A stretch of 64,000 nucleotides of DNA from Halobellus sp. LT62 (GTDB taxonomy: Archaea > Halobacteriota > Halobacteria > Halobacteriales > Haloferacaceae): the NCBI RefSeq assembly GCF_037031285.1, contig NZ_JAYEZO010000002.1:744001-808000 (forward strand), written 5' to 3'. A program made the position numbers and the translations under genes. The notes under the pieces are model-generated. The model was given only the letters and a program-made list of their open reading frames with translations. It had not been told where the DNA came from and did not search any database. Below, piece after piece: positions 1 through 64,000 of the stretch; position 1 is the first letter of the stretch; every line of letters begins with the position of its first letter.

Positions 1-978
1 GGCGGGATCAAGATCGCGACCAGCGAGGAGGAGGCCCGGCAGTACGCCGACGAGATTCTCGGGATGGACCTCAAGGGGTACACCGTCGAGAAGGTCCTCG
101 TCGAGGAGGGAGTCGACTTCGAGAACGAACTCTACGTCGGAATCACGATGGACCGCGGCGAGGGCGAGCCCGTCGCGATGGTCTCTACTGAAGGTGGGGT
201 CGACATCGAGTCCGTCGCCGAGGAGACGCCCGAAGCGATCGCCCGCGAGCACATCGACCCCGCGTTCGGTCTCCATCCCTATCAGGCGCGGAAGGTCGTC
301 TACGACGCCGGGATCCCCCGGGGCGTCGCCGGCGACGTCGCCTCGATCCTCTCGACGCTCTATGATCTCTACGAGTCGAGGGATGCTTCGGAGATCGAGA
401 TCAACCCCGTGATGATCACCGCGGATCGGGAAGTGGTCGCCGCCGACGCCGTGATGAACATCGACGAGGACGCGCTCTTTCGGCAACCGGACCTCGCGGA
501 GATGGAAGACGAGGCCGCCGCCGACGAGCTCGAGGCGAAGGCCAACGAGTACGGCTTCGACTACGTTCGACTCTCGGGGAACGTCGGCATCATCGGCAAC
601 GGCGCGGGCCTCGTGATGACGACGCTCGACCTCGTCGATCACTTCGGCGGGAAGCCCGCGAACTTCCTCGACATCGGTGGCGGTGCGAAGGCCGAGCGCG
701 TCGCGAACGCCCTCGATATGGTGTTCGCCGACGAGAACGTCGACGCGGTCGTCTTCAACATCTTCGGTGGTATCACCCGCGGCGACGAGGTGGCGAAGGG
801 GATCAACGAGGCGCTCGAATCCTTCGATGAGATCCCGAAGAAGGTCGTCGTCCGCCTCGCCGGCACCAACGCCGAGGAGGGGATGGAGATCCTCAACACC
901 GATCTCGTCGAGGTCGAATCGACGCTCGAAGACGCGGTACAGCGAGCGGTCGAGAACGCACAGGAGGCAGGACAATGA
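1..978 (+). CDS. sucC: Succinyl-CoA ligase [ADP/GDP-forming] subunit beta, 5'-truncated by the window edge
   Basis: The frame is open from base 1, so the gene begins outside the window; about 325 C-terminal residues are visible and roughly 55-60 N-terminal ones are missing compared with the usual length of about 380. The visible part holds the end of the ATP-grasp domain (IEINPVMI motif) and the complete ligase-CoA domain, with the glycine-rich [13 protein letters not shown] stretch, FLDIGGGA, and [17 protein letters not shown]. With SucD it interconverts succinyl-CoA and succinate with substrate-level nucleotide phosphorylation in the TCA cycle, in the cytoplasm. Its stop overlaps the sucD start by 4 bases (ATGA), so the two subunits are translationally coupled. 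Confidence 0.97.
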
Positions 979-1844
979 GCATCTTCGTCGACGACGACAC
1001 GCGCGTTGTGGTACAGGGAATCACCGGTGGGGAGGGCAAGTTCCACACCGAGCAGATGATCGAGTACGGCACGAACGTCGTCGCGGGCGCGGTCCCCGGC
1101 AAAGGCGGCCAAGAGGTCGCGGGCGTCCCCGTCTACGACACGGTCGATCAGGCCGTCGAAGCCGAGGACGCCGACGCCTCGGTTGTGTTCGTCCCGCCGG
1201 CCTTCGCCGGCGACGCGGTCTTCGAGGCCTTGGACACCGATCTGGATCTCGCCGTCGCCATCACCGAAGGCATTCCGACGCAGGATATGGCGAAGGTCAA
1301 CAAGCGTCTTTCGGAGGTCGATACCCGTCTCATCGGTCCGAACTGTCCCGGGATCATCACGCCCGGCGAGGCGAAGTTGGGCATCCTCCCCGGCAACATC
1401 TTCGAGTCCGGCGACGTGGGGCTCGTCTCCCGCTCGGGGACGCTGACCTATCAGGTCGTCTCGAATTTAACTGAAAGAGGCATCGGCCAGACCACCGCCA
1501 TCGGCATCGGCGGCGACCCGATCATCGGGACGTCGTTCGTCGACGCGCTGGAGGCCTTCGAGGCCGATAGTGAGACAAAGGCGGTCGTGATGTGCGGCGA
1601 GATCGGCGGCGAGGACGAAGAGCAGGCCGCGAAGTTCATCGCCGAGAATATGGACACGCCCGTCGCGGGCTTCATTGCCGGCCGCACCGCGCCGCCGGGC
1701 AAGCGGATGGGGCACGCGGGCGCGATCGTCTCCGGATCGGGCACTGGGACTGCAGCGTCGAAGATCGACGCGCTCAACGACGCGGGCGTCCCCGTCGGCG
1801 ACACGCCGAACGAGGTCGCCGACTACATCGAAGACTTCCTCTAG
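975..1844 (+). CDS. sucD: Succinyl-CoA ligase subunit alpha
   Basis: This 289-residue protein has the normal family length. The N-terminal Rossmann CoA-binding domain is seen in [16 protein letters not shown] and [10 protein letters not shown], the [17 protein letters not shown] segment follows, and the phosphorylated histidine lies in [18 protein letters not shown] near residue 240. It forms the SucCD complex of the TCA cycle. The start is fixed by the ATGA overlap with sucC. A pyrimidine-rich stretch just downstream (about 1870-1905) may end the transcript, but no clear hairpin is visible. Confidence 0.97.
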
Positions 1845-1948
1845 CGACGGGATCTCTCGCAGAACGGCCGTCCTTTCGCTGCTTCTGTTCTTTTCTCTCT
1901 GCACTCTCAGACGCAGAAGCACCGCGAAACCGAAGATCTACTGCGACG

Positions 1949-3067
1949 TCACGAAACCGTCAGCGACGCGCTTTCGGACTCGAAGAACGCGGTCTCGTAG
2001 CCGTCGTGGCGAGCGATTTGGGGAACGGTCGTGATCGAGAGCGTCACCTCGTCGCCGTCGCGGAGGTCGACGCCGAAATGGGGTGCGCCGTAGTGATAGC
2101 CGACCTCCGGATCCAGCGTCGATGCGAGCGCCTCCTCGAAAACAGTGTCGCCGCCGCGCGCCACCGTCGCCTGTACGCCCATCATCGGGAGGACGATCCC
2201 GTTGTGGGGCGTCCGCGCGACGGCGTAGAAATAGGGATCCGATCCGAAGCGAGACTCGGTCTCGCCCCCCGAGGCGATGACTCCGTCGAAAACGACGTCG
2301 CCGACGCGGACGCGTCGGAGGTGTCGACCCGGGAGCGACGCCATCTCGACGGCGCGTCCGACCGGAACGTCCCCCATCTCCATCGGCGGGATGGCTCCCC
2401 GCTCGCCGGCGTTCTCCGGTTCGGAGATAGAGATGTCGGACAGCTGGGCGGGATCGAACTCGAAGGGGATCACGGCCGTCTCTGCAGACTCGAACGCCCC
2501 CGCGAAGCCGCCCGTGCATCGCAGCGAGACGCCGCCGATTTGCACGTGCGCTTCGTACTCGCCCGCACCGTCGAGCGCGTAGTTGTCGCCGTAGTGCATC
2601 CCCATCTGCTGGGAGAGCATCGGATACGCGATCTCTTGGGTGACAGTCTCCCCGCTCTCGTTCCGGATCTCGATCGTCAGCCCCGAATCGATCGGCAGCG
2701 CCATCCCCGTCTCGGTGTCCCACAGCGACGCCATCAGGTGGACGTCGTCGTCGGCCTCGACGACCGTCTTCGACGTCTCGCTGCCGGTGAGCGTCCAGAA
2801 GCGATGCGGATAGGAATACATAAGCGCGACGCCGTAGCGACCGGCCGTCGTTCGCCCGTACATCCCCATTCCCTCCGTGACGGCGGGCACGTAGACGGCG
2901 TCCGGCCGGTCCGAGGCCAAGGGCGGGTCACGCCACGCGGACTGCCGCTCGAATCCGAGCGTCTGGAGGCACCCGGCGGTGCCGACAAGTCCTCCCGCCG
3001 CGAGCGTTCCGAGAAACGCGCGGCGAGTCGGACCCGCCCCCGACGACGGCTGTGGAGAACCTCTCAT
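1949..3067 (-). CDS. Tat-exported lipoprotein, possible P19-like metal-binding family
   Basis: 372 residues with an N-terminal twin-arginine motif (TRRAFLGTLAAGG) and a lipobox ending at Cys33 (GTAGC), so it should be exported folded and lipid-anchored outside the membrane. The start at 3067 places the RR pair about 15 residues in; an in-frame extension to 3163 is rich in Arg/His and unlike a signal peptide. The mature part is rich in Met and His clusters (MGMYG, MLSQQMGMHYGDN, PPMEMGD, LPMMG, HYGAPHFG), which resemble the Met/His metal sites of the P19/Tpd iron-copper protein family. That link is inference. It is convergent with sucD and appears to be a single-gene unit. Confidence 0.8.
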   Translation of the reverse strand: MRGSPQPSSGAGPTRRAFLGTLAAGGLVGTAGCLQTLGFERQSAWRDPPLASDRPDAVYVPAVTEGMGMYGRTTAGRYGVALMYSYPHRFWTLTGSETSKTVVEADDDVHLMASLWDTETGMALPIDSGLTIEIRNESGETVTQEIAYPMLSQQMGMHYGDNYALDGAGEYEAHVQIGGVSLRCTGGFAGAFESAETAVIPFEFDPAQLSDISISEPENAGERGAIPPMEMGDVPVGRAVEMASLPGRHLRRVRVGDVVFDGVIASGGETESRFGSDPYFYAVARTPHNGIVLPMMGVQATVARGGDTVFEEALASTLDPEVGYHYGAPHFGVDLRDGDEVTLSITTVPQIARHDGYETAFFESESASLTVS

Positions 3068-3233
3068 TTCTCGATGCGACGTTACGCCCCGACAGTGATG
3101 ACGGTTCCGACGGTTCCCGTCCACGGGGAATTCTCCGGAGCAAGTCCGTCGTTTCCGGAGCAAATCTGTTGTCGCCGACCCCGACTACACCGAGGTCGTT
3201 GCCGACGGAGAATCTACTTGTTATCAGTTCGGG

Positions 3234-6200
3234 TTAGCTCGCCCGGGCAACGTCAGTCTCGACCGTCGACGCGGTCAACCGCTGGGTTTCGTCGGTGCTC
3301 CCGCTCGAATCGTCAGTGCTTCCGGAGCCGTCGGTCGAGCTGTCCGATGAGCCGTCGTCGGTCGAGCCGTCGTCACCGGAGCCGCCGCCGATCTGCAGCT
3401 CCTGTTCGTTGCGTTCGAGTTCGACACTCGTGGTGCCGTCCTCAGCGCCGTTGACGTCGCCCTCCGAGACCGAGAGGTTCGACTGGTAGGTGACGATCGA
3501 GCCGTTCTCGAACTCCCCGGGCGAGGAGATCGTGTACGGGCCGGTGGCGCGAACGCTGACGTTCGTGTAGCCGTTATCGGGTCCGTACTCGTCGTAGCCG
3601 GTCGTCGAGTACGGCAGCGTCATCTCGAAGTTACCGTTCTCGTCGGTTTCGGCGCGCTGGGTGTAGGTGAACGTCGAGTTCGTGTTGGGGATGCGCAGCT
3701 CGGTCTGGGCGGTGACGTTGGTGTTCGCGGGCGCGCCGCTGCCTTCGACCGTCGCCCCGGGCACGCGCTCGAACGTCTTCACCCACGCGGGGTTACTCGG
3801 CACGGTCGCCTGCGGGTTGATGCCGGCGACCTGTGAGTCCTGTGCGGTCGTTCGGAGGATCGAGTTGGCTCCGGAGGTGTCGCTCACGTGCGCGAGGCGG
3901 TAGTGTTCGAGCGCCTCCACGCGCTCGGTCGGGTACTGTCCGACGCCGCCGATCTGCGCGGAGCCGTCCTCTTCGACGTACGCCTCCGCGGCGCTCATAT
4001 TGTCGAACGTTCGGACGAAGGTGTTCTCACCTTGGGCGTTGGCCGGGACGGTTATCGAGTCGCCGCCCTGCGTTTGGACCTCTCGCTCCTCCCAGTCGAA
4101 GACGATCGGCGAGGGTGAGCGAGCGCTGCCGTGGTAGTAGTACAGCTTCGTCATCGTGCTGTCGTAGAAGCGGTCGGTGCGCATCGAGGTCGTCCCGACG
4201 AACCGCCCCTCGTTCTCGTCGTCGAAGCGGTACATCGTCCGGATGAAGTCCTCGCGGGAGACGTTCTCTTCGGCGTCGTAGAACACCGTCGGCGCGCCGA
4301 ACTTCGAGCCCGGCGTCGCCATCTGCCAGTCGACCATCACGTAACGGGTCTGGTCGCCCTCGGTGCTCTGGGAGGTGAGGACCTCTTCGGATTGGGTCTC
4401 GTTCGGCGCGAGCAGGAAGTTCGCGGCCTCAGTCGCACCCTCTTGGAACGGGTTGGCGTTCGGGATGCGCTCGCCTTCGACGGTGATCCAGTGGCCGTAG
4501 TCCCACCACGACATCACGCCGTAGGCTCCCTCGGGGTACTCGAAGTCCTCGGTTCGCTCGTAGGTGCCGTAATAGTCGAGTTGGTCGGCGTTACCCGCGC
4601 CGCCGAGGTTCCCCTCTTCGGGCGTGTTGCCCTGCATCCACTCGAGGGACTCGTCCCAGACGGTGACCGCGCCGGGGCCGTTGTTCTGGGCGGACTCCCA
4701 CGCGGGCGACGTCTGGGTGTTGCCGACGGAGATCGGGATCGCGAGCGCGGGACCGAGAATCAGGAGGACCGAGGCGACGATCGCCAGCACTTGGTAGCCG
4801 TCGATGTCGTCGACGGCCTCGCGCGCGGACGTGTCGAGGTCGACCCACGAGAGGATCTGCCCGAAGAGGTACGCGTTGAACACGGCGACGACGATCGCGA
4901 GGTAGTAGTTGAAGCGAACTTGGGTGAACGCCATCGCGGTGATGAACACCGCCCAGACGACGAGGAAGAGGTGTTCGGATTCGTATTTCGTGATGAAGGT
5001 CGCGCCGACGATGAGCGCCGAGACGATCAGGAGTCCGGCGACCTGTTCGTCGATGCCGGTGACTGACTCGATTCCGTCGGGGATCGCCGGGATGAGGAAC
5101 AGGAGTGCCACAATCGCGAGTGAACCAGCGATGTAGCCGTACGCTCTGGTGGTTCCTTTCTTGGCGAGCGGCTTCGCGTGGAGCCAGATCGCAGCGAGGA
5201 GTCCCGTGAAGAACGTCAGGCCGTACTCGATGGAGATCCGGCCAGCGGCGTCGACGCCGTAGCGCTGGAGGCTGCTCGGCGCGATGAACGGTTGCGCCTC
5301 GCCGATGGTTCGGGTGGCGGCGTTGGCGGAGAAGCCGACGATGCGGAGGAGGTTGTTGACCGTGTATCCGACAATGTCGATCGGGAGAAGTATCAAGATT
5401 CCAATCCCGATCACGCTGAGACCACTAACCGCTACAGGATAGAGGGTAGTATCGAGATCGGTAGTTTCCCAGACACGTGCGAGCCACGATAGGGCGATGA
5501 CGGCAGTAGCCACACCAAAAGCCGCCCCCGGCTGAAGCAACGATGGGATTGTCGTATTCGGATCGAGCTGATCGATAACGAGAAGCGACATTACCGTCAC
5601 GACGAGCATACTCGTCGCGACGACGAATGCGGTGGGTTCCGGCGTTTGATCGTTGACTACGGCGCTCGTGATCTTCACGAGCGCGAAAACGCCGATGATG
5701 CCGATCAAAAAGACCGCAGGAGGCCACGTCCAAAGATAGATCCCGATAAGGAATCCGGCGAGGAGGCTCCATTTCAGCGGCTCTCCGATCGTATCGATTT
5801 CTTGGTTTTCGATGATTTCCTCGTAGATCACTTCCCAGACGGGCATCGACTCTTTAGCTCGCGCGAGTGCGATGACGAATGCGGCGACGGACAATCCCAT
5901 CGCCAAGGGTTCGATCCCGTTGTGATCGGCGACGCCGACGAGCGAGCGACTGAGGAACGAGCCGGGCAGAAGCAGGAGGACGACCGCTCCGAAGATGCCC
6001 GCGAAGCGTCCCGAGAGTCGCTTACCGATGAGGTACACAGGAATCGCGGTGAGCGCTCCGGCCACCGCAGGAGACACGAGAAGGGTCTTGGCGACCAACT
6101 CTTGGCTAGGAGAACCGAGACCGATAATCAGCGCGGCGGTAGCGACAATCTGGTCGTAAAGCGTCCCGAACTGGCCGACGAACGTTCCGTAGGGGAAGTT

Positions 6201-6452
6201 CGTCCACGGGTCGAACGGCATCGTGGAGGGCCAGTTCTGGACGGTGTACACCGTGGCTCTGAAGTGATACCACGCGTCGTTGCCGGAGAAGAACACCTCT
6301 CCGTCACGGATGAAATTACTGTACGACTGGAGTCGGATGGCGAGCATCGCCACCACTACCACGACTAACGCGGGGACGTGGTACCAGTCCTCGAGAATAT
6401 CGAGTACTGACTGCGAGGGTATACCCTCGCTATCATCGTTGTCTGCACTCAT
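3234..6452 (-). CDS. aglB: AglB, dolichyl-phosphooligosaccharide-protein glycosyltransferase
   Basis: AglB is the STT3-type oligosaccharyltransferase that moves the lipid-linked glycan onto Asn in N-x-S/T sequons outside the membrane. The 1072-residue protein has an N-terminal multispan domain (about residues 25-590). A first-loop acidic site sits in GNDAWYHFR (D59), ADHNGIEP lies near residue 175, and a TIxE motif (TIGE) is at 382-385. The catalytic-domain WWDYG motif is at 649-653. The C-terminal domain is beta-rich and ends in a Ser/Gly/Asp/Thr-rich tail. A TATA-like GGCTTATTCG lies 28 bases before the start. It is the last gene of a leftward run of sugar-nucleotide genes, the usual context in haloarchaeal glycosylation islands. 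Confidence 0.97.
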   Translation of the reverse strand: MSADNDDSEGIPSQSVLDILEDWYHVPALVVVVVAMLAIRLQSYSNFIRDGEVFFSGNDAWYHFRATVYTVQNWPSTMPFDPWTNFPYGTFVGQFGTLYDQIVATAALIIGLGSPSQELVAKTLLVSPAVAGALTAIPVYLIGKRLSGRFAGIFGAVVLLLLPGSFLSRSLVGVADHNGIEPLAMGLSVAAFVIALARAKESMPVWEVIYEEIIENQEIDTIGEPLKWSLLAGFLIGIYLWTWPPAVFLIGIIGVFALVKITSAVVNDQTPEPTAFVVATSMLVVTVMSLLVIDQLDPNTTIPSLLQPGAAFGVATAVIALSWLARVWETTDLDTTLYPVAVSGLSVIGIGILILLPIDIVGYTVNNLLRIVGFSANAATRTIGEAQPFIAPSSLQRYGVDAAGRISIEYGLTFFTGLLAAIWLHAKPLAKKGTTRAYGYIAGSLAIVALLFLIPAIPDGIESVTGIDEQVAGLLIVSALIVGATFITKYESEHLFLVVWAVFITAMAFTQVRFNYYLAIVVAVFNAYLFGQILSWVDLDTSAREAVDDIDGYQVLAIVASVLLILGPALAIPISVGNTQTSPAWESAQNNGPGAVTVWDESLEWMQGNTPEEGNLGGAGNADQLDYYGTYERTEDFEYPEGAYGVMSWWDYGHWITVEGERIPNANPFQEGATEAANFLLAPNETQSEEVLTSQSTEGDQTRYVMVDWQMATPGSKFGAPTVFYDAEENVSREDFIRTMYRFDDENEGRFVGTTSMRTDRFYDSTMTKLYYYHGSARSPSPIVFDWEEREVQTQGGDSITVPANAQGENTFVRTFDNMSAAEAYVEEDGSAQIGGVGQYPTERVEALEHYRLAHVSDTSGANSILRTTAQDSQVAGINPQATVPSNPAWVKTFERVPGATVEGSGAPANTNVTAQTELRIPNTNSTFTYTQRAETDENGNFEMTLPYSTTGYDEYGPDNGYTNVSVRATGPYTISSPGEFENGSIVTYQSNLSVSEGDVNGAEDGTTSVELERNEQELQIGGGSGDDGSTDDGSSDSSTDGSGSTDDSSGSTDETQRLTASTVETDVARAS

Positions 6453-6475
6453 TGGTGTGGACGTCTTGGAAAGAG

Positions 6476-6485
6476 CGAATAAGCC
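6476..6485 (-). promoter_or_regulatory. TATA box of aglB
   Basis: Read on the minus strand, GGCTTATTCG is centred 28 bases before the aglB ATG, the spacing expected for an archaeal promoter with an almost absent leader. It suggests aglB can be transcribed on its own as well as from upstream. Confidence 0.5.
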
Positions 6486-6526
6486 TTGTGAAGTGAGGTT
6501 TCACTCAGCGCCACGAACGGTGAGGG

Positions 6527-7582
6527 TTATCTGTCGTCGTACCAGTCAACGAACCGTTCGATTCCCGCAGCAAACTCTACTTGCGGCTCCCAGTCTAACT
6601 CTTCACGGGCGCGAGAGATGTCGGAGACGTACACTTTCTGGTCTCCTTCCCGCCACTCGTCGAACGAGAGATCCGGCCGGGACCCGGTCTTCTCTTCGAG
6701 GAGATCGAGAAATTCGAGCAGGCTCGTCGTGTTTTCTTCTCCCCCGCCGATGTTGTACACTGCGGGCTTTCCCTCGGGATCGGAGAGGAACGCGTCGTAC
6801 GCTCTGATCAGATCTTTCACGTAGAGCACGTCTCTTACCTGCTTGCCATCTCCGAAAATCGTGAGCGGCTCGTCGCGTAGTGTACTAATCGCAAAGTGTG
6901 CGACCCAGCCTTGGTCTTCGTTTCCGAACTGACGCGTTCCGTAGATGCAACTCATTCGGAATGCGGCCGCGTCAACCTCGCCGCGCTCAGCGTAATCTTG
7001 AACGTACAGATCCGCAGCGAGTTTCGACACGCCATACGGCGTATGTTCGCAGTCGTCGATGGATAGCGTCTCGGGAATCCCCCGGTCGTACTCCGGGTCG
7101 TCGTACCAGTAGCGACTGCCCTCCTCGCGAACCGGGATCTCGTTCACGTTGTCGCCGTAGACCTTGTTGGTGGATGCGAGAACGACAGCCGGGTCGCTGT
7201 CTGCTTTTCGCGCCGCTTCGAGTACGTTAAACGTTCCCTCGGCGTTAACCTCGAAATCAGTTCGCGGATCGGTCAGCGAGGCGGTCACGGCGACCTGTCC
7301 GGCCGTGTGGACGATCGCGTCGTGTCCTTCGACGACCGACTCCAATCGCTGCTGATCGCGAATGTCCGCTTCGAGGAGCGCTACCTCGGGGTAGTTCTCT
7401 TCGATATACTCCCAGTTGTACGCGGCCGTATTTCGGGTTTCGTCGGCTTTTTCGAGGGTTTCAACGCGGCTCAGATTATCGAGTGCCGTCACATTTGCGC
7501 CACGTTCGGCGTAGTATTCGACTGCGTGGCTCCCGACAAACCCCGCGCCACCCGTCACTAGAACGTTCTTGGGATTGCTCAT
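6527..7582 (-). CDS. NAD-dependent epimerase/dehydratase, CDP-paratose/tyvelose 2-epimerase-like
   Basis: This 351-residue extended SDR carries the NAD-binding GGAGFVGSH loop at about residues 11-19 and the catalytic YxxxK in TPYGVSKLAADLY. The STNKVYGD segment, where most UDP-sugar epimerases have S-S/T-x-VYG, is typical of CDP-tyvelose/paratose 2-epimerase-like proteins, as I recall that subfamily. It probably makes a nucleotide-activated sugar for the N-glycan. It lies between another SDR and aglB in the same leftward run. The exact substrate cannot be told from the sequence. Confidence 0.85.
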   Translation of the reverse strand: MSNPKNVLVTGGAGFVGSHAVEYYAERGANVTALDNLSRVETLEKADETRNTAAYNWEYIEENYPEVALLEADIRDQQRLESVVEGHDAIVHTAGQVAVTASLTDPRTDFEVNAEGTFNVLEAARKADSDPAVVLASTNKVYGDNVNEIPVREEGSRYWYDDPEYDRGIPETLSIDDCEHTPYGVSKLAADLYVQDYAERGEVDAAAFRMSCIYGTRQFGNEDQGWVAHFAISTLRDEPLTIFGDGKQVRDVLYVKDLIRAYDAFLSDPEGKPAVYNIGGGEENTTSLLEFLDLLEEKTGSRPDLSFDEWREGDQKVYVSDISRAREELDWEPQVEFAAGIERFVDWYDDR

Positions 7583-7620
7583 ACGTATGCCTCAGACAAG
7601 TGCGTGAAATCAGTTTCTCA

Positions 7621-8745
7621 TCAGTCTTCGCCGACGAGCCCCTTCGCTTCGAGTTCGGCGTGTGCCTCCTCGAATCGGTCTTCTGCATCCCGTTTGCGTC
7701 CCCACTCCACCAGTTCGCGCATCCCCTGCTCGAAGCCGACCTCGGCCTCGAACCCGAGCTCATCGGCCGCGAGCGACGGGTCCGCGAAGCAGTGGCGGAT
7801 ATCCCCCTGTCGGAAGTCGTTGGCTATCTCAGGAGACAGTTCGTCTTCCTTCCCGTACAGTTCGATGAGCGTCTCCGCGATTTCGTTGATCGAGACGGGA
7901 CTTCCGGTTCCGATGTTGACCGCGACGTCCGACGCGTCGGATTCCATCGCGAGTCTGTTCGCCCGTGCGACGTCGCTCACGTGGATGAAATCGCGCGTCT
8001 GCTCGCCATCCTCGAAAATGAGTGGTGGGTTATCGTTCTTGATGCGGCTCGAAAAGATCGCACAGACGCCCGTGTAGGGATTGTCGAGGGACTGCCGGCT
8101 CCCGAAGATGTTGAAATACCTGAGCGCGACGGCGGGAATGTCGTACGCGCGGCAGACCGAGAGCGTGAGCTCTTCTTGATCCTTCTTCGAGATGGCGTAG
8201 ACGCTCGTACTCTCTCGGGGTTTCGACTCCGTCGTCGCAACGGGCTCCAATTCCGCGCCGCACTCGGGGCAGATATGCTCCCACTGCCCTTGCTTCATCT
8301 GTTCTTCTTCCCGTAGTGACGGATGTCTGAGTTCGTCCTCCTCGGAGCACCGATACGTTCCCTCCCCGTAGATCGACATCGAGGACGCGACGACGACCTT
8401 TTCCAGCTCTATCTCCTCGTTGACGATGATATCGAGAAGCCGTGCGGTCGCCAGTGTATTGACCTCAACGTACTCTTCGATCTCGTACATCGACTGGCCC
8501 ACGCCAACCGCGCTGGCCTGATGGTTGAGGACGTCGGCATCTTCGAGTAGCTCTGTCATCAACTCTCGGTCGCGGACGTCGCCCCAGACGTACTCCGCCT
8601 CCTCGTTGAGATACTCGGGCTCACCGTCGTGGACTTGTTCGGTGAGATTGTCGACGACTGTCACGTCGTACCCTTCGTCGACGAGTTCGTCGACGAGGTG
8701 ACTCCCGATGAAGCCCGCGCCACCAGTGACAAGGACGTTCGTCAT
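7621..8745 (-). CDS. NAD-dependent epimerase/dehydratase with CPxC insert (dTDP-L-rhamnose 4-epimerase-like)
   Basis: This extended SDR of 374 residues has GGAGFIGSH near the N terminus and the catalytic Tyr/Lys in SVYAISKKDQEEL. The start at 8745 is preceded by GGAGG 8 bases upstream; an in-frame ATG at 8772 lacks this. Between the SMSIYGEG strand and the catalytic Tyr there is an insert of about 40 residues with WEHICPECGAEL and a further Cys in TYRCSEED, which may bind zinc. I recall this insert from dTDP-L-rhamnose 4-epimerase-type proteins, so a 6-deoxyhexose substrate is possible. It is clustered with two other SDRs, a nucleotidyltransferase and aglB. Confidence 0.85.
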   Translation of the reverse strand: MTNVLVTGGAGFIGSHLVDELVDEGYDVTVVDNLTEQVHDGEPEYLNEEAEYVWGDVRDRELMTELLEDADVLNHQASAVGVGQSMYEIEEYVEVNTLATARLLDIIVNEEIELEKVVVASSMSIYGEGTYRCSEEDELRHPSLREEEQMKQGQWEHICPECGAELEPVATTESKPRESTSVYAISKKDQEELTLSVCRAYDIPAVALRYFNIFGSRQSLDNPYTGVCAIFSSRIKNDNPPLIFEDGEQTRDFIHVSDVARANRLAMESDASDVAVNIGTGSPVSINEIAETLIELYGKEDELSPEIANDFRQGDIRHCFADPSLAADELGFEAEVGFEQGMRELVEWGRKRDAEDRFEEAHAELEAKGLVGED

Positions 8746-8802
8746 ACCTACGCCTCCGGAGGCATCATTCAAAAAGGCACTCTTCTAGCCTACGGGCGGC
8801 CG

Positions 8803-9777
8803 CTATTTTGATGAGCTGTCGGACGCTAACTGCGGGTTCAGTTGGTTTTCGAAGTAGGGAACCGTTCGTTCGAGTCCCGTTTGTAGCGAAACGGTCGGTT
8901 CCCAATCAAGCATCGCCTGCGCTCTGGAGATGTCCGGTCGTCGGACTTCCGGGTCATCTTCCGGGAGTTCCCTGTAGGTAATCTCCGAGGCAGTATCGAC
9001 GACTTCGAGGACGATCTCGGCCAATTCTCGGATCGTGATCTCGTTGGTATTACCCAGATTAACCACGTTGCCAGCCGCCATCCCTCCCGGGGCGTCGGCG
9101 AACGCTCGAATCCCATCAATCAGATCCGAGACGTAGCAGAAGCTTCGCGTCTGAGAACCGTCACCGTAGACCGTCAGATCGTCACCGGAGAGCGCCTGTG
9201 AGAGAAAGTTCGGAATGACGCGCCCGTCGTTCGGACGCATTCGCGGCCCGTACGTATTGAAGATGCGGACAGTTCGGATGTCCATCCCGTACTTCCGCTC
9301 GTAGGCCACGGCGAGCGCCTCCGAGAACCGCTTCGATTCGTCGTACGGAGCGCGGGGCCCTCTGATGTTGACGTTTCCGTGGTACGTCTCCGTTTGCGGA
9401 TGTTCCTCTGGATTTCCGTACACTTCGCTCGTGGACGCGATGATCGATCTCGCGCCATATTCACGAGCGCACTCCAGCGCGTTCTTCGTCCCCTCGCTGT
9501 TGGTCAACGCAATTTCGACGGCGTGGGTACCGAAGTCCTCCGGGCTCGCACGCGACGCAAGGTGGTAGACGATATCGACGTCATCGAACGCCGGGAAGGG
9601 TTCTCTGACGTCGTGGTTTTCGATCGCGATGTCGGCAGTCTGCAGGTGCGCGAGATTCTCCGGCCGTCCGCTTCCGTAGTTATCCAGAACAGTCACCCGA
9701 TAGTCGTCTTCCAGCAGATCGTCGACGAGATGACTGCCGAGGAATCCGGCTCCCCCTGTGACAACTGCGTGTCTCAT
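8803..9777 (-). CDS. NAD-dependent SDR, UDP-glucuronate decarboxylase-like
   Basis: 324-residue extended SDR with GGAGFLGSH at the N terminus, STSEVYGNPEEHPQTE, and the catalytic YDESKR. The string ending in IFNTYGPRMRPNDGRVIPNF and the VYGDGSQTRSF motif match the UDP-xylose synthase (UDP-glucuronate decarboxylase) branch of the family closely. If correct it supplies a pentose or 4-keto-pentose donor for the N-glycan. Other branches of UDP-sugar SDRs cannot be ruled out. It is the second gene of the leftward aglB-linked run. Confidence 0.88.
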   Translation of the reverse strand: MRHAVVTGGAGFLGSHLVDDLLEDDYRVTVLDNYGSGRPENLAHLQTADIAIENHDVREPFPAFDDVDIVYHLASRASPEDFGTHAVEIALTNSEGTKNALECAREYGARSIIASTSEVYGNPEEHPQTETYHGNVNIRGPRAPYDESKRFSEALAVAYERKYGMDIRTVRIFNTYGPRMRPNDGRVIPNFLSQALSGDDLTVYGDGSQTRSFCYVSDLIDGIRAFADAPGGMAAGNVVNLGNTNEITIRELAEIVLEVVDTASEITYRELPEDDPEVRRPDISRAQAMLDWEPTVSLQTGLERTVPYFENQLNPQLASDSSSK

Positions 9778-9818
9778 TAGTATAGTAGAATTACTTGGTA
9801 CGTTTCGTTCTATCGGTT

Positions 9819-10829
9819 CTAGAGATTGATGCTGCTGTTATCCCCGATGTTGAGGTGGTTAGGCTCTCCGTCTACCTCAGCGTTGCTCCCGACGATGCTT
9901 TCCTTGAGGTTTACTCCTTCAAGAGCGGCATCCTGTCCGACGATGCTGTCGGTCACAATACTCTGTTTGATCGTCGTCTTGTCGTCGATACTCACGTATG
10001 GTCCAACGACGCTGGATTCGATCGAGACGTCCGAGCCGATGTCGACCGGGGGGATCACGACAGAACTATCGGTTCGATCGCTCGACTTGGACTCGTTTCG
10101 CTCCAGCAGTACTCGATTCGCTTCGAGCAACGTGTCTGGACGGCCGCAGTCGTACCACTCTTCGACCTCGAACGTTCGAAGTGAGCTTCCCCCCTCGATC
10201 ATCCGCTGGAGTGCGTCGGTCAGTTGGTACTCGTCTCCCGCGCCACGGTTATCGTTTCTGACGAGGTATTCGAGCGCGTCGAACAGCGCATTCGAATTTT
10301 CGACGACATACACACCGCTGATAGCGAAGTTCGACGGCGGGTCGTCGGGCTTTTCGACTAACTGTACGATCTCCCCGTCGCCGTTCTTCTCGACGACGCC
10401 GTAGTGGCTCGGTTCGGCGACGCGCTTCACCCCGATGCTTCCGTCGGTCTCCGGGAGCGCATCGTGCGCCTCGAGGAACGTGTCGTATCCGTTCTCGAAG
10501 AGCATATCGCCGAGCGCGATGAACAGCTCGTCGCCGCGAGCGATCGATTCGGCTTGGTAGATGCTGTGGCCTAGGCCCTCGGCCTGTGTTTGTTCGACGA
10601 ATTCGAGCTCGAACTCTCCGGTGAATTCGTCTTCGGCGTACTCGACGATCTGGTTCTTCATCGCCCCGCCGACGACGATTATCACCTCGTCGATGGGGGT
10701 ACTACCAATGCTCTGAAGGATATGCCCGAGAATCGGACGTCCCGCCAGCCGAACCATCGCCTTCGGCTTCGTGTGCGTCTGCGGGTAGAGCCGTGTTCCC
10801 TGCCCCGCGGCGGGGATTATGGCCTTCAT
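9819..10829 (-). CDS. Sugar-1-phosphate nucleotidyltransferase (AglF/RmlA-like) with left-handed beta-helix tail
   Basis: 336 residues. The N-terminal nucleotidyltransferase signature is MKAIIPAAGQGTRLYPQT with the sugar-binding KPKAMVRLAGRPIL, then GDMLFENG, and a Lys in VEKPDDPPSNFAISGVY. The C-terminal 80 residues form hexapeptide-like repeats (SDVSIESSVVGPYVSI). It makes an NDP-hexose for the downstream SDRs. The start at 10829 matches the family and lies 28 bases from a TATA-like GTTTTAGA; an ATG 24 bases upstream would fall inside the expected promoter. It heads the leftward run leading to aglB. Confidence 0.92.
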   Translation of the reverse strand: MKAIIPAAGQGTRLYPQTHTKPKAMVRLAGRPILGHILQSIGSTPIDEVIIVVGGAMKNQIVEYAEDEFTGEFELEFVEQTQAEGLGHSIYQAESIARGDELFIALGDMLFENGYDTFLEAHDALPETDGSIGVKRVAEPSHYGVVEKNGDGEIVQLVEKPDDPPSNFAISGVYVVENSNALFDALEYLVRNDNRGAGDEYQLTDALQRMIEGGSSLRTFEVEEWYDCGRPDTLLEANRVLLERNESKSSDRTDSSVVIPPVDIGSDVSIESSVVGPYVSIDDKTTIKQSIVTDSIVGQDAALEGVNLKESIVGSNAEVDGEPNHLNIGDNSSINL

Positions 10830-10852
10830 AGGCCGGAGGTCACGTTGACCCA

Positions 10853-10860
10853 TCTAAAAC
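10853..10860 (-). promoter_or_regulatory. TATA box of the nucleotidyltransferase gene
   Basis: GTTTTAGA on the minus strand is centred 28 bases upstream of the ATG at 10829, consistent with a leaderless transcript and with choosing that start over the ATG at 10853. The divergent gene at 10942 has its own candidate (CTTTTGAATA near 10911-10920). Confidence 0.45.
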
Positions 10861-10941
10861 CCTCCGCATTTTTGACTTATCGATTTTTTCGATCCATCAA
10901 TACAACAAGGCTTTTGAATAGGCTTTTGGATCATACTGTCA

Positions 10942-12687
10942 ATGAAGGTCTCGCTGGTGGTCCCCGCACACAATGAGGCGGGGAATCTCAATCGCTTGGT
11001 CGAGCGTATCGTTTCTACTCTTTCCTCGCCCGAGTTTCCGCACGAACTCGAGATCGTCTTAGTCGACGACAACAGCACCGACGACACCCCGACGATCGTC
11101 GACCGGCTGGCCGCAGATTACGACGTGGTTACAGCCGTTCATCGAACAGGCGACGGTGGTTTCGGAAAGGCGATCAAAACGGGACTTCAGTACGCGTCGG
11201 GAGACGTGCTTATTCCATTTATGGGAGACCTCTCCGACGACCCGGCGGACGTTCCGAAGTTGGTGGAAGCCATCGAAAACGGATACGATGTCATCTATGG
11301 CTCCCGGTTCGCGAAGGGGGGATCAGTCGAGGGATATCCGCCGCTCAAACTCCTGTATAACCGCGCATTCAACAATTTAATCCGTCTCTCGTTCGGAATC
11401 CGCGCTCGTGACGTCACGAACGCCTTCACCGCCTATCGGCGGGAAGTGATCGAGGAACTCGATGTCGATACGCTCGATTCGGAGAGCTTCGACCTCACCG
11501 CGGAACTTCCCCTTCGAGCCCACATCCTCGGTTTCAGGAGTACGGAGGTCCCCGTCTCGTGGCGAAGCCGCGACGAGGGAGTGAGTAAACTCGACGCGAC
11601 GCAAAAAGGGCCGCTCTATCTCAAGCGACTGGTCCATATGTTCGTTATCGGCAACGGCGTCGCGTTGAAGGACCTCTTCGATTCGATCGTCAGCGGATCG
11701 GTCGCAAGGATCGTCGGTGCGGCGGCGCTCGGAGTGTTTATTTTAGTCGCTCTGTTCTCGCTATCCGGCTTCGAGGGGGTCTTCGAGGAGATCACGAACG
11801 CGAACGTGGGCTGGTTGGCGGTCGGTGGGGCCGCCTATCTCGCCTCCTTTACATTCAGGACGTGGCGCTATCGGGTTCTCCTGCGAGCTGCTGACTCTCT
11901 GGCCTCTAGAGGCGGCGTATTCAGGAGCATCCTCGTCGGGTGGTTCGTGAACTTTATTCTCCCCGCCCGTGCGGGCGACGCTGCACGAGCACTCGCGCTC
12001 AAATCTACGGAGGATGTTCCCATCAGTACCGGTGGGGGACTCGTCGTCGTCGAACGGGCATTCGATATGTTCGTTCTCGGCAGTGCTATGGTCTTCGTCT
12101 CTCTCTTGTTCGTCGACGTCCCGCGTGCAGGATATCTCTCCGGAGCCGCATTCGCGATCGCAGCCGTCCTCATCCTCGGACTCGTCGTGCTAGCTTACGC
12201 GGGAGACAGCCTCGTGGATCGGTTCAGCGATCGGATTCCACGGCTCGCAGAGGGCCTCCTCAACCTCAGGCAGATGCTCCGGAAGTTGGCGACGAACCCG
12301 TTTGCGTTGGTCCTCTCCGGGATGTTGTCGATCCCCGTCTGGATCCTCGAAGCGAGCACGATTTACTTCAGCGCTCGTGCGGTGGGATTGGATCTGACCG
12401 CCGTTATCACGGTGACTACCGCAGTCGGAGCGTTCGTCGCACAGGCGGTTCCACTCACACCCGCGGGAATCGGGACGTACGAGGCGACCATTACTGCGAT
12501 TCTATCGCTGTTCGGCGTTCAAGCTTCCACTGCGACTAGCCTCGGTCTGGTGGATCACTTCGTCCGCGTCGCACTCATTTACGTCGTGGGTGCGATAAGC
12601 CTCGTTCACGTCGGATTCCGTTCACGTGCCTACTTTCGAGACCGTGACGACGACCACACTCGGACGCAGGTTTCGGGGGACCGATAA
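10942..12687 (+). CDS. AglD-like protein: GT2 glycosyltransferase fused to flippase-like membrane domain
   Basis: This 581-residue protein has a GT2 domain of the dolichyl-phosphate-hexose synthase type (about 1-230), with the nucleotide-binding VDDNSTDD and the DxxDD-type LSDDPADV site. A UPF0104/LPG-synthase-like multispan domain (about 250-565) follows, with WFVNFILPARAGDAARA. This architecture is that of haloarchaeal AglD, which charges dolichol phosphate with a hexose that is later added to the N-glycan outside the cell. The assignment is to the architecture, not to proven orthology. Its TAA stop and the next ATG share one base (TAATG), indicating coupling with the GT39-like gene. Confidence 0.9.
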   Translation: MKVSLVVPAHNEAGNLNRLVERIVSTLSSPEFPHELEIVLVDDNSTDDTPTIVDRLAADYDVVTAVHRTGDGGFGKAIKTGLQYASGDVLIPFMGDLSDDPADVPKLVEAIENGYDVIYGSRFAKGGSVEGYPPLKLLYNRAFNNLIRLSFGIRARDVTNAFTAYRREVIEELDVDTLDSESFDLTAELPLRAHILGFRSTEVPVSWRSRDEGVSKLDATQKGPLYLKRLVHMFVIGNGVALKDLFDSIVSGSVARIVGAAALGVFILVALFSLSGFEGVFEEITNANVGWLAVGGAAYLASFTFRTWRYRVLLRAADSLASRGGVFRSILVGWFVNFILPARAGDAARALALKSTEDVPISTGGGLVVVERAFDMFVLGSAMVFVSLLFVDVPRAGYLSGAAFAIAAVLILGLVVLAYAGDSLVDRFSDRIPRLAEGLLNLRQMLRKLATNPFALVLSGMLSIPVWILEASTIYFSARAVGLDLTAVITVTTAVGAFVAQAVPLTPAGIGTYEATITAILSLFGVQASTATSLGLVDHFVRVALIYVVGAISLVHVGFRSRAYFRDRDDDHTRTQVSGDR

Positions 12688-14264
12688 TGCGGAAACACTG
12701 GAACGCACTCGCCAAAGAAACGCGTTGGGTGATACTGCTCGCCGTCGGGTTTGTCCTGTTTCGGGTCGGTATCGCGTCACTGTCCGGGTTTGGCTTTCAC
12801 CAAGGGTGGAACGAAGGCCACTACGCGTTGATCGCATCCGGCTTTCTGGATCATCCCTTAGTTCCGCGGTACGGTGACAATTTCGTCTACAACGTCCCAC
12901 CGCTATTTCCGTATGCAGTCTCCGCTTCGTTCCTGCTGTTCGGCGAATCCGTGTTAGCGGCTCGACTTCCGAGTATTCTCGCTACCGGCGGACTGATCAT
13001 AGCGACGTACGAGCTCGGTCGGGAGGTGTTCGGAGATCGATCCACCGCTTTGGTTGGGGCGCTCATCTTTGCCACGCTCCCGTACGTCCAACTGTTCGGC
13101 GGACGAGCGCAGACGGATATGCTGATGGTGTTCTTCGTCACTACTTCGGTGACAGCGATCGTTAAAGGATATCGGCGTCAGATATACTATCGACGTTGGA
13201 TAGTTGTCGGGGCTGCGTCGTTCGCCGCCGCTGTGGCGACGAAACAGCCCGCGCTTGCTGTGTCCGGGATCGTCTTTTTCTGGTTACTGGGTAATCGGCG
13301 ATTTGACAGGGATGCGATTCGACGAACTGCACTTTTGATCGCTACAAGCGCAATCTGTTTACTTCCTGTTGCTGGATGGTTCTATCTGAATTACGTTACT
13401 GCGCCAGCAGCGTTCGTCGCAGACTGGGAACACGAGCTCCTCTCGCGAACACCTCCCTTTGCCAACGTGCGTCTCCTCGTAGCGATCGCATTTGGACTCG
13501 GTGTCACTCCGCCCGTGATTTTTGCTAGTACAGTCGGCTTCTTTACCGATATTCGTGATGCGTTTGAAGGATCCCGAATAAACCTCACTGGGGATAAGGG
13601 GCCATCAATCCTACTTTGGTGGCTTCTCTTTTACGGAATCTTTGTCCTTGTGCGAACGCCTCACGGTCATCAGTATTACGCGGTCATTCTCACTCCCCCG
13701 ATTGCATTAATCTCTGCGCAGGGAATTCAAGCAATAGCAACTCGATTTGATGGTCTGAAAGGCTATGGTCGCAAATCTGTTCGAGTTGTATTGATCGTAT
13801 TTGTTCTCTCCTCAACGGTTGCTGGTACCGTGGTGCTATTCGAACTGTCTGGAGAGTTTTCCGCTGCGAATGGAGGGGGAACGACCATCGCTTCAGAGGC
13901 AGGCGATTTTGTGATCGAAGAAACTGCAAGTGATGCCACCATTCTCGTTTCCAATGGATACGCCCCACCGCTGAAATGGTATGTCAAAGACGACCGCTCT
14001 GTGGAACAAGTTGAAGCATATCACGTTTCTTCGTTAACTAAACAGAGGATACAATCAACAATTTCGGAGAGTGAAGGTGCTGTGTACGTGGTCTTACCCT
14101 CTCCCTCTTGGGGGAAACTCCCTGCCGAGAATTCTGAGGAAATATATCATACTGCTCCGTACCGATTTACGCTTGCATCTTACGTGGGCGATTACGTTGC
14201 AACCGACTCAAAATTCACTTTCTATCTTAACGATCGTCGGCTTGTGATCTACAGGGTGGAATAG
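12687..14264 (+). CDS. GT39/ArnT-family membrane glycosyltransferase
   Basis: 525 residues with a hydrophobic multispan N-terminal two thirds (about 10-390) and a soluble C-terminal tail. The first extracytoplasmic loop holds GWNEGHYALIASGF, in the position of the acidic catalytic loop of PMT/ArnT enzymes, followed by a NVPPLFPYAVSASF stretch. Such enzymes use lipid-linked sugar donors on the outer face, so it could accept the dolichol-linked sugar made by the upstream AglD-like protein. The one-base overlap with that gene supports a joint role. GC content falls toward the 3' end, leading into an AT-rich block. Confidence 0.85.
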   Translation: MRKHWNALAKETRWVILLAVGFVLFRVGIASLSGFGFHQGWNEGHYALIASGFLDHPLVPRYGDNFVYNVPPLFPYAVSASFLLFGESVLAARLPSILATGGLIIATYELGREVFGDRSTALVGALIFATLPYVQLFGGRAQTDMLMVFFVTTSVTAIVKGYRRQIYYRRWIVVGAASFAAAVATKQPALAVSGIVFFWLLGNRRFDRDAIRRTALLIATSAICLLPVAGWFYLNYVTAPAAFVADWEHELLSRTPPFANVRLLVAIAFGLGVTPPVIFASTVGFFTDIRDAFEGSRINLTGDKGPSILLWWLLFYGIFVLVRTPHGHQYYAVILTPPIALISAQGIQAIATRFDGLKGYGRKSVRVVLIVFVLSSTVAGTVVLFELSGEFSAANGGGTTIASEAGDFVIEETASDATILVSNGYAPPLKWYVKDDRSVEQVEAYHVSSLTKQRIQSTISESEGAVYVVLPSPSWGKLPAENSEEIYHTAPYRFTLASYVGDYVATDSKFTFYLNDRRLVIYRVE

Positions 14265-14318
14265 CTACCCTATCCAGTGGATACTGAGTCACAGTTTCAG
14301 CAAATCACGAAGTGGTTC

Positions 14319-14400
14319 TATAGTAGCGTTTGAACTGATCGCTCATCTGACCACACGCTGTTGTGGATCGAGTGAGTGAAGAGATACAAACGCTACTATA
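14319..14400 (+). repeat. 82-bp palindromic element, copy A (terminal inverted repeats)
   Basis: Perfect 14-bp terminal inverted repeats, TATAGTAGCGTTTG at 14319-14332 and its complement at 14387-14400, enclose a core with an inner stem (CCACA 14351-14355 with TGTGG 14362-14366). A second, diverged copy lies at 38565-38648. It sits between two convergent genes. A small non-autonomous mobile element or a structured RNA/terminator is possible; no reading frame is present. Confidence 0.75.
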
Positions 14401-14406
14401 CCTATT

Positions 14407-16023
14407 TCAAGGAGTGGGGGAATTCGGACTTATCGTATCTTTCACATCAGGAATTGGTTTATTTTTGACTATTGCCTCAATGAGCAGATCAATATCCTCG
14501 TTTCCGGGAATGAGCTGGCTGTGCGTTGGTGCAATCGGGCGGAAGTCACCATCTACCGTTTCGTAGTATGGGAATTTGATATGACGCTCGATAAATAAGT
14601 AATGTGCATACCGTTTCGCAAGTTCATGCTTTTTGGCACTTATATCTAGATTACTTTTTAATAACAACTGTTTATATTCATCGTCATCAACAGGATCGAA
14701 CGTAAATCCATATCCTTTATAATGCGTGTCTCCACTCACGATAACTGGAATCCCGAGATATGACATTTCTAAACCGGTAGTTGAGTTCCAAACAAGTCCT
14801 CGATCAAGTTTCCGCATAAATTCATAAGGATTAATACCCGTATCTGGACTCATTAGCTCGATATTTTCTGGAAGAGAATAGTTACTAGTAATCCACTCAT
14901 AGAACGATTCATTCGTAACTCGAAGAACTTCTGCTGGGTGGGTTTTGATATATAGCTTTAGTTGTGGATTCTCTTTGAATATCTCAATTGTCCGATCAAC
15001 CCAAGTAAAAACATTATTAAATGCCTTCTTTTTGGTCGCAGTCAGAGATCCATCCCAAGGAAGATTAGTAAAAGCACCGTAGACTGTACTATCTGATGAA
15101 GACTGGAAGGAACCACTACCAAGCTGCGCATGGTTGAATCTGACATCCTTTCCACTCATTCGATCCTGCATAAATTTCTCAAGTGTAGAACTTTCTTCAT
15201 CCGACAGTGGCCTGTTAAGACGCTCACTGGCTGAATCACGATTCGGAAATGTTGGGAGTGAACTTCTGTTATTCATATTCCCACAGAGTATTGATTGGCT
15301 CCTAAATCCTACATCGATATCCCAACTGGGGGTATCGAATTGATTACCAACACTAAGGAATACCGCTCCTACCAAATATGCTGAGTTGTTCGAGAGAACT
15401 GCGTCATAATTATGCCGTTGAAAGAGCTCAAATGCAATATCTGTAAGTAGTTTAGCTGATTTTTTGAATCTATTATATATTTCCTCTGATTTCGGGTGTT
15501 TGTCGAGGTTATATATTTTTAAATATGCTCTTGTGGAGGCAGTTGCAATTCCATCGATATCGACACCACGATACGTGTCACCAGATGAGGTGTGTGTTTT
15601 AGTAGTTGTCTCAAATTCTGAGATTGGAGTGTACTCCAATCCAAACCTGCGCAAAAATTCACCTCCCATAAAATTGCAGATCTCGCACGCAGCACTCTCG
15701 CTTGACATCCACTGTTTTGCCAAACACATATCCAAGTCGTGGTCACATAACAGAAGCGTTGGTTCGTATCCACGAACCCGAAATGCATGGGCCAGTATTA
15801 CATCAAGATACGTCCCAAAATCATTCCTCCCCATTACCAATGGTATGAGCACTTCCCCTCTTTTTTCGCCTGTATTAGAATACTCTCGTATTTCCTTTTC
15901 AATATCTGGTATTTTGTCAATATTGAATGTTAAGTCGTATATTCTTGCGAGGGGTTTGATAATATTCAGCTTATCTGCAAACTCTACTCCGAAATTTTGT
16001 AGCCTCTTTTTTTGTTCTTCCAT
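14407..16023 (-). CDS. Capsule-synthesis-like glycosyltransferase (KpsC/KpsS-type, GT-B)
   Basis: This 538-residue protein of the Capsule_synth type was recognised from its C-terminal half. YIKTHPAE matches the phosphate-binding KxHP motif, and WNSTTGLEMSYLGIPVIVSG matches the S-T-x-G-x-E segment that contacts the nucleotide in these GT-B enzymes; NHAQLGSG precedes them. The family transfers CMP-Kdo-like sugars, so a CMP-nonulosonate donor from the 26630-33382 cluster is an attractive inference. The gene is markedly AT-rich against its neighbours and uses A/T-ending codons, a sign of transfer. It is 13 bases from the next gene upstream, in the same operon. Confidence 0.75.
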   Translation of the reverse strand: MEEQKKRLQNFGVEFADKLNIIKPLARIYDLTFNIDKIPDIEKEIREYSNTGEKRGEVLIPLVMGRNDFGTYLDVILAHAFRVRGYEPTLLLCDHDLDMCLAKQWMSSESAACEICNFMGGEFLRRFGLEYTPISEFETTTKTHTSSGDTYRGVDIDGIATASTRAYLKIYNLDKHPKSEEIYNRFKKSAKLLTDIAFELFQRHNYDAVLSNNSAYLVGAVFLSVGNQFDTPSWDIDVGFRSQSILCGNMNNRSSLPTFPNRDSASERLNRPLSDEESSTLEKFMQDRMSGKDVRFNHAQLGSGSFQSSSDSTVYGAFTNLPWDGSLTATKKKAFNNVFTWVDRTIEIFKENPQLKLYIKTHPAEVLRVTNESFYEWITSNYSLPENIELMSPDTGINPYEFMRKLDRGLVWNSTTGLEMSYLGIPVIVSGDTHYKGYGFTFDPVDDDEYKQLLLKSNLDISAKKHELAKRYAHYLFIERHIKFPYYETVDGDFRPIAPTHSQLIPGNEDIDLLIEAIVKNKPIPDVKDTISPNSPTP

Positions 16024-16036
16024 ATTCTCGATATAG

Positions 16037-17575
16037 TTAACTGATTTCAGTGTCGATCCAATTCTTGATTGCTGTATGAATTGTTTCAGCTTGGTTAGTA
16101 CGTGGAGTTGTAGCTTTTGTTAATTTCCCTCGATATCCAATTGAAAGTATCGATTTTACGAATTCTTCTAACGTTTTTGGATCTGTAGTGGTTGGTTTCC
16201 CAATTAGTTCCAAAGCCTGCTCAATATCTTCATACGTTTCGACGTCATAAACATTCGGCGCATCTCGATACCATGGCGAACCAAAGACTAGTGCTGCAGT
16301 TCCTCGATTTATAGCTTCCCAACCTGCTGTCCCTGTGATAGTTGCTACTGCATCAGCGTTGTCAATAAGTGTATATGCATTTGCATCAAGTGGGATAAAT
16401 CTAACACTATCGTGCGAATATAGGTCATCATATTCCCAACTAGTTCTTCCTAATTGACCCTTCAGTTGGGGATCAAACTGCGACGGATGTTCTTTAATAT
16501 ATATTAATTTATCATCTGCGCAATTAGAGAGGAGTTTAATAGCCAATGTTTGGTCAACATAATGATTCCCTTCCGGAGATGTAGTCCGCTCAGGTTGGTA
16601 GTGGAGTGGAAAATAAATATAGTCTTCTTCCAACGACACAGATGCTACCTTTTTTTCGTAGTCATTTCTCAATTTTTTTAGATAATAGCGAGATTTGATA
16701 AGATAGTACATCCACTGTGTCCAAAGAATTGCTGAATTTTCTATTTTATTGGATCCAAATTTCATATCTACTGGAACTTTCCATCGAAGAAAGTCCCTAC
16801 TAAATACCAATTCTTTCAAACGTTTCTTAGAAGATGGGATAAGATGATTTCTAAACGATTCAATTACAGATTTCACACCCGTATCCGTGGTAGTATTCCG
16901 CATATATGATGGTTTACTCACCGAATAATCCATTTCCAATTTGTTTAAATATGATTGAATATCATTTGGGATGCTCTGATCAGTTATCCCCTCACTTGCT
17001 GAGAAATCAGTAGAATCAAAGATGCTACTTCTTAAATAGAATGTGTCAGGTAAGGATGTAGGTGTGAAAATGATGGTTTCTACACCATTTCTTTCAGCAA
17101 CTAAATAGAGAATATAATCACTCACTAGATGAGGAGTACTCCCAAAAATAGCTATATCTGGCCGCAAATAGTCAAATATATTACTCCAATAGGAGAGTAA
17201 TCGATAGTAATGCCGAACTCGTTCGTTGTATCCAAAAGATTCGCTCTGAATAACATTACCAAGATCGATACGATCCATCATCTTGAGTGCAAGAAGCTGT
17301 CCACTTGCTAAATCTTCAATTAGGCTTGAATCGATAGGGTACTCGAATGGAGAGTCAAGATTCAAATCACGCGGTGGTACTCCTTTGGTGGCGTTGACTG
17401 ATTTGTGAGCAATTGTCTCTGGGAACGATTTTTCAATATTAGACTTCAAGTCTGTAGGACATTCCCAATATGTTGGCCTAATACCACACTCTTTTTTGAG
17501 TTTCTCTGCTGCCAGTACCCAATTTTTATGGGGAGTAACTGCATAAATCGCACTTCGTGAAGGTGGAGTAGACAT
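16037..17575 (-). CDS. Capsule-synthesis-like glycosyltransferase (KpsC/KpsS-type)
   Basis: 512 residues. The C-terminal third has IYIKEHPSQFDP (Lys-x-His-Pro motif) and ATITGTAGWEAINRGTAALV, both typical of Capsule_synth-family transferases. A FPLHYQPERTTSPEG strand begins the second Rossmann fold, as in these enzymes. Together with the gene at 14407-16023 it forms a two-gene AT-rich operon (GC roughly 40 percent, far below the rest). Likely role: adding one or more sugars, possibly a CMP-activated acid sugar, to the cytoplasmic lipid-linked glycan. Substrate unknown. Confidence 0.75.
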   Translation of the reverse strand: MSTPPSRSAIYAVTPHKNWVLAAEKLKKECGIRPTYWECPTDLKSNIEKSFPETIAHKSVNATKGVPPRDLNLDSPFEYPIDSSLIEDLASGQLLALKMMDRIDLGNVIQSESFGYNERVRHYYRLLSYWSNIFDYLRPDIAIFGSTPHLVSDYILYLVAERNGVETIIFTPTSLPDTFYLRSSIFDSTDFSASEGITDQSIPNDIQSYLNKLEMDYSVSKPSYMRNTTTDTGVKSVIESFRNHLIPSSKKRLKELVFSRDFLRWKVPVDMKFGSNKIENSAILWTQWMYYLIKSRYYLKKLRNDYEKKVASVSLEEDYIYFPLHYQPERTTSPEGNHYVDQTLAIKLLSNCADDKLIYIKEHPSQFDPQLKGQLGRTSWEYDDLYSHDSVRFIPLDANAYTLIDNADAVATITGTAGWEAINRGTAALVFGSPWYRDAPNVYDVETYEDIEQALELIGKPTTTDPKTLEEFVKSILSIGYRGKLTKATTPRTNQAETIHTAIKNWIDTEIS

Positions 17576-17858
17576 TATTATATTAGTTGTCTTTAATCAA
17601 TTGGCAATTCCAACCATCAAATATATTTTCACTTCCCCCATATATGCCCAGCGGTACTGATCTTATAACTATTAGAGGAATTTAATTCCTTCATATATGT
17701 TCACAAATTTCACACTTAATCAAATTATTTCAGGCAATTGCGGGCCTTATTTCTCCAAACTTTCCTTAAATTATTGTCCTCCGGTCTGATTCGTGAACCT
17801 GAATACTACCATATCAAAACACAAAATATTGAACTCCCTCTATCCCAACATCAATAAT

Positions 17859-19016
17859 ATGAAAGCTGTCGTCCTCGCTGCCGGAGAAGGAATGCGGCTT
17901 AGGCCGCTGACCCGGACCAGACCGAAACCGATGCTTCCGATTGGGAATCAGCCACTTCTTGAACACGTGATTGAAGCCGGTAGAGAAGCGGGAATTGACG
18001 AGTTCGTTCTTGTTGTCGGTTACAAACGTGAACGGATACAGAGTTACTTCGGTGAAGGTGACGACTGGGATGTCGACATTGAGTATGCTGTCCAAGAGAC
18101 TCAACTCGGGACTGGCCACGCGCTGTTGCAGGCGGAGTCATACATTGATGGCAGTTTTATCGCGCTTAACGGCGATCGGATCATTGAACCGAGCGCAATC
18201 ACTGCTGTAATTCAGGAGCGTCGAGAGACTGGCAGCCCTGTGATGGCTGTAACCCGGCACCGGAGTCCTGAAAACTACGGTGTCGTCGATATTGACGGTC
18301 AGCGTGTGCGTTCGATCGAAGAGAAGCCGCCAGCACATACAGTTCGGACGGATTACATCAACGCCGGTGTTTATGGCCTCGGGGGGGCGATATTTGATGA
18401 GATTCGGAGGACTAACGCCGATGGAGAACTGGCAATCACGACCGTTCTGCAGGCGTATCGGGACTCACTGCGCCCAGTTCGGTTCGACGGCCTCTGGCTC
18501 GACGTCTCGTATCACTGGGACATCTTGGCAGTCAACAATCGGATGCTCGATCGAACAGATTCTCCCCGTGCTGAGACGGCATCTATTCACGAGCGGGCGA
18601 CAGTCGTCGACGTGGCAGCGGTCGCCTCAGATGTGCGTATCCGGCCGGGGGCAACGGTGCTTCCCGGAACGTCGCTCGGCGAGAACGTCGAGGTCGGGTC
18701 GAACGCCGTCCTTTCGAACTGCGTCGTGCTCGCAGACGCAACGGTCGGCGACGGAGCTGTCGTCCGAGATTGCGTCATCGGCGAGAACGCTATTATCGGA
18801 CCAAACGCAACGATCGAAGGAGGAGATACTGACGTCGTGGTGGACGGGGTCGTTCATTCTGACGTCCGTTTAGGTGGGGTTATCGGAGATAACACAACGA
18901 TTAGCGGCAACGTGACCGTCTCACCGGGGACGGTGATCGGGAACGATGCAACCGTTGAGTCGGGCTCAATCGTGAGCGACTGGATCGAGTATAACGCGAT
19001 CGTGCGGAGGGGGTAA
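17859..19016 (+). CDS. GlmU-like bifunctional sugar-1-phosphate nucleotidylyltransferase/acetyltransferase
   Basis: 385 residues: a nucleotidyltransferase domain (MKAVVLAAGEGMRLRPLT, KPMLPIGNQPLLEHV, LNGDRI, EEKPPAHTVRTDYINAGVY) and a C-terminal left-handed beta-helix of hexapeptide repeats (about 250-385). The start at 17859 matches the family; an upstream in-frame ATG at 17793 would add an AT-rich unrelated tail. One base separates its stop from the glmS start, so together they can convert fructose-6-P toward an activated amino sugar. That is the expected precursor of both N-glycan and nonulosonate. Confidence 0.9.
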   Translation: MKAVVLAAGEGMRLRPLTRTRPKPMLPIGNQPLLEHVIEAGREAGIDEFVLVVGYKRERIQSYFGEGDDWDVDIEYAVQETQLGTGHALLQAESYIDGSFIALNGDRIIEPSAITAVIQERRETGSPVMAVTRHRSPENYGVVDIDGQRVRSIEEKPPAHTVRTDYINAGVYGLGGAIFDEIRRTNADGELAITTVLQAYRDSLRPVRFDGLWLDVSYHWDILAVNNRMLDRTDSPRAETASIHERATVVDVAAVASDVRIRPGATVLPGTSLGENVEVGSNAVLSNCVVLADATVGDGAVVRDCVIGENAIIGPNATIEGGDTDVVVDGVVHSDVRLGGVIGDNTTISGNVTVSPGTVIGNDATVESGSIVSDWIEYNAIVRRG

Positions 19017-19017
19017 G

Positions 19018-20832
19018 ATGTGTGGAATCATCGGCTACTCTGGATCATCAGACGCACTTCCGATCCTCAGAAATGGAATCTCAAACCTCGAATACCGCGG
19101 GTACGATTCTGCGGGAATTGCCTTGGGTGGCGACAGAATTGAGGTCTACAAACGCGCAGGGAAATTATCAGCGCTCACCGAGGTACTTCCCGAAGCATCG
19201 TCGGCGACGATAGGTCTCGGCCACACGCGGTGGTCGACCCACGGCGAACCCACAGATGCGAACGCACATCCCCACACGAACGAATCCGATAACGTCGCAG
19301 TCGTCCACAATGGGATCATCGAAAACTACGACGCGTTGCGGTCTGCACTGATAGAACGCGGCCACACTTTCACGAGCGATACGGATACCGAGGTCGTCCC
19401 ACACCTCGTCGAAGAGGAGTTGGAATCCGGTCACGATCTCGTCGACGCGGTCTCTGCTGTCGTCGAGAAACTGGAAGGGAACTTCGCACTCGGAGTCGTC
19501 GCCGCGGGCCACGATGGTATTGTGGCAACGCGTCGCGGGAATCCCTTGGTTCTCGGATACGCCGAACACGGGGCATTCATCGCAAGTGACGTCCCGGCGT
19601 TCGTCAAGCATACGCGGCGCGTCAGTTACGCCGAGGACGGTGACGTAATCCACCTCTCTGAATCGGATGTGTCGGTATATGCTGACGGCGAGGCGGTTTC
19701 CCGAGATATCCAAGAAATTGAGTGGGACGCCGAAGCCGCGGAGAAAGGTGGATACAAACACTATATGCTCAAGGAAATCCACGAGCAACCTTCGGCGCTA
19801 CGACAGGCGATTTCTGGGCGCATCGATGAAATGAAAGGCGAGGTAGACCTAGAGATCGACCTTCCTGCAGAGTATCTGAACTCACTTCAGGAGATCCAGT
19901 TTATCGCCTGTGGCACCTCCTATCATGCCGCGTTGTACGCTGCAGACCTGTTAGAAGAGCACGCAGACGTCAGAGCCTCCGCGGAAATTGCTTCGGAATA
20001 CGAGTTCCGCGGTGGGCGCGATCCGTGGCGAACGCTCGTTGTCGCGGTAACGCAGAGCGGTGAGACCGCTGATACACTTTCGGCGTTGCGGCGAGCGAAG
20101 CGAGCCGGCGCCCGGACACTCGCAGTTACGAACACGCTTGGAAGTACGGTGACGCGGGAGGTTGATGATACCATCTTTATCCGGGCTGGCCCCGAGATCG
20201 GCGTCGCCGCGACGAAGACCTTCTGTTCGCAAGTCGCAGTATTGGGGCTTCTCTCGATCTACATTGGCCGTGCCCGGGATGTGATGTCGTCGAGCGATGC
20301 CAGAAAATTGCTCTCTGATTTGCGTGGACTTCCAAGTGCAGTACAACAGGTGTTGGATCGAGAAAATCAGGTGCGCGTTGCAGCCGAGGAGTATGGTGGC
20401 GGCGACGCGTTCTTTTTTATTGGGAGGCGTTTGGGCGCTCCTGTCGCGTTAGAGGGGGCATTGAAGCTAAAGGAAATTTCGTACGACCACGCTGAAGGCT
20501 TTGCAGCGGGAGAGTTAAAGCACGGTCCTTTGGCATTAGTGACATCAGAAACACCGGTATTGGCAGTGCTTACTGCGGAATCGAACGCTTCTGAAACGCT
20601 GAACAACGTCAAGGAAGTCGAATCACGAGGTGCACCGGTGATCGGATGTGCATCGAACGGCATAGACGCAGAGAAGTTTGTAGATGAGGTGTTTGTTGTG
20701 CCCGAACTAGGGACGTTCGAACCTCTTGTAGCCAACGTGTTCTTCCAATTGTTCAGCTACTATGTGGCTGATTTGAAGGGGCGATCGATCGATAAGCCAC
20801 GAAATTTGGCGAAGAGCGTGACGGTGGAATGA
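19018..20832 (+). CDS. glmS: Glutamine-fructose-6-phosphate aminotransferase (isomerizing)
   Basis: 604 residues, full length. It begins MCGIIGYSG with the N-terminal nucleophile Cys of the glutaminase domain, followed by TRWSTHGEPT and NGIIEN. Two SIS isomerase domains follow (ACGTSYHAALYA, VTQSGETADT, FFFIGRRLGAPVALEGALKLKEISY). It ends with the canonical RNLAKSVTVE. It makes glucosamine-6-phosphate from fructose-6-phosphate and glutamine. Placement directly after a GlmU-like gene and near the nonulosonate cluster suggests a dedicated UDP- or GDP-GlcNAc supply for surface glycans. Confidence 0.97.
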   Translation: MCGIIGYSGSSDALPILRNGISNLEYRGYDSAGIALGGDRIEVYKRAGKLSALTEVLPEASSATIGLGHTRWSTHGEPTDANAHPHTNESDNVAVVHNGIIENYDALRSALIERGHTFTSDTDTEVVPHLVEEELESGHDLVDAVSAVVEKLEGNFALGVVAAGHDGIVATRRGNPLVLGYAEHGAFIASDVPAFVKHTRRVSYAEDGDVIHLSESDVSVYADGEAVSRDIQEIEWDAEAAEKGGYKHYMLKEIHEQPSALRQAISGRIDEMKGEVDLEIDLPAEYLNSLQEIQFIACGTSYHAALYAADLLEEHADVRASAEIASEYEFRGGRDPWRTLVVAVTQSGETADTLSALRRAKRAGARTLAVTNTLGSTVTREVDDTIFIRAGPEIGVAATKTFCSQVAVLGLLSIYIGRARDVMSSSDARKLLSDLRGLPSAVQQVLDRENQVRVAAEEYGGGDAFFFIGRRLGAPVALEGALKLKEISYDHAEGFAAGELKHGPLALVTSETPVLAVLTAESNASETLNNVKEVESRGAPVIGCASNGIDAEKFVDEVFVVPELGTFEPLVANVFFQLFSYYVADLKGRSIDKPRNLAKSVTVE

Positions 20833-20894
20833 TTTGTTACAGCAACTACACGCGGACCACGGGGATTTTTGCCCCGGTCGTCGAAGGGGCCCTT

Positions 20895-22049
20895 ATGCGA
20901 AGACTCGTTCGCGGACTCGTCGGAGCCGTCGCGACGCTGGTGTCGCTGACGGGACTCCCCTACGCGATCTACCTCCTCCTCGCGAAGGCGTGGAACCCGC
21001 AGGGTTCGCCCGCGCAAAAGCAGCCCGCGGAACCGACGGTGAGCATCGTGCTGCCGACATATAATGAGGAACGGATCGTCGAGAACAAACTCCGAGACAT
21101 CGTCTCGCTCGACTACCCGATGGAGAAGGTCGAGGTGGTCATCGTCGACTCCTCAGACGACGACACGCGAGAGATCATCCGGTCGTTCTTTGCAGATCGA
21201 CAAACGCCCGAATTGACGCTCTTGGAGGAAGACGAACGGCGCGGCTTGGCCCCCGCGTTGAACGACGCCTACGCGGCCGCGTCGAACGAGATGGTCGTCA
21301 AGACCGACTGCGACTCGAAGGTCGCCGCCGACGCGCTCCGAGAGGCCGCGGCGAATCTGGCCGATCCGGACGTCGGCGCGGTGACTGGACGCAACGTGGA
21401 CGTCCTCGGGGGAAGTGACGTCGAAGAGGGGTACCGCGACGTGCAGGCGACGATCCAGACGCTGGAGTCGCACTTGGATTCGACGCTCATCTTCCACGGA
21501 CCGTTTTCGGCGTTCGAGAACAGGGAGATCGTTCCGATCGACCCCGATTCGATCGCCGATGATACAGAATTGGCACTGAAGATCCGGCGAAACGGCAAGC
21601 GGGTCGTCTTCGACCCCGCAATCAGATACAAGGAAGCGTCGCACTCGGCGTTCAACAAGCGCCGGAGTCAGAAGGATCGGAGAGCGATGGGGTTGATTCG
21701 GCTGTTGCTTCGGAATCGAGATATGCTGGGGCGGTATGGATTGTACGGAGGAGTGGTGTTGCCCTTCAACTGGTGGTTTATGCTGATCTCGCCGTGGCTG
21801 ATGGCGGTCGGGATCGGACTGGCGACGATCCTCGGGTTAGTCGTTGCCGGGCCGTTTGGGTTGGTCGTGCCCGCGAGCGTGGGAGCATTCACGCTTCTGG
21901 GATCGCGAGACAAACTTGGTTCGTTGCAAGCGGTGTACGCCGTGTTTGATACGCAGGTATCGCTGCTCTTTGCGGCAGTGAAACTGTGGCGCGGCGAGGG
22001 ATCGGCGGTGTGGGACGTCGACGAGGAGTTGCGGGACTTGTATGAGTGA
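20895..22049 (+). CDS. GT2 family glycosyltransferase with C-terminal membrane helices
   Basis: 384 residues: an N-terminal hydrophobic helix (about 8-27), a GT2 domain (VSIVLPTYNEERIVENKL, VIVDSSDDDTREII, TDCDSKVAADAL) with EDD-type DDTELALKI, and C-terminal membrane helices. The start at 20895 gives a normal N terminus; the earlier in-frame ATG at 20829 overlaps the glmS stop but adds 22 residues with no family resemblance. A weak TATA-like GATTTTTGC lies 26 bases before 20895. It likely extends the lipid-linked glycan at the membrane. Acceptor unknown. Confidence 0.88.
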   Translation: MRRLVRGLVGAVATLVSLTGLPYAIYLLLAKAWNPQGSPAQKQPAEPTVSIVLPTYNEERIVENKLRDIVSLDYPMEKVEVVIVDSSDDDTREIIRSFFADRQTPELTLLEEDERRGLAPALNDAYAAASNEMVVKTDCDSKVAADALREAAANLADPDVGAVTGRNVDVLGGSDVEEGYRDVQATIQTLESHLDSTLIFHGPFSAFENREIVPIDPDSIADDTELALKIRRNGKRVVFDPAIRYKEASHSAFNKRRSQKDRRAMGLIRLLLRNRDMLGRYGLYGGVVLPFNWWFMLISPWLMAVGIGLATILGLVVAGPFGLVVPASVGAFTLLGSRDKLGSLQAVYAVFDTQVSLLFAAVKLWRGEGSAVWDVDEELRDLYE

Positions 22050-22067
22050 ACGCTCGGTGATGGACGA

Positions 22068-23126
22068 ATGAGAGTCCTGCAAGTGACGCCGCGGTATCCA
22101 CCCCAGTCGGGGGGCGTCGAAACCCACGTCAAAGAGATCTCCGAGCGGCTCGTCGATCGCGGCCACGAGGTGACTGTCGTCAGCGCGGACGCGGGGATGG
22201 AAGGCGAGAGACGAGAGGTGCGCAACGGGGTCTCAGTGCGGCGGTATCGGAGTATCGCGCCGGGTGATGCAATGCACGTCTGCCCGCAGATCGTGGCGGC
22301 CGTTCGGCGGGCTGACGTCGATGTCGTTCACGCGCACAACTACCACTCGTTCCCGCTGTTCTTCGCGGCGCTCGGCGTGGGAGATCGGAAGTTCGTGGTG
22401 ACGACGCACTACCACGGTGGAAGCGCGAGTTCGGTGCGAGATCGGTTGTTGTCGCTGTATCGACCGTTCGGTCGTTGGGCAGTTCGACGGGCTGATGAGG
22501 TTATCGCGGTGAGCGAATGGGAAAAAGAGCAGTTGGCGTCGGATTTCGAAGTGGAGGCAACGGTGGTCCCGAACGGCGTAGACGTGGAACGGTTCGCCGA
22601 GGCTGAGCCGGTGGAACGAGAGCGGCCGTATATTTTGACAGTCGGCCGCTTAGAGGAGTACAAAGGCGTCCAGCACGTGATTCGGGCGATGGGAGAGCTT
22701 TCGGAGTATGACTTGTTGGTCGCCGGGAGTGGGCCGTATCGAGCCGAGTTAGAGCGGATCGCTCGCGAGGAAGGGGTGGCGGATCGCGTAGAGTTCTTGG
22801 GTTACGTTGATGATGACGAGCTGCCGGGATTGTACGCCGGTGCAGAAGTGTATGTGACGATGAGTGAGTTCGAAGCCTACGGGATGACCGTTGCGGAGGC
22901 GTTGGCTGCTGGGACGCCGTGTGTTGTTCGGGATGTTGCTGGATTACAAGACTGGGCGGATATTGGTGGAGTATACGGAATAGAAAGAGTCTCTCTAGAT
23001 ACACTGAGAAGTCTGATCAAGTCCAAGGAAGCTGTACCAAGGCGATCGATCAGTGAGCGATCGTGGGAAAGTACAACTGATAAAATCATACGACAAACAT
23101 ACACTGGGCGTTGTTTAGACGCGTGA
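22068..23126 (+). CDS. GT4 family glycosyltransferase, C terminus altered by an IS element
   Basis: 352 residues. The N-terminal domain starts MRVLQVTPRYPPQSGGVETHV; the C-terminal Rossmann domain has TVGRLEEYKGVQHVIRAM and the donor-binding EAYGMTVAEALAAGTPCV. It retains all usual GT4 motifs. The last 8 or so residues and the stop codon come from the terminal inverted repeat of the IS remnant that begins at 23105, so the natural 3' end is lost. The final helix is nearly complete, and activity may survive. It is 18 bases after the GT2 gene, in the same operon. Confidence 0.88.
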   Translation: MRVLQVTPRYPPQSGGVETHVKEISERLVDRGHEVTVVSADAGMEGERREVRNGVSVRRYRSIAPGDAMHVCPQIVAAVRRADVDVVHAHNYHSFPLFFAALGVGDRKFVVTTHYHGGSASSVRDRLLSLYRPFGRWAVRRADEVIAVSEWEKEQLASDFEVEATVVPNGVDVERFAEAEPVERERPYILTVGRLEEYKGVQHVIRAMGELSEYDLLVAGSGPYRAELERIAREEGVADRVEFLGYVDDDELPGLYAGAEVYVTMSEFEAYGMTVAEALAAGTPCVVRDVAGLQDWADIGGVYGIERVSLDTLRSLIKSKEAVPRRSISERSWESTTDKIIRQTYTGRCLDA

Positions 23127-23981
23127 TTTCACCGGGCTGACCCCTCGATTGCGCGTTCGATGTTTCTCACCGCCGATTTCATAACAAGTTCACGGAATTG
23201 GCCGAACCACGTTCTCGCCGAAAACCGGGGTCACGTTTCGGAATTAACGGTGTGACACTTTCAGAACGTAACTTCGTCCGAAGTGCTTCCCAGTCGTATC
23301 CTTTATCCGCCGCCACAGCCGTCAGATCGTCGATATTCCGCACCAGTACTTGTCAGCCGATCTGTGTATCGTGTGGTTGTTTCGTAGAGCAGTGTATAAC
23401 TAGTATCGCACTTGTTTCGCAATCGACGAGCAGCGTGGTCTTCACCGCTTCGAACGTGTAGTCTGTCCGTTTCGCGTAGTGCTGGCTCGCTTGGACACGA
23501 TCCATTCCGGTTGCGTCGATCGCTTGAACATCACCGAGATCGTACATTTCAACCGACGCGTCGAGCACCGCTCGCCACCGCTTCATCGGAATATCTTGCT
23601 TCCGCGCACAGGTCGTCGAGAAGTAAGGAAGCGTCTCAACCTTTAAATCGAGTGATACTGTAACTCTCGGCATTTCTCGCAAAACATCCATCAGCTTTCT
23701 GTAATCGTGATTGAGATACTCTTTGAACCCTTGAACGGCGAGAATTACCCAATCGGCATACCCGTCTGTTCCGGGTCGGTATGCCGAAGCTGGCTCGCCA
23801 GCGACGGCTTTTTTGGCGAGCGATACAATTATCTCTGCGAAGCGGGAGGTCTTGGTTTGTACACCCAATCCGTCCCGCTTCAATCCTAGTAAATTTGTCA
23901 CTTCTATAGAGTAGATAGAAAGCAGATACTAGTGAGACACCCCATCGGACTAACCGAGTCTAACCGTCTAAACAAGGCCCA
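23105..23981. mobile_element. IS5-family insertion sequence remnant
   Basis: Terminal inverted repeats of 16 bp with one mismatch (TGGGCGTTGTTTAGAC at 23105-23120; complement of TGGGCCTTGTTTAGAC at 23966-23981) bound a decayed transposase gene. No target-site duplication can be seen in the flanks, suggesting deletion or recombination after insertion. The left end lies inside the GT4 gene, and the right end borders an AT-rich block. Confidence 0.85.
23129..23901 (-). pseudogene. IS5-family transposase, broken by nonsense codon and internal deletion
   Basis: The first 182 residues read normally, including VQAIDATGMDRVQASQHYA (first Asp of the DDE triad) and LVDCETSAILVIHC. A TGA at 23351-23353 stands where the family has Trp (IGWQV). 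The same frame continues with RNIDDLTAVAADKGYDWEAL (second Asp region) to TPLIPKR. It then jumps, with a frame change, to RTWFGQFRELVMKSAVRNIE near the C terminus, so about 45 residues with the catalytic Glu region are deleted. The element cannot move by itself. Confidence 0.88.
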
Positions 23982-24244
23982 ATTAATGTTATTGGGTAGA
24001 GGGTTAACAAAACAAGTCGAAATTAGAAGGAGAGATTACCTTCATCTAAAATAGATTGTCTCTTTTACTCATTTCCACCAATATTTGAAACGATACTGAA
24101 CTTTTGTAAAGCCCTAACCATTAGAGGGGGAGACTTTCACCGCCACCTCTTGATCAGTATAGTGTACTCAGATCTCACCATTATTTCCAAGCTTACTGCC
24201 GAAATTAACAACGTGTTTTTACAAAAGAGCGATATTTGAATTTC
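23982..24244. other. AT-rich intergenic stretch right of the IS remnant
   Basis: No gene, RNA or repeat recognised. Base composition matches the AT-rich block that follows rather than the GT4 gene on the left, so the IS marks a composition boundary. Confidence 0.4.
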
Positions 24245-25186
24245 TCAGTACCTTAGCAGCCGACTAAGACCATTATGATCTCTACCAGGATGTGTCCACA
24301 TTTCCTTGTGTTCAGGCCAATCATCAGGCAGGGGTTCACTGGCGGGAGCAAAAACGAACTGGATAATATCTCGTGAATGTCCCGGCTCTGGAACACCCGC
24401 ACGATGTTCTTGGAGTGAAACATTTACCAGTGCAGTACTTCCAGTGGGTCCAGTAAATTTAATTGGTGTAACCTTTTCCTCAACCACATCTATATTACCC
24501 TTATGCTTGAATGAACTCATCTTTACAATTTCGCTAGATTCCTGTGCTGGAATTAGATGGAATGGGCCGTCGACTTCGCTAGTGTCGTCCAAATAAACAA
24601 ATAGTTTGAGATGATCGATAGTATGTGCATCGGTGTGATATCTGTTGGAATATATATCGGACTCCTCTCGAATCTCTTGAGGAATATGGAAATTCCGGTA
24701 GGCGGTAACTCTGACTGGCTTGAAGTAAGAGCCATAGGAATCTTGTACAGTCTTTATTACCTCGTCATTAACGAGATCGGCAAATGCTGGCATATGCTTG
24801 GCAAAATCAAAATTTGGGCTGTCAAGCCGATAGCTGTATATGTTCCCATCATATTCAAGTGTCGATGAGTGGTTTTCGTCTTCTATAACTTCATTATACT
24901 GTGTTTTTACCTTATTGAGGGTTTTCTCTTCATATGGTATCCCAAGATGTTTGAACTCTGAAACATCTGGACGGCCTTCAGTTGATAGTTGGGGATTTGA
25001 CTTTTCTTTAACTTTCTTAAGCGCTATCTGGCCAGCAAGATTTGCTCGAAAAGTAGCAGCATTCCGATAAATTTTACACCCTCCTTTTCTATCAACTGCT
25101 TGGACTTTTCGTCTTACCCAACCTGCCAATTCATTAGGATTTGACAAAGCAGTCTTGACCTTGCTTGGTATAGAGTGTCTAATCAT
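24245..25186 (-). CDS. PhyH-like Fe(II)/2-oxoglutarate dioxygenase
   Basis: 313 residues. The region RYHTDAHTIDHLKLFVYLDD gives the His-x-Asp iron ligands, and LQEHRAGVPEPGHSRDIIQF gives the distal His and the Arg expected to bind 2-oxoglutarate, together with the SEVDGPFHLIPAQES strand of phytanoyl-CoA dioxygenase relatives. It probably hydroxylates a small molecule, perhaps a sugar or lipid part of the glycan; the substrate is unknown. The start at 25186 lies about 30 bases from an AT-rich TATA-like AAATATATG. The gene is AT-rich, like its neighbour, and looks acquired. Confidence 0.72.
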   Translation of the reverse strand: MIRHSIPSKVKTALSNPNELAGWVRRKVQAVDRKGGCKIYRNAATFRANLAGQIALKKVKEKSNPQLSTEGRPDVSEFKHLGIPYEEKTLNKVKTQYNEVIEDENHSSTLEYDGNIYSYRLDSPNFDFAKHMPAFADLVNDEVIKTVQDSYGSYFKPVRVTAYRNFHIPQEIREESDIYSNRYHTDAHTIDHLKLFVYLDDTSEVDGPFHLIPAQESSEIVKMSSFKHKGNIDVVEEKVTPIKFTGPTGSTALVNVSLQEHRAGVPEPGHSRDIIQFVFAPASEPLPDDWPEHKEMWTHPGRDHNGLSRLLRY

Positions 25187-25445
25187 AACGTGGCATTCTT
25201 TTCTTTTCAGATACATATATTTAGTGTTTCGCGCGGAAGTGCTGTGAGGTTCGTCACGACTCCTTAAGAGAGGGACACTCTTCGCTTACGCCATACGCGG
25301 CACTCAACACCTCGCAGAAGAAAGATATAGCTACAGAAACAAACGGTTCAAGATACACATATTTGTTGCTGTTAGTCTTAGCAAGCGTTCACCATATTAA
25401 TCAGCGTAACGACTACAAAAGAGACAGGGTTGGCGCTGTTGTAAT

Positions 25446-26345
25446 TTATTTATGGGCAGCAATACGGTAAAGCTGTCCCTGTTCACCGTCAATTTCAAAT
25501 TCCCGTCTGTCAAATCTACTTATATTAAACCCGAGAGAGCGAAGCTTGTCCTCTAGATCTTCAGAAGATGTCCCAAAATCACTTAGGAGGTACTTATGCA
25601 CTTCTACGAAGACCAAACGACACTCTTTGCTTGAAAGAGTGTTTCTCAATCCTTGTATTACATCAACCTCTGCACCTTCTACATCAATAGAAATTATATT
25701 GGGGGCGGGAATCTCTTCTTTTTGAATAAGATCGTCTCCTTTTTCTGATTGAACCTTTATTTTCTTTTTCTTATCATTCCAAAAATGAGATATAGACTGT
25801 TTATCTGTTGATAGAGAAGCATTTGTGTAACCTGCACCTATATTTTCATCTGGAACAGCAAATTCCATCTCTCCACTTGTATTTGAGAGTGCGCACTGAA
25901 ATATGTCCCCATTTAACGAGTTTTGATCAAAATTTCGTTGAATAGCCTCGAAATTTGCCGGCAACGGTTCAAATGCATAAATTTTACCTTCATCTATATG
26001 ACTTCCAATTATGCAGGATATCGTTCCAGTTCCAGCACCGATATCAAAATAGACATCATCGGAGTTCAAATTATCAATCATATTATTCAAAAGTTTATCT
26101 TTAAATGAAGTAGGACGTTCAGTAGAGGAACAGATTTTAAACTCGACAATTTCACCTCTATATTCGGTTTGATAAACATATGGATATGGATATATCTCTG
26201 AAAAGATATTAGATAATACCGGATCTAATCCAATTCTTATTGATAAGTCACGCACTTCTTCCTGATATATCCGTCTTATATTGTTTAACAATCCGCGATA
26301 TAGACCTAACACTGATTTATATATATCTTGTCCTTTATTATCCAT
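25446..26345 (-). CDS. FkbM-family SAM-dependent methyltransferase
   Basis: 299 residues. The SAM-binding glycine motif is DVYFDIGAGTGTISCIIG, with the acidic ribose-binding residue in KIYAFEPLPANFEAIQRN. IISIDVEGAEVDVIQGLRN is the FkbM hallmark. Members O-methylate sugars or other small molecules. In this island it probably methylates a glycan sugar. The start at 26345 (MDNKGQD) is chosen because 35 further upstream residues are hydrophobic and atypical. The gene is very AT-rich with A/T-ending codons, suggesting recent transfer. Confidence 0.85.
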   Translation of the reverse strand: MDNKGQDIYKSVLGLYRGLLNNIRRIYQEEVRDLSIRIGLDPVLSNIFSEIYPYPYVYQTEYRGEIVEFKICSSTERPTSFKDKLLNNMIDNLNSDDVYFDIGAGTGTISCIIGSHIDEGKIYAFEPLPANFEAIQRNFDQNSLNGDIFQCALSNTSGEMEFAVPDENIGAGYTNASLSTDKQSISHFWNDKKKKIKVQSEKGDDLIQKEEIPAPNIISIDVEGAEVDVIQGLRNTLSSKECRLVFVEVHKYLLSDFGTSSEDLEDKLRSLGFNISRFDRREFEIDGEQGQLYRIAAHK

Positions 26346-26629
26346 ACTGCAAATATTTGTTGAGAGAAAATAAAAGCTTGGAAATATGATCCAAGCATTG
26401 TTCAGATTAGCTGATTGAAGCAGACGGCAAACGCTTGCAACTACGTTCACCCTCTGTATTCAGCAGGCTATTTATCTCAACTTTTGAGCGTTTCAACAGG
26501 GCCCATACACTGTATAATAGCATACATAAATTGACAATATTTTTATAATATAGATATTCAACTATTAGCGAATATAAAGTAAAACCGCGATCATAAAACA
26601 TTCACGCCATCGTGACGAGTTGAGATATA

Positions 26630-27379
26630 ATGAATCAGCAGATCGCCGCTGTCATTCAAGCTCGAATGGGCTCAACTCGACTTCCTGGGAAGGTTATGCT
26701 TCCTTTAGCTGGTGATCACGTCATTACCCACGACATCCAACGCGTGAAATCCGCGGAACATGTAACAGAAACCGTTGTGGCCACATCTAAACAAACGGCC
26801 GATGATATCGTTGCACGATACGCGTCACGAGCTGGGGCAGAGGTATTCCGCGGTAGCGAATCAGATGTCCTCGCTCGGATCTACAATGCGGCTCTCTCTG
26901 TAGACGCTGATGTCATTGTCCGTATCACCGGAGATTGTCCGCTCATCGATCCGGAGGTAATCGACGCAGTTGTTCAAGAAGTCACTGACACTGAAACACA
27001 ATACGCTGCCAACATTTTCGAACGCTCCTTCCCTCGGGGCCTTGATGTAGAGGCATTCACGTTCGAGAGCCTTGAGCAGGTACACGAGACGGCAACCGAA
27101 CCACGCCACCGAGAGCACGTGACTCTGTACTATCGAGAGAACCAAAATTCATTTACCACTAGAAACATCAGTTCAAATGAAGTATATGATGAATCACAAT
27201 TCCAGAACCGAAACGATCTCCGGCTAACTCTCGACGAAGCAGATGATTATGAGGTGTTGCGAAACATCTACGAGAACGTTCCGTTCGATAACATAGTTCC
27301 GATTCGAGATGCGATTCGCTATGTTGACGAAAACGACCTTATGGATCTAAACGCAACTGTAGAACAGAAATCTCACTGA
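26630..27379 (+). CDS. SpsF/PseF-like cytidylyltransferase
   Basis: 249 residues. The nucleotidyltransferase signature AAVIQARMGSTRLPGKVMLPL is followed by GSESDVLARIYNAA and VRITGDCPLIDPEVIDAVV, the metal-binding Asp motif of the SpsF/CMP-sugar synthetase family. C-terminal FPRGLDVEAF, REHVTLYYRENQ and RLTLDEADDYEVL are typical of SpsF. Predicted reaction: CTP plus nonulosonic acid to CMP-nonulosonate. Its TGA overlaps the next ATG (TGATG), making a coupled three-gene operon with the PseG-like and formyltransferase genes. Confidence 0.9.
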   Translation: MNQQIAAVIQARMGSTRLPGKVMLPLAGDHVITHDIQRVKSAEHVTETVVATSKQTADDIVARYASRAGAEVFRGSESDVLARIYNAALSVDADVIVRITGDCPLIDPEVIDAVVQEVTDTETQYAANIFERSFPRGLDVEAFTFESLEQVHETATEPRHREHVTLYYRENQNSFTTRNISSNEVYDESQFQNRNDLRLTLDEADDYEVLRNIYENVPFDNIVPIRDAIRYVDENDLMDLNATVEQKSH

Positions 27380-28395
27380 TGCAAATTGTTGTGCGCGCCG
27401 ATGGTGGCCCAGAAATCGGATACGGCCACCTAGTCAGAACTGGTGCACTCGCTAGCTATCTTCTTGATCACGGCCACCAAGTTACGTACGCGACAACGGC
27501 TCCGGAACTGGTCCAAGAAGTCTGCCCAATCGGTATAGACACAGTAAAAATCTCTTCCAGAGATGATCCGGAGTCGGTACGCGAGTTCGTCCATAATCAC
27601 GCAGATGTCACTGTCGTGGATTCATACCTCGCAGACCAGACATACCAAAAGCGACTGCGAGAGGTCTCGCCGCTGGTTGTCATCGCTGACGACTCCCGCC
27701 ACCAAATCACCGCCGACGTCCTCGTGAACGGGAACCTCTACGCATCCGAACTAGAATACGACGTAATCGGATCGGAACCACGGTGGTGCCTCGGTCCGGA
27801 TTTCCTCCTCCTACGACAGGAAATTACGGAGTATGCTTTGAGGGAGCCACCGTGGCGCGAGATGCCGACCCGTGCGATCGTCACGATGGGTGGGAGCGAC
27901 ATCGCGGGGCTGACTCCTACTGTAATTCGCGCCTTCGACGGATTGGATATCCGTGTGGATGCTATTGTCGGGCCGGGGGTTTCGACAGAACAGGAGGAGA
28001 AGATCAGAGAGGCAGCCGAGAACGTGAGTGCGGATGCCAGTGTCGTTCGTGATCCAAACGATCTTCCGGAGCGAATGTTCCGAGCGGACTTTGCCGTGAC
28101 CACCGCCAGCACGACCACCTACGAACTCCTTGCGCTTGGTACGCCAGTCATAAATCTTCCCGTCGTCGAAAATCAGAGATTGATCGCGGACGCACTACGA
28201 GAGCACGACGCTGCGACGGTACTCGAGAATACTGCTGATATGACTGCGTTTTCCGATGCGATGGGTGAATACGTGAGTGACCCATCCCTCCGACGTAAAC
28301 GACGTGAGATCGGACGAGATCTCGTTGACGGTCACGGTGTGAACCGTGTGTATCGGGAAGTTCTTTCAGCCGGTGTTTCCAACCGGAACGTATGA
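27379..28395 (+). CDS. PseG-like UDP-sugar hydrolase
   Basis: 338-residue GT-B-fold protein beginning with the glycine-rich loop GYGHLVRTGALA, whose His17 corresponds to the catalytic His of PseG. ADDSRHQITADVLVNGN and VTMGGSDIAGLTP follow, then the UDP-binding C-terminal part TTASTTTYELLALGTPVINL. PseG removes UDP from UDP-2,4-diacetamido-trideoxy-altropyranose in pseudaminic acid synthesis. The alternative legionaminic route uses a NeuC-like hydrolysing epimerase, which is not seen here. It overlaps both neighbours (1 and 4 bases). Confidence 0.87.
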   Translation: MQIVVRADGGPEIGYGHLVRTGALASYLLDHGHQVTYATTAPELVQEVCPIGIDTVKISSRDDPESVREFVHNHADVTVVDSYLADQTYQKRLREVSPLVVIADDSRHQITADVLVNGNLYASELEYDVIGSEPRWCLGPDFLLLRQEITEYALREPPWREMPTRAIVTMGGSDIAGLTPTVIRAFDGLDIRVDAIVGPGVSTEQEEKIREAAENVSADASVVRDPNDLPERMFRADFAVTTASTTTYELLALGTPVINLPVVENQRLIADALREHDAATVLENTADMTAFSDAMGEYVSDPSLRRKRREIGRDLVDGHGVNRVYREVLSAGVSNRNV

Positions 28396-29069
28396 GTACC
28401 GATATCGATGTCGTCTTTCTCGGCGTGAATGACGCCGGTATGCGAGTATACGAATGGCTCTGTGAACGTTCCGAGGTGTTCGTTCATTCTCTCCTCACTA
28501 CGGAGGAGCAACTGACCGTGATCAAAGACGCGGAGCCCGATATCGTTGTCTCGTGTGGCTACCGTCACATCGTACCGGAGTCGATCCTCGGCGTTCCGGA
28601 GATGGGCTGTCTAAACCTTCATCCAGCGTACCTTCCATACAATCGCGGGGCGAATCCTAACGTCTGGAGCATCGTTGAAGGGACGCCAGCGGGTGTGACG
28701 CTTCACTATATGGATTCATCCTTGGACACCGGCGACATCATTGCGCGTCGTGAGGTCGAACCCGACTTCGCGGACACCGGAAAAGATCTCTATCAGCGAC
28801 TCGAGGACGCTCAAGTCGATCTGTTTAAAGAGAATTGGCCGGACGTGATCAATGAAGACACCTCCGTTCTTGAACAAAAAGAAGATGAAGGAACGTACCA
28901 TCGAACTAATGAATTCGAAGAACTGTGTGAAATCGATGGAGAGGAGATGGTCCGAACGAGAGAGTTCTTGGATCGACTCCGTGCTCTCACTTTCCCGCCC
29001 CACGACAACGCGAGGATCGAAATCGACGACGAGACGTACTATATCGACATCGATATTCGGCGTGAATAA
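28392..29069 (+). CDS. Sugar N-formyltransferase (Fmt-like)
   Basis: 225 residues. The 10-formyltetrahydrofolate transferase signature is present: N75 and H77 in CLNLHPAYLPYNRG and the acidic residue in SSLDTGDIIARR (D112/D115), the three catalytic positions of the family. Length and placement resemble sugar N-formyltransferases acting on amino sugars rather than Fmt on Met-tRNA, which archaea lack. It overlaps the PseG-like gene by 4 bases. It likely formylates an amine of the UDP-diamino sugar before hydrolysis, taking the place of the missing PseH/LegH acetyltransferase. Its stop abuts the convergent synthase stop with no gap. Confidence 0.87.
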   Translation: MSTDIDVVFLGVNDAGMRVYEWLCERSEVFVHSLLTTEEQLTVIKDAEPDIVVSCGYRHIVPESILGVPEMGCLNLHPAYLPYNRGANPNVWSIVEGTPAGVTLHYMDSSLDTGDIIARREVEPDFADTGKDLYQRLEDAQVDLFKENWPDVINEDTSVLEQKEDEGTYHRTNEFEELCEIDGEEMVRTREFLDRLRALTFPPHDNARIEIDDETYYIDIDIRRE

Positions 29070-30122
29070 TTAGTCTCGATTGATGTCATCCCAATTGATA
29101 CCGGTACCCTGTGGAATGTCACGTAGCGCAGTCGTGCCGACGAGTTCGTCGTAGAATTTTGGATGGAGGCCGGACTCTTGTTCTCCCGGACGTAGTACTT
29201 TCATATTCTCTTCAGTTAACTCCTCTCCGGCGTCTATATCCCTGACCGTATGGATCGCGCGGCGCGCCTTCTCGTGGAGTTCCTGTTCCACCTCCAGAAC
29301 TCGCTTTTCTCCGGAGCCGAGAGAGGCCTCTGTGTCGCGGATCGCGGTCACCATCTGATCCAGTTCGTCAGGTTCAAGTGCGAACTCGTGGTCCGGCCCC
29401 TCCATCGATTTGTCCAGCGTGAAGTGCTTCTCGACGACACTGGCCCCAAGCACGGCAGCAGCCGACGGGGCAGTCACAGGATCAAGCGTGTGATCGGAGA
29501 GGCCTGTCGGAACGTCGAATTCATCTTGGAGCGTTTTGACGACGCTGACGTTGATCTCAGAGATCGGCGTCGGATACGCGGCGACACACTGTAACAAGAC
29601 GAGCTTGGAGGCCCCCGCTTCACGGAGCGCCGTTACCGATTCCGCCACCTCTTCCAACTCGTGAGCACCCGTAGACATAATGATCGGTTTGCCGGTGTCT
29701 GCGAGATATTCGAGAAACGGAATATGGCTGCTCGTGTAGGAAGCTACCTTCCACGCGGGAACGTACTCTTCGAGTTCTGCGGCGGATCGCTCGTCGAACG
29801 GCGTCGACATAAACTGGATCTCCCGATTGAGACAGTAGTCGTGTAGTTCAGGGATCCACTCGTAGGGCATTTCCATCGACTCGATGATCTCGTAGATACT
29901 CCGATCATCGTCGAGGTACTCGACCTCGCCGCTCTCCTCGACGTACAGATCTTTCGCTCGGAACGTCTGGAACTTCACCGCGTCGGCTCCGGCATCGACG
30001 GCGACGTCGATGAGTTCCTTCGCAATATCAAGATTCCCATTATGGTTCGACCCCGCCTCCGCGATCACGAACGCTGACTCATCTGGTCCGACGGGTTTGT
30101 CTCCGATGTGAAACTCGGCCAT
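29070..30122 (-). CDS. Nonulosonic acid synthase (NeuB/PseI/LegI family)
   Basis: 350 residues: a TIM-barrel NeuB domain (VIAEAGSNHNGNLDIAKELI, ADAVKFQTF, FMSTPFDERSAAELEEY, PIIMSTGAHELEEV, GLSDHTLDPVTAPSAAAVLGA, EKHFTLDKSMEGPDHEFAL) and a C-terminal SAF/antifreeze-like domain (about 285-350). It condenses phosphoenolpyruvate with the 6-carbon diamino sugar to form the 9-carbon acid. A TATA-like TTTTATTCG 26 bases upstream gives it a promoter of its own, in addition to possible readthrough from the aminotransferase gene. Confidence 0.95.
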   Translation of the reverse strand: MAEFHIGDKPVGPDESAFVIAEAGSNHNGNLDIAKELIDVAVDAGADAVKFQTFRAKDLYVEESGEVEYLDDDRSIYEIIESMEMPYEWIPELHDYCLNREIQFMSTPFDERSAAELEEYVPAWKVASYTSSHIPFLEYLADTGKPIIMSTGAHELEEVAESVTALREAGASKLVLLQCVAAYPTPISEINVSVVKTLQDEFDVPTGLSDHTLDPVTAPSAAAVLGASVVEKHFTLDKSMEGPDHEFALEPDELDQMVTAIRDTEASLGSGEKRVLEVEQELHEKARRAIHTVRDIDAGEELTEENMKVLRPGEQESGLHPKFYDELVGTTALRDIPQGTGINWDDINRD

Positions 30123-30143
30123 ACGGTTTTTGCCACGAGCAAA

Positions 30144-30152
30144 CGAATAAAA
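30144..30152 (-). promoter_or_regulatory. TATA box of the nonulosonate synthase gene
   Basis: TTTTATTCG on the minus strand is centred 26 bases before the ATG at 30122, predicting a leaderless message. It lies in the 107-base gap after the aminotransferase gene. Confidence 0.5.
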
Positions 30153-30229
30153 CCATCTGGTCAGATTATAACGCCTCGATACTTCGATCTCGAAGACAAA
30201 TAAGCCATCAAAAATGCTTTTTCAGTCTG

Positions 30230-31417
30230 TCACGCGTGGTATTCGTGTAATCGGTGCACAGCTGTGATCACATCCTCAACGTCTTGGTCGTCCATCTCTG
30301 CGTGGAGGGGGAGACTCACCAACCCCTCATACACACTCTCTGTCTGGGGAAATTGCCCTCGTTCGTATCCGAACTCTTCTTGGAAGTACGGATGGTAGTG
30401 AAGGGGAACATAATGGACTTGTACCCCTAGATTGTCTGCGTGCATCGCATTGACGAACTCCTTGCGGTCACATCCGAATTCCTCGCCGATTTCAACGGCG
30501 TACAGGTGATACATCGGATCCGCGTTAGTCGGCTCTGGTGGCGTTCGGAGTCCAAGGACCTCAGAGAACGCCTCATCGTATGCTGAGATAATCTCGTAAC
30601 GACGAGTCTTGAATGTTTCAAGCCGATCTAGTTGAGCAAGCCCGAGCGCCGCTTGGATATCCGTAATGTTGTAGTTGTACCCGACGCCTTCTACCACTTG
30701 ATACCAAGGCTCGTTATCGTGGCCCTCTGGATTGTAGTCCATCTCGAACGACCGTAGTCGCCGTAACCGTTCTGCGAGTTCCTCGTTGTCTGTCACGACC
30801 ATCCCCCCCTCTCCAGTCGTAATATTCTTTACTGGATGAAAACTGAAGACAGCCATATCACGCTGCACGCCGATCGGCTCACCATTCCATATGCCGCCGA
30901 ATGCGTGACAAGCGTCCCAGATTACGGTCAGGTCGTGTTCATCGGCGATGTTAAGGAGTCCCTCGATATCCGCCGGATGTCCCGCATAATGCATTGGTAT
31001 GATCCCCTCGGTATCTGGAGAGGTTTGTCCACGAACCGCCTCTGGGTCGAGCGTTCGTCGGTGCGGGTCGATATCAGCAAATACTGGTGTCGCTCCACAG
31101 TACGTCGCCGCGTGTGCTGTCGAGACGAACGTTAGGGGGGTCGTGATTACTTCATCCCCGAGTCCGAATCCGGCCGCACGCCCCGCAAGGTGAAGCGCTG
31201 TCGTCCCAGATGTCGTCGCAATCGCGTGGTCAACACCAACGAGATCTGCCACCCTTTCCTCGAAAGCTTCGACGGTCGGTCCACGCGTGATGTAGTCGCC
31301 TTCTATCCCTTCAACAACTGCTTGCTTTTCACTCTCGCTGATGCTCTGTGAGCCGTACCCCAACAATTCGTCACGGATCGGTTCACCACCGTAGAATGCC
31401 GGCTCTTCTCCCGTCAT
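30230..31417 (-). CDS. DegT/DnrJ/EryC1 PLP-dependent sugar aminotransferase (PseC/LegC-like)
   Basis: 395 residues. PLP-binding features: TTSGTTALHLAGRAAG, TPLTFVSTAHA, VIWDACHAFGG (Asp for the pyridine N), and the Schiff-base Lys in FSFHPVKNITTGEGGMVVT. YNITDIQAALGLAQLDRL is characteristic of PseC-like enzymes. It should aminate the 4-keto-6-deoxy UDP-HexNAc made by the dehydratase. The start at 31417 gives an ATGA overlap with the upstream SDR; longer in-frame starts would run into that gene. Confidence 0.92.
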   Translation of the reverse strand: MTGEEPAFYGGEPIRDELLGYGSQSISESEKQAVVEGIEGDYITRGPTVEAFEERVADLVGVDHAIATTSGTTALHLAGRAAGFGLGDEVITTPLTFVSTAHAATYCGATPVFADIDPHRRTLDPEAVRGQTSPDTEGIIPMHYAGHPADIEGLLNIADEHDLTVIWDACHAFGGIWNGEPIGVQRDMAVFSFHPVKNITTGEGGMVVTDNEELAERLRRLRSFEMDYNPEGHDNEPWYQVVEGVGYNYNITDIQAALGLAQLDRLETFKTRRYEIISAYDEAFSEVLGLRTPPEPTNADPMYHLYAVEIGEEFGCDRKEFVNAMHADNLGVQVHYVPLHYHPYFQEEFGYERGQFPQTESVYEGLVSLPLHAEMDDQDVEDVITAVHRLHEYHA

Positions 31418-32367
31418 CCAGACATATCCTCGCGCTCGCGTAGCCATTTCCGGAGGCGGGAAACCCCCTCTTCCAGTGTGACCTCTGGTTCCCAATCAAG
31501 TATTTCATTCGCCTTTGAGGGGTCACAAAGCAGCTTTTGTACCTCACTCTGCGGGTGATGATGTTCCACGTGGGTGATTTCTGTCCCATCAGTCGCAATC
31601 AGCTCTGCAAGTTCGTTGATCGATACGTCAGTTCCTGTACCTGCGTTGATCACTTCACCGATTGTCTCGTCGCTGAACGTTCCCTCAACGATGAATCGAG
31701 CGCAGTCGGTCGCATACAGTAGATCCCGTGTCTGGGTTCCGTCACCAAATATCTTTAGAGCATCTCCTCGGATGTCTCGGCTGGTGAAGATTGATACGAC
31801 ACCACCCGCCATCCCTGTCTTCTGGTACGGGCCATAGGTGTTGAACGGACGCAGTATAGTGATCGGAAGATCATACCCGTGGGAGTAGCCCTCAGCCAAG
31901 TCCTCAGCAGCTAACTTCGACCCGGCGTATGGTGAGGCGGGCTTCGTCGGATGGGTTTCGTTGATCCCGACCTTGGAGTCGGTCATATCGTACACCATAC
32001 AGGTACCAACGAGTCCAAGTCTAGTATTAGTTCTCCGACATACTTCGAGAACGTTCTGAGTACCGATCACGTTCGACTCGAAGTGTGCCTCTGGATCTTC
32101 TAGACTCTCTTGTACATCGATCTCAGCTGCGAGATGAACACACTTGTCCACGCCGTGTTCGAATAGTTGACTAATATCGGATCTGGATCGAACGTCGCCC
32201 TCGTTGATATGGAACGCCTCATTGTCTCGGAACTCTTCGATGTTACGTTCGGAGCCATTCGAGAAGTCATCAAGTCCGTAGACCGTGTGTCCCCGATCGA
32301 GGAGCTCCGCTACGACCCAACGACCGATGAATCCCGCAGCACCGGTAACCGCGACTGTTTCACTCAT
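31414..32367 (-). CDS. Extended SDR, LegB-like NAD-dependent dehydratase/epimerase
   Basis: 317 residues: GAAGFIGRW NAD-binding loop, HLAAEIDVQESLEDP, a catalytic Tyr/Lys pair in SPYAGSKLAAEDL, ILRPFNTYGPYQ, and a C-terminal SEVQKLLCDPSKANEIL segment that I associate with LegB-type retaining 4,6-dehydratases. The normally conserved S-T/S-x-E-VYG strand reads LVGTCMVYDMTD, lacking the Glu of classical dehydratases, so an epimerase role is equally possible. The start at 32367 overlaps the upstream gene by 8 bases. It lies between the 4,6-dehydratase and the aminotransferase genes. Confidence 0.85.
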   Translation of the reverse strand: MSETVAVTGAAGFIGRWVVAELLDRGHTVYGLDDFSNGSERNIEEFRDNEAFHINEGDVRSRSDISQLFEHGVDKCVHLAAEIDVQESLEDPEAHFESNVIGTQNVLEVCRRTNTRLGLVGTCMVYDMTDSKVGINETHPTKPASPYAGSKLAAEDLAEGYSHGYDLPITILRPFNTYGPYQKTGMAGGVVSIFTSRDIRGDALKIFGDGTQTRDLLYATDCARFIVEGTFSDETIGEVINAGTGTDVSINELAELIATDGTEITHVEHHHPQSEVQKLLCDPSKANEILDWEPEVTLEEGVSRLRKWLREREDMSG

Positions 32368-33382
32368 TGGTTTTCTCGATAGAATCATCCGTCTCTAGGA
32401 GTGAGATGATTTCGCTTTTCGATAGCATATTCTCGTCCTTCGAGGATAGAACGACATCGTCTACTTCCTCGAACCCCTCTGGCGGGTCCGGTGTCCGAGT
32501 TTCGGTCGCCTCCGGGAGGATCGCATACATAGAGCCGTTTTCGTAGGCGCGCCGGGACTCGCGTTCGGTCATAATTTCCTCGTGGAATGTTTCGCCCGGA
32601 CGGGGACCTATTACCTCTATATCGATATCCTCTGGCGTGTAACCATACCGCGGTGCGAGAGTCTCAATCATCGCATCTGCCAAGTCTGGGATCCGGATTG
32701 CCGGCATCTTGTAAACAAACACCTCACCACCCGCCGTCTTTTTGGCTGCCCCGGTGACGAGATCGAATACATCATCGTACGTGAGGAAAAACCGGGTCAT
32801 ACGTTCATCAGTCAGGGTGACTGGGCCACCCTCTCGGATTTGTTCGGTAAAGAGCGGGATCACAGACTGTGAGGACTTGATCACGTTCCCGAACCGAACC
32901 GACGCGAGATCGATGTCACTCTCACCGCTGTAGGTGTTTCCGGCCGTGACGAGCTTCTCTCCGAGCAATTTCGTGGTCCCCATCGTGTTGGCCGGATGAA
33001 CTGCCTTGTCACTGCTCGTGAATACGAAGCGGTCGACATTCGCATCAATGGCCGCATCCACGACGTTTTGAAGTCCGACTGCGTTTGTCTTTACCGCCTC
33101 AAAAGGATTGTATTCACAGATATCCACATGTTTCATCGCGGCCATATGTATGACTAGATCTACACCATCCATTGCTCGTGAAAGACGATCACTATCCCGA
33201 ATATTTCCGGCAAAGAACCGACAGCGGTTGTCAGAAACGTCAGATTTCAATGATGCCAATCCGGGTTCGCTGTTGTCAAGGATTCGGAGAGACTGTGGAT
33301 TTCGGTCAAGTAACTGCGGAACGAGGGACCGACCTACCGACCCCGATCCACCGGTTAACAGCACGGTGTTGTCGCTAATCAT
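32360..33382 (-). CDS. UDP-N-acetylglucosamine 4,6-dehydratase (PseB-like)
   Basis: This 340-residue short-type polysaccharide-biosynthesis SDR has LLTGGSGSVGRSLVPQL, HMAAMKHVDICEYNPFEAVKTN, the catalytic SSDKAVHPANTMGTTKLLGE (Asp/Lys in SDK, Lys in TTK), VRFGNVIKSSQSVIP and RMTRFFLT. The length fits PseB rather than the double-domain CapD proteins. It starts nonulosonate synthesis by oxidising and dehydrating UDP-GlcNAc. It is the first gene of the leftward operon. No strong TATA box is visible upstream. Confidence 0.9.
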   Translation of the reverse strand: MISDNTVLLTGGSGSVGRSLVPQLLDRNPQSLRILDNSEPGLASLKSDVSDNRCRFFAGNIRDSDRLSRAMDGVDLVIHMAAMKHVDICEYNPFEAVKTNAVGLQNVVDAAIDANVDRFVFTSSDKAVHPANTMGTTKLLGEKLVTAGNTYSGESDIDLASVRFGNVIKSSQSVIPLFTEQIREGGPVTLTDERMTRFFLTYDDVFDLVTGAAKKTAGGEVFVYKMPAIRIPDLADAMIETLAPRYGYTPEDIDIEVIGPRPGETFHEEIMTERESRRAYENGSMYAILPEATETRTPDPPEGFEEVDDVVLSSKDENMLSKSEIISLLETDDSIEKTNE

Positions 33383-33790
33383 CTACCCCATATCTTTGAA
33401 ACGGTACGTATCAAGTTATTGAATTCGTTTGCTACCTCATAGTAATGTTTTGTTTGGAGTATGAATCCGGCATCATATACTAGTACTATACTTCGGCTGT
33501 TTCAGGCCTAACGTTGCTGAGTAAGTACGCGAATAGTGATCTGCGATGTTTGAATTCTTGAGAAAGAGAAACATTTCGTTGACAGTGCCGTTTTTTAGTT
33601 GACGGTGCCCCGTGGCTGCAGGCAGCCAAGCGTTTTAATTTGCATTGATTCCAACACCTTACCTATGGGAATCGGAACACGGTTAAACGCGCTTTCAAAG
33701 TGCTCCAACGTCGACCCCCCGAAAATTTTGCTAACTACTTTGGACCACATTCAGACAGATACCGTAGATCAGATTCGCTACTGAGATCCG
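33383..33790. other. Intergenic region between divergent genes, no gene recognised
   Basis: This stretch contains a strong short hairpin (TGGCTGC, loop AG, GCAGCCA; 33613-33628) followed by AAGCGTTTTAATTT, which could end a rightward transcript. A small open frame at 33665-33784 has no recognisable similarity and no promoter. Composition is mixed, and it may contain decayed mobile DNA. Confidence 0.35.
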
Positions 33791-33800
33791 TTTAAATTAT
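33791..33800 (+). promoter_or_regulatory. TATA box upstream of the flippase leader ORF
   Basis: TTTAAATTAT is centred about 29 bases before an ATG at 33825, the spacing expected for a leaderless transcript beginning at that codon and running into the flippase gene. Confidence 0.5.
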
Positions 33801-33824
33801 ACTCTGTCGGTGATCGATCCGATT

Positions 33825-33917
33825 ATGAACTTGCGAATGGGAGTTATCAAGGATCATCTCTCTAGACACCCGTGGACGGCTGTGACGCGGAACCGCCGAC
33901 AGTCCCTCCACCAATGA
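33825..33917 (+). CDS. 30-codon leader ORF coupled to the flippase gene
   Basis: A short frame starting ATG at 33825 encodes a basic peptide (MNLRMGVIKDHLSRHPW... ending RQSLHQ) and stops with TGA at 33915-33917, inside ATGA, whose ATG is the flippase start. Its ATG is at the leaderless distance from a good TATA box. This arrangement suggests translational coupling or a leader peptide. No family is recognised, and the peptide may matter only as a ribosome-delivery device. Confidence 0.4.
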   Translation: MNLRMGVIKDHLSRHPWTAVTRNRRQSLHQ

Positions 33918-35335
33918 GAATTGGCCAAACCTCCTTCGTCGTCTTCGCGTCGAAGCTTGTCGGCTCCGCGCTCGGCTTCGTGGCCACATTGTACTTCGCG
34001 CGGACACTCGGTGCCGCGGTACTCGGCCAGTACGCGCTCGTCCTCGCACTCGTCGCGTGGCTCTCCTTAGCTGGCAATCTCGGCATCTCCTCGGCGATAA
34101 CCAAACGGATGAGCGAGGGGACAGACCCCGACGCGTATCTAGCCGCCGGAGCGACGGTCATCGGTGCGCTCGGTCTCGGTCTCAGCGTTCTCGTCCTCAT
34201 CTTCGCCGACGCGGTAAACGCCTATGTCGGCGAACCGATCGCGTCGCTCGTCGTCGCGCTCCTCCTCGTGGGGCTCTTCCGAGCGCTCACCAGCGCCGCA
34301 CTCAACGGCGAGCGGAAGGTCCACCTCACGGGGCTACTCTCCCCGATCTGGATCGCCGTCCGGAGCCTCGTCCAGATCGGACTCGTCGTCGTCGGCTTCG
34401 GGCTCGTCGGGATGCTCGCGGGCTACGCGGTCGCGACGCTTCTCATCGCCGTGATCAGCCTCGCGCTCGTGTCCGCCGGACTCGTCCGCCCCGCCCGAGA
34501 GCATTTCGAGAACCTCTACGAGTACGCGAAGTTCTCGTGGCTCGGGGGCCTCCAGTCCCGCTCGTTCAACGACGTCGATGTCCTTCTTCTCGGCGTCTTC
34601 GTCCAGTCCTCGCTCGTCGGCGTCTACTCCGCGGCGTGGAGCGTCGCACAGTTTCTCACCCTCTTCGATTCGGCGGTAAGTTCGACGCTCTTCCCGGAGC
34701 TCAGTCGTGCCGACGCCGAAGATAACCGGCGGGCCGTCGCCGACCTCGTCGAACAGTCGCTGACGTACGGCGGGCTCATCCTCATCCCGGGGCTCTTCGG
34801 CGGCGTCCTCTTGGGTGAGCGAATCTTGCGGATCTACGGCCCGGAGTTCGTCCAGGGGGCGTCGGTTCTCTGGATCCTCGTCCTCGCGACGCTGGTGTAC
34901 GGCTACCAGAAACAGCTTCTGAACGCGCTGAACGGCATCGATAAACCAAAGGCTGCGTTCCGGATCAACGCCGCGTTCATCGCGACCAACGTCGTCTTGA
35001 ACGTCGTGTTGATTTCCGCGCTCGGCGTCGTCGGCGCGGCGATCGCCACGGCGCTGTCGGCCGGCGTCGGGACGGCGCTCGCGCTCTCGACGCTGCGCTC
35101 GGAAGTCGACTTCGCCGTCCCCTCCGGCGAGATCCTCCGACAGTTCGCCGCGGCGACGACGATGGCGCTCGCGGTCGTCGGAAGCGAGACCGTCATCGAA
35201 ACGGCGACCGGCCTCAATCACAACTTCGCGACCGTGGTGCTCCTCGTGGTCGTCGGCGCGGGGACCTACTTCCTCTCGCTGCTCGGCATCTCGGAGACGT
35301 TCCGGACGACGGTTCGCGAGAACAGTCCACTGTGA
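33914..35335 (+). CDS. Wzx/AglR-like polysaccharide flippase
   Basis: 473 residues with about 12-14 predicted membrane helices and the N-terminal signature SFVVFASKLVGSALGFVATL of the oligosaccharide flippase (MATE/MVF-like) superfamily. AKFSWLGGLQSRSFNDVDVL and GVYSAAWSVAQFL are typical. It probably flips the lipid-linked glycan or a dolichol-phosphate sugar across the membrane for AglB. The start at 33914 fits the family; a GTG at 33872 would add 14 residues. The gene returns to high GC content, unlike the AT-rich blocks. Confidence 0.92.
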   Translation: MRIGQTSFVVFASKLVGSALGFVATLYFARTLGAAVLGQYALVLALVAWLSLAGNLGISSAITKRMSEGTDPDAYLAAGATVIGALGLGLSVLVLIFADAVNAYVGEPIASLVVALLLVGLFRALTSAALNGERKVHLTGLLSPIWIAVRSLVQIGLVVVGFGLVGMLAGYAVATLLIAVISLALVSAGLVRPAREHFENLYEYAKFSWLGGLQSRSFNDVDVLLLGVFVQSSLVGVYSAAWSVAQFLTLFDSAVSSTLFPELSRADAEDNRRAVADLVEQSLTYGGLILIPGLFGGVLLGERILRIYGPEFVQGASVLWILVLATLVYGYQKQLLNALNGIDKPKAAFRINAAFIATNVVLNVVLISALGVVGAAIATALSAGVGTALALSTLRSEVDFAVPSGEILRQFAAATTMALAVVGSETVIETATGLNHNFATVVLLVVVGAGTYFLSLLGISETFRTTVRENSPL

Positions 35336-35422
35336 TCGTCCCGTGGCGGTTACGGGCCGCTACACCGGAACAACGCTCACAGTGTTATCGGTAACCCGGT
35401 GGAAAGAGTTACCTATCTATCG

Positions 35423-35437
35423 ACCGGATCTTCCGGT
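35423..35437. promoter_or_regulatory. 15-bp palindrome before the vapB-like start, probable operator
   Basis: ACCGGATCTTCCGGT (perfect 6-bp arms, 3-bp centre) ends one base before the antitoxin ATG and lies between it and a TATA-like AGTTACCTA near 35407-35415. Ribbon-helix-helix antitoxins usually repress their own operon at such palindromes. Confidence 0.5.
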
Positions 35438-35713
35438 ATGTCCACCGCAGTAAAGGTCGATGAGGGGGCGAAATCCCGGTTGGAGGAGCTGCAGGCCGAG
35501 ATACGCCTTCGAACGGGAACGAAGGTCACCCAGCAGGAGCTCCTGACGCGTTTGATCGACGACGCCTACGAATCTCGTGAGGACGTCATCGATTCCTTCC
35601 GGCGATCGACTGTCCCGCTTTCCGACGCCGAAAAAGCGGCAATGCGGAAGGGACGTATCAGTTCGGGAGTCGAAACTGACGAGGACGATATCGACGAGAT
35701 ACTGTACGGATGA
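35438..35713 (+). CDS. VapB-like antitoxin, ribbon-helix-helix type
   Basis: 91 residues. The N-terminal half (VKVDEGAKSRLEELQAEI, TGTKVTQQELLTRLIDDAYE) fits a ribbon-helix-helix DNA-binding fold; the charged C-terminal tail (about 60-91) would bind and block the toxin. It overlaps the toxin gene by 4 bases (ATGA), the standard antitoxin-first order. Start 35438 is preceded by a perfect palindrome that is a likely autoregulatory site. Confidence 0.82.
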   Translation: MSTAVKVDEGAKSRLEELQAEIRLRTGTKVTQQELLTRLIDDAYESREDVIDSFRRSTVPLSDAEKAAMRKGRISSGVETDEDDIDEILYG

Positions 35714-36141
35714 CGGTCCTCGTCGACACAGGAGTTCTATATGCCGAACACGATACCGATGCGACGAGACACGAGACGGCGGCAGACGCGCTCGAAACCG
35801 TCTACGACGGCGAGCTCGGCCATCCGTATATCAGCGACTACGTGTTCGACGAGGCGATCACGCTGGCACGCAGGCGAACGGGGTCGTTCTCCTCGGCAAA
35901 GCGACTGAGCGATCGACTCCGCGGTCGAGATGTGTATCCTCGCGTGTTCGAGATGCAGTACGTCACGGCGGCAGTCTTTGCCGACGCGGTGAACGTCTTC
36001 GAGCAGTACGACGATCAGCAACTGAGTTTCACGGACGCGACGATTGTCGCGTTGGTCGAACGGTACGACATCGACCGAGTCTTGAGTTTCGACGGCGATT
36101 TCGACGGTATCGTCGATCGGATAGATCCAGCCGACCTGTAG
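35710..36141 (+). CDS. VapC-like PIN-domain toxin
   Basis: 143 residues. PIN-domain acidic residues are in MTVLVDTGVLYAEHDTD (Asp6), SDYVFDEAI (Asp/Glu), SFTDATIVALVERYDIDRVLSFDGDFD (Asp residues of the metal site). Members are Mg-dependent RNases, often acting on tRNA or rRNA. It is coupled to the upstream antitoxin. Location inside a variable glycosylation island fits a stabilising module. Confidence 0.9.
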   Translation: MTVLVDTGVLYAEHDTDATRHETAADALETVYDGELGHPYISDYVFDEAITLARRRTGSFSSAKRLSDRLRGRDVYPRVFEMQYVTAAVFADAVNVFEQYDDQQLSFTDATIVALVERYDIDRVLSFDGDFDGIVDRIDPADL

Positions 36142-36166
36142 ACTCTCGAGTAGGTGGACGGTTACG

Positions 36167-37366
36167 TTACTGCTCGACGTCGCGCAACACCGTCTCGCCC
36201 GGCGGGATGCCGGCTCCACTGGCCACTTTCACGCCCGCGTTCAGACTCACGTTGATACCCGTCTTCACGCCGTCGCCGAGGACGACGCCCAGTTTTCGAC
36301 GGCCCGTGTCGACGCGCTCGCCTTTCACGGTCATCTTCACCGACGAGTCGTCGTGGCGCAGATTCGCTACCTTCGTCCCCGCGCCCAGATTCACGTCCCG
36401 ACCGAGCACCGAGTCGCCGACGTAGGACAGATGCGGCACCGTCGCCTCGGAAAAGAGGATCGAGTTCTTCACCTCGACGCCGTGACCCACGCGCGCATCG
36501 GGACCCAACACCGTCGCCCCGCGAACGTACGCGTTCGGGCCGACCTCCGAACCGGGCAGCAGTACGACCGGGCCCTCGATGCGGACCCCCTCGCGCACTG
36601 TCGCGCCCTCGGCGACGACGACGTCTCCGTCCAACTTCGCGTCCTCCGCGACATCGCCCCGAATATCCCGCTCGATCTCCGCTAAAAGCAACTCGTTCGC
36701 GCGCAACAACTCCCACGGGCGGCCGACGTCGAGCCAGCGGCCCTCGTACTCGACGACCGAGATATCGTGCCCGTCCGAGAGCAGCAGCTCCAGCGTGTCG
36801 GTGATCTCGTACTCGCCGCGCTCGCTTCGCTGCGTCCGGTCGATGTGCTCGAACACCTCCGGCTCGAACGCGTAGCAGCCCACGTTCGCGAGGTTCGTCG
36901 GCGGATCGGCGGGCTTCTCGACGATCGCCGCCATCGAGTTCTCCGAATCCACGCTCACGACGCCGTAGGAGCGCGGGTCTTCGACGGGCGTCGTCGCGAT
37001 GGCGTAGCCCTCCGCCTCGGCGAGCGCGCGCGGCAGCTCGGGGTCGACGAGGACATCGCCGTTGAGGACGATAAACCGGTCGTCGACGACCTCGCGGGCC
37101 TGCTCGATCGCGTGCGCGGTCCCCGCGGGGTCCGTCTGTTCGACGTAGCTGACGGGCGTGCCGCGGTACTCCTCGCCCAAGCGTTCGACGACGTCCGACC
37201 CTCGGTAGCCGATCACGACGACGAACTCGTCGACGACGTCGACGCAGGCGTCGAAAACGTGTTCGAGCAGCGGGCGACCGGCGGCGGGAAGTAGCGGCTT
37301 CGGCCGGTGATCGGTGAGGGGGTGCATTCGGGTACCCTGTCCGGCCGCGAGCACGACTCCGTACAT
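36167..37366 (-). CDS. GlmU-like bifunctional nucleotidylyltransferase/acyltransferase
   Basis: 399 residues. MYGVVLAAGQGTRMHPLT, KPLLPAAGRPLLEHVF, LNGDVLVD, and VEKPADPPTNLANVGCYAF define the nucleotidyltransferase part. The C-terminal beta-helix (about 245-399) holds NAYVRGATVLGPDARVGH and the GlmU-like KVANLRHDDS...KGERVDTGRRKLGVVLGDGVKTGIN. This C-terminal segment is the acetyltransferase-type active-site region, so GlcN-1-P acetylation plus uridylylation is likely. It is the third nucleotidyltransferase in the island; this copy, high in GC and with a full C-terminal motif, may be the housekeeping one. Confidence 0.92.
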   Translation of the reverse strand: MYGVVLAAGQGTRMHPLTDHRPKPLLPAAGRPLLEHVFDACVDVVDEFVVVIGYRGSDVVERLGEEYRGTPVSYVEQTDPAGTAHAIEQAREVVDDRFIVLNGDVLVDPELPRALAEAEGYAIATTPVEDPRSYGVVSVDSENSMAAIVEKPADPPTNLANVGCYAFEPEVFEHIDRTQRSERGEYEITDTLELLLSDGHDISVVEYEGRWLDVGRPWELLRANELLLAEIERDIRGDVAEDAKLDGDVVVAEGATVREGVRIEGPVVLLPGSEVGPNAYVRGATVLGPDARVGHGVEVKNSILFSEATVPHLSYVGDSVLGRDVNLGAGTKVANLRHDDSSVKMTVKGERVDTGRRKLGVVLGDGVKTGINVSLNAGVKVASGAGIPPGETVLRDVEQ

Positions 37367-37417
37367 ACGAGTGACAGACGGGATACCGCCGTATAGATTC
37401 CGTGGTCGTCGACGGCA

Positions 37418-37828
37418 TCACTCGGGAGTCACTGACTCGCCGGAGTACGCGTCGAGGAGTTCCCACTCTTCTCGCATCAGTTCTCGAACCCCGTGTTCGA
37501 GAATCCCCTCACCGAGCGAGGTCGCACGGTAGTATGAATAGAGCCCGTCGCTGGATGATTCCTTGCGCTTTCGGTTTGCGACGAGGCCGACATCGACGAG
37601 CGTATCGAGGTGATAATGGAGGGTGTTAGATTCGATATCGAGCGCCTCTTTGAGCTCTGTCGCGCTTTGGTCACCCGATTCAACGAGACGATTCAGTATC
37701 CGAAATCGGGTTTCGTTTCCGATTGCCTGCTGCATTTCGAGATACTCTTCGAGCGAGAGCAGGCTGTGCTCAGGGAGCAATCTCGGGTGTTCGCCCGAAT
37801 CGTGAGTCGATCGGTTCGTCTCGGCCAT
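37418..37828 (-). CDS. Winged-helix transcriptional regulator (ArsR-like)
   Basis: 136 residues. A helix-turn-helix is seen in ETRFRILNRLVESGDQSATELKEALDIE with the recognition helix SNTLHYHLDTLVDVGLV and a wing that follows (KRKESSSDGLYSYYRA). The N-terminal 30 residues are acidic and probably disordered. It is divergent from the gene at 37922, with a long palindrome and both TATA boxes in the 93-base gap, so it probably controls itself and that neighbour. The signal it senses is unknown. Confidence 0.88.
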   Translation of the reverse strand: MAETNRSTHDSGEHPRLLPEHSLLSLEEYLEMQQAIGNETRFRILNRLVESGDQSATELKEALDIESNTLHYHLDTLVDVGLVANRKRKESSSDGLYSYYRATSLGEGILEHGVRELMREEWELLDAYSGESVTPE

Positions 37829-37850
37829 ACCTCGGATTGAACACCACGGG

Positions 37851-37858
37851 CAATAAGC
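37851..37858 (-). promoter_or_regulatory. TATA box of the winged-helix regulator gene
   Basis: GCTTATTG on the minus strand is centred 26 bases before the ATG at 37828. Its upstream edge overlaps the first bases of the palindrome at 37856-37880, so a bound regulator would block the promoter. Confidence 0.5.
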
Positions 37859-37880
37859 ATTCGCTGACTCAGCGAGTGCT
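37856..37880. promoter_or_regulatory. 25-bp palindrome between divergent promoters, probable operator
   Basis: A perfect 15-bp core, TCGCTGACTCAGCGA (37861-37875), is flanked by AGCA (37856-37859) and TGCT (37877-37880), giving 11 of 12 matched arm positions. It lies between the regulator TATA box (37851-37858) and that of the gene at 37922 (37894-37902), an ideal position for one repressor to control both. Confidence 0.65.
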
Positions 37881-37893
37881 GAATACTACATTT

Positions 37894-37902
37894 TTTATAT
37901 AT
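37894..37902 (+). promoter_or_regulatory. TATA box of the NDT-like gene
   Basis: TTTATATAT in an AT-only run is centred about 25 bases before the ATG at 37922, implying a leaderless transcript. It is the strongest TATA-like site in the right half of the island. Confidence 0.6.
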
Positions 37903-37921
37903 TGAACTGGGTAGTGGCGAT

Positions 37922-38569
37922 ATGCGCGAGCGAATCAGGGAAACCCTCGGCGATCTCGCTCACTCGGAGTTTCTGGTGTATCTGATGGGGCCGTACAAGG
38001 CATTTGATATTGCAGAAACCATCAAGCTATCCGAAGAGGCTGGTGTAGCAACGAAAATCCCAGAGAGCGTCGATTTTGGGACGCTCGTAGATTCCGATGT
38101 TGCCCTCGATCAAGACGAAGCTGTACTCGATCTGCTACTCGATGTTCGGGACCGGCTTCGAACGAATCCCGGTGTAAACGCGTTTCTCGCGATCGATATC
38201 GATATTCCCCTCGAAGAGATGGACGCGGGAACACAGAGCATCGAGTTTGCGCTTGCGAGCAATGCGATAATTTACCTCGTACCGAGGGTCGGAGATAATC
38301 TCGGGGTCGGGATCGAGACTGGCTCCGTTTTAGAAGCAATCTATCGCGACGGTCAGACGACTGATGAGGAAACAGCGAACAGCCACACCGAACGTGTCGC
38401 GTTCGTCCACGAGTCTGGCGTTCGAAGTGCGATGATCGCAGCGCTCCAAGAGCGATGGGACGCACGCGTCTACTCCTACACAGACCGAGACGACCTCACG
38501 CGACAGATTCGGCTCTTCGTCCGTGACCTCGCTCGCAGAGAACAACGCGGGGAGCTACCGGAATTATAG
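37922..38569 (+). CDS. Unknown protein with nucleoside deoxyribosyltransferase/TIR-like features
   Basis: 215 residues. The N-terminal strand FLVYLMGPYKAFD resembles the YLAGP loop of nucleoside 2-deoxyribosyltransferases. AFLAIDIDIPLEEMDAGTQSIEFALASNAIIYLVPR then GVGIETGSVLEAI resembles their D...E/GxExG catalytic region, a fold shared with TIR and related NAD-cleaving domains. The first half has a helical insert rich in Asp. No certain function can be given. It is divergent from a winged-helix regulator with a shared palindrome. Its TAG stop lies inside the inverted repeat of an 84-bp element. Confidence 0.8.
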   Translation: MRERIRETLGDLAHSEFLVYLMGPYKAFDIAETIKLSEEAGVATKIPESVDFGTLVDSDVALDQDEAVLDLLLDVRDRLRTNPGVNAFLAIDIDIPLEEMDAGTQSIEFALASNAIIYLVPRVGDNLGVGIETGSVLEAIYRDGQTTDEETANSHTERVAFVHESGVRSAMIAALQERWDARVYSYTDRDDLTRQIRLFVRDLARREQRGELPEL

Positions 38570-38648
38570 TGGCGTTGGCACCTGATCGCGCATCCGACCG
38601 CACGCTGTCGTGCGATCCAGTGAACGAAGACGTGCAAACGCTACGATA
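38565..38648 (+). repeat. 84-bp palindromic element, copy B
   Basis: Ends TATAGTGGCGTTGG (38565-38578) and CAAACGCTACGATA (38635-38648) form imperfect inverted repeats (11 of 14). The core matches copy A at 14319-14400 in order and spacing with about four fifths of bases identical. The inner stem here is CGCACG/CGTGCG (38599-38614), where copy A has CCACA/TGTGG, so paired positions have changed together. It overlaps the stop codon of the upstream gene by 5 bases. Confidence 0.75.
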
Positions 38649-38708
38649 TATCGCTCTCTGCACAGCAATCCGGAACCCCTTTGATGCAGCCCCGTGGCTG
38701 TGTCAACG

Positions 38709-39629
38709 ATGGATTACGACGACGTCACGGTCCTCGTACCCACGTACAACGAGGCCGAGACGATCGGCCAGGTGATCGACGACTTTCGCGATCACGGGTT
38801 CGACGACGTCCTCGTCGTCGACGGCGGCTCCGACGACGCTACCGACGAGATCGCCGAAGAGCACGGTGCACGCGTCGTCTACCAGTCCGAGTCAGGAAAG
38901 GGACAGGCGGTTCGAGAGGGCGTTGACGAACACGTCGACCGCGAGTACGTCCTGATGCTCGACGGCGACGCGACATATCGAGTCGAGGACGCCGACGCGA
39001 TGCTCGAACCGCTTTTCGAAAACGAGGCCGAGCACGTCATCGGCGACCGCTTCGCAGATCTGCGCGAGGGCGCGATGACGCGTTTCAACCAGATCGGCAA
39101 CCGGATCATCAATCGCGGGTTCGCGTACGTCCACGGCGAGAACTTCGGCGACATCCTCTCGGGCTACCGCGCGTTCACCCGCGAGTCGTTCCTGCGGATG
39201 ACGCTCACCTCCGACGGCTTCGGCGTCGAGACGGAGATGGCCGTCGAATGCGCCAAGCGTGGCATCCGCACGACGGTCGTCCCGATCACCTACCTCCCGC
39301 GGCCGTCCGGATCGGATACGAACCTCAGACCCGTCCGCGACGGTGGGATCATCTTCTTGGAACTGTACCGCCGCGCGAAGACCAATAATCCGCTCTTTTA
39401 CTTCGGAAGTCTTGGCGTCCTCTCGACGCTCACCGGCCTCCTCATCGCCGTCTACGTCCTCGTCGAGTGGGTCACCGTCGGGATCTCCCACGAGGTGATG
39501 GCGGTCGTCTCCGGCTTCGGGATCATCGTCGGCGTCCAACTGTTGATGTTCGGTGTGCTCGCCGACCTCATCCTGACGCTGCATCGCGACACGCTGCAGA
39601 AGATCGACGAGGAGACGCAATCCGAATAA
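38709..39629 (+). CDS. aglJ: AglJ-like dolichyl-phosphate hexosyltransferase
   Basis: 306 residues: GT2 domain with VTVLVPTYNEAETIGQVI, VVDGGSDDATDE, the DxD-like MLDGDATYRVEDAD, FGDILSGYRAFTRESFLRM and PITYLPRPSGSDTNLRPV. Two C-terminal membrane helices follow (about 232-255 and 262-290). This matches AglJ, which loads the first hexose onto dolichol phosphate for N-glycosylation in haloarchaea. The start at 38709 is preferred; an upstream GTG at 38694 would add five residues. It marks the right edge of the island that begins with aglB. Confidence 0.92.
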   Translation: MDYDDVTVLVPTYNEAETIGQVIDDFRDHGFDDVLVVDGGSDDATDEIAEEHGARVVYQSESGKGQAVREGVDEHVDREYVLMLDGDATYRVEDADAMLEPLFENEAEHVIGDRFADLREGAMTRFNQIGNRIINRGFAYVHGENFGDILSGYRAFTRESFLRMTLTSDGFGVETEMAVECAKRGIRTTVVPITYLPRPSGSDTNLRPVRDGGIIFLELYRRAKTNNPLFYFGSLGVLSTLTGLLIAVYVLVEWVTVGISHEVMAVVSGFGIIVGVQLLMFGVLADLILTLHRDTLQKIDEETQSE

Positions 39630-39673
39630 GCGGCTGAAACGCGACTATCGAGCACCATCGTTTGACACCGCGA

Positions 39674-39703
39674 GGCTCGCGTTGCGAGCCGAGCGGCATT
39701 TTT
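39674..39703 (+). terminator. Hairpin plus T-run after aglJ
   Basis: GGCTCGC (39674-39680), loop GTT, GCGAGCC (39684-39690), then GAGCGGCA and TTTTT at 39699-39703. A second T-run follows at 39713-39717. This arrangement, about 45 bases after the aglJ stop, fits transcript ending on the plus strand. Confidence 0.5.
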
Positions 39704-39720
39704 CCCTCTAGGTTTTTGCG

Positions 39721-39745
39721 CGGAGGGGTCCGCAGGACCCCTCCG
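39721..39745. repeat. Perfect 11-bp hairpin downstream of DUF5789-like gene
   Basis: CGGAGGGGTCC, loop GCA, GGACCCCTCCG, with outer T5 and A5 runs that can extend the stem. It lies 15 bases past the stop of the leftward gene at 39760 and may end both convergent transcripts or protect 3' ends. Confidence 0.55.
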
Positions 39746-39759
39746 TGGAAAAAGGTGGG

Positions 39760-40083
39760 TTAGAAGGGTAACAACGCCCGAAGCTGCGAGAGAACGCCGC
39801 CGCTCGCCGCTCGATACTCCTCGAAGACGGGATGCAGCGCGTCCAACAGTTCCCGTTCGGTGTCGAACCGACTCGGCCCGGTCGCTTCGAGCGCCGCCGA
39901 GAGGGGAATCGAGTTCCCGCTGGCGTCGTAGGGGATCTCGGGATCGCCGAGCGCGCGCACGACCTCGTCGCTCGTCGCGGGGAAGGAAAGCTCCGCCTCC
40001 GAGAGATACGGCGTGAGCGCCGCGATGCCGAATTCGAGCGAGTCGGGCTCGTCGCCGCCCTGCTGCGGTGGTCTGACAGCCAT
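39760..40083 (-). CDS. DUF5789-like small protein
   Basis: 107 residues, acidic, no membrane segment. The stretch LSEAELSFPATSDEVVRALGDPEIPYDASG and the helical C terminus (LLDALHPVFEEYRAA...) are those of a small haloarchaeal family I recall as DUF5789; function unknown. The pattern 'prevent ... EVVRALGD' suggests a small helical domain. It is transcribed away from the CopG-like gene at 40184. Confidence 0.7.
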   Translation of the reverse strand: MAVRPPQQGGDEPDSLEFGIAALTPYLSEAELSFPATSDEVVRALGDPEIPYDASGNSIPLSAALEATGPSRFDTERELLDALHPVFEEYRAASGGVLSQLRALLPF

Positions 40084-40183
40084 CGACGCCGGCTACGGCT
40101 CGGGGGATGGAAAAACCCCCGGCTCTGTGTCGCGGTCGACTCCACAGGGTTTTGTCCGTTCGTCGCCTCGGATCCGCCAGACG

Positions 40184-40396
40184 ATGACCGAGTACACGAC
40201 CGTCTCGATCCCGAAAGACCTCGCAGAGCGGGTCGACGAGACCATCGAGGGGACCAGCTTTTCGAGCACCAGCGACCTCGTTCGCTTCCTCCTGCGGAGC
40301 ATCGTCATCCAGTACCAGCGGGAGGGCGAGCTCACCGAGGCGCAGTTCGAGGACATCGCAGAGCAGCTCGCTGATCTCGGCTATCTGGATCGCTGA
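40184..40396 (+). CDS. CopG/ribbon-helix-helix DNA-binding protein
   Basis: 70 residues. MTEYTTVSIPKDLAERVDETIEG gives the beta strand and first helix, and FSSTSDLVRFLLRSIVIQYQRE the second helix of an RHH dimer. It may be a transcription regulator; no toxin gene follows it, so it does not look like an antitoxin. The short length is complete for the family. Confidence 0.85.
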   Translation: MTEYTTVSIPKDLAERVDETIEGTSFSSTSDLVRFLLRSIVIQYQREGELTEAQFEDIAEQLADLGYLDR

Positions 40397-40420
40397 CGGG
40401 ACAACATCGTTTTCTGTCCG

Positions 40421-40837
40421 CTATCCGGCGACCGACTCCTCGGGCGGTTCGACGTCGAGCACGTCCAACGGGAGTTCGCCGCCGTTGCGATCGAACGCCG
40501 CGCACGACGCGTCGTCCCACGGCGGCACCGCGACCACGATCGCGGCGGCGAAGGTGTCCTCCCGCGTCGGCTCCAGCGGCCCCTGTGGATGGGAAACGAA
40601 CCGGGCGCGGCCGCGGCCCGCTGGCGTCCCGAGGTCGACGCCGAAGACGGCCGTGACTGAGCCGCTGGCCTCCGGGAAGTAGAAATGGGTGAGCACCGGC
40701 GTCTCGGCGTCGAGAGACAAGTCGGCGTCGAATTCGCCGGCGGGCGTCGACGCGAGGACGACGCTGACTGACGACGGTTCTTCGTCGTCAGCCATCTCCA
40801 AGAGCGCGTCGAACAGCCCGCGCGTGATGTAAACCAC
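40421..40837 (-). CDS. Small protein with degenerate JAMM/Mov34-like motif
   Basis: 138 residues, cytoplasmic. MVYITRGLFDALLEMADDEEPSSVSVVLAS resembles the start of JAB1/MPN (JAMM) domains with a Glu near the first strand. RARFVSHPQGPLEPTREDTF resembles the H-x-H-P...S...D metal motif, with the first His replaced by Ser and the Ser by Thr. AAIVVAVPPWDD follows as in the last strand. A full JAMM metal site is therefore unlikely, and it may be a non-catalytic relative. Function unknown. Confidence 0.65.
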   Translation of the reverse strand: MVYITRGLFDALLEMADDEEPSSVSVVLASTPAGEFDADLSLDAETPVLTHFYFPEASGSVTAVFGVDLGTPAGRGRARFVSHPQGPLEPTREDTFAAAIVVAVPPWDDASCAAFDRNGGELPLDVLDVEPPEESVAG

Positions 40838-40891
40838 AACCGGTGTGACGACCGCCCCGGTAAAAACGTCGTCGGCGTCGCGGTCTTCGCG

Positions 40892-41578
40892 TTAGGACAG
40901 CAACTCTCGGAGCGCGCGGCCGTACGCACCGGGGAGGTTCGTCCGCGCGTTCGCGAGGGCGTCGCGGAGCGCGGTCGTCGCGTCGGTCATCACGCCCGCG
41001 CCGTGGCCGACGAGCACGCGCTCCGGCTCGAACCGGGACAGCGCGCGTCGCGGCGGCGCGGGTCGGAGCATCGGATGGACGCCGAGTCGCTCCCCGGGCG
41101 CGCAGAAGTACGCGACGGTCCCGACGGCCTCGGGAACGACGAGCGTGTCGTCGCCCGAGTGATACAGCCCGACCTCCTGCCACGGCGGGACCGTCGAGTC
41201 CCGGACTCGAAACGCCTCGAATCCCGAGTCGGCGAGTTCGGCGTCGAAGCGCTCGACCGGGGCGTCGAGTTCGTCTGCGACGCCGGTCATCCACCGCGGG
41301 ACGTACACCGGCGCGTCGTGTCGGCGCGCGAACGCGGCCGTGTCGCGCTTGTGTCGGTCGAGGCCGACGATCACGCCGGCGACGTCACCGAATTCCGACA
41401 CCAACGCGTCGATGTCGGGCGCGTCAACGGGATCGATCAGCCAGACGCCGCCGTCGTCGCCGACGAGCGCGTGGCTCGCGCGCTGCATCGTCTCCTCCGG
41501 GTAGGCGATCCAGCCGACGCCCCGATCCCACCGGTCGATCTCGCGGTACCCGTCGGTCTCGTCGCCTTTCATCGGCAT
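40892..41578 (-). CDS. Metallo-beta-lactamase-fold-like protein lacking the metal motif
   Basis: 228 residues. The order of elements (GWIAYPEETMQRASHALVGDDGGVWLIDPVDAPDID, GVIVGLDRHKRDTAAFARRH, VPPWQEVGLYHSGDDTLVVPEAVG, RVLVGHGAGV) follows the MBL fold. The HxHxDH signature is replaced by GLDRHKRD, so metal binding should be weakened. Such proteins are common in haloarchaea and uncharacterised. ATG codons at 41578 and 41572 are both possible starts. Confidence 0.75.
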   Translation of the reverse strand: MPMKGDETDGYREIDRWDRGVGWIAYPEETMQRASHALVGDDGGVWLIDPVDAPDIDALVSEFGDVAGVIVGLDRHKRDTAAFARRHDAPVYVPRWMTGVADELDAPVERFDAELADSGFEAFRVRDSTVPPWQEVGLYHSGDDTLVVPEAVGTVAYFCAPGERLGVHPMLRPAPPRRALSRFEPERVLVGHGAGVMTDATTALRDALANARTNLPGAYGRALRELLS

Positions 41579-41703
41579 ACCTGTGCTTCCGGACGGGACA
41601 CGAATAAAGCTCCTCGCCGATCGGCGGGCCACGAACGGGTTCTCGTCTCGGATTATCGATGCGGGGGGTCTTTGAGGGGATGCCTCGTACCGGGGGAATA
41701 CGT

Positions 41704-42675
41704 ATGTCTGACGCGCGCCCGGACGTCCCCTCGATGAGACGGGTCCAAAGATCGATGTACGACGTCGTTCGTGAGGCCTTCATCTCCGGGCTCGCGGTCG
41801 TGATCCCACTCGTCATCACCATCGCCGTCTTCCTCTTTCTGTTCAACGCCGTCTACGGCTATCTGAACCTGTTTTCGGACGCGGTCGTCGTCCTTCCGGT
41901 CGTCTCACACATACCCAACGCGTTGAACGTCAGCACCGAGACGCTCATCGAGGTGTCGGCCCCGATCATCGTCTTCGGCTCCGTCCTCGCTATCGGTCTC
42001 GTGGTGAACAGCTCTCGGTACGGCGAACGCGCCGTCGAACAGTTCGATTACGTCATCGCGCAGATCCCGGGCGTCGGTTCCGTCTACGAGAGCTTCCGGC
42101 GAATGAGCGACGTGGTGCTCGAATCCGACGCGGAGAACTTCCGCGAGGTCAAACTGGCCGAATTCCCGCACGAGGGAGCGTACACCCTCGGGTTCGTGAC
42201 CACGGAAACGCCCGAGGTGCTTCGGACGGCCGCGGGCCACGAACGGATGCTCACGTTGTTTCTGCCGCTCGCACCCAACCCGGTGATGGGTGGCCACCTC
42301 GTCCATCTCCCCGAGAGCCGCGTGGTGGACGTCGATATGACCGTCGAGGAGGGCGTACAGGCGATCGTCACGAGCGGCGTGGCGATGACCGACCGCGACG
42401 ACGGGCTCTCGCGGGAGGAACTCAACTCGCTGACCGATGCGAACCTCTGCGGGGACGGAGAAAACGAGGTGTCCTCCAACGATGACGAGACAGACGGGAT
42501 GCCCTCCGACGAGAACCCACAATCGTCCGCGGCCGCGACCGATCCGGAGTCTCGCTACGACGAGCGAGTCGATCCCGCACACGTCGAGACACCGCACGAG
42601 TTGGCTCGTCGCGAGCGCGGACTCGACATCGGGGACTCGACCGCGGAGGCCGAAGACGACCCCGACGAGCACTGA
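41704..42675 (+). CDS. DUF502 family membrane protein
   Basis: 323 residues. Two membrane helices (about 22-50 and 78-102) with GLAVVIPLVITIAVFLFLFN, then the conserved IPGVGSVYESFRRMSDVVL, EFPHEGAYTLGFVT and PLAPNPVMGGHLVHLP of the DUF502 family. The last 90 residues are very acidic and probably disordered. The function is unknown; homologues occur widely in bacteria and archaea. It is divergent from the MBL-like gene, with a shared promoter gap of about 125 bases. Confidence 0.88.
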   Translation: MSDARPDVPSMRRVQRSMYDVVREAFISGLAVVIPLVITIAVFLFLFNAVYGYLNLFSDAVVVLPVVSHIPNALNVSTETLIEVSAPIIVFGSVLAIGLVVNSSRYGERAVEQFDYVIAQIPGVGSVYESFRRMSDVVLESDAENFREVKLAEFPHEGAYTLGFVTTETPEVLRTAAGHERMLTLFLPLAPNPVMGGHLVHLPESRVVDVDMTVEEGVQAIVTSGVAMTDRDDGLSREELNSLTDANLCGDGENEVSSNDDETDGMPSDENPQSSAAATDPESRYDERVDPAHVETPHELARRERGLDIGDSTAEAEDDPDEH

Positions 42676-42731
42676 TCGGGGAGCGCCCGGCGCGTCCGAT
42701 CGGAAGACACAGGCCGTGGGGGCGGGTCATT

Positions 42732-43190
42732 ATGGGTATGTCCTTCGAGCTTCGCGAGCACACCGCCGACGTCGCCGTCGAGGCGATCGCGCCCGACCTC
42801 TCGACGCTCTTCGGCCACGTCGCAGACGGGCTCGCGGCGGCCTCCTGCGAGAAGATTCCCGACCCCGCGCCCGACGCGGCCGAAACGTTCGCGGTCGACG
42901 TCGCCGCCGAGGGCCTGCAGGCGCTGTTGTTCGATTACCTCGATCAACTGATCTACGAGCGCGACGTGCGGAGCGTCCTGCCGGTCGGGAACCGGGTGCG
43001 AATCGAACAGAGGCGGGACAGGCAAGCAAGCGGGACTGCGGAAGCGGCGGACTGGCACCTGTCCGGCACTTATCGGGGCATTCCGCTCGAGGACCTCGAC
43101 GCGCGCGAGGTGAAAGCCGTGACCTACTCCGAAATGCGCGTCGAGGAGGCCGATACGGGATGGGTCGCGTACGTCGTATTCGACATTTAA
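42732..43190 (+). CDS. Archease
   Basis: 152 residues. FELREHTADVAVEAIAPDLSTLF with the calcium-binding Asp in HTADV, then LLFDYLDQLIYERD and a C-terminal REVKAVTYSEMRVEEADTGWVAYVVFDI, the archease signature. It activates the RNA ligase RtcB used in tRNA splicing. rtcB is not in the window. An ATG two codons downstream (42738) is equally possible. Confidence 0.95.
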   Translation: MGMSFELREHTADVAVEAIAPDLSTLFGHVADGLAAASCEKIPDPAPDAAETFAVDVAAEGLQALLFDYLDQLIYERDVRSVLPVGNRVRIEQRRDRQASGTAEAADWHLSGTYRGIPLEDLDAREVKAVTYSEMRVEEADTGWVAYVVFDI

Positions 43191-43257
43191 GTGTTCGTTA
43201 TCTCACAAAAGGTCACTCGGAACTTGTTTGTGCCCCCCGGTTCGAGATAGCTACGAG

Positions 43258-44559
43258 ATGACCGACCGCGCAGTGCGTGTCTTCTGTGTCGCCCTCGTCG
43301 TCGTCGCCCTCGTCGGGGGCGTCGGCGCGGCGACGCAGGACGCGTCGGCGCAGACGACGGAGACGATCGCCGGATCGCAGATCGCGCCGGACGACGTCTC
43401 GATGCGAGTCGCGCTCACGCCCGAGGGCACCGCGGCGTGGACGATCGAGTATCGGGTTCGCCTCGACGACGAGAACACCACCGAGGCGTTCGAGAGCCTC
43501 CAGACCGATATCAGCAACAACGAAACGGAGTACACCGCGCAGTTCCGCGATCGGATGGCCTCGACCGCGGCCACCGCGGAGAACGCCACCGGCCGAGAGA
43601 TGGCGATTCAGGACGTCTCGGTCGCTGCGACCCGACAGCAGTTACCACAGGACTACGGCGTGGTAACCTACACCTTCGTCTGGACGAACTTCGCGGTCGC
43701 CGACGGCGGCGAAATCCGCGCTGGCGACGCGATTGCGGGGCTCTTCCTCGACGAGGAGACGACCCTGCAGATCTCGTGGCCGGACGGCTACACGCTCGAT
43801 ACGGCACAGCCGGACCCGGACGACACGCGCTTGGGTTCGCGACTTGTCGTCTGGAACGGCCCGCTCGACTTCGGGCCCAACGAACCGACCCTCGTCGCCG
43901 TCGAATCGACCGGCGACGGCGTGACCACCACGCCCGCCGACGACGCGGGAGCGGGCGACGGAGCCAACCCGCTCCGCTATGACGTTGTCGCGCTCGTCGT
44001 CGTCGCCGCTGGTGCGGGTGGCTGGCTGCTGTACCGACGTCGCGGCGGGAGATCGCACGTCGGCGGCGACTCGACGGGTGCGGACGCGACCGGGTCGTCG
44101 ACGGCGACCCCGACCGCCTCGACCGCCGACACTGGCGCGGTACCGGATTCCGACGGGAATGCCGCCGAGACGCCCGAGGACGCGACGAGCGACACCACGG
44201 CGGAGTCCGCAAGCGCCGCCGCGGCGAGTGGAGGCGAGACCGACGAGACGCCCCCGTGGGAGGACGAACTCCTCAGCAACGAAGAGCGCGTGCTCGCGCT
44301 CGTCGAACACGAGGGCGGACGGATCAAGCAGCAGGAAGTCGCCCGTACGCTCGACTGGACCGACGCGAAAACGAGCCAAGTCATCCGGAAGATGCGCGAT
44401 GCGGACAAACTCGACGCGTTCCGCTTGGGCCGCGAGAACGTGCTCGTCCTCCCCGGGGAGAGCTTGGCTCCGGGCGGTCCCGACGACGAGAGTGGAGACA
44501 CGAGCGGAAGCGAGGATACGGACGGAGCCGGGGACACGAACGAAAACGGGGACACGTGA
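43258..44559 (+). CDS. Membrane-anchored protein with extracellular domain and cytoplasmic winged helix
   Basis: 433 residues: a signal peptide (about 1-33), an extracellular beta-rich domain (about 34-225), one membrane helix (LRYDVVALVVVAAGAGGWLLY, about 240-262), a Ser/Thr/Ala/Asp-rich linker, and a winged-helix domain near 345-405 (LLSNEERVLALVEHEGGRIKQQEVA, TDAKTSQVIRKMRD). The layout suggests a one-component sensor that carries an outside signal to DNA from the membrane, or a membrane-tethered regulator. The ligand is unknown. The gene next to it is also exported, which could be its target. Confidence 0.85.
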   Translation: MTDRAVRVFCVALVVVALVGGVGAATQDASAQTTETIAGSQIAPDDVSMRVALTPEGTAAWTIEYRVRLDDENTTEAFESLQTDISNNETEYTAQFRDRMASTAATAENATGREMAIQDVSVAATRQQLPQDYGVVTYTFVWTNFAVADGGEIRAGDAIAGLFLDEETTLQISWPDGYTLDTAQPDPDDTRLGSRLVVWNGPLDFGPNEPTLVAVESTGDGVTTTPADDAGAGDGANPLRYDVVALVVVAAGAGGWLLYRRRGGRSHVGGDSTGADATGSSTATPTASTADTGAVPDSDGNAAETPEDATSDTTAESASAAAASGGETDETPPWEDELLSNEERVLALVEHEGGRIKQQEVARTLDWTDAKTSQVIRKMRDADKLDAFRLGRENVLVLPGESLAPGGPDDESGDTSGSEDTDGAGDTNENGDT

Positions 44560-44739
44560 CTGTGAATCACCCCCGGATCAGGCCCCGAGGCGCTCGGCCC
44601 GTTCCGTCGGTAGATGCCAATGCGAGGTGTAGCGGTTCTCTCTGGGCACTCCACTCGGCGTCTTTGCGGTACCCCGCTTCCGTCCCCGAAACAATCCGGA
44701 TTAACCCGGCGAAAATGGGCCAAAGGATGGTGGAGGTAT

Positions 44740-45915
44740 ATGGCGATACGTGATATAGCGATATCCGTGATGCGATCCGAACTGACGCTACTCGTCGCCC
44801 TCGTCGTCGTGCTCGCGATGGTCCCCATCGGCGCTGTCGCGACGGCTGCCGACTCGCCGGCGTCACTTGCTGCCGAGTCGACATCGGCGCAGGTGGACGG
44901 TACCGACACGGCGACGCCGCAGTCGAATGAGACGGACGAGACGGCGTCCGAGGAGGACGAATCGTCGTCGCTCAGTCCGGGCGCACAACTCGCGGGGGTG
45001 GTGGCAGTCCAGCGAACGGAAATCGATAGCGAAGTCGGTTCACGGGCCTTCGGGCAGCGGGTCGCCGCCGCGGCGACGAACGACTCCAAGGCGGCGGTCA
45101 TCGCGACCGACGTCAACGACAGCCGCGAGCGGATCGATCGGCTCCGCGAGCGACTCGCCGAACTGGAGCGCTCTCGCGAGGCCGGAAACGTCTCGGAGGG
45201 TCGCTACCGCGCGAACGCGGCGCAGCTGACCGCCGAGATCAACGCGATCGAGCGGCGACTCGAACAGGCCAACGAGAGCGCTTCGACACTGCCAGAGCCG
45301 GTGCGCGAGGCCAACGGCATCAACACCTCGAACATCGAACGCCTTCGGACGGAGGCCCGAAACCTCTCGGGTCCCGAGATCGCCGAGATCGCCCGCGGCA
45401 TCGCCGGTGATAATGCCGGTCGAGGAATGAGCGCCGCCGCACCGGGGCGGAGCGGTGGTCTCCCCGGGCAGAGCGATAGCTCACCGGGAGAGCGCGGTGA
45501 CGCACCCGACCGCAGCGGTGACCAGTTGGGAGACGCAACCGGTAACGCAACGAACGACAGCGAGCGTGATGCGGGGGGAAACGGGAACCCGGTCGCCTCC
45601 GGCGGCCGTGATCGAGGGAGTCAGTCGACGGACCTCGAACGCGGGTCTGCATCGATCGGTGACGGCGGTGAGGCGGAATCGAACGCGACCCGCGGAGGGG
45701 CAGCGAATAACGGTTCCTCGGGCGAGACAGCGCGTGAACGGGAATCCGGTTCCAGCGAGCGAGACGGCATCACGTCGGGCGTTCACTCGTCCGACGATCC
45801 CGGCCAAGGCGAAGACGTTCCGGGACAGAGCGGTGACGTTTTCGGACAGCGCGGGAACGCCTTTGCATCCACCGCGACGGATCTACTCCGCGCCGCGGCC
45901 TCGGTGATGGATTGA
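44740..45915 (+). CDS. Secreted protein with coiled coil and degenerate GQSGD repeats
   Basis: 391 residues: signal peptide or N-terminal anchor (LTLLVALVVVLAMVPIGAVA), a globular-helical part with a coiled coil (INDRERIDRL...LAELERSREAG, about 125-190), then a long low-complexity region with repeated P-G-Q/R-S-G-D motifs. No cysteines or enzyme motifs were seen. The start is uncertain: 44740 follows GGAGGT by only 2 bases, and an ATG at 44770 gives a compact signal peptide. A haloarchaea-specific family; function unknown. Confidence 0.75.
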   Translation: MAIRDIAISVMRSELTLLVALVVVLAMVPIGAVATAADSPASLAAESTSAQVDGTDTATPQSNETDETASEEDESSSLSPGAQLAGVVAVQRTEIDSEVGSRAFGQRVAAAATNDSKAAVIATDVNDSRERIDRLRERLAELERSREAGNVSEGRYRANAAQLTAEINAIERRLEQANESASTLPEPVREANGINTSNIERLRTEARNLSGPEIAEIARGIAGDNAGRGMSAAAPGRSGGLPGQSDSSPGERGDAPDRSGDQLGDATGNATNDSERDAGGNGNPVASGGRDRGSQSTDLERGSASIGDGGEAESNATRGGAANNGSSGETARERESGSSERDGITSGVHSSDDPGQGEDVPGQSGDVFGQRGNAFASTATDLLRAAASVMD

Positions 45916-45960
45916 TCCGCCGGAGCGCGTGAAACTCAGTTTTGATACCAAAGGAGTAGC

Positions 45961-45968
45961 GTTATATT
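45961..45968 (+). promoter_or_regulatory. TATA box of the small membrane protein gene
   Basis: GTTATATT is centred 27 bases before the ATG at 45992, which supports that start over an in-frame GTG at 45929. Confidence 0.5.
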
Positions 45969-45991
45969 CACTCCCGGAGAGAGCAGAACCA

Positions 45992-46405
45992 ATGGAGTAT
46001 GCGTACCCGATCGTCGGGTTCTTTGTGGGGATGACGCTCATCGCCACGAGCGTCTTCTCCGCGTTCGTCTACACGCCGACGACGTCTTCGATCGTCGATA
46101 CGGTCCTGACGGCGTTCACCGGCGTCACGCTGCAGATCGGCGACTTTCTGGCCGTTTCGTCGGTGGTCGCAATCGTGTTCAACCTCCTCTCAACCCAACT
46201 CGGTGTCCGGTTTTCACTTGCGGTCCCTTTCGTCATCGGCTATACGTTCACTCACGTCATCATCTACTACTCGTCGCTGCGGATTACCGACGTGCAGAGC
46301 CAACCGATGGATCCGAACTTCGACATTCGTGAGAATCCGCTCCAACTTGCCACCCTCGCGATTCCGGGCGCGTTGGTACTTCTCCCGGCGGGTAGACGGC
46401 GATAA
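45992..46405 (+). CDS. Small membrane protein of unknown function
   Basis: 137 residues with about four membrane helices (roughly 5-26, 45-66, 75-97 and 112-130). It begins MEYAYPIVGFFVGMTLI and has a polar loop with a MDPNFDIRENPLQ motif before the last helix. No family is recognised. The start is set by the TATA box 27 bases upstream. It is separate from the secreted protein gene upstream and the tRNA downstream. Confidence 0.7.
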   Translation: MEYAYPIVGFFVGMTLIATSVFSAFVYTPTTSSIVDTVLTAFTGVTLQIGDFLAVSSVVAIVFNLLSTQLGVRFSLAVPFVIGYTFTHVIIYYSSLRITDVQSQPMDPNFDIRENPLQLATLAIPGALVLLPAGRRR

Positions 46406-46766
46406 AGCGATGGGTAAAACGGTTCTTTGAACCAAAGGCGCATTTACGTGTGTCTCCCCCGTAGTCGAATCTGCCCCGGTTGGGCCGCCCGCGATTCGGT
46501 CCCCGCCGACGCGACCACCCACCCGATTCGGCCCGTCCCTCCCCCCGGCCCTCCACGCCGAATCGGCGGCCGCTTCCGGGCACCCCGCTGACGCAGGCCC
46601 TCTCCGCTGACCTTCGCGGCCTCTCCAAACGGTTTCTTCGACGCTGGTGCTCCCGTAACGGCTCCCGCCTTCGAATGTTGTGTACGTTCGAACCCAGTGA
46701 ACTGCTTTTCTAGTGGGCTTCGAAACGCCTGCCTCGACGTGAGTCTGCGGTGTCGCGGTCGAGAAG
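46406..46766. other. GC-rich intergenic region, no gene recognised
   Basis: The stretch is rich in C/T runs on the plus strand and contains three copies of a CGATTCGG/CCGAATCG motif (near 46491, 46523 and 46558). RNase P RNA and SRP RNA hallmarks are absent. A small structured RNA cannot be excluded, but nothing supports one directly. Confidence 0.3.
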
Positions 46767-46840
46767 AGCCAGGGGTGGGATTCGAACCCACGAAGTCTCG
46801 ATTACAAGTCGAGTGCATGAACCGCCCATGCTCCCCTGGC
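46767..46840 (-). tRNA. tRNA-Thr (anticodon UGU)
   Basis: The 74-nt cloverleaf reads on the minus strand: acceptor stem GCCAGGG/CCCTGGC, D stem GCAT/ATGC, anticodon stem CTCGA/TCGAG with loop CTTGTAA (anticodon TGT), and T arm GTGGGTTCGAATCCCAC. CCA is not encoded. Confidence 0.95.
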
Positions 46841-46905
46841 GCGTGTCGACGTACTCGGTCCTCTTTTGAATGTGTGTCGTTTTCGGCGGACGGCTCGACA
46901 GCCGA

Positions 46906-47448
46906 TCACTCCGACGCCGAGTCCGCTGTCTCTCCTTTTTCGATCCGCTTCTCGAACTGTATCCGGTGGGGACTGTACCCCCGTCCGCGGTAGAACTCGC
47001 GGGCCCGTCGGTTCGCCGCCATCGCTTCTAGGGAGATGACAGTCGCGTCGGCCTCCCGAAGCGCCGCTTCGGCCTCGTCCATCAGCGCGGTCCCGACGTC
47101 GGCACCGCGGTACTCCGGGTCGACGTAGACGTTCCGGACGACGCCCCGCGTCTCGTCCTGCGCGTACGCCCCGCGCTCGATATCGAACGTCACGAAGCCG
47201 ACGACCTCGCCTCCGCTTCGGGCGACGCGGACACCGCCGCTCACCGCCTGTCGCGCGATCGTATCGCGGACGACAGGCCGGTTTTCCTCCGGGAGGATAT
47301 GCGAGTCGTGCGCCCGCTGGTCGGTCGCGAGCGCGACCCACAGGTCGACGAGCGCGTCGACGACCGACGGGTCCGGACGGTCGATCGACACGGCGGATGC
47401 GTCGCTCACGGCGTCTGTGGCCGGTCCGCTTGCGTCGGATCCCTCCAT
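46906..47448 (-). CDS. GNAT family N-acetyltransferase
   Basis: 180 residues. The acetyl-CoA binding motif is VVRNVYVDPEYRGADVGTAL, preceded by GGEVVGFVTFDIERG and followed by VISLEAMAANRRAREFYRGRGY. The acceptor substrate is unknown. The start at 47448 gives a normal length; the frame is open further upstream across the divergent gene at 47605, but that part is a GC-rich shadow. It is divergent from the DNA glycosylase gene. Confidence 0.9.
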   Translation of the reverse strand: MEGSDASGPATDAVSDASAVSIDRPDPSVVDALVDLWVALATDQRAHDSHILPEENRPVVRDTIARQAVSGGVRVARSGGEVVGFVTFDIERGAYAQDETRGVVRNVYVDPEYRGADVGTALMDEAEAALREADATVISLEAMAANRRAREFYRGRGYSPHRIQFEKRIEKGETADSASE

Positions 47449-47604
47449 ACACCCGATTCGGTCGACGAACGGATATATCCGTCTGCTCGGGGAGCCGACG
47501 ACGACTTCGCCGCTTCGAGTGCGACACAGACGACGGCGCGCCGAGTGCGACACAAACCACCGCGAGCGACGCGTCTTTGTCCGCCCGCTCCCGACTGTCC
47601 GTCG

Positions 47605-48168
47605 ATGGACCCGATCCGGACCGACCCGAAGCTGGGGCCGTTGGTGGAAACGCACGGCGAGCTGCCGATCGGCACCGCCGACGACGAGTTCGAACGCTTC
47701 GTCGTGTCGATCGTGAACCAGCAGCTCTCCGTCGAGTCGGCGGCGGCGATCCGCGAACGGCTGTTCGATCGCGTCGACGTGACGCCGGCGGGCGTGCGGG
47801 ACGCCGACGACGCGACACTCCGGGACGTCGGGCTCTCGGGGCAGAAGATCGAGTACGTACGCAACGTCGCAAACGCGTTCGAAGAGCGGGATCTGACGCG
47901 CGAGGGGCTCGAAGGAGAGCCCGACGGAGCAGTGCTCGATACGCTGACCGAGATCCGCGGCGTCGGCGTCTGGACCGGGAAAATGTACCTCATCTTCGTG
48001 CTGGGTCGCCCGGACGTGTTCCCGGTCGAAGACCTCGGGATCCGAAAGGGGATGGCCGAACTCTACGGCTTCGACGAGGACGACCGTGACGGGATGAACG
48101 AGCACGCCGAGCGGTGGCGGCCGTATCGGAGCCACGCGAGCAGGTATCTCTGGCGCGTCGTCGACTGA
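47605..48168 (+). CDS. AlkA-type DNA-3-methyladenine glycosylase
   Basis: This 187-residue HhH-GPD protein has VVSIVNQQLSVESAAAIRERL, helix-hairpin-helix DTLTEIRGVGVWTGKMYLIF, and the catalytic Asp in DVFPVEDLGIRKGMAELYG. It removes alkylated bases from DNA in base-excision repair. The family is usually longer when an N-terminal AlkA domain is present; this compact form is common in archaea. Start 47605 agrees with family N termini. Confidence 0.93.
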   Translation: MDPIRTDPKLGPLVETHGELPIGTADDEFERFVVSIVNQQLSVESAAAIRERLFDRVDVTPAGVRDADDATLRDVGLSGQKIEYVRNVANAFEERDLTREGLEGEPDGAVLDTLTEIRGVGVWTGKMYLIFVLGRPDVFPVEDLGIRKGMAELYGFDEDDRDGMNEHAERWRPYRSHASRYLWRVVD

Positions 48169-48319
48169 CTGCAGACCCCTACATCGTCGACTGGTTGACT
48201 GCCCTGCTCCTGACGAGTCGTGGACGATTCGCCGAGTCTCCCGCCCATTTGAAACGCTTGTTGAGTTTATTATCCGGGTTAAGGAAACGTTGAAACCCCG
48301 AGCGGCCCAGATTCAGTGT

Positions 48320-50308
48320 ATGGATATCGACGACGTCAACGCCGTCGCGGTTCTCGGCGCGGGGAGTATGGGCCACGGGATCGCCGAGGTAGCCGCGCTC
48401 GCCGGGTTCGAGGTCCGCCTCCGCGACATCGAAGAGGAGTTCGTGCGAAACGGCTACGAGCAGATCGAGTGGTCGCTGGATAAACTCGTCGAGCAGGGAC
48501 AGATATCGGAGTCCGACGCCGAGTCGACGCTCGATCGTATTTCGACGCACGTCGACATCGCGGAGGCGGTCGACGATGTCGACGTCGTCATCGAGGCCGT
48601 CCCGGAGAAGGTTTCGATCAAGAGAGACGTCTACGCAGACCTCGCTGCGGCCGCTCCCGACGAAGCGGTCTTCGCGACGAATACGTCGAGTATCTCGATC
48701 ACCGAACTGGGCGAGATGACGGATCGTCCGGCGCGATTCTGCGGGATGCACTTCTTTAATCCGCCGATTCGGATGGAACTCGTCGAAGTCATCTCCGGCG
48801 AGGAGACGAGCGAGTCGACGCTCGATCTCGTCACCGAACTCGCAGAAGAGATGGGAAAGACGCCCGTCCGAGTGCACAAAGACAGTCCGGGATTCATCGT
48901 CAACCGCGTGCTCACGCCACTGATGAACGAGGCGGCGTGGATCGTCGAGGAGGGTGACGCGACCGTCGCCGAGGTCGATTCCACGACGAAGTACGGCCTC
49001 GGGCTCCCGATGGGGAGCTTCGAGTTGGCCGATCAGGTCGGCATCGACGTCGGCTATCACGTCCTCGAGTATATGCAAGAAAAAATCGGCGACGCCTACC
49101 GACCGTGTCCGCTCCTCGAAGCGAAGGTCGAGGCGGGCGACCTCGGCAAGAAAACGGGAGCCGGGTTCTACGACTACGAATCGGGCGATGGCGCGCAGGT
49201 GCCGTCCGATCAGGTCCGCGAGGACGTCGCCGACCGGCTCTTGGCCGTCCTCGCCAACGAAGTGGCCGGGCTCATCGAGAACGAGGTCGCCGAGGCTGAG
49301 GCGATCGACACGGCCGTCAAACTCGGCGGCCGATGGGCTGACGGCCCCGCGCTGATGCTCGACGAACGGGACCTCTCGGAACTTCTCGACGTGCTCGACG
49401 AGCGTTACGAGGAGACGGGCGAGGAGCGCTACGAGGCCGTCTCGTACCTCCGCGAACTCGTCGACGCCGGGAGCAGTTTCCACGGGTCGGCCGAGGTGGA
49501 AGACGCCAACGGCGACGACGGCTACGACTACGACGCGGTCACCGTCGAGGTCCGCGAGCGCGTCGGTCACGTCGTCTTGGACCGACCCCACCGGATGAAT
49601 ACGATCACCGACACGATTCTCGAAGAACTCCGCGACGCGGTCGAGCGCTTCGAGGACGACGAGGAGGTTCGATCGGTGCTCATCACCGGCGCGGGTGACC
49701 GGGCGTTCTCCGCCGGGGCAGACATCCAGGCAATGGCGGGCGGCGCGGGCGACGTCAATCGCGCGGCCGACCTCTCGCGGCTCGGACAGGAGACCTTTGG
49801 CCGACTGGAGTCCTCGGAGCTCCCGGTCGTCGCGGGCGTCGACGGCTACTGTCTCGGTGGTGGGATGGAACTCGCGACGGGCGCGGACCTCCGCGTCGCC
49901 TCCGAGCGCTCGGAGTTCGGCCAGCCCGAACACGACCTCGGGCTCATCCCCGGCTGGGGCGGCACCGTCCGACTCCAGCGCATCGTCGGAATGGGTCGTG
50001 CGAAGGAGATCATCTTCACCGCGGATCGCTACGACGCCGAGACGATGGCCGACTACGGCTTCGTCAACGAGGTCGTCGCCAACGAGGAGCTCGAAGCGCG
50101 CGCGTTCGAGTTGGCGCGGGACCTCGCGGCGGGGCCGCCGATCGCCCAGCGGTACACGAAGCGCGCGATGCACCGCGGCTGGGACGACGTCGACGCCGGA
50201 CTGGACGTCGAGGCGCAGTCGTTCGGCCTGCTCTTCGACACCGAGGACCTGATGACCGGAATGACGGCGTTTATGGGCGACTCGGAGCCCGAATTCGAGG
50301 GGAAGTGA
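48320..50308 (+). CDS. Fused 3-hydroxyacyl-CoA dehydrogenase / enoyl-CoA hydratase
   Basis: 662 residues. N-terminal HAD part: VAVLGAGSMGHGIAEV (13-28), VIEAVPEKVSIK, TNTSSISITEL, and the catalytic HFFNPPIRMELVEV with SPGFIVNRVLTPLMNEA. C-terminal crotonase part (about 415-662): VLDRPHRMNTI, SAGADIQAMAG and GYCLGGGMELATGADLR (oxyanion hole), GLIPGWGGTVRLQRIVG. It catalyses two consecutive beta-oxidation steps; the domain order (HAD first) is common in haloarchaea. A TATA-like GTTTATTA lies near 48265-48272. Confidence 0.95.
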   Translation: MDIDDVNAVAVLGAGSMGHGIAEVAALAGFEVRLRDIEEEFVRNGYEQIEWSLDKLVEQGQISESDAESTLDRISTHVDIAEAVDDVDVVIEAVPEKVSIKRDVYADLAAAAPDEAVFATNTSSISITELGEMTDRPARFCGMHFFNPPIRMELVEVISGEETSESTLDLVTELAEEMGKTPVRVHKDSPGFIVNRVLTPLMNEAAWIVEEGDATVAEVDSTTKYGLGLPMGSFELADQVGIDVGYHVLEYMQEKIGDAYRPCPLLEAKVEAGDLGKKTGAGFYDYESGDGAQVPSDQVREDVADRLLAVLANEVAGLIENEVAEAEAIDTAVKLGGRWADGPALMLDERDLSELLDVLDERYEETGEERYEAVSYLRELVDAGSSFHGSAEVEDANGDDGYDYDAVTVEVRERVGHVVLDRPHRMNTITDTILEELRDAVERFEDDEEVRSVLITGAGDRAFSAGADIQAMAGGAGDVNRAADLSRLGQETFGRLESSELPVVAGVDGYCLGGGMELATGADLRVASERSEFGQPEHDLGLIPGWGGTVRLQRIVGMGRAKEIIFTADRYDAETMADYGFVNEVVANEELEARAFELARDLAAGPPIAQRYTKRAMHRGWDDVDAGLDVEAQSFGLLFDTEDLMTGMTAFMGDSEPEFEGK

Positions 50309-50380
50309 GTCGGTCTGTACCGCCAAGTCGCGCGCTGAGACGTGCGCGAAACAGTGCCGCACCGCCTCTGTAACGGAATC

Positions 50381-50388
50381 TTTAAACG
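50381..50388 (+). promoter_or_regulatory. TATA box of tRNA-Glu
   Basis: TTTAAACG preceded by a purine-containing CGGAATC element lies 31 bases before the mature tRNA 5' end, consistent with a short trimmed leader. Confidence 0.5.
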
Positions 50389-50414
50389 AATATACCCGCC
50401 ACGTAGGGATGCAG

Positions 50415-50467
<53 letters not shown>

Positions 50468-50489
<22 letters not shown>

Positions 50490-50832
50490 CTTCTCCCGAA
50501 GCAAGTCGCCGAGCGACAGCGAGGCGGCTTGCGAAAACAGAAGCGCGCAGGGAAGGGATTTGAATCAGGAAGCAGCTTCGCTGCGACCGTGGTTCAAATC
50601 CCTGACCGAGCAGCCGTTTCTGCGAACGAAGTGAGCAGTACGGTGTCTAAGAAGGAATTTGAACCCTACCAGTCGCGCACAGCGAGCGTAGCGAGCGCGC
50701 ACGTCTGGTTCCGGTTCAAATCCCTGACCGAGTAGCCGTTTCTGCGAACGAAGTGAGCAGTGCGGTATCGACGAAGGGATTTGAGCAGCGAGCAACTCCG
50801 TTGCGAGTGAGTTCAGAATCCCTGACCGAGCA
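50468..50832 (+). repeat. Array of tRNA-Glu 3'-end copies
   Basis: The sequence TTCAAATCCCTGACCGAGCA ends the tRNA (copy 1, to 50489) and recurs at 50593-50612 (identical), 50715-50734 (one change, ...GAGTA) and 50812-50832 (one added base). Units are about 123, 122 and 98 bp. A further 34-bp segment beginning AGCCGTTTCTGCGAACGAAG repeats at 50613 and 50735. Each unit also has an inverted partial copy (GGGATTTGAA near 50555, GGAATTTGAA near 50654, GGGATTTGAG near 50776), so each can fold into a long hairpin. No complete second tRNA is present. Confidence 0.85.
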
Positions 50833-50894
50833 TCTCTTCGTGAAATTTTCTCCGACGAACCTCGGTGTCGTACCCTAAATTAATCGGAGTTCGC

Positions 50895-52199
50895 TCACTC
50901 CCGAAGCCCGTCGGCGACCCGTCTCGCCCGCTCGCGGATGCCGTCGGCGTCGCCAGTCTGGAGGCCGCCGAAGGCCTCGTCGTAGACGACGTCGCCGTCG
51001 ACCATCGCGAACGTCACGTCGTCGCCGTGCGCCGAGAAGACGAGATGCGAGAGCGGGTCGTACAGCGGCGTCGCGCGCGTTAGGTCCGTATCGAGCGCGA
51101 TCACGTCCGCCTTCCACCCCGGGCGGAGCGCGCCGACGTTCTCAAAGCCCGCCGCGCGAGCGCCGCCGAGGGTCGCCATCTCGAAGACGACCTGCGCGGG
51201 CGTTGCCTCCGGATCCAACTGATCGACCTTCTGGAGGAGGCTCGCCTGTTTCATCTCGGTGAAGGGATCGAGCGTGTTGTTGCAGGGCGGGCCGTCGTTG
51301 CCGAGTGCGACGTTGATCCCCCGGTCGAGGTAGTCGACGATCGGCGCGATCCCGGAGGCGAGTTTCATGTTCGAGGAGGGGCAGTAGGTGACGTGCGTGT
51401 CCGTCTCCGCGAGGATTTCCCGCTCGCGTTCGTCCGTGTGGACGCAGTGGGCGAGCACGACGTCCTCGCCGGTCAGGCCGACCTCGTCGAGCCACTCGAC
51501 GTTCCGCATTCCGGTGTCGGCCTCGACGGTCGCGATCTCCTCGGCGTTCTCGCTGGCGTGGGTGTGGATCCGGACGCCGTCGTAGCGGTCGGCGATCTCG
51601 CGCGCGCCGCGGAGGCACGCCTCGGTACAGCTCACGGCGAATCGCGGCGTGACCGCGTACTGAATCCGGCCGTCGGCCGCGCCGTGGTAGGTTTTGAGCA
51701 GGCGCTCGGTCGAGGCCAGCGCCTCGTCGGCGTCCTCGCGGAGTCCCTCCGGGGCCCGTTGGTCCATCAACACCTTCCCGAGTCGACCGCGGATCCCGAG
51801 ATCGAGCGCGGCCTCGAACGCCGCTTCGGCGTGGTGGACCGACAGGTGGTCGATGGCGGTCGTCGTTCCGCTTTCGAGCAGTTCGAGGTACCCGAGTTCG
51901 GCCGCCGTGCGCATTTCACCCTCCCCCAGCGACGCCTCCATCGGGAGGACGTGCGCCGAGAGCCACTCCAAGAGCGCGGTGTCGTCGGCGATTCCACGCC
52001 CGACGCTCTGGACGGAGTGGATGTGTCCGCCGACGAGCCCCGGTGAAATCAGGTCGAACTCCCGAACGGAGTGGTCGGGGTGAGCGGCTTCGATCTCCGA
52101 TCGCGGCCCGACTGCGACGACCTCGCTTCCCACGACGACGACTGCTCCCTCCTCGTAGACGGTCTCCGGATCGGCGACGACCGTTCCTGCCAGTAGCAT
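50895..52199 (-). CDS. Amidohydrolase, 5'-deoxyadenosine / MTA / SAH deaminase-like
   Basis: 434 residues. Metal ligands of the class III amidohydrolase barrel: PGLVGGHIHSVQSVGRG, RIHTHASENAEEI, VVLAHCVHTDERE, and GNDGPPCNNTLDPF with the catalytic Asp. It resembles the mtaD/DadD deaminases of S-adenosylmethionine by-product salvage. MKQASLLQKVDQLDP follows as in that group. Guanine deaminase is a less likely alternative. It is convergent with the tRNA-Glu region. Confidence 0.85.
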   Translation of the reverse strand: MLLAGTVVADPETVYEEGAVVVVGSEVVAVGPRSEIEAAHPDHSVREFDLISPGLVGGHIHSVQSVGRGIADDTALLEWLSAHVLPMEASLGEGEMRTAAELGYLELLESGTTTAIDHLSVHHAEAAFEAALDLGIRGRLGKVLMDQRAPEGLREDADEALASTERLLKTYHGAADGRIQYAVTPRFAVSCTEACLRGAREIADRYDGVRIHTHASENAEEIATVEADTGMRNVEWLDEVGLTGEDVVLAHCVHTDEREREILAETDTHVTYCPSSNMKLASGIAPIVDYLDRGINVALGNDGPPCNNTLDPFTEMKQASLLQKVDQLDPEATPAQVVFEMATLGGARAAGFENVGALRPGWKADVIALDTDLTRATPLYDPLSHLVFSAHGDDVTFAMVDGDVVYDEAFGGLQTGDADGIRERARRVADGLRE

Positions 52200-52274
52200 C
52201 CCACCGCTCGGAGTGGACGCGTCGACAAGTGCCTTCCGTTCGACGCGGCCGCGAGTCGCCGCCGATTCGGCCGT

Positions 52275-53786
52275 TCAGCCCAAGAACGCGGGCGTCACCG
52301 TCGGCAGCGAGATGAGCCACAGGCTCGCGGCGGTGTAGCCGATCATCACGAAGACGAACGGGTACTGGCTCCGGATCGCCTGCAAGCGACTGGGGAAGAG
52401 TCGATAGGCGATCGAGTGCGCCACCCAGATTGCGACGAGATGCCCGCCGAGCACGAAGACGATATTCAACGCCGACACCCACGCGGGGAGCGTGAGAACG
52501 ACGGGGTTCGTCGGTGCAGACAGCGGCGAAGCGAGGACAGTGGAGAGGGATGGAGAAAGCGACAGGAAGAACGCGAAGTAGTGCGCGAGGTGATAGCCCG
52601 CGGCGACGACCAAGAGCGGCGGGGCGAAGGCGACGGCGAGCTCCCGCGGCGTTCGCGTCGTCAGCACCCGTCGCACGGAGACGTGCGCCGCCGCGAGGTA
52701 CGCGCCGTAGAACAGTCCGAAGCCGCCGACGAAGAGCACGGCGTACACGAGCGTCGGCGGAAGTCCGACGCCGACGACGCTCCGCACCGTCGCCGCCCCC
52801 TGCTCGGTGGTGACGAAGCCGCTGAACGTGAGTTCCCAGACGAGCGCGACGGCGACGGCGACGTCGCTCAGTCCGGTCACGACTCGCTGCCGGGTCCGCC
52901 CCGACCCATCGGTCGCGGTCGCCTGTTCGTCCGCGAGTGTCGGGTCGCCCGCGACGGATCCAGTCCGTTCGTCGATCTCGACGAGGCGCATCGCCGGCAG
53001 CGACGCGCGGAGCCGACCGCCCTCCCACGCGAGGGGGGCGACCCGGCCGTAGAACCGGAAGAACGTCGCGACCGGGTCGACGTTTCTGAACCACGCGTCG
53101 CTCCCGACGAGCACCGCGCCGGCGACGGTGAGGACGCCGTAGACGGCCGCGAGCGCCGCGAGCGTCCGGGGCGTGTCGGTGACGCCGGTCGTCGTCTCGA
53201 TCCACACGAGTAGCAGGATACCGGCGACGGCGGGCCAGCGACCGAGTCGGTCGGGATACTCCACGAACCCGTTCGGCAGCCGCGAGGCGACCGTCTCGAA
53301 GGGATTCAGTGCGGGCCAGACGTTACCGACGGCGTATGTAGCCATCGTCAGTCCCGTGCGACCACCCGCGAAGACGACCACGACCGCGAAGTTGATCGTC
53401 GAGAGCTGCGGACCGGTGACTCCGCGGTAGACCACGAGCGCGAACAGGAGCAGGCCGACGAGCGCGCCGACCGCAACTCCGACGGGGCGAACGCGGTCGC
53501 TCGCAGCGAGATCCTGCCGCCACCCGTGCACGCGCTCGACGAACCCGCGGTCGGTCACGAACCCGGCCAGAAGCGCCGAGGCACCGATCGCCGCCCCGCC
53601 GGTGGCGACGTAGAGCCACCGCGGTATCGCCAATCCGCCCTGCGATGCCTCCGACAGCCCCACGGCGGCGTTGCTCGCGGCGACGCCCCGCGCGAGAAGG
53701 AGCGCGCCGACGAGGGCGAGCCCCAGCGTCGCGGCTCTGGCGGTCCATCGGGTCGCCGCGCCGCGGGAGGGTCCGTCACGAGGCAT
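52275..53786 (-). CDS. Multispan membrane protein of unknown function
   Basis: 503 residues with about 12 predicted membrane helices and a soluble, acidic loop near residues 275-310 (IDERTGSVAGDPTLADEQ). Motifs seen: NPFETVASRLPNGFVEYPDRLG after helix 4, and AAGYHLAHYFAFF with paired His residues in helix 9 plus GGHLVAIWVAH. Paired His in the membrane could bind metal or heme, which is inference. Its start overlaps the upstream zinc-finger gene by 11 bases, so the two are coupled. Confidence 0.75.
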   Translation of the reverse strand: MPRDGPSRGAATRWTARAATLGLALVGALLLARGVAASNAAVGLSEASQGGLAIPRWLYVATGGAAIGASALLAGFVTDRGFVERVHGWRQDLAASDRVRPVGVAVGALVGLLLFALVVYRGVTGPQLSTINFAVVVVFAGGRTGLTMATYAVGNVWPALNPFETVASRLPNGFVEYPDRLGRWPAVAGILLLVWIETTTGVTDTPRTLAALAAVYGVLTVAGAVLVGSDAWFRNVDPVATFFRFYGRVAPLAWEGGRLRASLPAMRLVEIDERTGSVAGDPTLADEQATATDGSGRTRQRVVTGLSDVAVAVALVWELTFSGFVTTEQGAATVRSVVGVGLPPTLVYAVLFVGGFGLFYGAYLAAAHVSVRRVLTTRTPRELAVAFAPPLLVVAAGYHLAHYFAFFLSLSPSLSTVLASPLSAPTNPVVLTLPAWVSALNIVFVLGGHLVAIWVAHSIAYRLFPSRLQAIRSQYPFVFVMIGYTAASLWLISLPTVTPAFLG

Positions 53787-54054
53787 AGAACACGTAGAGA
53801 AAGAGGAATCCGAAGTACAACAGCACGAGGATTCCGAGCGCGCGGAGGCGGAACGAGCGGATCGCGCGTTCCTCGGCGGCGTAGACCTCGCGGTAGGCGT
53901 CGCGCTCAGCCTCGTCGAGCGCGCTCGGGTGGGTGACGCCGCGGTGTAAGTTCAGTAAGTCCTCGGTGTAGAACCGACGGCCGCAGTCCTCGCAGGCGTA
54001 GTCGGCTCGCTCGGGGCGGTCCGCAACGGTTTCGGTGGAGTGAGTTTCCGTCAT
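53776..54054 (-). CDS. Small C2H2 zinc-finger protein with membrane anchor
   Basis: 92 residues: an acidic N terminus, a C2H2-type finger (YACEDCGRRFYTEDLLNLHRGVTH, Cys-x2-Cys then His-x4-His), and a C-terminal membrane helix (LRALGILVLLYFGFLFLYVFY). It overlaps the multispan protein gene by 11 bases and probably works with it. Small membrane-tethered zinc fingers are frequent in haloarchaea. Function unknown. Confidence 0.82.
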   Translation of the reverse strand: MTETHSTETVADRPERADYACEDCGRRFYTEDLLNLHRGVTHPSALDEAERDAYREVYAAEERAIRSFRLRALGILVLLYFGFLFLYVFYAS

Positions 54055-54149
54055 TGGTTCCGTCGTCAGCGTGGTCGGAGTCGTCGTCAGGGTGATCGAA
54101 ACCACCGTCAGGGTACCGTGACGCTCGCGCGTTCGTCCCTCGTGCGTCC

Positions 54150-55403
54150 CTACGTCCACGGCACCGAACGCTGCTGCAACTCGCCCGCCAGCGGGCGTCC
54201 CATCGCGTCGGCCGGGTCCTCGCAGTGTTCGAGTGCCCACATCAGCTTCACCTTCGCCGTGCCCGGGAGCGTGTCGCCGGTCTCGACGACCCCGGCGTCG
54301 ATGAGGTCGCGACCGGTGTCGTAGACGCGGTCGCAGACGCGGCCCTCCAGACACTGACTCGTCATCGCGACGACGACGCCGTCGTCGACGAGACCTTTGA
54401 GCACCGGGATCAGATCGGTGTGGACGTGCCCGAGACCGGTCCCCTCGACGATCAGCCCGTCGAGGTCGGCCTCTCGGAGCGTCGCCGCGTAGCGGTCGAC
54501 GTCCAGTCCGGGCGTGAACTTCAGGAGGTCGACGCTCTCGTTCAACTCCGTGCTCACGTCGAGGTCGACGGCGTCGCGCTCGGCGTATTCGCGATGGAAC
54601 TCGACGGTTTCGGCGTCGTAGTCTACTTCCCCCAGCGGCTCCGCGCCGACCGTCTCGAAGGCGTCGCGTCGGGAGGTGTGGTTCTTGCGGACGCGCGTGC
54701 CGCGGTGGAGCGCGCAGACGTCGTCGGACGTGGAGCCGTGCATACAGACGAGCACCTCGGCGGCGTCGGCCATCGCGGCCTCGACGGCGCAGACCGCGTT
54801 CATCACGTTGTCCGAGGAGGGGCGATCCGCCGAGCGCTGGCTGCCGGTGAAGACGATCGGAACGGGCGTGTCGAGCATGTACGACAGCGCCGACGCGGAG
54901 AACTGCATCGTGTCGGTGCCGTGCATCACGACGACGCCGTCGGCACCGGCGCGGATCTCCTCGGCGACGGCCTCGGCGAGCTCTTTCCAGACCGCGGGTG
55001 TCATGTTCTCCGAGAGGATGTTCGTGACGACGCGGCCGCGGTAGTTGGCCCGGCCCGCGAGGTCGGGGACGGCGCGCAGCACGTCCTCGGCGTCGAACTG
55101 CGCTGTCACCGCGCCGGTGCGGTAGTCGACCGTCGAGGCGATGGTGCCGCCGGTCGAGATGAGTGAGACCGTCGGCAGGTCGTCGTCGAAGGCGATCTCG
55201 CTTTCTTCCGATTCCGACTGTGCGGCTTCGACGTCGTAGACGTTCGATTCGACGACGTCCACGTCGGCGTCTTCGCGCGCGATCCCCACGTTGTACCCGC
55301 CGTCGAGCTTGACGACGAGGTGTTCCGGCGTCGAGGAGGGCATCAGGACGCCCTCGTTCGTGACGCCCGCGCGTTCGACGCGGACGCGGTCTCCGGCGTT
55401 CAT
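54150..55403 (-). CDS. gatD: Glu-tRNA(Gln) amidotransferase subunit D
   Basis: 417 residues: an N-terminal beta-barrel-like domain (about 1-75; MNAGDRVRVERAGVTNEGVLM) and an asparaginase-type domain with SLISTGGTIASTVDYRTGA and VVMHGTDTMQFSASALSYML (nucleophile Thr and Thr-Asp-Lys set), FTGSQRSADRPSSDN. GatD with GatE converts Glu-tRNA(Gln) to Gln-tRNA(Gln) in archaea. gatE is not in the window. The start at 55403 matches the family. Confidence 0.93.
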   Translation of the reverse strand: MNAGDRVRVERAGVTNEGVLMPSSTPEHLVVKLDGGYNVGIAREDADVDVVESNVYDVEAAQSESEESEIAFDDDLPTVSLISTGGTIASTVDYRTGAVTAQFDAEDVLRAVPDLAGRANYRGRVVTNILSENMTPAVWKELAEAVAEEIRAGADGVVVMHGTDTMQFSASALSYMLDTPVPIVFTGSQRSADRPSSDNVMNAVCAVEAAMADAAEVLVCMHGSTSDDVCALHRGTRVRKNHTSRRDAFETVGAEPLGEVDYDAETVEFHREYAERDAVDLDVSTELNESVDLLKFTPGLDVDRYAATLREADLDGLIVEGTGLGHVHTDLIPVLKGLVDDGVVVAMTSQCLEGRVCDRVYDTGRDLIDAGVVETGDTLPGTAKVKLMWALEHCEDPADAMGRPLAGELQQRSVPWT

Positions 55404-55517
55404 ACCCGTCGATACCGGGGGCGCGGACTTGAATCCATTCGTTCGCACCGGCGCGTTCACGACGCAACGAGAAAGGTGGATATAGGGTGCCGCAGATGAA
55501 ACGTCCCGCAGAGACAG

Positions 55518-55952
55518 ATGTTCGAGCGAATCTTACTGCCGACCGACGGAACTGACTCGATGGACGCGGTCGTCGAGACCGCGGCCGACATCGCGGAGCG
55601 ACGCGGGGCCGAGGTGCACGTTCTCTACGTCATCGACGATCGGGCGTTCCTCACGCTCGAAGAGCAGATGAAGACCGACGTGCTCACCGAACTCGAAGTC
55701 GAGGGCGAAGCCGCGACCGACCGCGCCGCCGCGCGCCTGCGGGACGCCGGACTCGAAGTCACGACCGCGATCCGCGAGGGCGACCCGGCCGACGAGATCC
55801 TCGCGTACGCGGATGTCGTCGGGGCGGACCTCATCACGATGGGCACCCGACGGGGCGACTACGCGAAGAATATGATGGGCAGCGTCTCACAGGAAGTCGT
55901 CGCGCGCTCGGCGGTACCCGTTCTCACGACGAATCTCGTCGCCGAGGAGTGA
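55518..55952 (+). CDS. Universal stress protein (UspA family)
   Basis: 144 residues. FERILLPTDGTDSMDAVVETA begins the fold, and MGTRRGDYAKNMMGSVSQEVVARSAVPVLT carries the ATP-binding G-x2-G-x9-G-S motif. A small nucleotide-binding stress protein. It is divergent from gatD, with about 115 bases between them. Confidence 0.93.
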   Translation: MFERILLPTDGTDSMDAVVETAADIAERRGAEVHVLYVIDDRAFLTLEEQMKTDVLTELEVEGEAATDRAAARLRDAGLEVTTAIREGDPADEILAYADVVGADLITMGTRRGDYAKNMMGSVSQEVVARSAVPVLTTNLVAEE

Positions 55953-56037
55953 CGCGCTCTCCGCCGGCCAACGACGCCCTCGCCGACACGAAATAACGCG
56001 TTCCACTCGTTGCTGCACACGTCGCTCCGTCGGTGAC

Positions 56038-56445
56038 TCACTCGTCGGGATCGAACTCCAACGCCAGCGAGTTGATGCAGTAGCGCTTGCCGGTCGGCTC
56101 CGGGCCGTCGTCGAAGACGTGTCCGAGGTGGCCGCCGCAGTTCCGACAGCGCACCTCGATCCGCCGCATCCCGTGTCGGGTATCCGTTTTCGTCTCGATG
56201 GCGTCCTCGTCGGCGTCGAAGAACGAGGGCCACCCCGAGTTCGAGTCGAACTTCGTGTCGCTGTCGAACAGCGCCGCACCGCAGCCCGCACAGCGGAACG
56301 TCCCCTCGTCGTCGACGTCGAGGTACTCGCCGCTGAACTTCGGCTCCGTCCCGCGCTCTCGCAGGATCTCGTACTGCTCGTCGGTGAGTCGCTCGCGCCA
56401 CGCCGCCTCGGAGTCAGGTAGGTCTTCAGTCGTCTCGTTCGCCAT
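56038..56445 (-). CDS. msrB: Peptide-methionine (R)-S-oxide reductase
   Basis: 135 residues. Zinc-binding pairs CAGC and [34 protein letters not shown], and the catalytic Cys in [12 protein letters not shown]. It repairs oxidised methionine with R stereochemistry. Length and motifs are complete. Confidence 0.96.
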
Positions 56446-56529
56446 ACTTGCTCTTGGGCTCGGAGCGTGAAGAACCTCGCCCCGTGGATTCCCAACGCCT
56501 TTCGAGTCCGACGTTCGCTTCGACGCCCC

Positions 56530-56946
56530 TCACTCGTCGTCGCGTTTGAGAAACGACGGCAGCCGGAGCCGTTCGAGCTCGTCGATATCGTAACCGTCGA
56601 GCACCGACGGCTGTTCGACCGCCTCCGGGAGGTCGCGCGAGCCGCGGTCCGCCTGCAGCGACTCCGGAGACGGTGCCGTCGAATCGCCGGCTTCGACGAG
56701 TTCCTCCCACGTCTCCTCGTCGCTGTCGTGCAGCGGCCGGACGTCCTGCACCTTCCGCTTTCCCTCCTCGAACGCGAGGTCGAGAACGCTCCGCTCGTAG
56801 GCGCTGGAGGCGAGCGCGCGAATGCGCGAACGCTCCTCGGGGTCGCCGTATCCGAGTTGTGCGGCGATGCCGAGCGTGTACGTCCGTCGGACCGCCTCCT
56901 CGCCGGAGAGCGATTCCCAGTCGGTGTCGAAGACGCGTTCGTACAT
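56530..56946 (-). CDS. Hypothetical haloarchaeal protein next to KaiC-like ATPase
   Basis: 138 residues, acidic, mostly helical, without a membrane segment or recognised motif; AAQLGYGDPEERSRIRALASSAYERSVLDLAFEEGK is the most conserved-looking part. It lies 1 base downstream of the KaiC-like gene in the same direction, so the products may act together. Confidence 0.75.
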   Translation of the reverse strand: MYERVFDTDWESLSGEEAVRRTYTLGIAAQLGYGDPEERSRIRALASSAYERSVLDLAFEEGKRKVQDVRPLHDSDEETWEELVEAGDSTAPSPESLQADRGSRDLPEAVEQPSVLDGYDIDELERLRLPSFLKRDDE

Positions 56947-56947
56947 C

Positions 56948-57652
56948 TCAGAAGTCCACGCGTTTCGTCGGATCGACGGTGAGGCCCTCGTCGGTGAACC
57001 GGAGCGATCGGATGTCGCAGTCGATGTCTGTGCCGCGCATCTTCACGACCTGTATCCCGCGGGTCATTCCGGTCGCCTCGAGGTAGTTGTGGAAGAAGAC
57101 GACCCCGTGTGCGAGGAAGTGCTCGTCGGCGTAGGCGCTCGGATCGGTCATCTCCGAGATGAGAAGCGTCGTCGCGTCGCAGTCTTTCAACGCCGTCAGA
57201 AACCGCGCCATCTCGTCCTCGCCGTCGGTGAAAAACAGTTCGAGAAGCATCGTCGAGTCGATGACGAGCCGATCGATCTCTCTGGAGTTCACGAACGCGA
57301 CGACCTTGTCGGTCAGCCCTTGGACGCTGGAGGGGGAGCCGCTCTGTGAGAACTGATTCAACAGCCGCTTGCCCTTCTTGTTCGCCAAGTTGACGAAGCG
57401 GAACTGCTCGGAGGCCGCGAGCGTCTCGAACCCGAACTCGAAGCTCGACATGTCGTCGACGAGTTCACCTCTGGATTCGTGCATCGTGATGTACAGGCAG
57501 TTCTCGCCGTTTCGGAGTCCCTCGGCGACGAACTGCGCGGTGAACGTCGTCTTGCCGCTTCCCGGCGGGCCTGACAGTACGTACAGCCGTTCCGGGAGAA
57601 ACCCACCTTGGATGAGGTGATCGAACCCGCTGACGCCGCTCGGAATCCGCAT
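56948..57652 (-). CDS. KaiC-like RecA-superfamily ATPase (single domain)
   Basis: 234 residues. Start GVSGFDHLIQGGFLPERLYVL, Walker A GPPGSGKT at 28-35, then the Walker B-like strand DRLVIDSTML, and TTLLISEMTDP near the C terminus. Single-domain KaiC relatives in archaea serve in signalling and are often partners of small proteins. No circadian role is implied. It is the first gene of a two-gene operon. Confidence 0.88.
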   Translation of the reverse strand: MRIPSGVSGFDHLIQGGFLPERLYVLSGPPGSGKTTFTAQFVAEGLRNGENCLYITMHESRGELVDDMSSFEFGFETLAASEQFRFVNLANKKGKRLLNQFSQSGSPSSVQGLTDKVVAFVNSREIDRLVIDSTMLLELFFTDGEDEMARFLTALKDCDATTLLISEMTDPSAYADEHFLAHGVVFFHNYLEATGMTRGIQVVKMRGTDIDCDIRSLRFTDEGLTVDPTKRVDF

Positions 57653-57770
57653 ATCGGTGCGTCGACGGACGGCCGTATAACGGTTCCGGGCCGATTCTCA
57701 CGGAGAATAACGGCGGTGCGCGTGAGCCGCCGGCCCGAACGGTGATGCCGTTACGATCCCTCAATCGGGT

Positions 57771-58895
57771 ATGGCTCAGCGAGACGGTCCGCGACGTTCG
57801 CCGACGCGCGTCGGAATCGTCGGGGCGGGCGCGGCGGGCGTCGGGGCGGCGTACGCCCTGCGAGAGACCGACGCCGAGGTGACGATATTCGAGAAGAGCG
57901 GCGGCGTCTGCGGGCGCGCCGCCACGCGCAGGAAACACGGCTGTCACTACGACCACGGCGCGAACTACGTGCAGGCGACCGACGACCGGACCGCGGATCT
58001 CCTCGAACGCCTCGGCCGGTCGGGCCTCGTCGAGATCGACGAACCGGTCTGGACGTTCGACGCCGCCGGAACCGTCGCGCCGGGCGACGACCGCGAGTCA
58101 CGGAAGTACACGTGGACGGCGGGAATCACCCAGCTGGCGAAGCGCCTGCTGGCCCGCACGGACGCGACGGTTCACCGCCGGACCCGGATCGCCGAAATCC
58201 ACGTCGACGGCGACGCCGACCCGCGAGTGTGGTCGCTCGTCGCCGCCGACGGCGACGTCCACGGACCGTTCGACGTCGTCCTGTTGACGCCGCCCGCACC
58301 GCAGACGGCGGCCCTCCTCCGCGCGACCGCGTGGGACGATCCCCGCCGCGAGAGACTCGCGGCGGCCGTCGACGCCGTCCCGTATCGGACGATCCGGACC
58401 GTCGTTCTCCACTACCCGTTTCGCGAGACGTACCCGTGGTACGGCCTCGTGAACACCGACCGCGAGCACGCGATCGGCTGGCTGTCCCGCGAGGAGTGCA
58501 AGCGCGGGCACGTCCCCGACGGGGAGAGCCTGCTCGTCGTGCAGATGAGCCCCGAGTGGTCGAGGCGGCGGTACGACGATCCGCTCTCGGCGGTCGTCGA
58601 CGACGTTGCCGACCGTGTCGCGACGCTCATAGAGGACGACCGCTACCGCGACCCGGACTGGACGGACGACCAAGGGTGGCGGTACGCCCTCCCGGACGAC
58701 GCCGCTGACGAGTCACCCATCGACGACGCCGCTGATGAGTCGCCCATCGACGACGTCGCCACCGAGTCACTCCTCGACGAGGCCGCCGACGCTGGTCTCT
58801 GCGTCGCGGGCGATTGGGTCGCCGGCGAGGGCCGCGTCCCAGCGGCGCTCTGGAACGGATACGAGACTGGTGAACGGATCGCAGCGCGTCGGTGA
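57771..58895 (+). CDS. FAD-dependent amine oxidase/renalase-like oxidoreductase
   Basis: 374 residues. RVGIVGAGAAGVGAAYAL is the dinucleotide-binding loop, EKSGGVCGRAATRRKHGCHYDHGANYV follows as in NAD(P)-binding amine oxidases, and LCVAGDWVAGEGRVPAALWNGYETGERIA closes the FAD site. Near residues 305-340 there are three copies of a 9-residue repeat (DDAADESPI, DDAADESPI, DDVATESLL) from a 27-bp tandem repeat, an unusual acidic insertion. The next gene starts at or just after its stop. Confidence 0.88.
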   Translation: MAQRDGPRRSPTRVGIVGAGAAGVGAAYALRETDAEVTIFEKSGGVCGRAATRRKHGCHYDHGANYVQATDDRTADLLERLGRSGLVEIDEPVWTFDAAGTVAPGDDRESRKYTWTAGITQLAKRLLARTDATVHRRTRIAEIHVDGDADPRVWSLVAADGDVHGPFDVVLLTPPAPQTAALLRATAWDDPRRERLAAAVDAVPYRTIRTVVLHYPFRETYPWYGLVNTDREHAIGWLSREECKRGHVPDGESLLVVQMSPEWSRRRYDDPLSAVVDDVADRVATLIEDDRYRDPDWTDDQGWRYALPDDAADESPIDDAADESPIDDVATESLLDEAADAGLCVAGDWVAGEGRVPAALWNGYETGERIAARR

Positions 58896-58936
58896 TAGCA
58901 GACAGGCTTTACTCCGAGCGGCACCAACGCCCGCAC

Positions 58937-59749
58937 GTGTCGCTCACTGTTCGAATCGATCCCCACGTCCACTCCGAAGCCTCTTACGACAGTTCCGCGC
59001 CGACGGAGCTCCTCTTAGAGCAGGCGGCGGAGATCGGACTCGACGCCGTCGTCATCACCGACCACGACGTCCTCCACGAGTCCGTCCGCGCGGCGGAACT
59101 GGCCCCGATTTACGGGCTCGTCGGTATCCCCGGCGTCGAGGTGTCGACCGCCGACGGGCACCTTCTCGCGCTCGGCGTCGAGGAGATGCCGCCGCGGCGT
59201 AAACCGATGAGCGAGACCGCGGCGTGGATCCGCGAACGTGGCGGCGTCGCAATCGTCCCGCATCCCTTCCAGCGCAGCCGACACGGCGTCCGTCGGAACC
59301 GACTGGAGACGGTCGACCCCGACGCCATCGAGGTGTACAACTCGTGGGCGTTCACCGGCTGGAAGAACCGCCGCGCGCGGCGGTACGCCGATACGTTCGG
59401 TTACCCCGGCGTCGCCGGGAGCGACGCGCACAAGGTCGGGTTCGTCGGCCGCGCCTACACCGAAATCGAGATCGACGACGTCACTCGCTCGGGGTTGACC
59501 GCGGACGTCGTGTTGGACGCGATCCGCGACGGCGCGACGCGCGTCGAGGGACGGCGGACGCCCATCCCGACGTCCGCGCGCCACTACGCCGGTGCGGGCG
59601 TCAGAAAGAGCGGCTTCTACGCGAAGTACGGCGCGTACCGCAGCGGCGCGCTCGCGAAGTACGGTGCCTATCGAAGCGGTGCGCTGGCGAAGACCGGCGT
59701 CGTGCAGGCCGTGCGGACGCTGTATCGGCTCTCGCCGTTGTCGGGATGA
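58937..59749 (+). CDS. PHP-domain metal-dependent phosphoesterase
   Basis: 270 residues from a GTG start. RIDPHVHSEASYDS, VVITDHDVLHES, EVSTADGHLLALGV, VPHPFQRSRHG, VAGSDAHKVGF carry the His/Asp ligands of the PHP fold, related to the phosphoesterases of YciV/TrpH type. A GTG at 58892 overlaps the upstream stop (GTGA) and would add 15 residues. The C terminus has two copies of AKYGAYRSGAL and a part of a third, an odd tail. Confidence 0.85.
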   Translation: MSLTVRIDPHVHSEASYDSSAPTELLLEQAAEIGLDAVVITDHDVLHESVRAAELAPIYGLVGIPGVEVSTADGHLLALGVEEMPPRRKPMSETAAWIRERGGVAIVPHPFQRSRHGVRRNRLETVDPDAIEVYNSWAFTGWKNRRARRYADTFGYPGVAGSDAHKVGFVGRAYTEIEIDDVTRSGLTADVVLDAIRDGATRVEGRRTPIPTSARHYAGAGVRKSGFYAKYGAYRSGALAKYGAYRSGALAKTGVVQAVRTLYRLSPLSG

Positions 59750-59923
59750 GCTGAGCGGTCGTTTTAGACGAGGTCGCCGTCGACGCGACATCGGAGGCGT
59801 CGGTTGCCGCGTCGCAGTCGGACAGACCTGATTGTATCAGAATTCGATTAGTTCGGCCGCCCAGTCAGCGAGTGCACGCCCGCGACGATAACCGCTAAGT
59901 GGCCCGCGGCCGCGCGTCGAGGT

Positions 59924-60871
59924 ATGCTCGACGAGTTGCTCGGCCGCGCGGAGCTCAAAGCCCGGATCGAGGAACTGGAGGAGGAGAAGCGCCACCTCGA
60001 ACGCCGGGCGACGGCCGAGGAGGAGCGACGCTCGGAGGCCGCCCGGAAGCGACAGGAGGCCGAAGCCGAAGTCAATCGGCTCGAAGACAAGATCGAGGGG
60101 CTCGAAGAGCGCGTCGAACGGCTTTCGGGCTCCGGCGATGCCGACGTCGACTTCCGCGGGACCGAAGCCCTTCGCTGCGGCCGCCGCGACGGAATTCTCA
60201 ACCGACTGTCGTCGTTCGAGACCGACGCGGAGGGCGCGCTGACGGCGATGGTTCACGAGGACGTTCCGGATTCCGTCTCGGGGGCGCTCGGCGATCGCGC
60301 GGCGCTCGTTCACCGGGCTGCGCCGTGTCTCGTCTGCGTCGACGACGCCGGACTCGTCGCGGCCGCGCTCGACCCGCCGACCCCGCCCGCGGCGTTCGAC
60401 GAGTGGGGCTCGTCCTTCCGGATCGAGCGCTCGTGGTTCGCGCCCGTCGAGCCCGTCTGGGTCGCCCTCGTCCGCTCGGACCTGTTCGCTCTCGGCGTCT
60501 ACGACGGCGAGTCGGTAGCGCTCGTCGACGAGGTCGAATCCGACGTGATGGGCGCGCACTCGAAGGGCGGGTTCTCGCAGGCGCGGTTCGAGCGGCGTCG
60601 CGACCAGCAGGTAGACGAGCACTTAGAGCGCGCGCGCGACGCGATCGAGGCGCACCTCGACGCAGACGGTCCAGCGACGACCGAAACGGACGTCGACACC
60701 ACCGACGCCTCGACCGACCGCGAGCTGATCGTCCTCGGCGAGAAGACGGTTCTCGGTCGGTTCACCGATCTCGCCGACCGGACGGCCGCCGTCGATGCCA
60801 CCGGCGACCCCGACGAGGCGCTCGACCGCGCAGTGCGGGAGTTCTGGACGACTCGGCTGTCGCTGTTGTGA
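59924..60871 (+). CDS. Vms1/Ankzf1-like peptidyl-tRNA release factor
   Basis: 315 residues: an N-terminal coiled coil (about 10-68, KARIEELEEEKRHLERR), a middle domain, then FALGVYDGESVAL and the conserved HSKGGFSQARFERRRDQQ, whose G-x-x-Q loop (GGFSQ) matches the Vms1/ANKZF1 release site. Vms1 cleaves peptidyl-tRNA on stalled large subunits. The C-terminal part (ELIVLGEKTVLGRFTDL) resembles the rest of eRF1 domain 2. It is likely a ribosome-quality-control factor. Confidence 0.85.
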   Translation: MLDELLGRAELKARIEELEEEKRHLERRATAEEERRSEAARKRQEAEAEVNRLEDKIEGLEERVERLSGSGDADVDFRGTEALRCGRRDGILNRLSSFETDAEGALTAMVHEDVPDSVSGALGDRAALVHRAAPCLVCVDDAGLVAAALDPPTPPAAFDEWGSSFRIERSWFAPVEPVWVALVRSDLFALGVYDGESVALVDEVESDVMGAHSKGGFSQARFERRRDQQVDEHLERARDAIEAHLDADGPATTETDVDTTDASTDRELIVLGEKTVLGRFTDLADRTAAVDATGDPDEALDRAVREFWTTRLSLL

Positions 60872-60974
60872 CCGGCGGCGTCGGCCTTCGCGGCACGTCG
60901 TTCGGATGCGGACCGCTCGGATCAGGACCGTTCGGATCAAGAGCGTTAAAACGACAGTCGCCGTCCGTTCAGGT

Positions 60975-62027
60975 ATGACCGAAGCCGCAGCGGACTCCGA
61001 CGCGGAGCGGGTCGTCGTGCTCGCACACGAGAAGTTCCCCGAGCGCGCGAAGACCGCCACGGGCGTCCTCAAATACGCCGACTACGACGTCGTCGCCGTG
61101 CTCGACCGTGACCAAGCCGGGACAGTCGCGAGCGACCACCGGCGGGATCTCCCCGATGTGCCGATCGTCGAATCGATGACGGACGCGCCCGACGCCGACA
61201 CGCTTCTCATCGGGATCTCGCCGATCGGCGGCGAGTTCGACGACTCTTGGCGGCCGGACGTCAGAACGGCGATCGAGCGCGGCTGCGACGTCGTCGCCGG
61301 GCTCCACTACTTCCTCTCGGGGGACGAGGAGTTCGCGGCGCTCGCCGAGCAGCACGGCGTGGCGCTCCGCGACGTGCGAAAGCCCAAGGACGATCTGACG
61401 GTGGCGGGCGGTCGCAGCGCCGACATCGACGCCGACGTCGTGCTCACCGTCGGCACCGACTGCTCGGTCGGGAAGATGACCGTCTCGCTCGAACTCGTCG
61501 AGGCCGCCCGCGAGCGCGGCATCGACGCGGGCTTCGTCCCGACCGGCCAGACCGGGATTATGATCGCCGGCTGGGGCAACCCGATCGACCGCGTCGTCTC
61601 AGATTTCACCGCGGGCGCGGTCGAGGAGATGCTCTTGGAGATCGGCGACGACTACGACGTCCTGTTCGTCGAGGGACAGGGCAGCATCGTCCACCCCGCG
61701 TACTCGGCGGTCACCTGCGGGATCCTCCACGGCGCGATGCCCGACTCGATGGTGTTGTGTCACACCGCCGGACGAGAAGCGATCCACGGCTACGAGTCGT
61801 TCCCGATCCCGGAGATCGAAGCGTGCGTCGACCTCTACGAGGATCTGGCCGCGCCCGTCCACGAGGGCAGCGTCGTCGCCGGCGCGTTGAACACCGCGGG
61901 GATCGAAGACGACGACGCGGCTCGGGAGGCCGTCGACGCCTACGCCGACGACCTCGGCCGTCCCGCGACCGACGTCGTCCGCTTCGACGCCGACGAGATC
62001 CTCGATTCGATCCTCGGGAGCGAGTGA
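60975..62027 (+). CDS. DUF1611 family protein, DgcN-like D-glutamate N-acyltransferase
   Basis: 350 residues. VVLTVGTDCSVGKMTVSLELVEAA is a P-loop-like motif, followed by DAGFVPTGQTGIMIAGWG and FVEGQGSIVHPAYSAVTCGILHG typical of DUF1611. I recall that in halophilic archaea and marine bacteria this family pairs with an enolase-superfamily racemase to convert D-glutamate, through its N-acetyl form, to the L form (DgcN/DgcA). The adjacent gene is such an enzyme. The start at 60975 follows AGGT. Confidence 0.87.
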   Translation: MTEAAADSDAERVVVLAHEKFPERAKTATGVLKYADYDVVAVLDRDQAGTVASDHRRDLPDVPIVESMTDAPDADTLLIGISPIGGEFDDSWRPDVRTAIERGCDVVAGLHYFLSGDEEFAALAEQHGVALRDVRKPKDDLTVAGGRSADIDADVVLTVGTDCSVGKMTVSLELVEAARERGIDAGFVPTGQTGIMIAGWGNPIDRVVSDFTAGAVEEMLLEIGDDYDVLFVEGQGSIVHPAYSAVTCGILHGAMPDSMVLCHTAGREAIHGYESFPIPEIEACVDLYEDLAAPVHEGSVVAGALNTAGIEDDDAAREAVDAYADDLGRPATDVVRFDADEILDSILGSE

Positions 62028-62080
62028 CCGATGCGCTCGACGAGACGAGGTGTGAGAATGCGCTCGGAGGACCTGTGACG

Positions 62081-63118
62081 ATGCTCTCGACGGAGTTCGA
62101 GCGCGTCTCGCTCCCGCTCGCGGACGCGTTCACGATCTCTCGCGGGACCCAAGAGGTCGCCGAGAACGTCGTCGTTCGGATCTCCGACGACGAGGGACGG
62201 ACGGGCGTCGGGAGCGCGGCCCCGGCCGGCCACTACGGCGAGACACCCGAGACGGTCGAGGCCGTCCTGCCGGAGCTTCTCACTGTCGTCGAATCGATCG
62301 GCGACCCCCACGCGATCGAGCGGATCGAGCGCGGACTCCGCGGCGTCGTCGAGGACAACCCCGCCGCGCGGGCCGCCGTCGACGTCGCGCTGCACGACTT
62401 GGCCGCGAAGCGTCTGGACGTCCCCCTCTACCGCCAGTGGGGACTCGACCCCGAACGGGTCCCGAAGACGTCGTTCACGATCGGACTCGACACCACCGAG
62501 CGAATGCGCGAGAAGACCCACGGCGCGGTCGAGGCCGGCTACGACGTCCTGAAGGTGAAGCTCGGGACCGATCGCGACGCGGAGGTCGTCGCCGCCGTCC
62601 GCGAGGAGGCCCCCGAAGCCAGAATCCGCGTCGACGCCAACGAGGCGTGGACGCCCCGGGAGGCGGTCCGGATGACCGAGCGACTCGACGCCCACGACGT
62701 CGAGTTCGTCGAACAGCCCGTTCCGGCGAGCGATCCCGAGGGGCTCAAATTCGTCTACGAGCGTTCGTCGCTGCCGATCGCCGCGGACGAGTCCTGCGTG
62801 ACGCTTCCCGACGTCCCGGCGGTCGCCGACCGGACGGACATCGTGAACCTGAAGCTGATGAAGACCGGCGGGCTCACCGAGGCTCGCCGGATGATTCACA
62901 CCGCGCGGGCGCACGGCCTCGACGTGATGCTCGGCTGTATGATCGAGTCGAACGCGTCGATCGCGGCCGCCTGCCACCTCGCGCCGCTCCTCGATTACGC
63001 CGACCTCGACGGCGCGCTACTGCTCGACGATGACGAGTACGCGGGGGTTCCGATCGAGAGAAGCGAGATCCGACTCGCCGACTGCGACCGCCCGGGAACG
63101 GGCGCGCGGCGAGCGTAA
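62081..63118 (+). CDS. Enolase-superfamily dipeptide epimerase/N-acyl amino acid racemase (DgcA-like)
   Basis: 345 residues. Muconate lactonizing-type barrel: KTSFTIGLDT, DVLKVKLGTDRD (Lys bases in the KxK motif), RVDANEAWTP, EFVEQPVP, IAADESCVTL as metal ligands Asp, Glu, Asp, and LKLMKTGGLTEA with the second-face Lys. It removes and replaces a C-alpha proton on an acylated amino acid or dipeptide. A GTG at 62075 four bases after GGAGG is an alternative start. It lies 53 bases after the DUF1611 gene. Confidence 0.9.
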   Translation: MLSTEFERVSLPLADAFTISRGTQEVAENVVVRISDDEGRTGVGSAAPAGHYGETPETVEAVLPELLTVVESIGDPHAIERIERGLRGVVEDNPAARAAVDVALHDLAAKRLDVPLYRQWGLDPERVPKTSFTIGLDTTERMREKTHGAVEAGYDVLKVKLGTDRDAEVVAAVREEAPEARIRVDANEAWTPREAVRMTERLDAHDVEFVEQPVPASDPEGLKFVYERSSLPIAADESCVTLPDVPAVADRTDIVNLKLMKTGGLTEARRMIHTARAHGLDVMLGCMIESNASIAAACHLAPLLDYADLDGALLLDDDEYAGVPIERSEIRLADCDRPGTGARRA

Positions 63119-63616
63119 CGCACAGGCGAGCCGACCACGCGGCAGCGATATCGCAGTCGACGACACGCGCGACCGTGACGACTGACTGATTCCTCGGCGA
63201 GTGTTTATATACGAACGCGCGGCCAACGGCGGTGTGATCTGACCCGGGCCCCGTATCGAGACGCGGTTGTGCGGCACATCGACGGGGTAGCGACGGCGAC
63301 GACGCTGGCGAGGGCGTCGTCGCGACGGGTGCTGCCTGTTCACCAACGCCGATCAGCGATGCGACGATGCCGAACTCCGCGCTATCGGGCGAAAACGTTT
63401 TACTTGTTGTCGGTGAGTTGTCGTGACGCGTTCGTGGCTTGCCCACGGACGCGAGGTCGGGGGCCGCTCACCGGATGGCACCAGTAGCGGTCCTCCCGGT
63501 CCTCCGAGAGAACGCCGAACGGGCGGCTGTTACACGGGCACGTACGGCGTCGCCGCTGCGCTCGAAAAGCGGGGTGTATAGCCGCGCGTCCGAGTGCCCG
63601 GAGACGCCGTGGCCGG
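63119..63616. other. Intergenic region before the TrkA-N-like gene
   Basis: About 500 bases without a recognised gene. A TATA-like GTTTATATACG on the plus strand (63203-63213) and an AACGTTTTACTTG (63390-63402) are the only clear promoter-like signals. A small untranslated RNA starting near 63235 is conceivable but unproven. Confidence 0.3.
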
Positions 63617-63946
63617 CTACTCGGCCAGACTGTCGAGCAGTTCTTCGGCGACGACGTCGGGGGCGAGGAGCGCGGGGTCGACCGCCAAATCGGTCTGTCC
63701 GCGCGCGAACTCGGGCAGCGAGTCGCGGCTGTAGGTGAGGACCCGGAGTTCCGGGCGCAACTCCTTGGCGACGGGGATCGCCGACGCGTCGTCCATCTCG
63801 GTGAGCACGAGCGCCCTCGCGTCGTCGATTCCGGCGTCGACGAGCGACTGCTTCGTGGCGGTTCCCTCGACGCGGACGACGTCCGCGCCGAGCGCTTCGA
63901 GCGCGTCGCCCAGCCCGTCGTCGTCGGCCCCTGCGAGCAGAATCAT
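63617..63946 (-). CDS. Small TrkA-N-like protein linked to guaA
   Basis: 109 residues. MILLAGADDDGLGDALEALGADVVRVEG, ARALVLTEMDDASAIPVAKELRPELRVLTY and a helical C terminus resemble a truncated NAD-binding (TrkA-N) fold. It overlaps the end of the guaA coding region by 4 bases, so it is co-translated with GMP synthase. I recall this pairing as conserved in haloarchaea; its function is unknown. Confidence 0.82.
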   Translation of the reverse strand: MILLAGADDDGLGDALEALGADVVRVEGTATKQSLVDAGIDDARALVLTEMDDASAIPVAKELRPELRVLTYSRDSLPEFARGQTDLAVDPALLAPDVVAEELLDSLAE

Positions 63947-64000
63947 TCGTACTCGATGGTCGCGGGCGGTTTGTGCGTCACGTCGTAGACGACGCGGGCG
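63943..64000 (-). CDS. guaA: GMP synthase (glutamine-hydrolysing) subunit B, C-terminal fragment
   Basis: The last 18 codons and TGA are visible; the rest lies beyond the window. The residues RVVYDVTHKPPATIEYE match the C terminus of the GMP synthase PPase subunit, which converts XMP to GMP. The stop is within the ATGA overlap with the gene at 63617-63946. Confidence 0.85.
   Translation of the reverse strand, partial: ARVVYDVTHKPPATIEYE

Follow-up and report, generated by a model that had tools for sequence, protein, structure and literature searches.

The window, by which we mean the whole 64-kb stretch of DNA that was analyzed, contains a pair of divergent genes separated by a spacer of 93 bp (37829-37921), and the pair and its immediate surroundings comprise the following features:

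37418-37828, minus strand: winged-helix regulator gene, 136 aa, HTH_20/ArsR-like (Pfam HTH_20, E 3e-12)
37852-37857, minus strand (read 37857-37852): TATA-like box CTTATT of the regulator, assigned from sequence; CTTA(T/A) in most close relatives
37856-37880, no strand: inverted repeat and predicted operator, 25 bp with 11 of 12 positions paired; core TGACTCA at 37865-37871
37894-37901, plus strand: TATA-like box TTTATATA of the DUF7509 gene, assigned from sequence; kept in relatives
37922-38569, plus strand: DUF7509 gene, 215 aa, full-length match to Pfam PF24349 (E 7e-83)
38565-38648, no strand: MITE-like dispersed repeat of 84 bp, inserted where the DUF7509 gene ends and outside the conserved module

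All elements of the pair as first described, the reading frames and their strands, the 93-bp spacer, both TATA-like boxes and the palindrome, were borne out by analysis of the open reading frames, Pfam searches and an inverted-repeat check. The larger protein belongs to PF24349, as evidenced by a score of 277.6 bits against a curated Pfam cut-off of 27; DUF7509 is already a Pfam family with no described function, and a search of PubMed Central found no papers naming it. Its motifs YLMGPY and GIETG occupy residues 20-25 and 130-134, respectively. The window copy of the regulator has no cysteine residue, and Pfam recognized no added ligand domain in it. With a G+C content of 54.5% the pair differs from the flanking genes, for which the values are 68% and 63%.

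The inverted repeat consists of two 12-nt arms (37856-37867 and 37869-37880) around a single central nucleotide. Among shuffled 93-bp spacers about 0.07% contain a comparable repeat by chance, and the entire window holds eight comparable sites, some of them overlapping, versus a shuffle mean of 2.25, so that the palindrome is significant within its spacer, yet not unique across the 64 kb. We rejected conservation of the full 25 bp, as among close relatives the core alone is kept, and in Halobellus rufus, the nearest relative identified (89% identity in the DUF7509 protein), the right arm of the palindrome has diverged. The core CTGASTCA, the center of the palindrome in the window, keeps a fixed position some 60 bp ahead of where DUF7509 starts in 19 of 19 close-clade loci (a few of them redundant), where the TATA box and, downstream of the core, a CTGAA-like element are kept as well, and this supports a conserved operator core. 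Elsewhere in the genome the exact core TCGCTGASTCAR is present just twice, a count similar to that of a reversed-pattern control, and we consequently claim no regulon.

Both TATA-like boxes are located about 24-25 nt from the respective ATG, a distance suggesting that both transcripts may be leaderless. The inverted repeat overlaps the regulator TATA by 2 bp and covers the BRE region of that promoter, while it stops 13 bp short of the DUF7509 TATA without touching it, at about -42 to -66 relative to the DUF7509 start and upstream of the TATA/BRE of this gene. The overlap fits autorepression of the regulator through a shared predicted operator. The winged-helix protein would bind the conserved TGASTCA-centered element between the two start codons and mask the BRE and the TATA edge of its own promoter, and in the same position would sit just upstream of the DUF7509 BRE and TATA, thereby setting the output of that gene. 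The original prediction had described the enzyme as tightly repressed. This was not borne out, in that the operator is placed as expected for repression of the promoter of the regulator itself, and from the same position the effect on DUF7509 could be either repression or activation. In the case of activation, which is compatible with any reading of the enzyme, the regulator bound upstream of the BRE would recruit basal factors for DUF7509 and silence its own gene. The palindrome is clear of the DUF7509 TATA and overlaps the regulator TATA/BRE, as such a mechanism would have it, but the argument is purely one of geometry, and a site upstream of TATA and BRE can be occupied by a repressor as well as by an activator. 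We consider activation a serious possibility with a somewhat less than even chance.

The pair is flanked on the left by a sugar nucleotidyltransferase gene (36167-37366, minus strand) and on the right by a family-2 glycosyltransferase gene (38694-39629, plus strand). In four congeners these two genes are neighbors, the matching stretches being some 60-160 bp apart (G333 is one example), and Halobellus rufus has the insertion in common with the window. The pair is thus inserted into an intergenic spacer and is horizontally mobile, as supported by the short spacer in the four congeners, by its patchy distribution and by its frequent location on plasmids. It had been placed within a mobile island; the pair itself is indeed an insertion, but the flanking sugar genes adjoin each other in congeners that lack it. 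Two other congeners (L082 and L083) carry orc1/cdc6-like genes, named from sequence features, at the site corresponding to 37367-38693, and together with the short spacer in the other four this suggests that the site may be an insertion hotspot. Further to the left, a 104-aa reading frame with no Pfam match and a PIN-domain reading frame that follows with a 4-bp overlap (35399-36141) have the look of a VapBC-type toxin-antitoxin system.

The MITE-like repeat at 38565 starts within the DUF7509 gene, whose stop codon is contained in its first TATAG. The element as a whole is palindromic, with terminal inverted repeats of 17 bp (TATAGTAGCGTTTGCAA ... TTGCAAACGCTACTATA) and, inside them, a hairpin in which changes sometimes affect both arms at once. 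A second copy lies in the window at 14319-14400, about 40 copies are found in the genome and many in most congeners, and the element is missing from this site in Halobellus rufus. A search of Rfam with the 84-bp repeat returned no match.

In 86 of the 103 loci, a set with some redundancy, DUF7509 has a homologous winged-helix gene pointing away from it, and these loci include subfamilies that have little sequence in common with the window protein. The winged-helix gene went undetected in 12 loci, in most of which the copy is truncated or close to the end of a contig; the remaining five are arranged differently, as in L014 and L017, where about 1.5-1.7 kb separate the genes. Protein distances of the two partners are correlated with a Mantel r of 0.98 (81 pairs), and inside four subfamilies the values are still 0.81-0.91. 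Regulator and DUF7509 protein therefore form a real unit whose members are inherited together and co-evolve, and the constancy of the divergent gene along with the correlation of distances supports a dedicated regulator. No third gene common to the loci was seen in 13 annotated plasmid regions.

DUF7509 is present in 213 of 391 genomes of Halobacteria, as well as in Haloferax volcanii among the controls, and the distribution is patchy. A sample of 148 genomes across the phylum gave eight matches, all from the order to which the window belongs; none of the samples contained the family outside Halobacteria. Several genomes have two to four copies and many contain decayed fragments. A viral origin was considered and rejected, since relatives of DUF7509 were absent from the phage records and viral contigs searched.

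Structure prediction and a fold search, two of the checks proposed with the original prediction, pointed to an NDT-type fold, that of the nucleoside 2'-deoxyribosyltransferases. AlphaFold models of two members of the family (mean pLDDT 76 and 75, pTM 0.76) both show an alternating beta/alpha fold, and a Foldseek search of the PDB placed the CMP N-glycosidase MilB at the top for both, with DNPH1 close behind; the best E-values of 6e-4 and 3e-3 are weak, with TM scores of 0.46-0.63 and rmsd values of about 5-7 Å, and flavodoxin-type folds are not far behind. The top match in a viral library was a protein of Gordonia phage Ghobes. A sequence-profile search carried out directly against the PDB gave nothing credible.

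The window model also matches NDT structures (8pqs, 9emx), as would be expected if DUF7509 were a genuine nucleoside 2'-deoxyribosyltransferase with a salvage function on unphosphorylated nucleosides. MilB outranks these structures for both models, however, a phosphate-binding SAM motif is retained, none of 44 DUF7509 members matches PF05014 (Nuc_deoxyrib_tr) at E-values up to 10, and the 13 annotated plasmid contexts include no conserved nucleoside-salvage neighbor, all of which makes this function highly improbable.

A closer connection emerged from profile comparisons with haloarchaeal DNPH1 orthologues, a set obtained from matches in 17 of 194 genomes, one of them weak, whose members hit the rat and human DNPH1 entries of the PDB at 1e-35 to 1e-38. 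Clear DNPH1/Rcl orthologues (L142-L157) were found in 16 of the 194 sampled Halobacteria and are absent from the genome of the window. Using hhalign, 44 DUF7509 sequences aligned with these orthologues at E 1.6e-3, and 85 more diverse ones at E 5.8e-5 with a probability of 66%, which had climbed from 16% once divergent members were included; the match is limited to the C-terminal half. In the controls a reversed decoy gave E 0.2 and a TIR profile E 0.25.

The alignment places E132 on E104 of DNPH1 and the sequence S169-A-M on the phosphate motif S128-A-M, where E104 is the nucleophile and S128 of the partner chain binds phosphate (PMC10603095). A nucleophilic glutamate at the start of helix 4 is a trait of the NDT superfamily, and E132 occurs in all 85 sequences without exception, as do G128, G130, G134 and S169, the counterpart of the partner-chain serine. 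Models, profile alignment and the constancy of E132 together support an NDT-type fold with a conserved active-site glutamate. The most conserved positions of the family, invariant or nearly so, are MGPY (22-25), D92, Q105-S106, GxGxExG with E132, and S169; D92, Q105, S106 and S113 each vary in one of the 85 sequences. Two active-site residues have been exchanged. At the position of the general acid (D80 in DNPH1, D78 in MilB) is S106, a serine in 84 of 85 sequences, and the second phosphate-binding serine (S98 in DNPH1, S97 in MilB) is replaced by N126 or threonine. With the general acid changed to serine family-wide, DUF7509 is to be regarded as a variant and not as a proven member of the nucleotide N-glycosidases, and given the missing match to PF05014 and the two exchanged residues we did not file it with DNPH1 or MilB.

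The protein had been called NDT/TIR-like, and of this the NDT-type fold with its conserved glutamate is largely supported, while the relation to TIR NADases is not, as the TIR profile gave no match. A TIR-type NADase, or a generator of an NAD-derived signal, would be in line with the TIR/SEFIR structures among the fold matches (3vbc, 5for, 4c6t) and with the catalytic glutamate on a related fold that TIR and NDT domains have in common. Profile similarity to TIR NADases (TIR_2, ThsB) is absent, though: the haloarchaeal profile, TIR_2 by Pfam, gave E 0.25-0.34 in hhalign versus 5.8e-5 for DNPH1, and the S169-A-M phosphate motif and the strand-1 tyrosine are features of DNPH1 and NDT. We therefore attach very little probability to NAD as the substrate. 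The nearest likeness is with nucleoside-5'-monophosphate N-glycosidases (MilB, DNPH1/Rcl and the phage enzyme DmtZ) rather than with TIR proteins.

Motif order, the glutamate in (L/F)GVGxExG, the serine in SAM(I/L) and the strand-1 tyrosine are common to DUF7509 and DNPH1/Rcl. DUF7509 differs by serine for Asp80 and asparagine or threonine for Ser98, by its length (215 versus about 140 aa), by the lack of BLAST similarity (BLASTP with the window protein against a haloarchaeal DNPH1 found nothing) and by the divergent winged-helix gene that almost always accompanies it. MilB, a CMP/hmCMP N-glycosidase of Streptomyces, has the nucleophilic glutamate and is the best fold match of both models, but is an enzyme of antibiotic biosynthesis with 10-13% identity to DUF7509 and retains Asp78. 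DmtZ is an NDT-like enzyme of phage Ghobes that hydrolyzes dAMP, has Asn77 in the usual place of the aspartate and loses its activity in the E103A variant (PMC12884076). It resembles DUF7509 in the absence of the usual aspartate, and the top viral match is a Ghobes protein, but it is a phage enzyme encoded beside DutZ, it contains asparagine rather than serine, and the available text describes no winged-helix partner.

From sequence and models it appears on the whole probable that DUF7509 works like DNPH1 and MilB. The protein would be dimeric, Ser169 from the partner chain gripping the 5'-phosphate of a nucleoside monophosphate, and Glu132 would attack C1' to form a covalent (deoxy)ribose-5-phosphate intermediate as the base departs. 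As Ser106 replaces the usual aspartate, the acid would need to be supplied by another group, for which Asp92, present in 84 of 85 sequences, is the best candidate; DmtZ, with an asparagine at this position and nevertheless active, indicates that activity is still possible. The main alternative, in our estimation unlikely, is a catalytically dead sensor of the same fold that binds a nucleoside monophosphate or related signal and relays it, for example to the winged-helix protein. Loss of the acid aspartate and of the second phosphate-binding serine across the family would agree with this, as would a co-evolving partner in which no ligand domain was recognized. However, a nucleophilic glutamate in all 85 sequences, together with D92 and Q105-S106, exceeds the needs of binding alone, and DmtZ (PMC12884076) provides an example of an active enzyme without the aspartate. 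For the reading as a whole, a mobile two-gene unit in which a winged-helix regulator controls a divergent nucleotide N-glycosidase of the NDT superfamily, we estimate a probability of about 0.58.

As candidate benefits of such an activity we propose control of nucleotide pools or the depletion of nucleotides in response to viruses or stress. A pair that is mobile, patchily distributed, often decayed, present in several copies and equipped with its own regulator has the usual profile of accessory genes, defense genes included. The phage-defense role suggested originally was not borne out, with no PADLOC match to the DUF7509 protein at E-values up to 10, no conserved defense neighbors by annotation in the 13 plasmid contexts and no viral copies, and we now consider it rather unlikely. 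About equally doubtful is a module for conflict or stress, restricted to haloarchaea and often carried on plasmids, whose N-glycosidase with the aspartate-to-serine exchange, controlled by the winged-helix protein, would when triggered destroy nucleoside monophosphates and so limit the replication of viruses or plasmids.

New here are a biochemical assignment, open to testing, of an uncharacterized haloarchaeal family found in about half of the sampled Halobacteria, and the finding that this family is accompanied by its regulator almost throughout. The link to DNPH1 and MilB supplies residues (E132, S169, D92, S106) and substrates to examine, and with a near-constant regulator and a conserved operator core the control of the pair can be tested in a genetic model archaeon. 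If active, the protein would imply that the chemistry is possible with serine instead of the canonical aspartate, and would bring a nucleotide-cleaving enzyme into the archaeal mobile gene pool.

A separate haloarchaeal family of about 210 aa (L132, L134-L141) came to light because of a weak match to PF05014. Its members have a TIR_2/ThsB-like domain with a conserved glutamate, followed by a conserved, cysteine-bearing C-terminal part.
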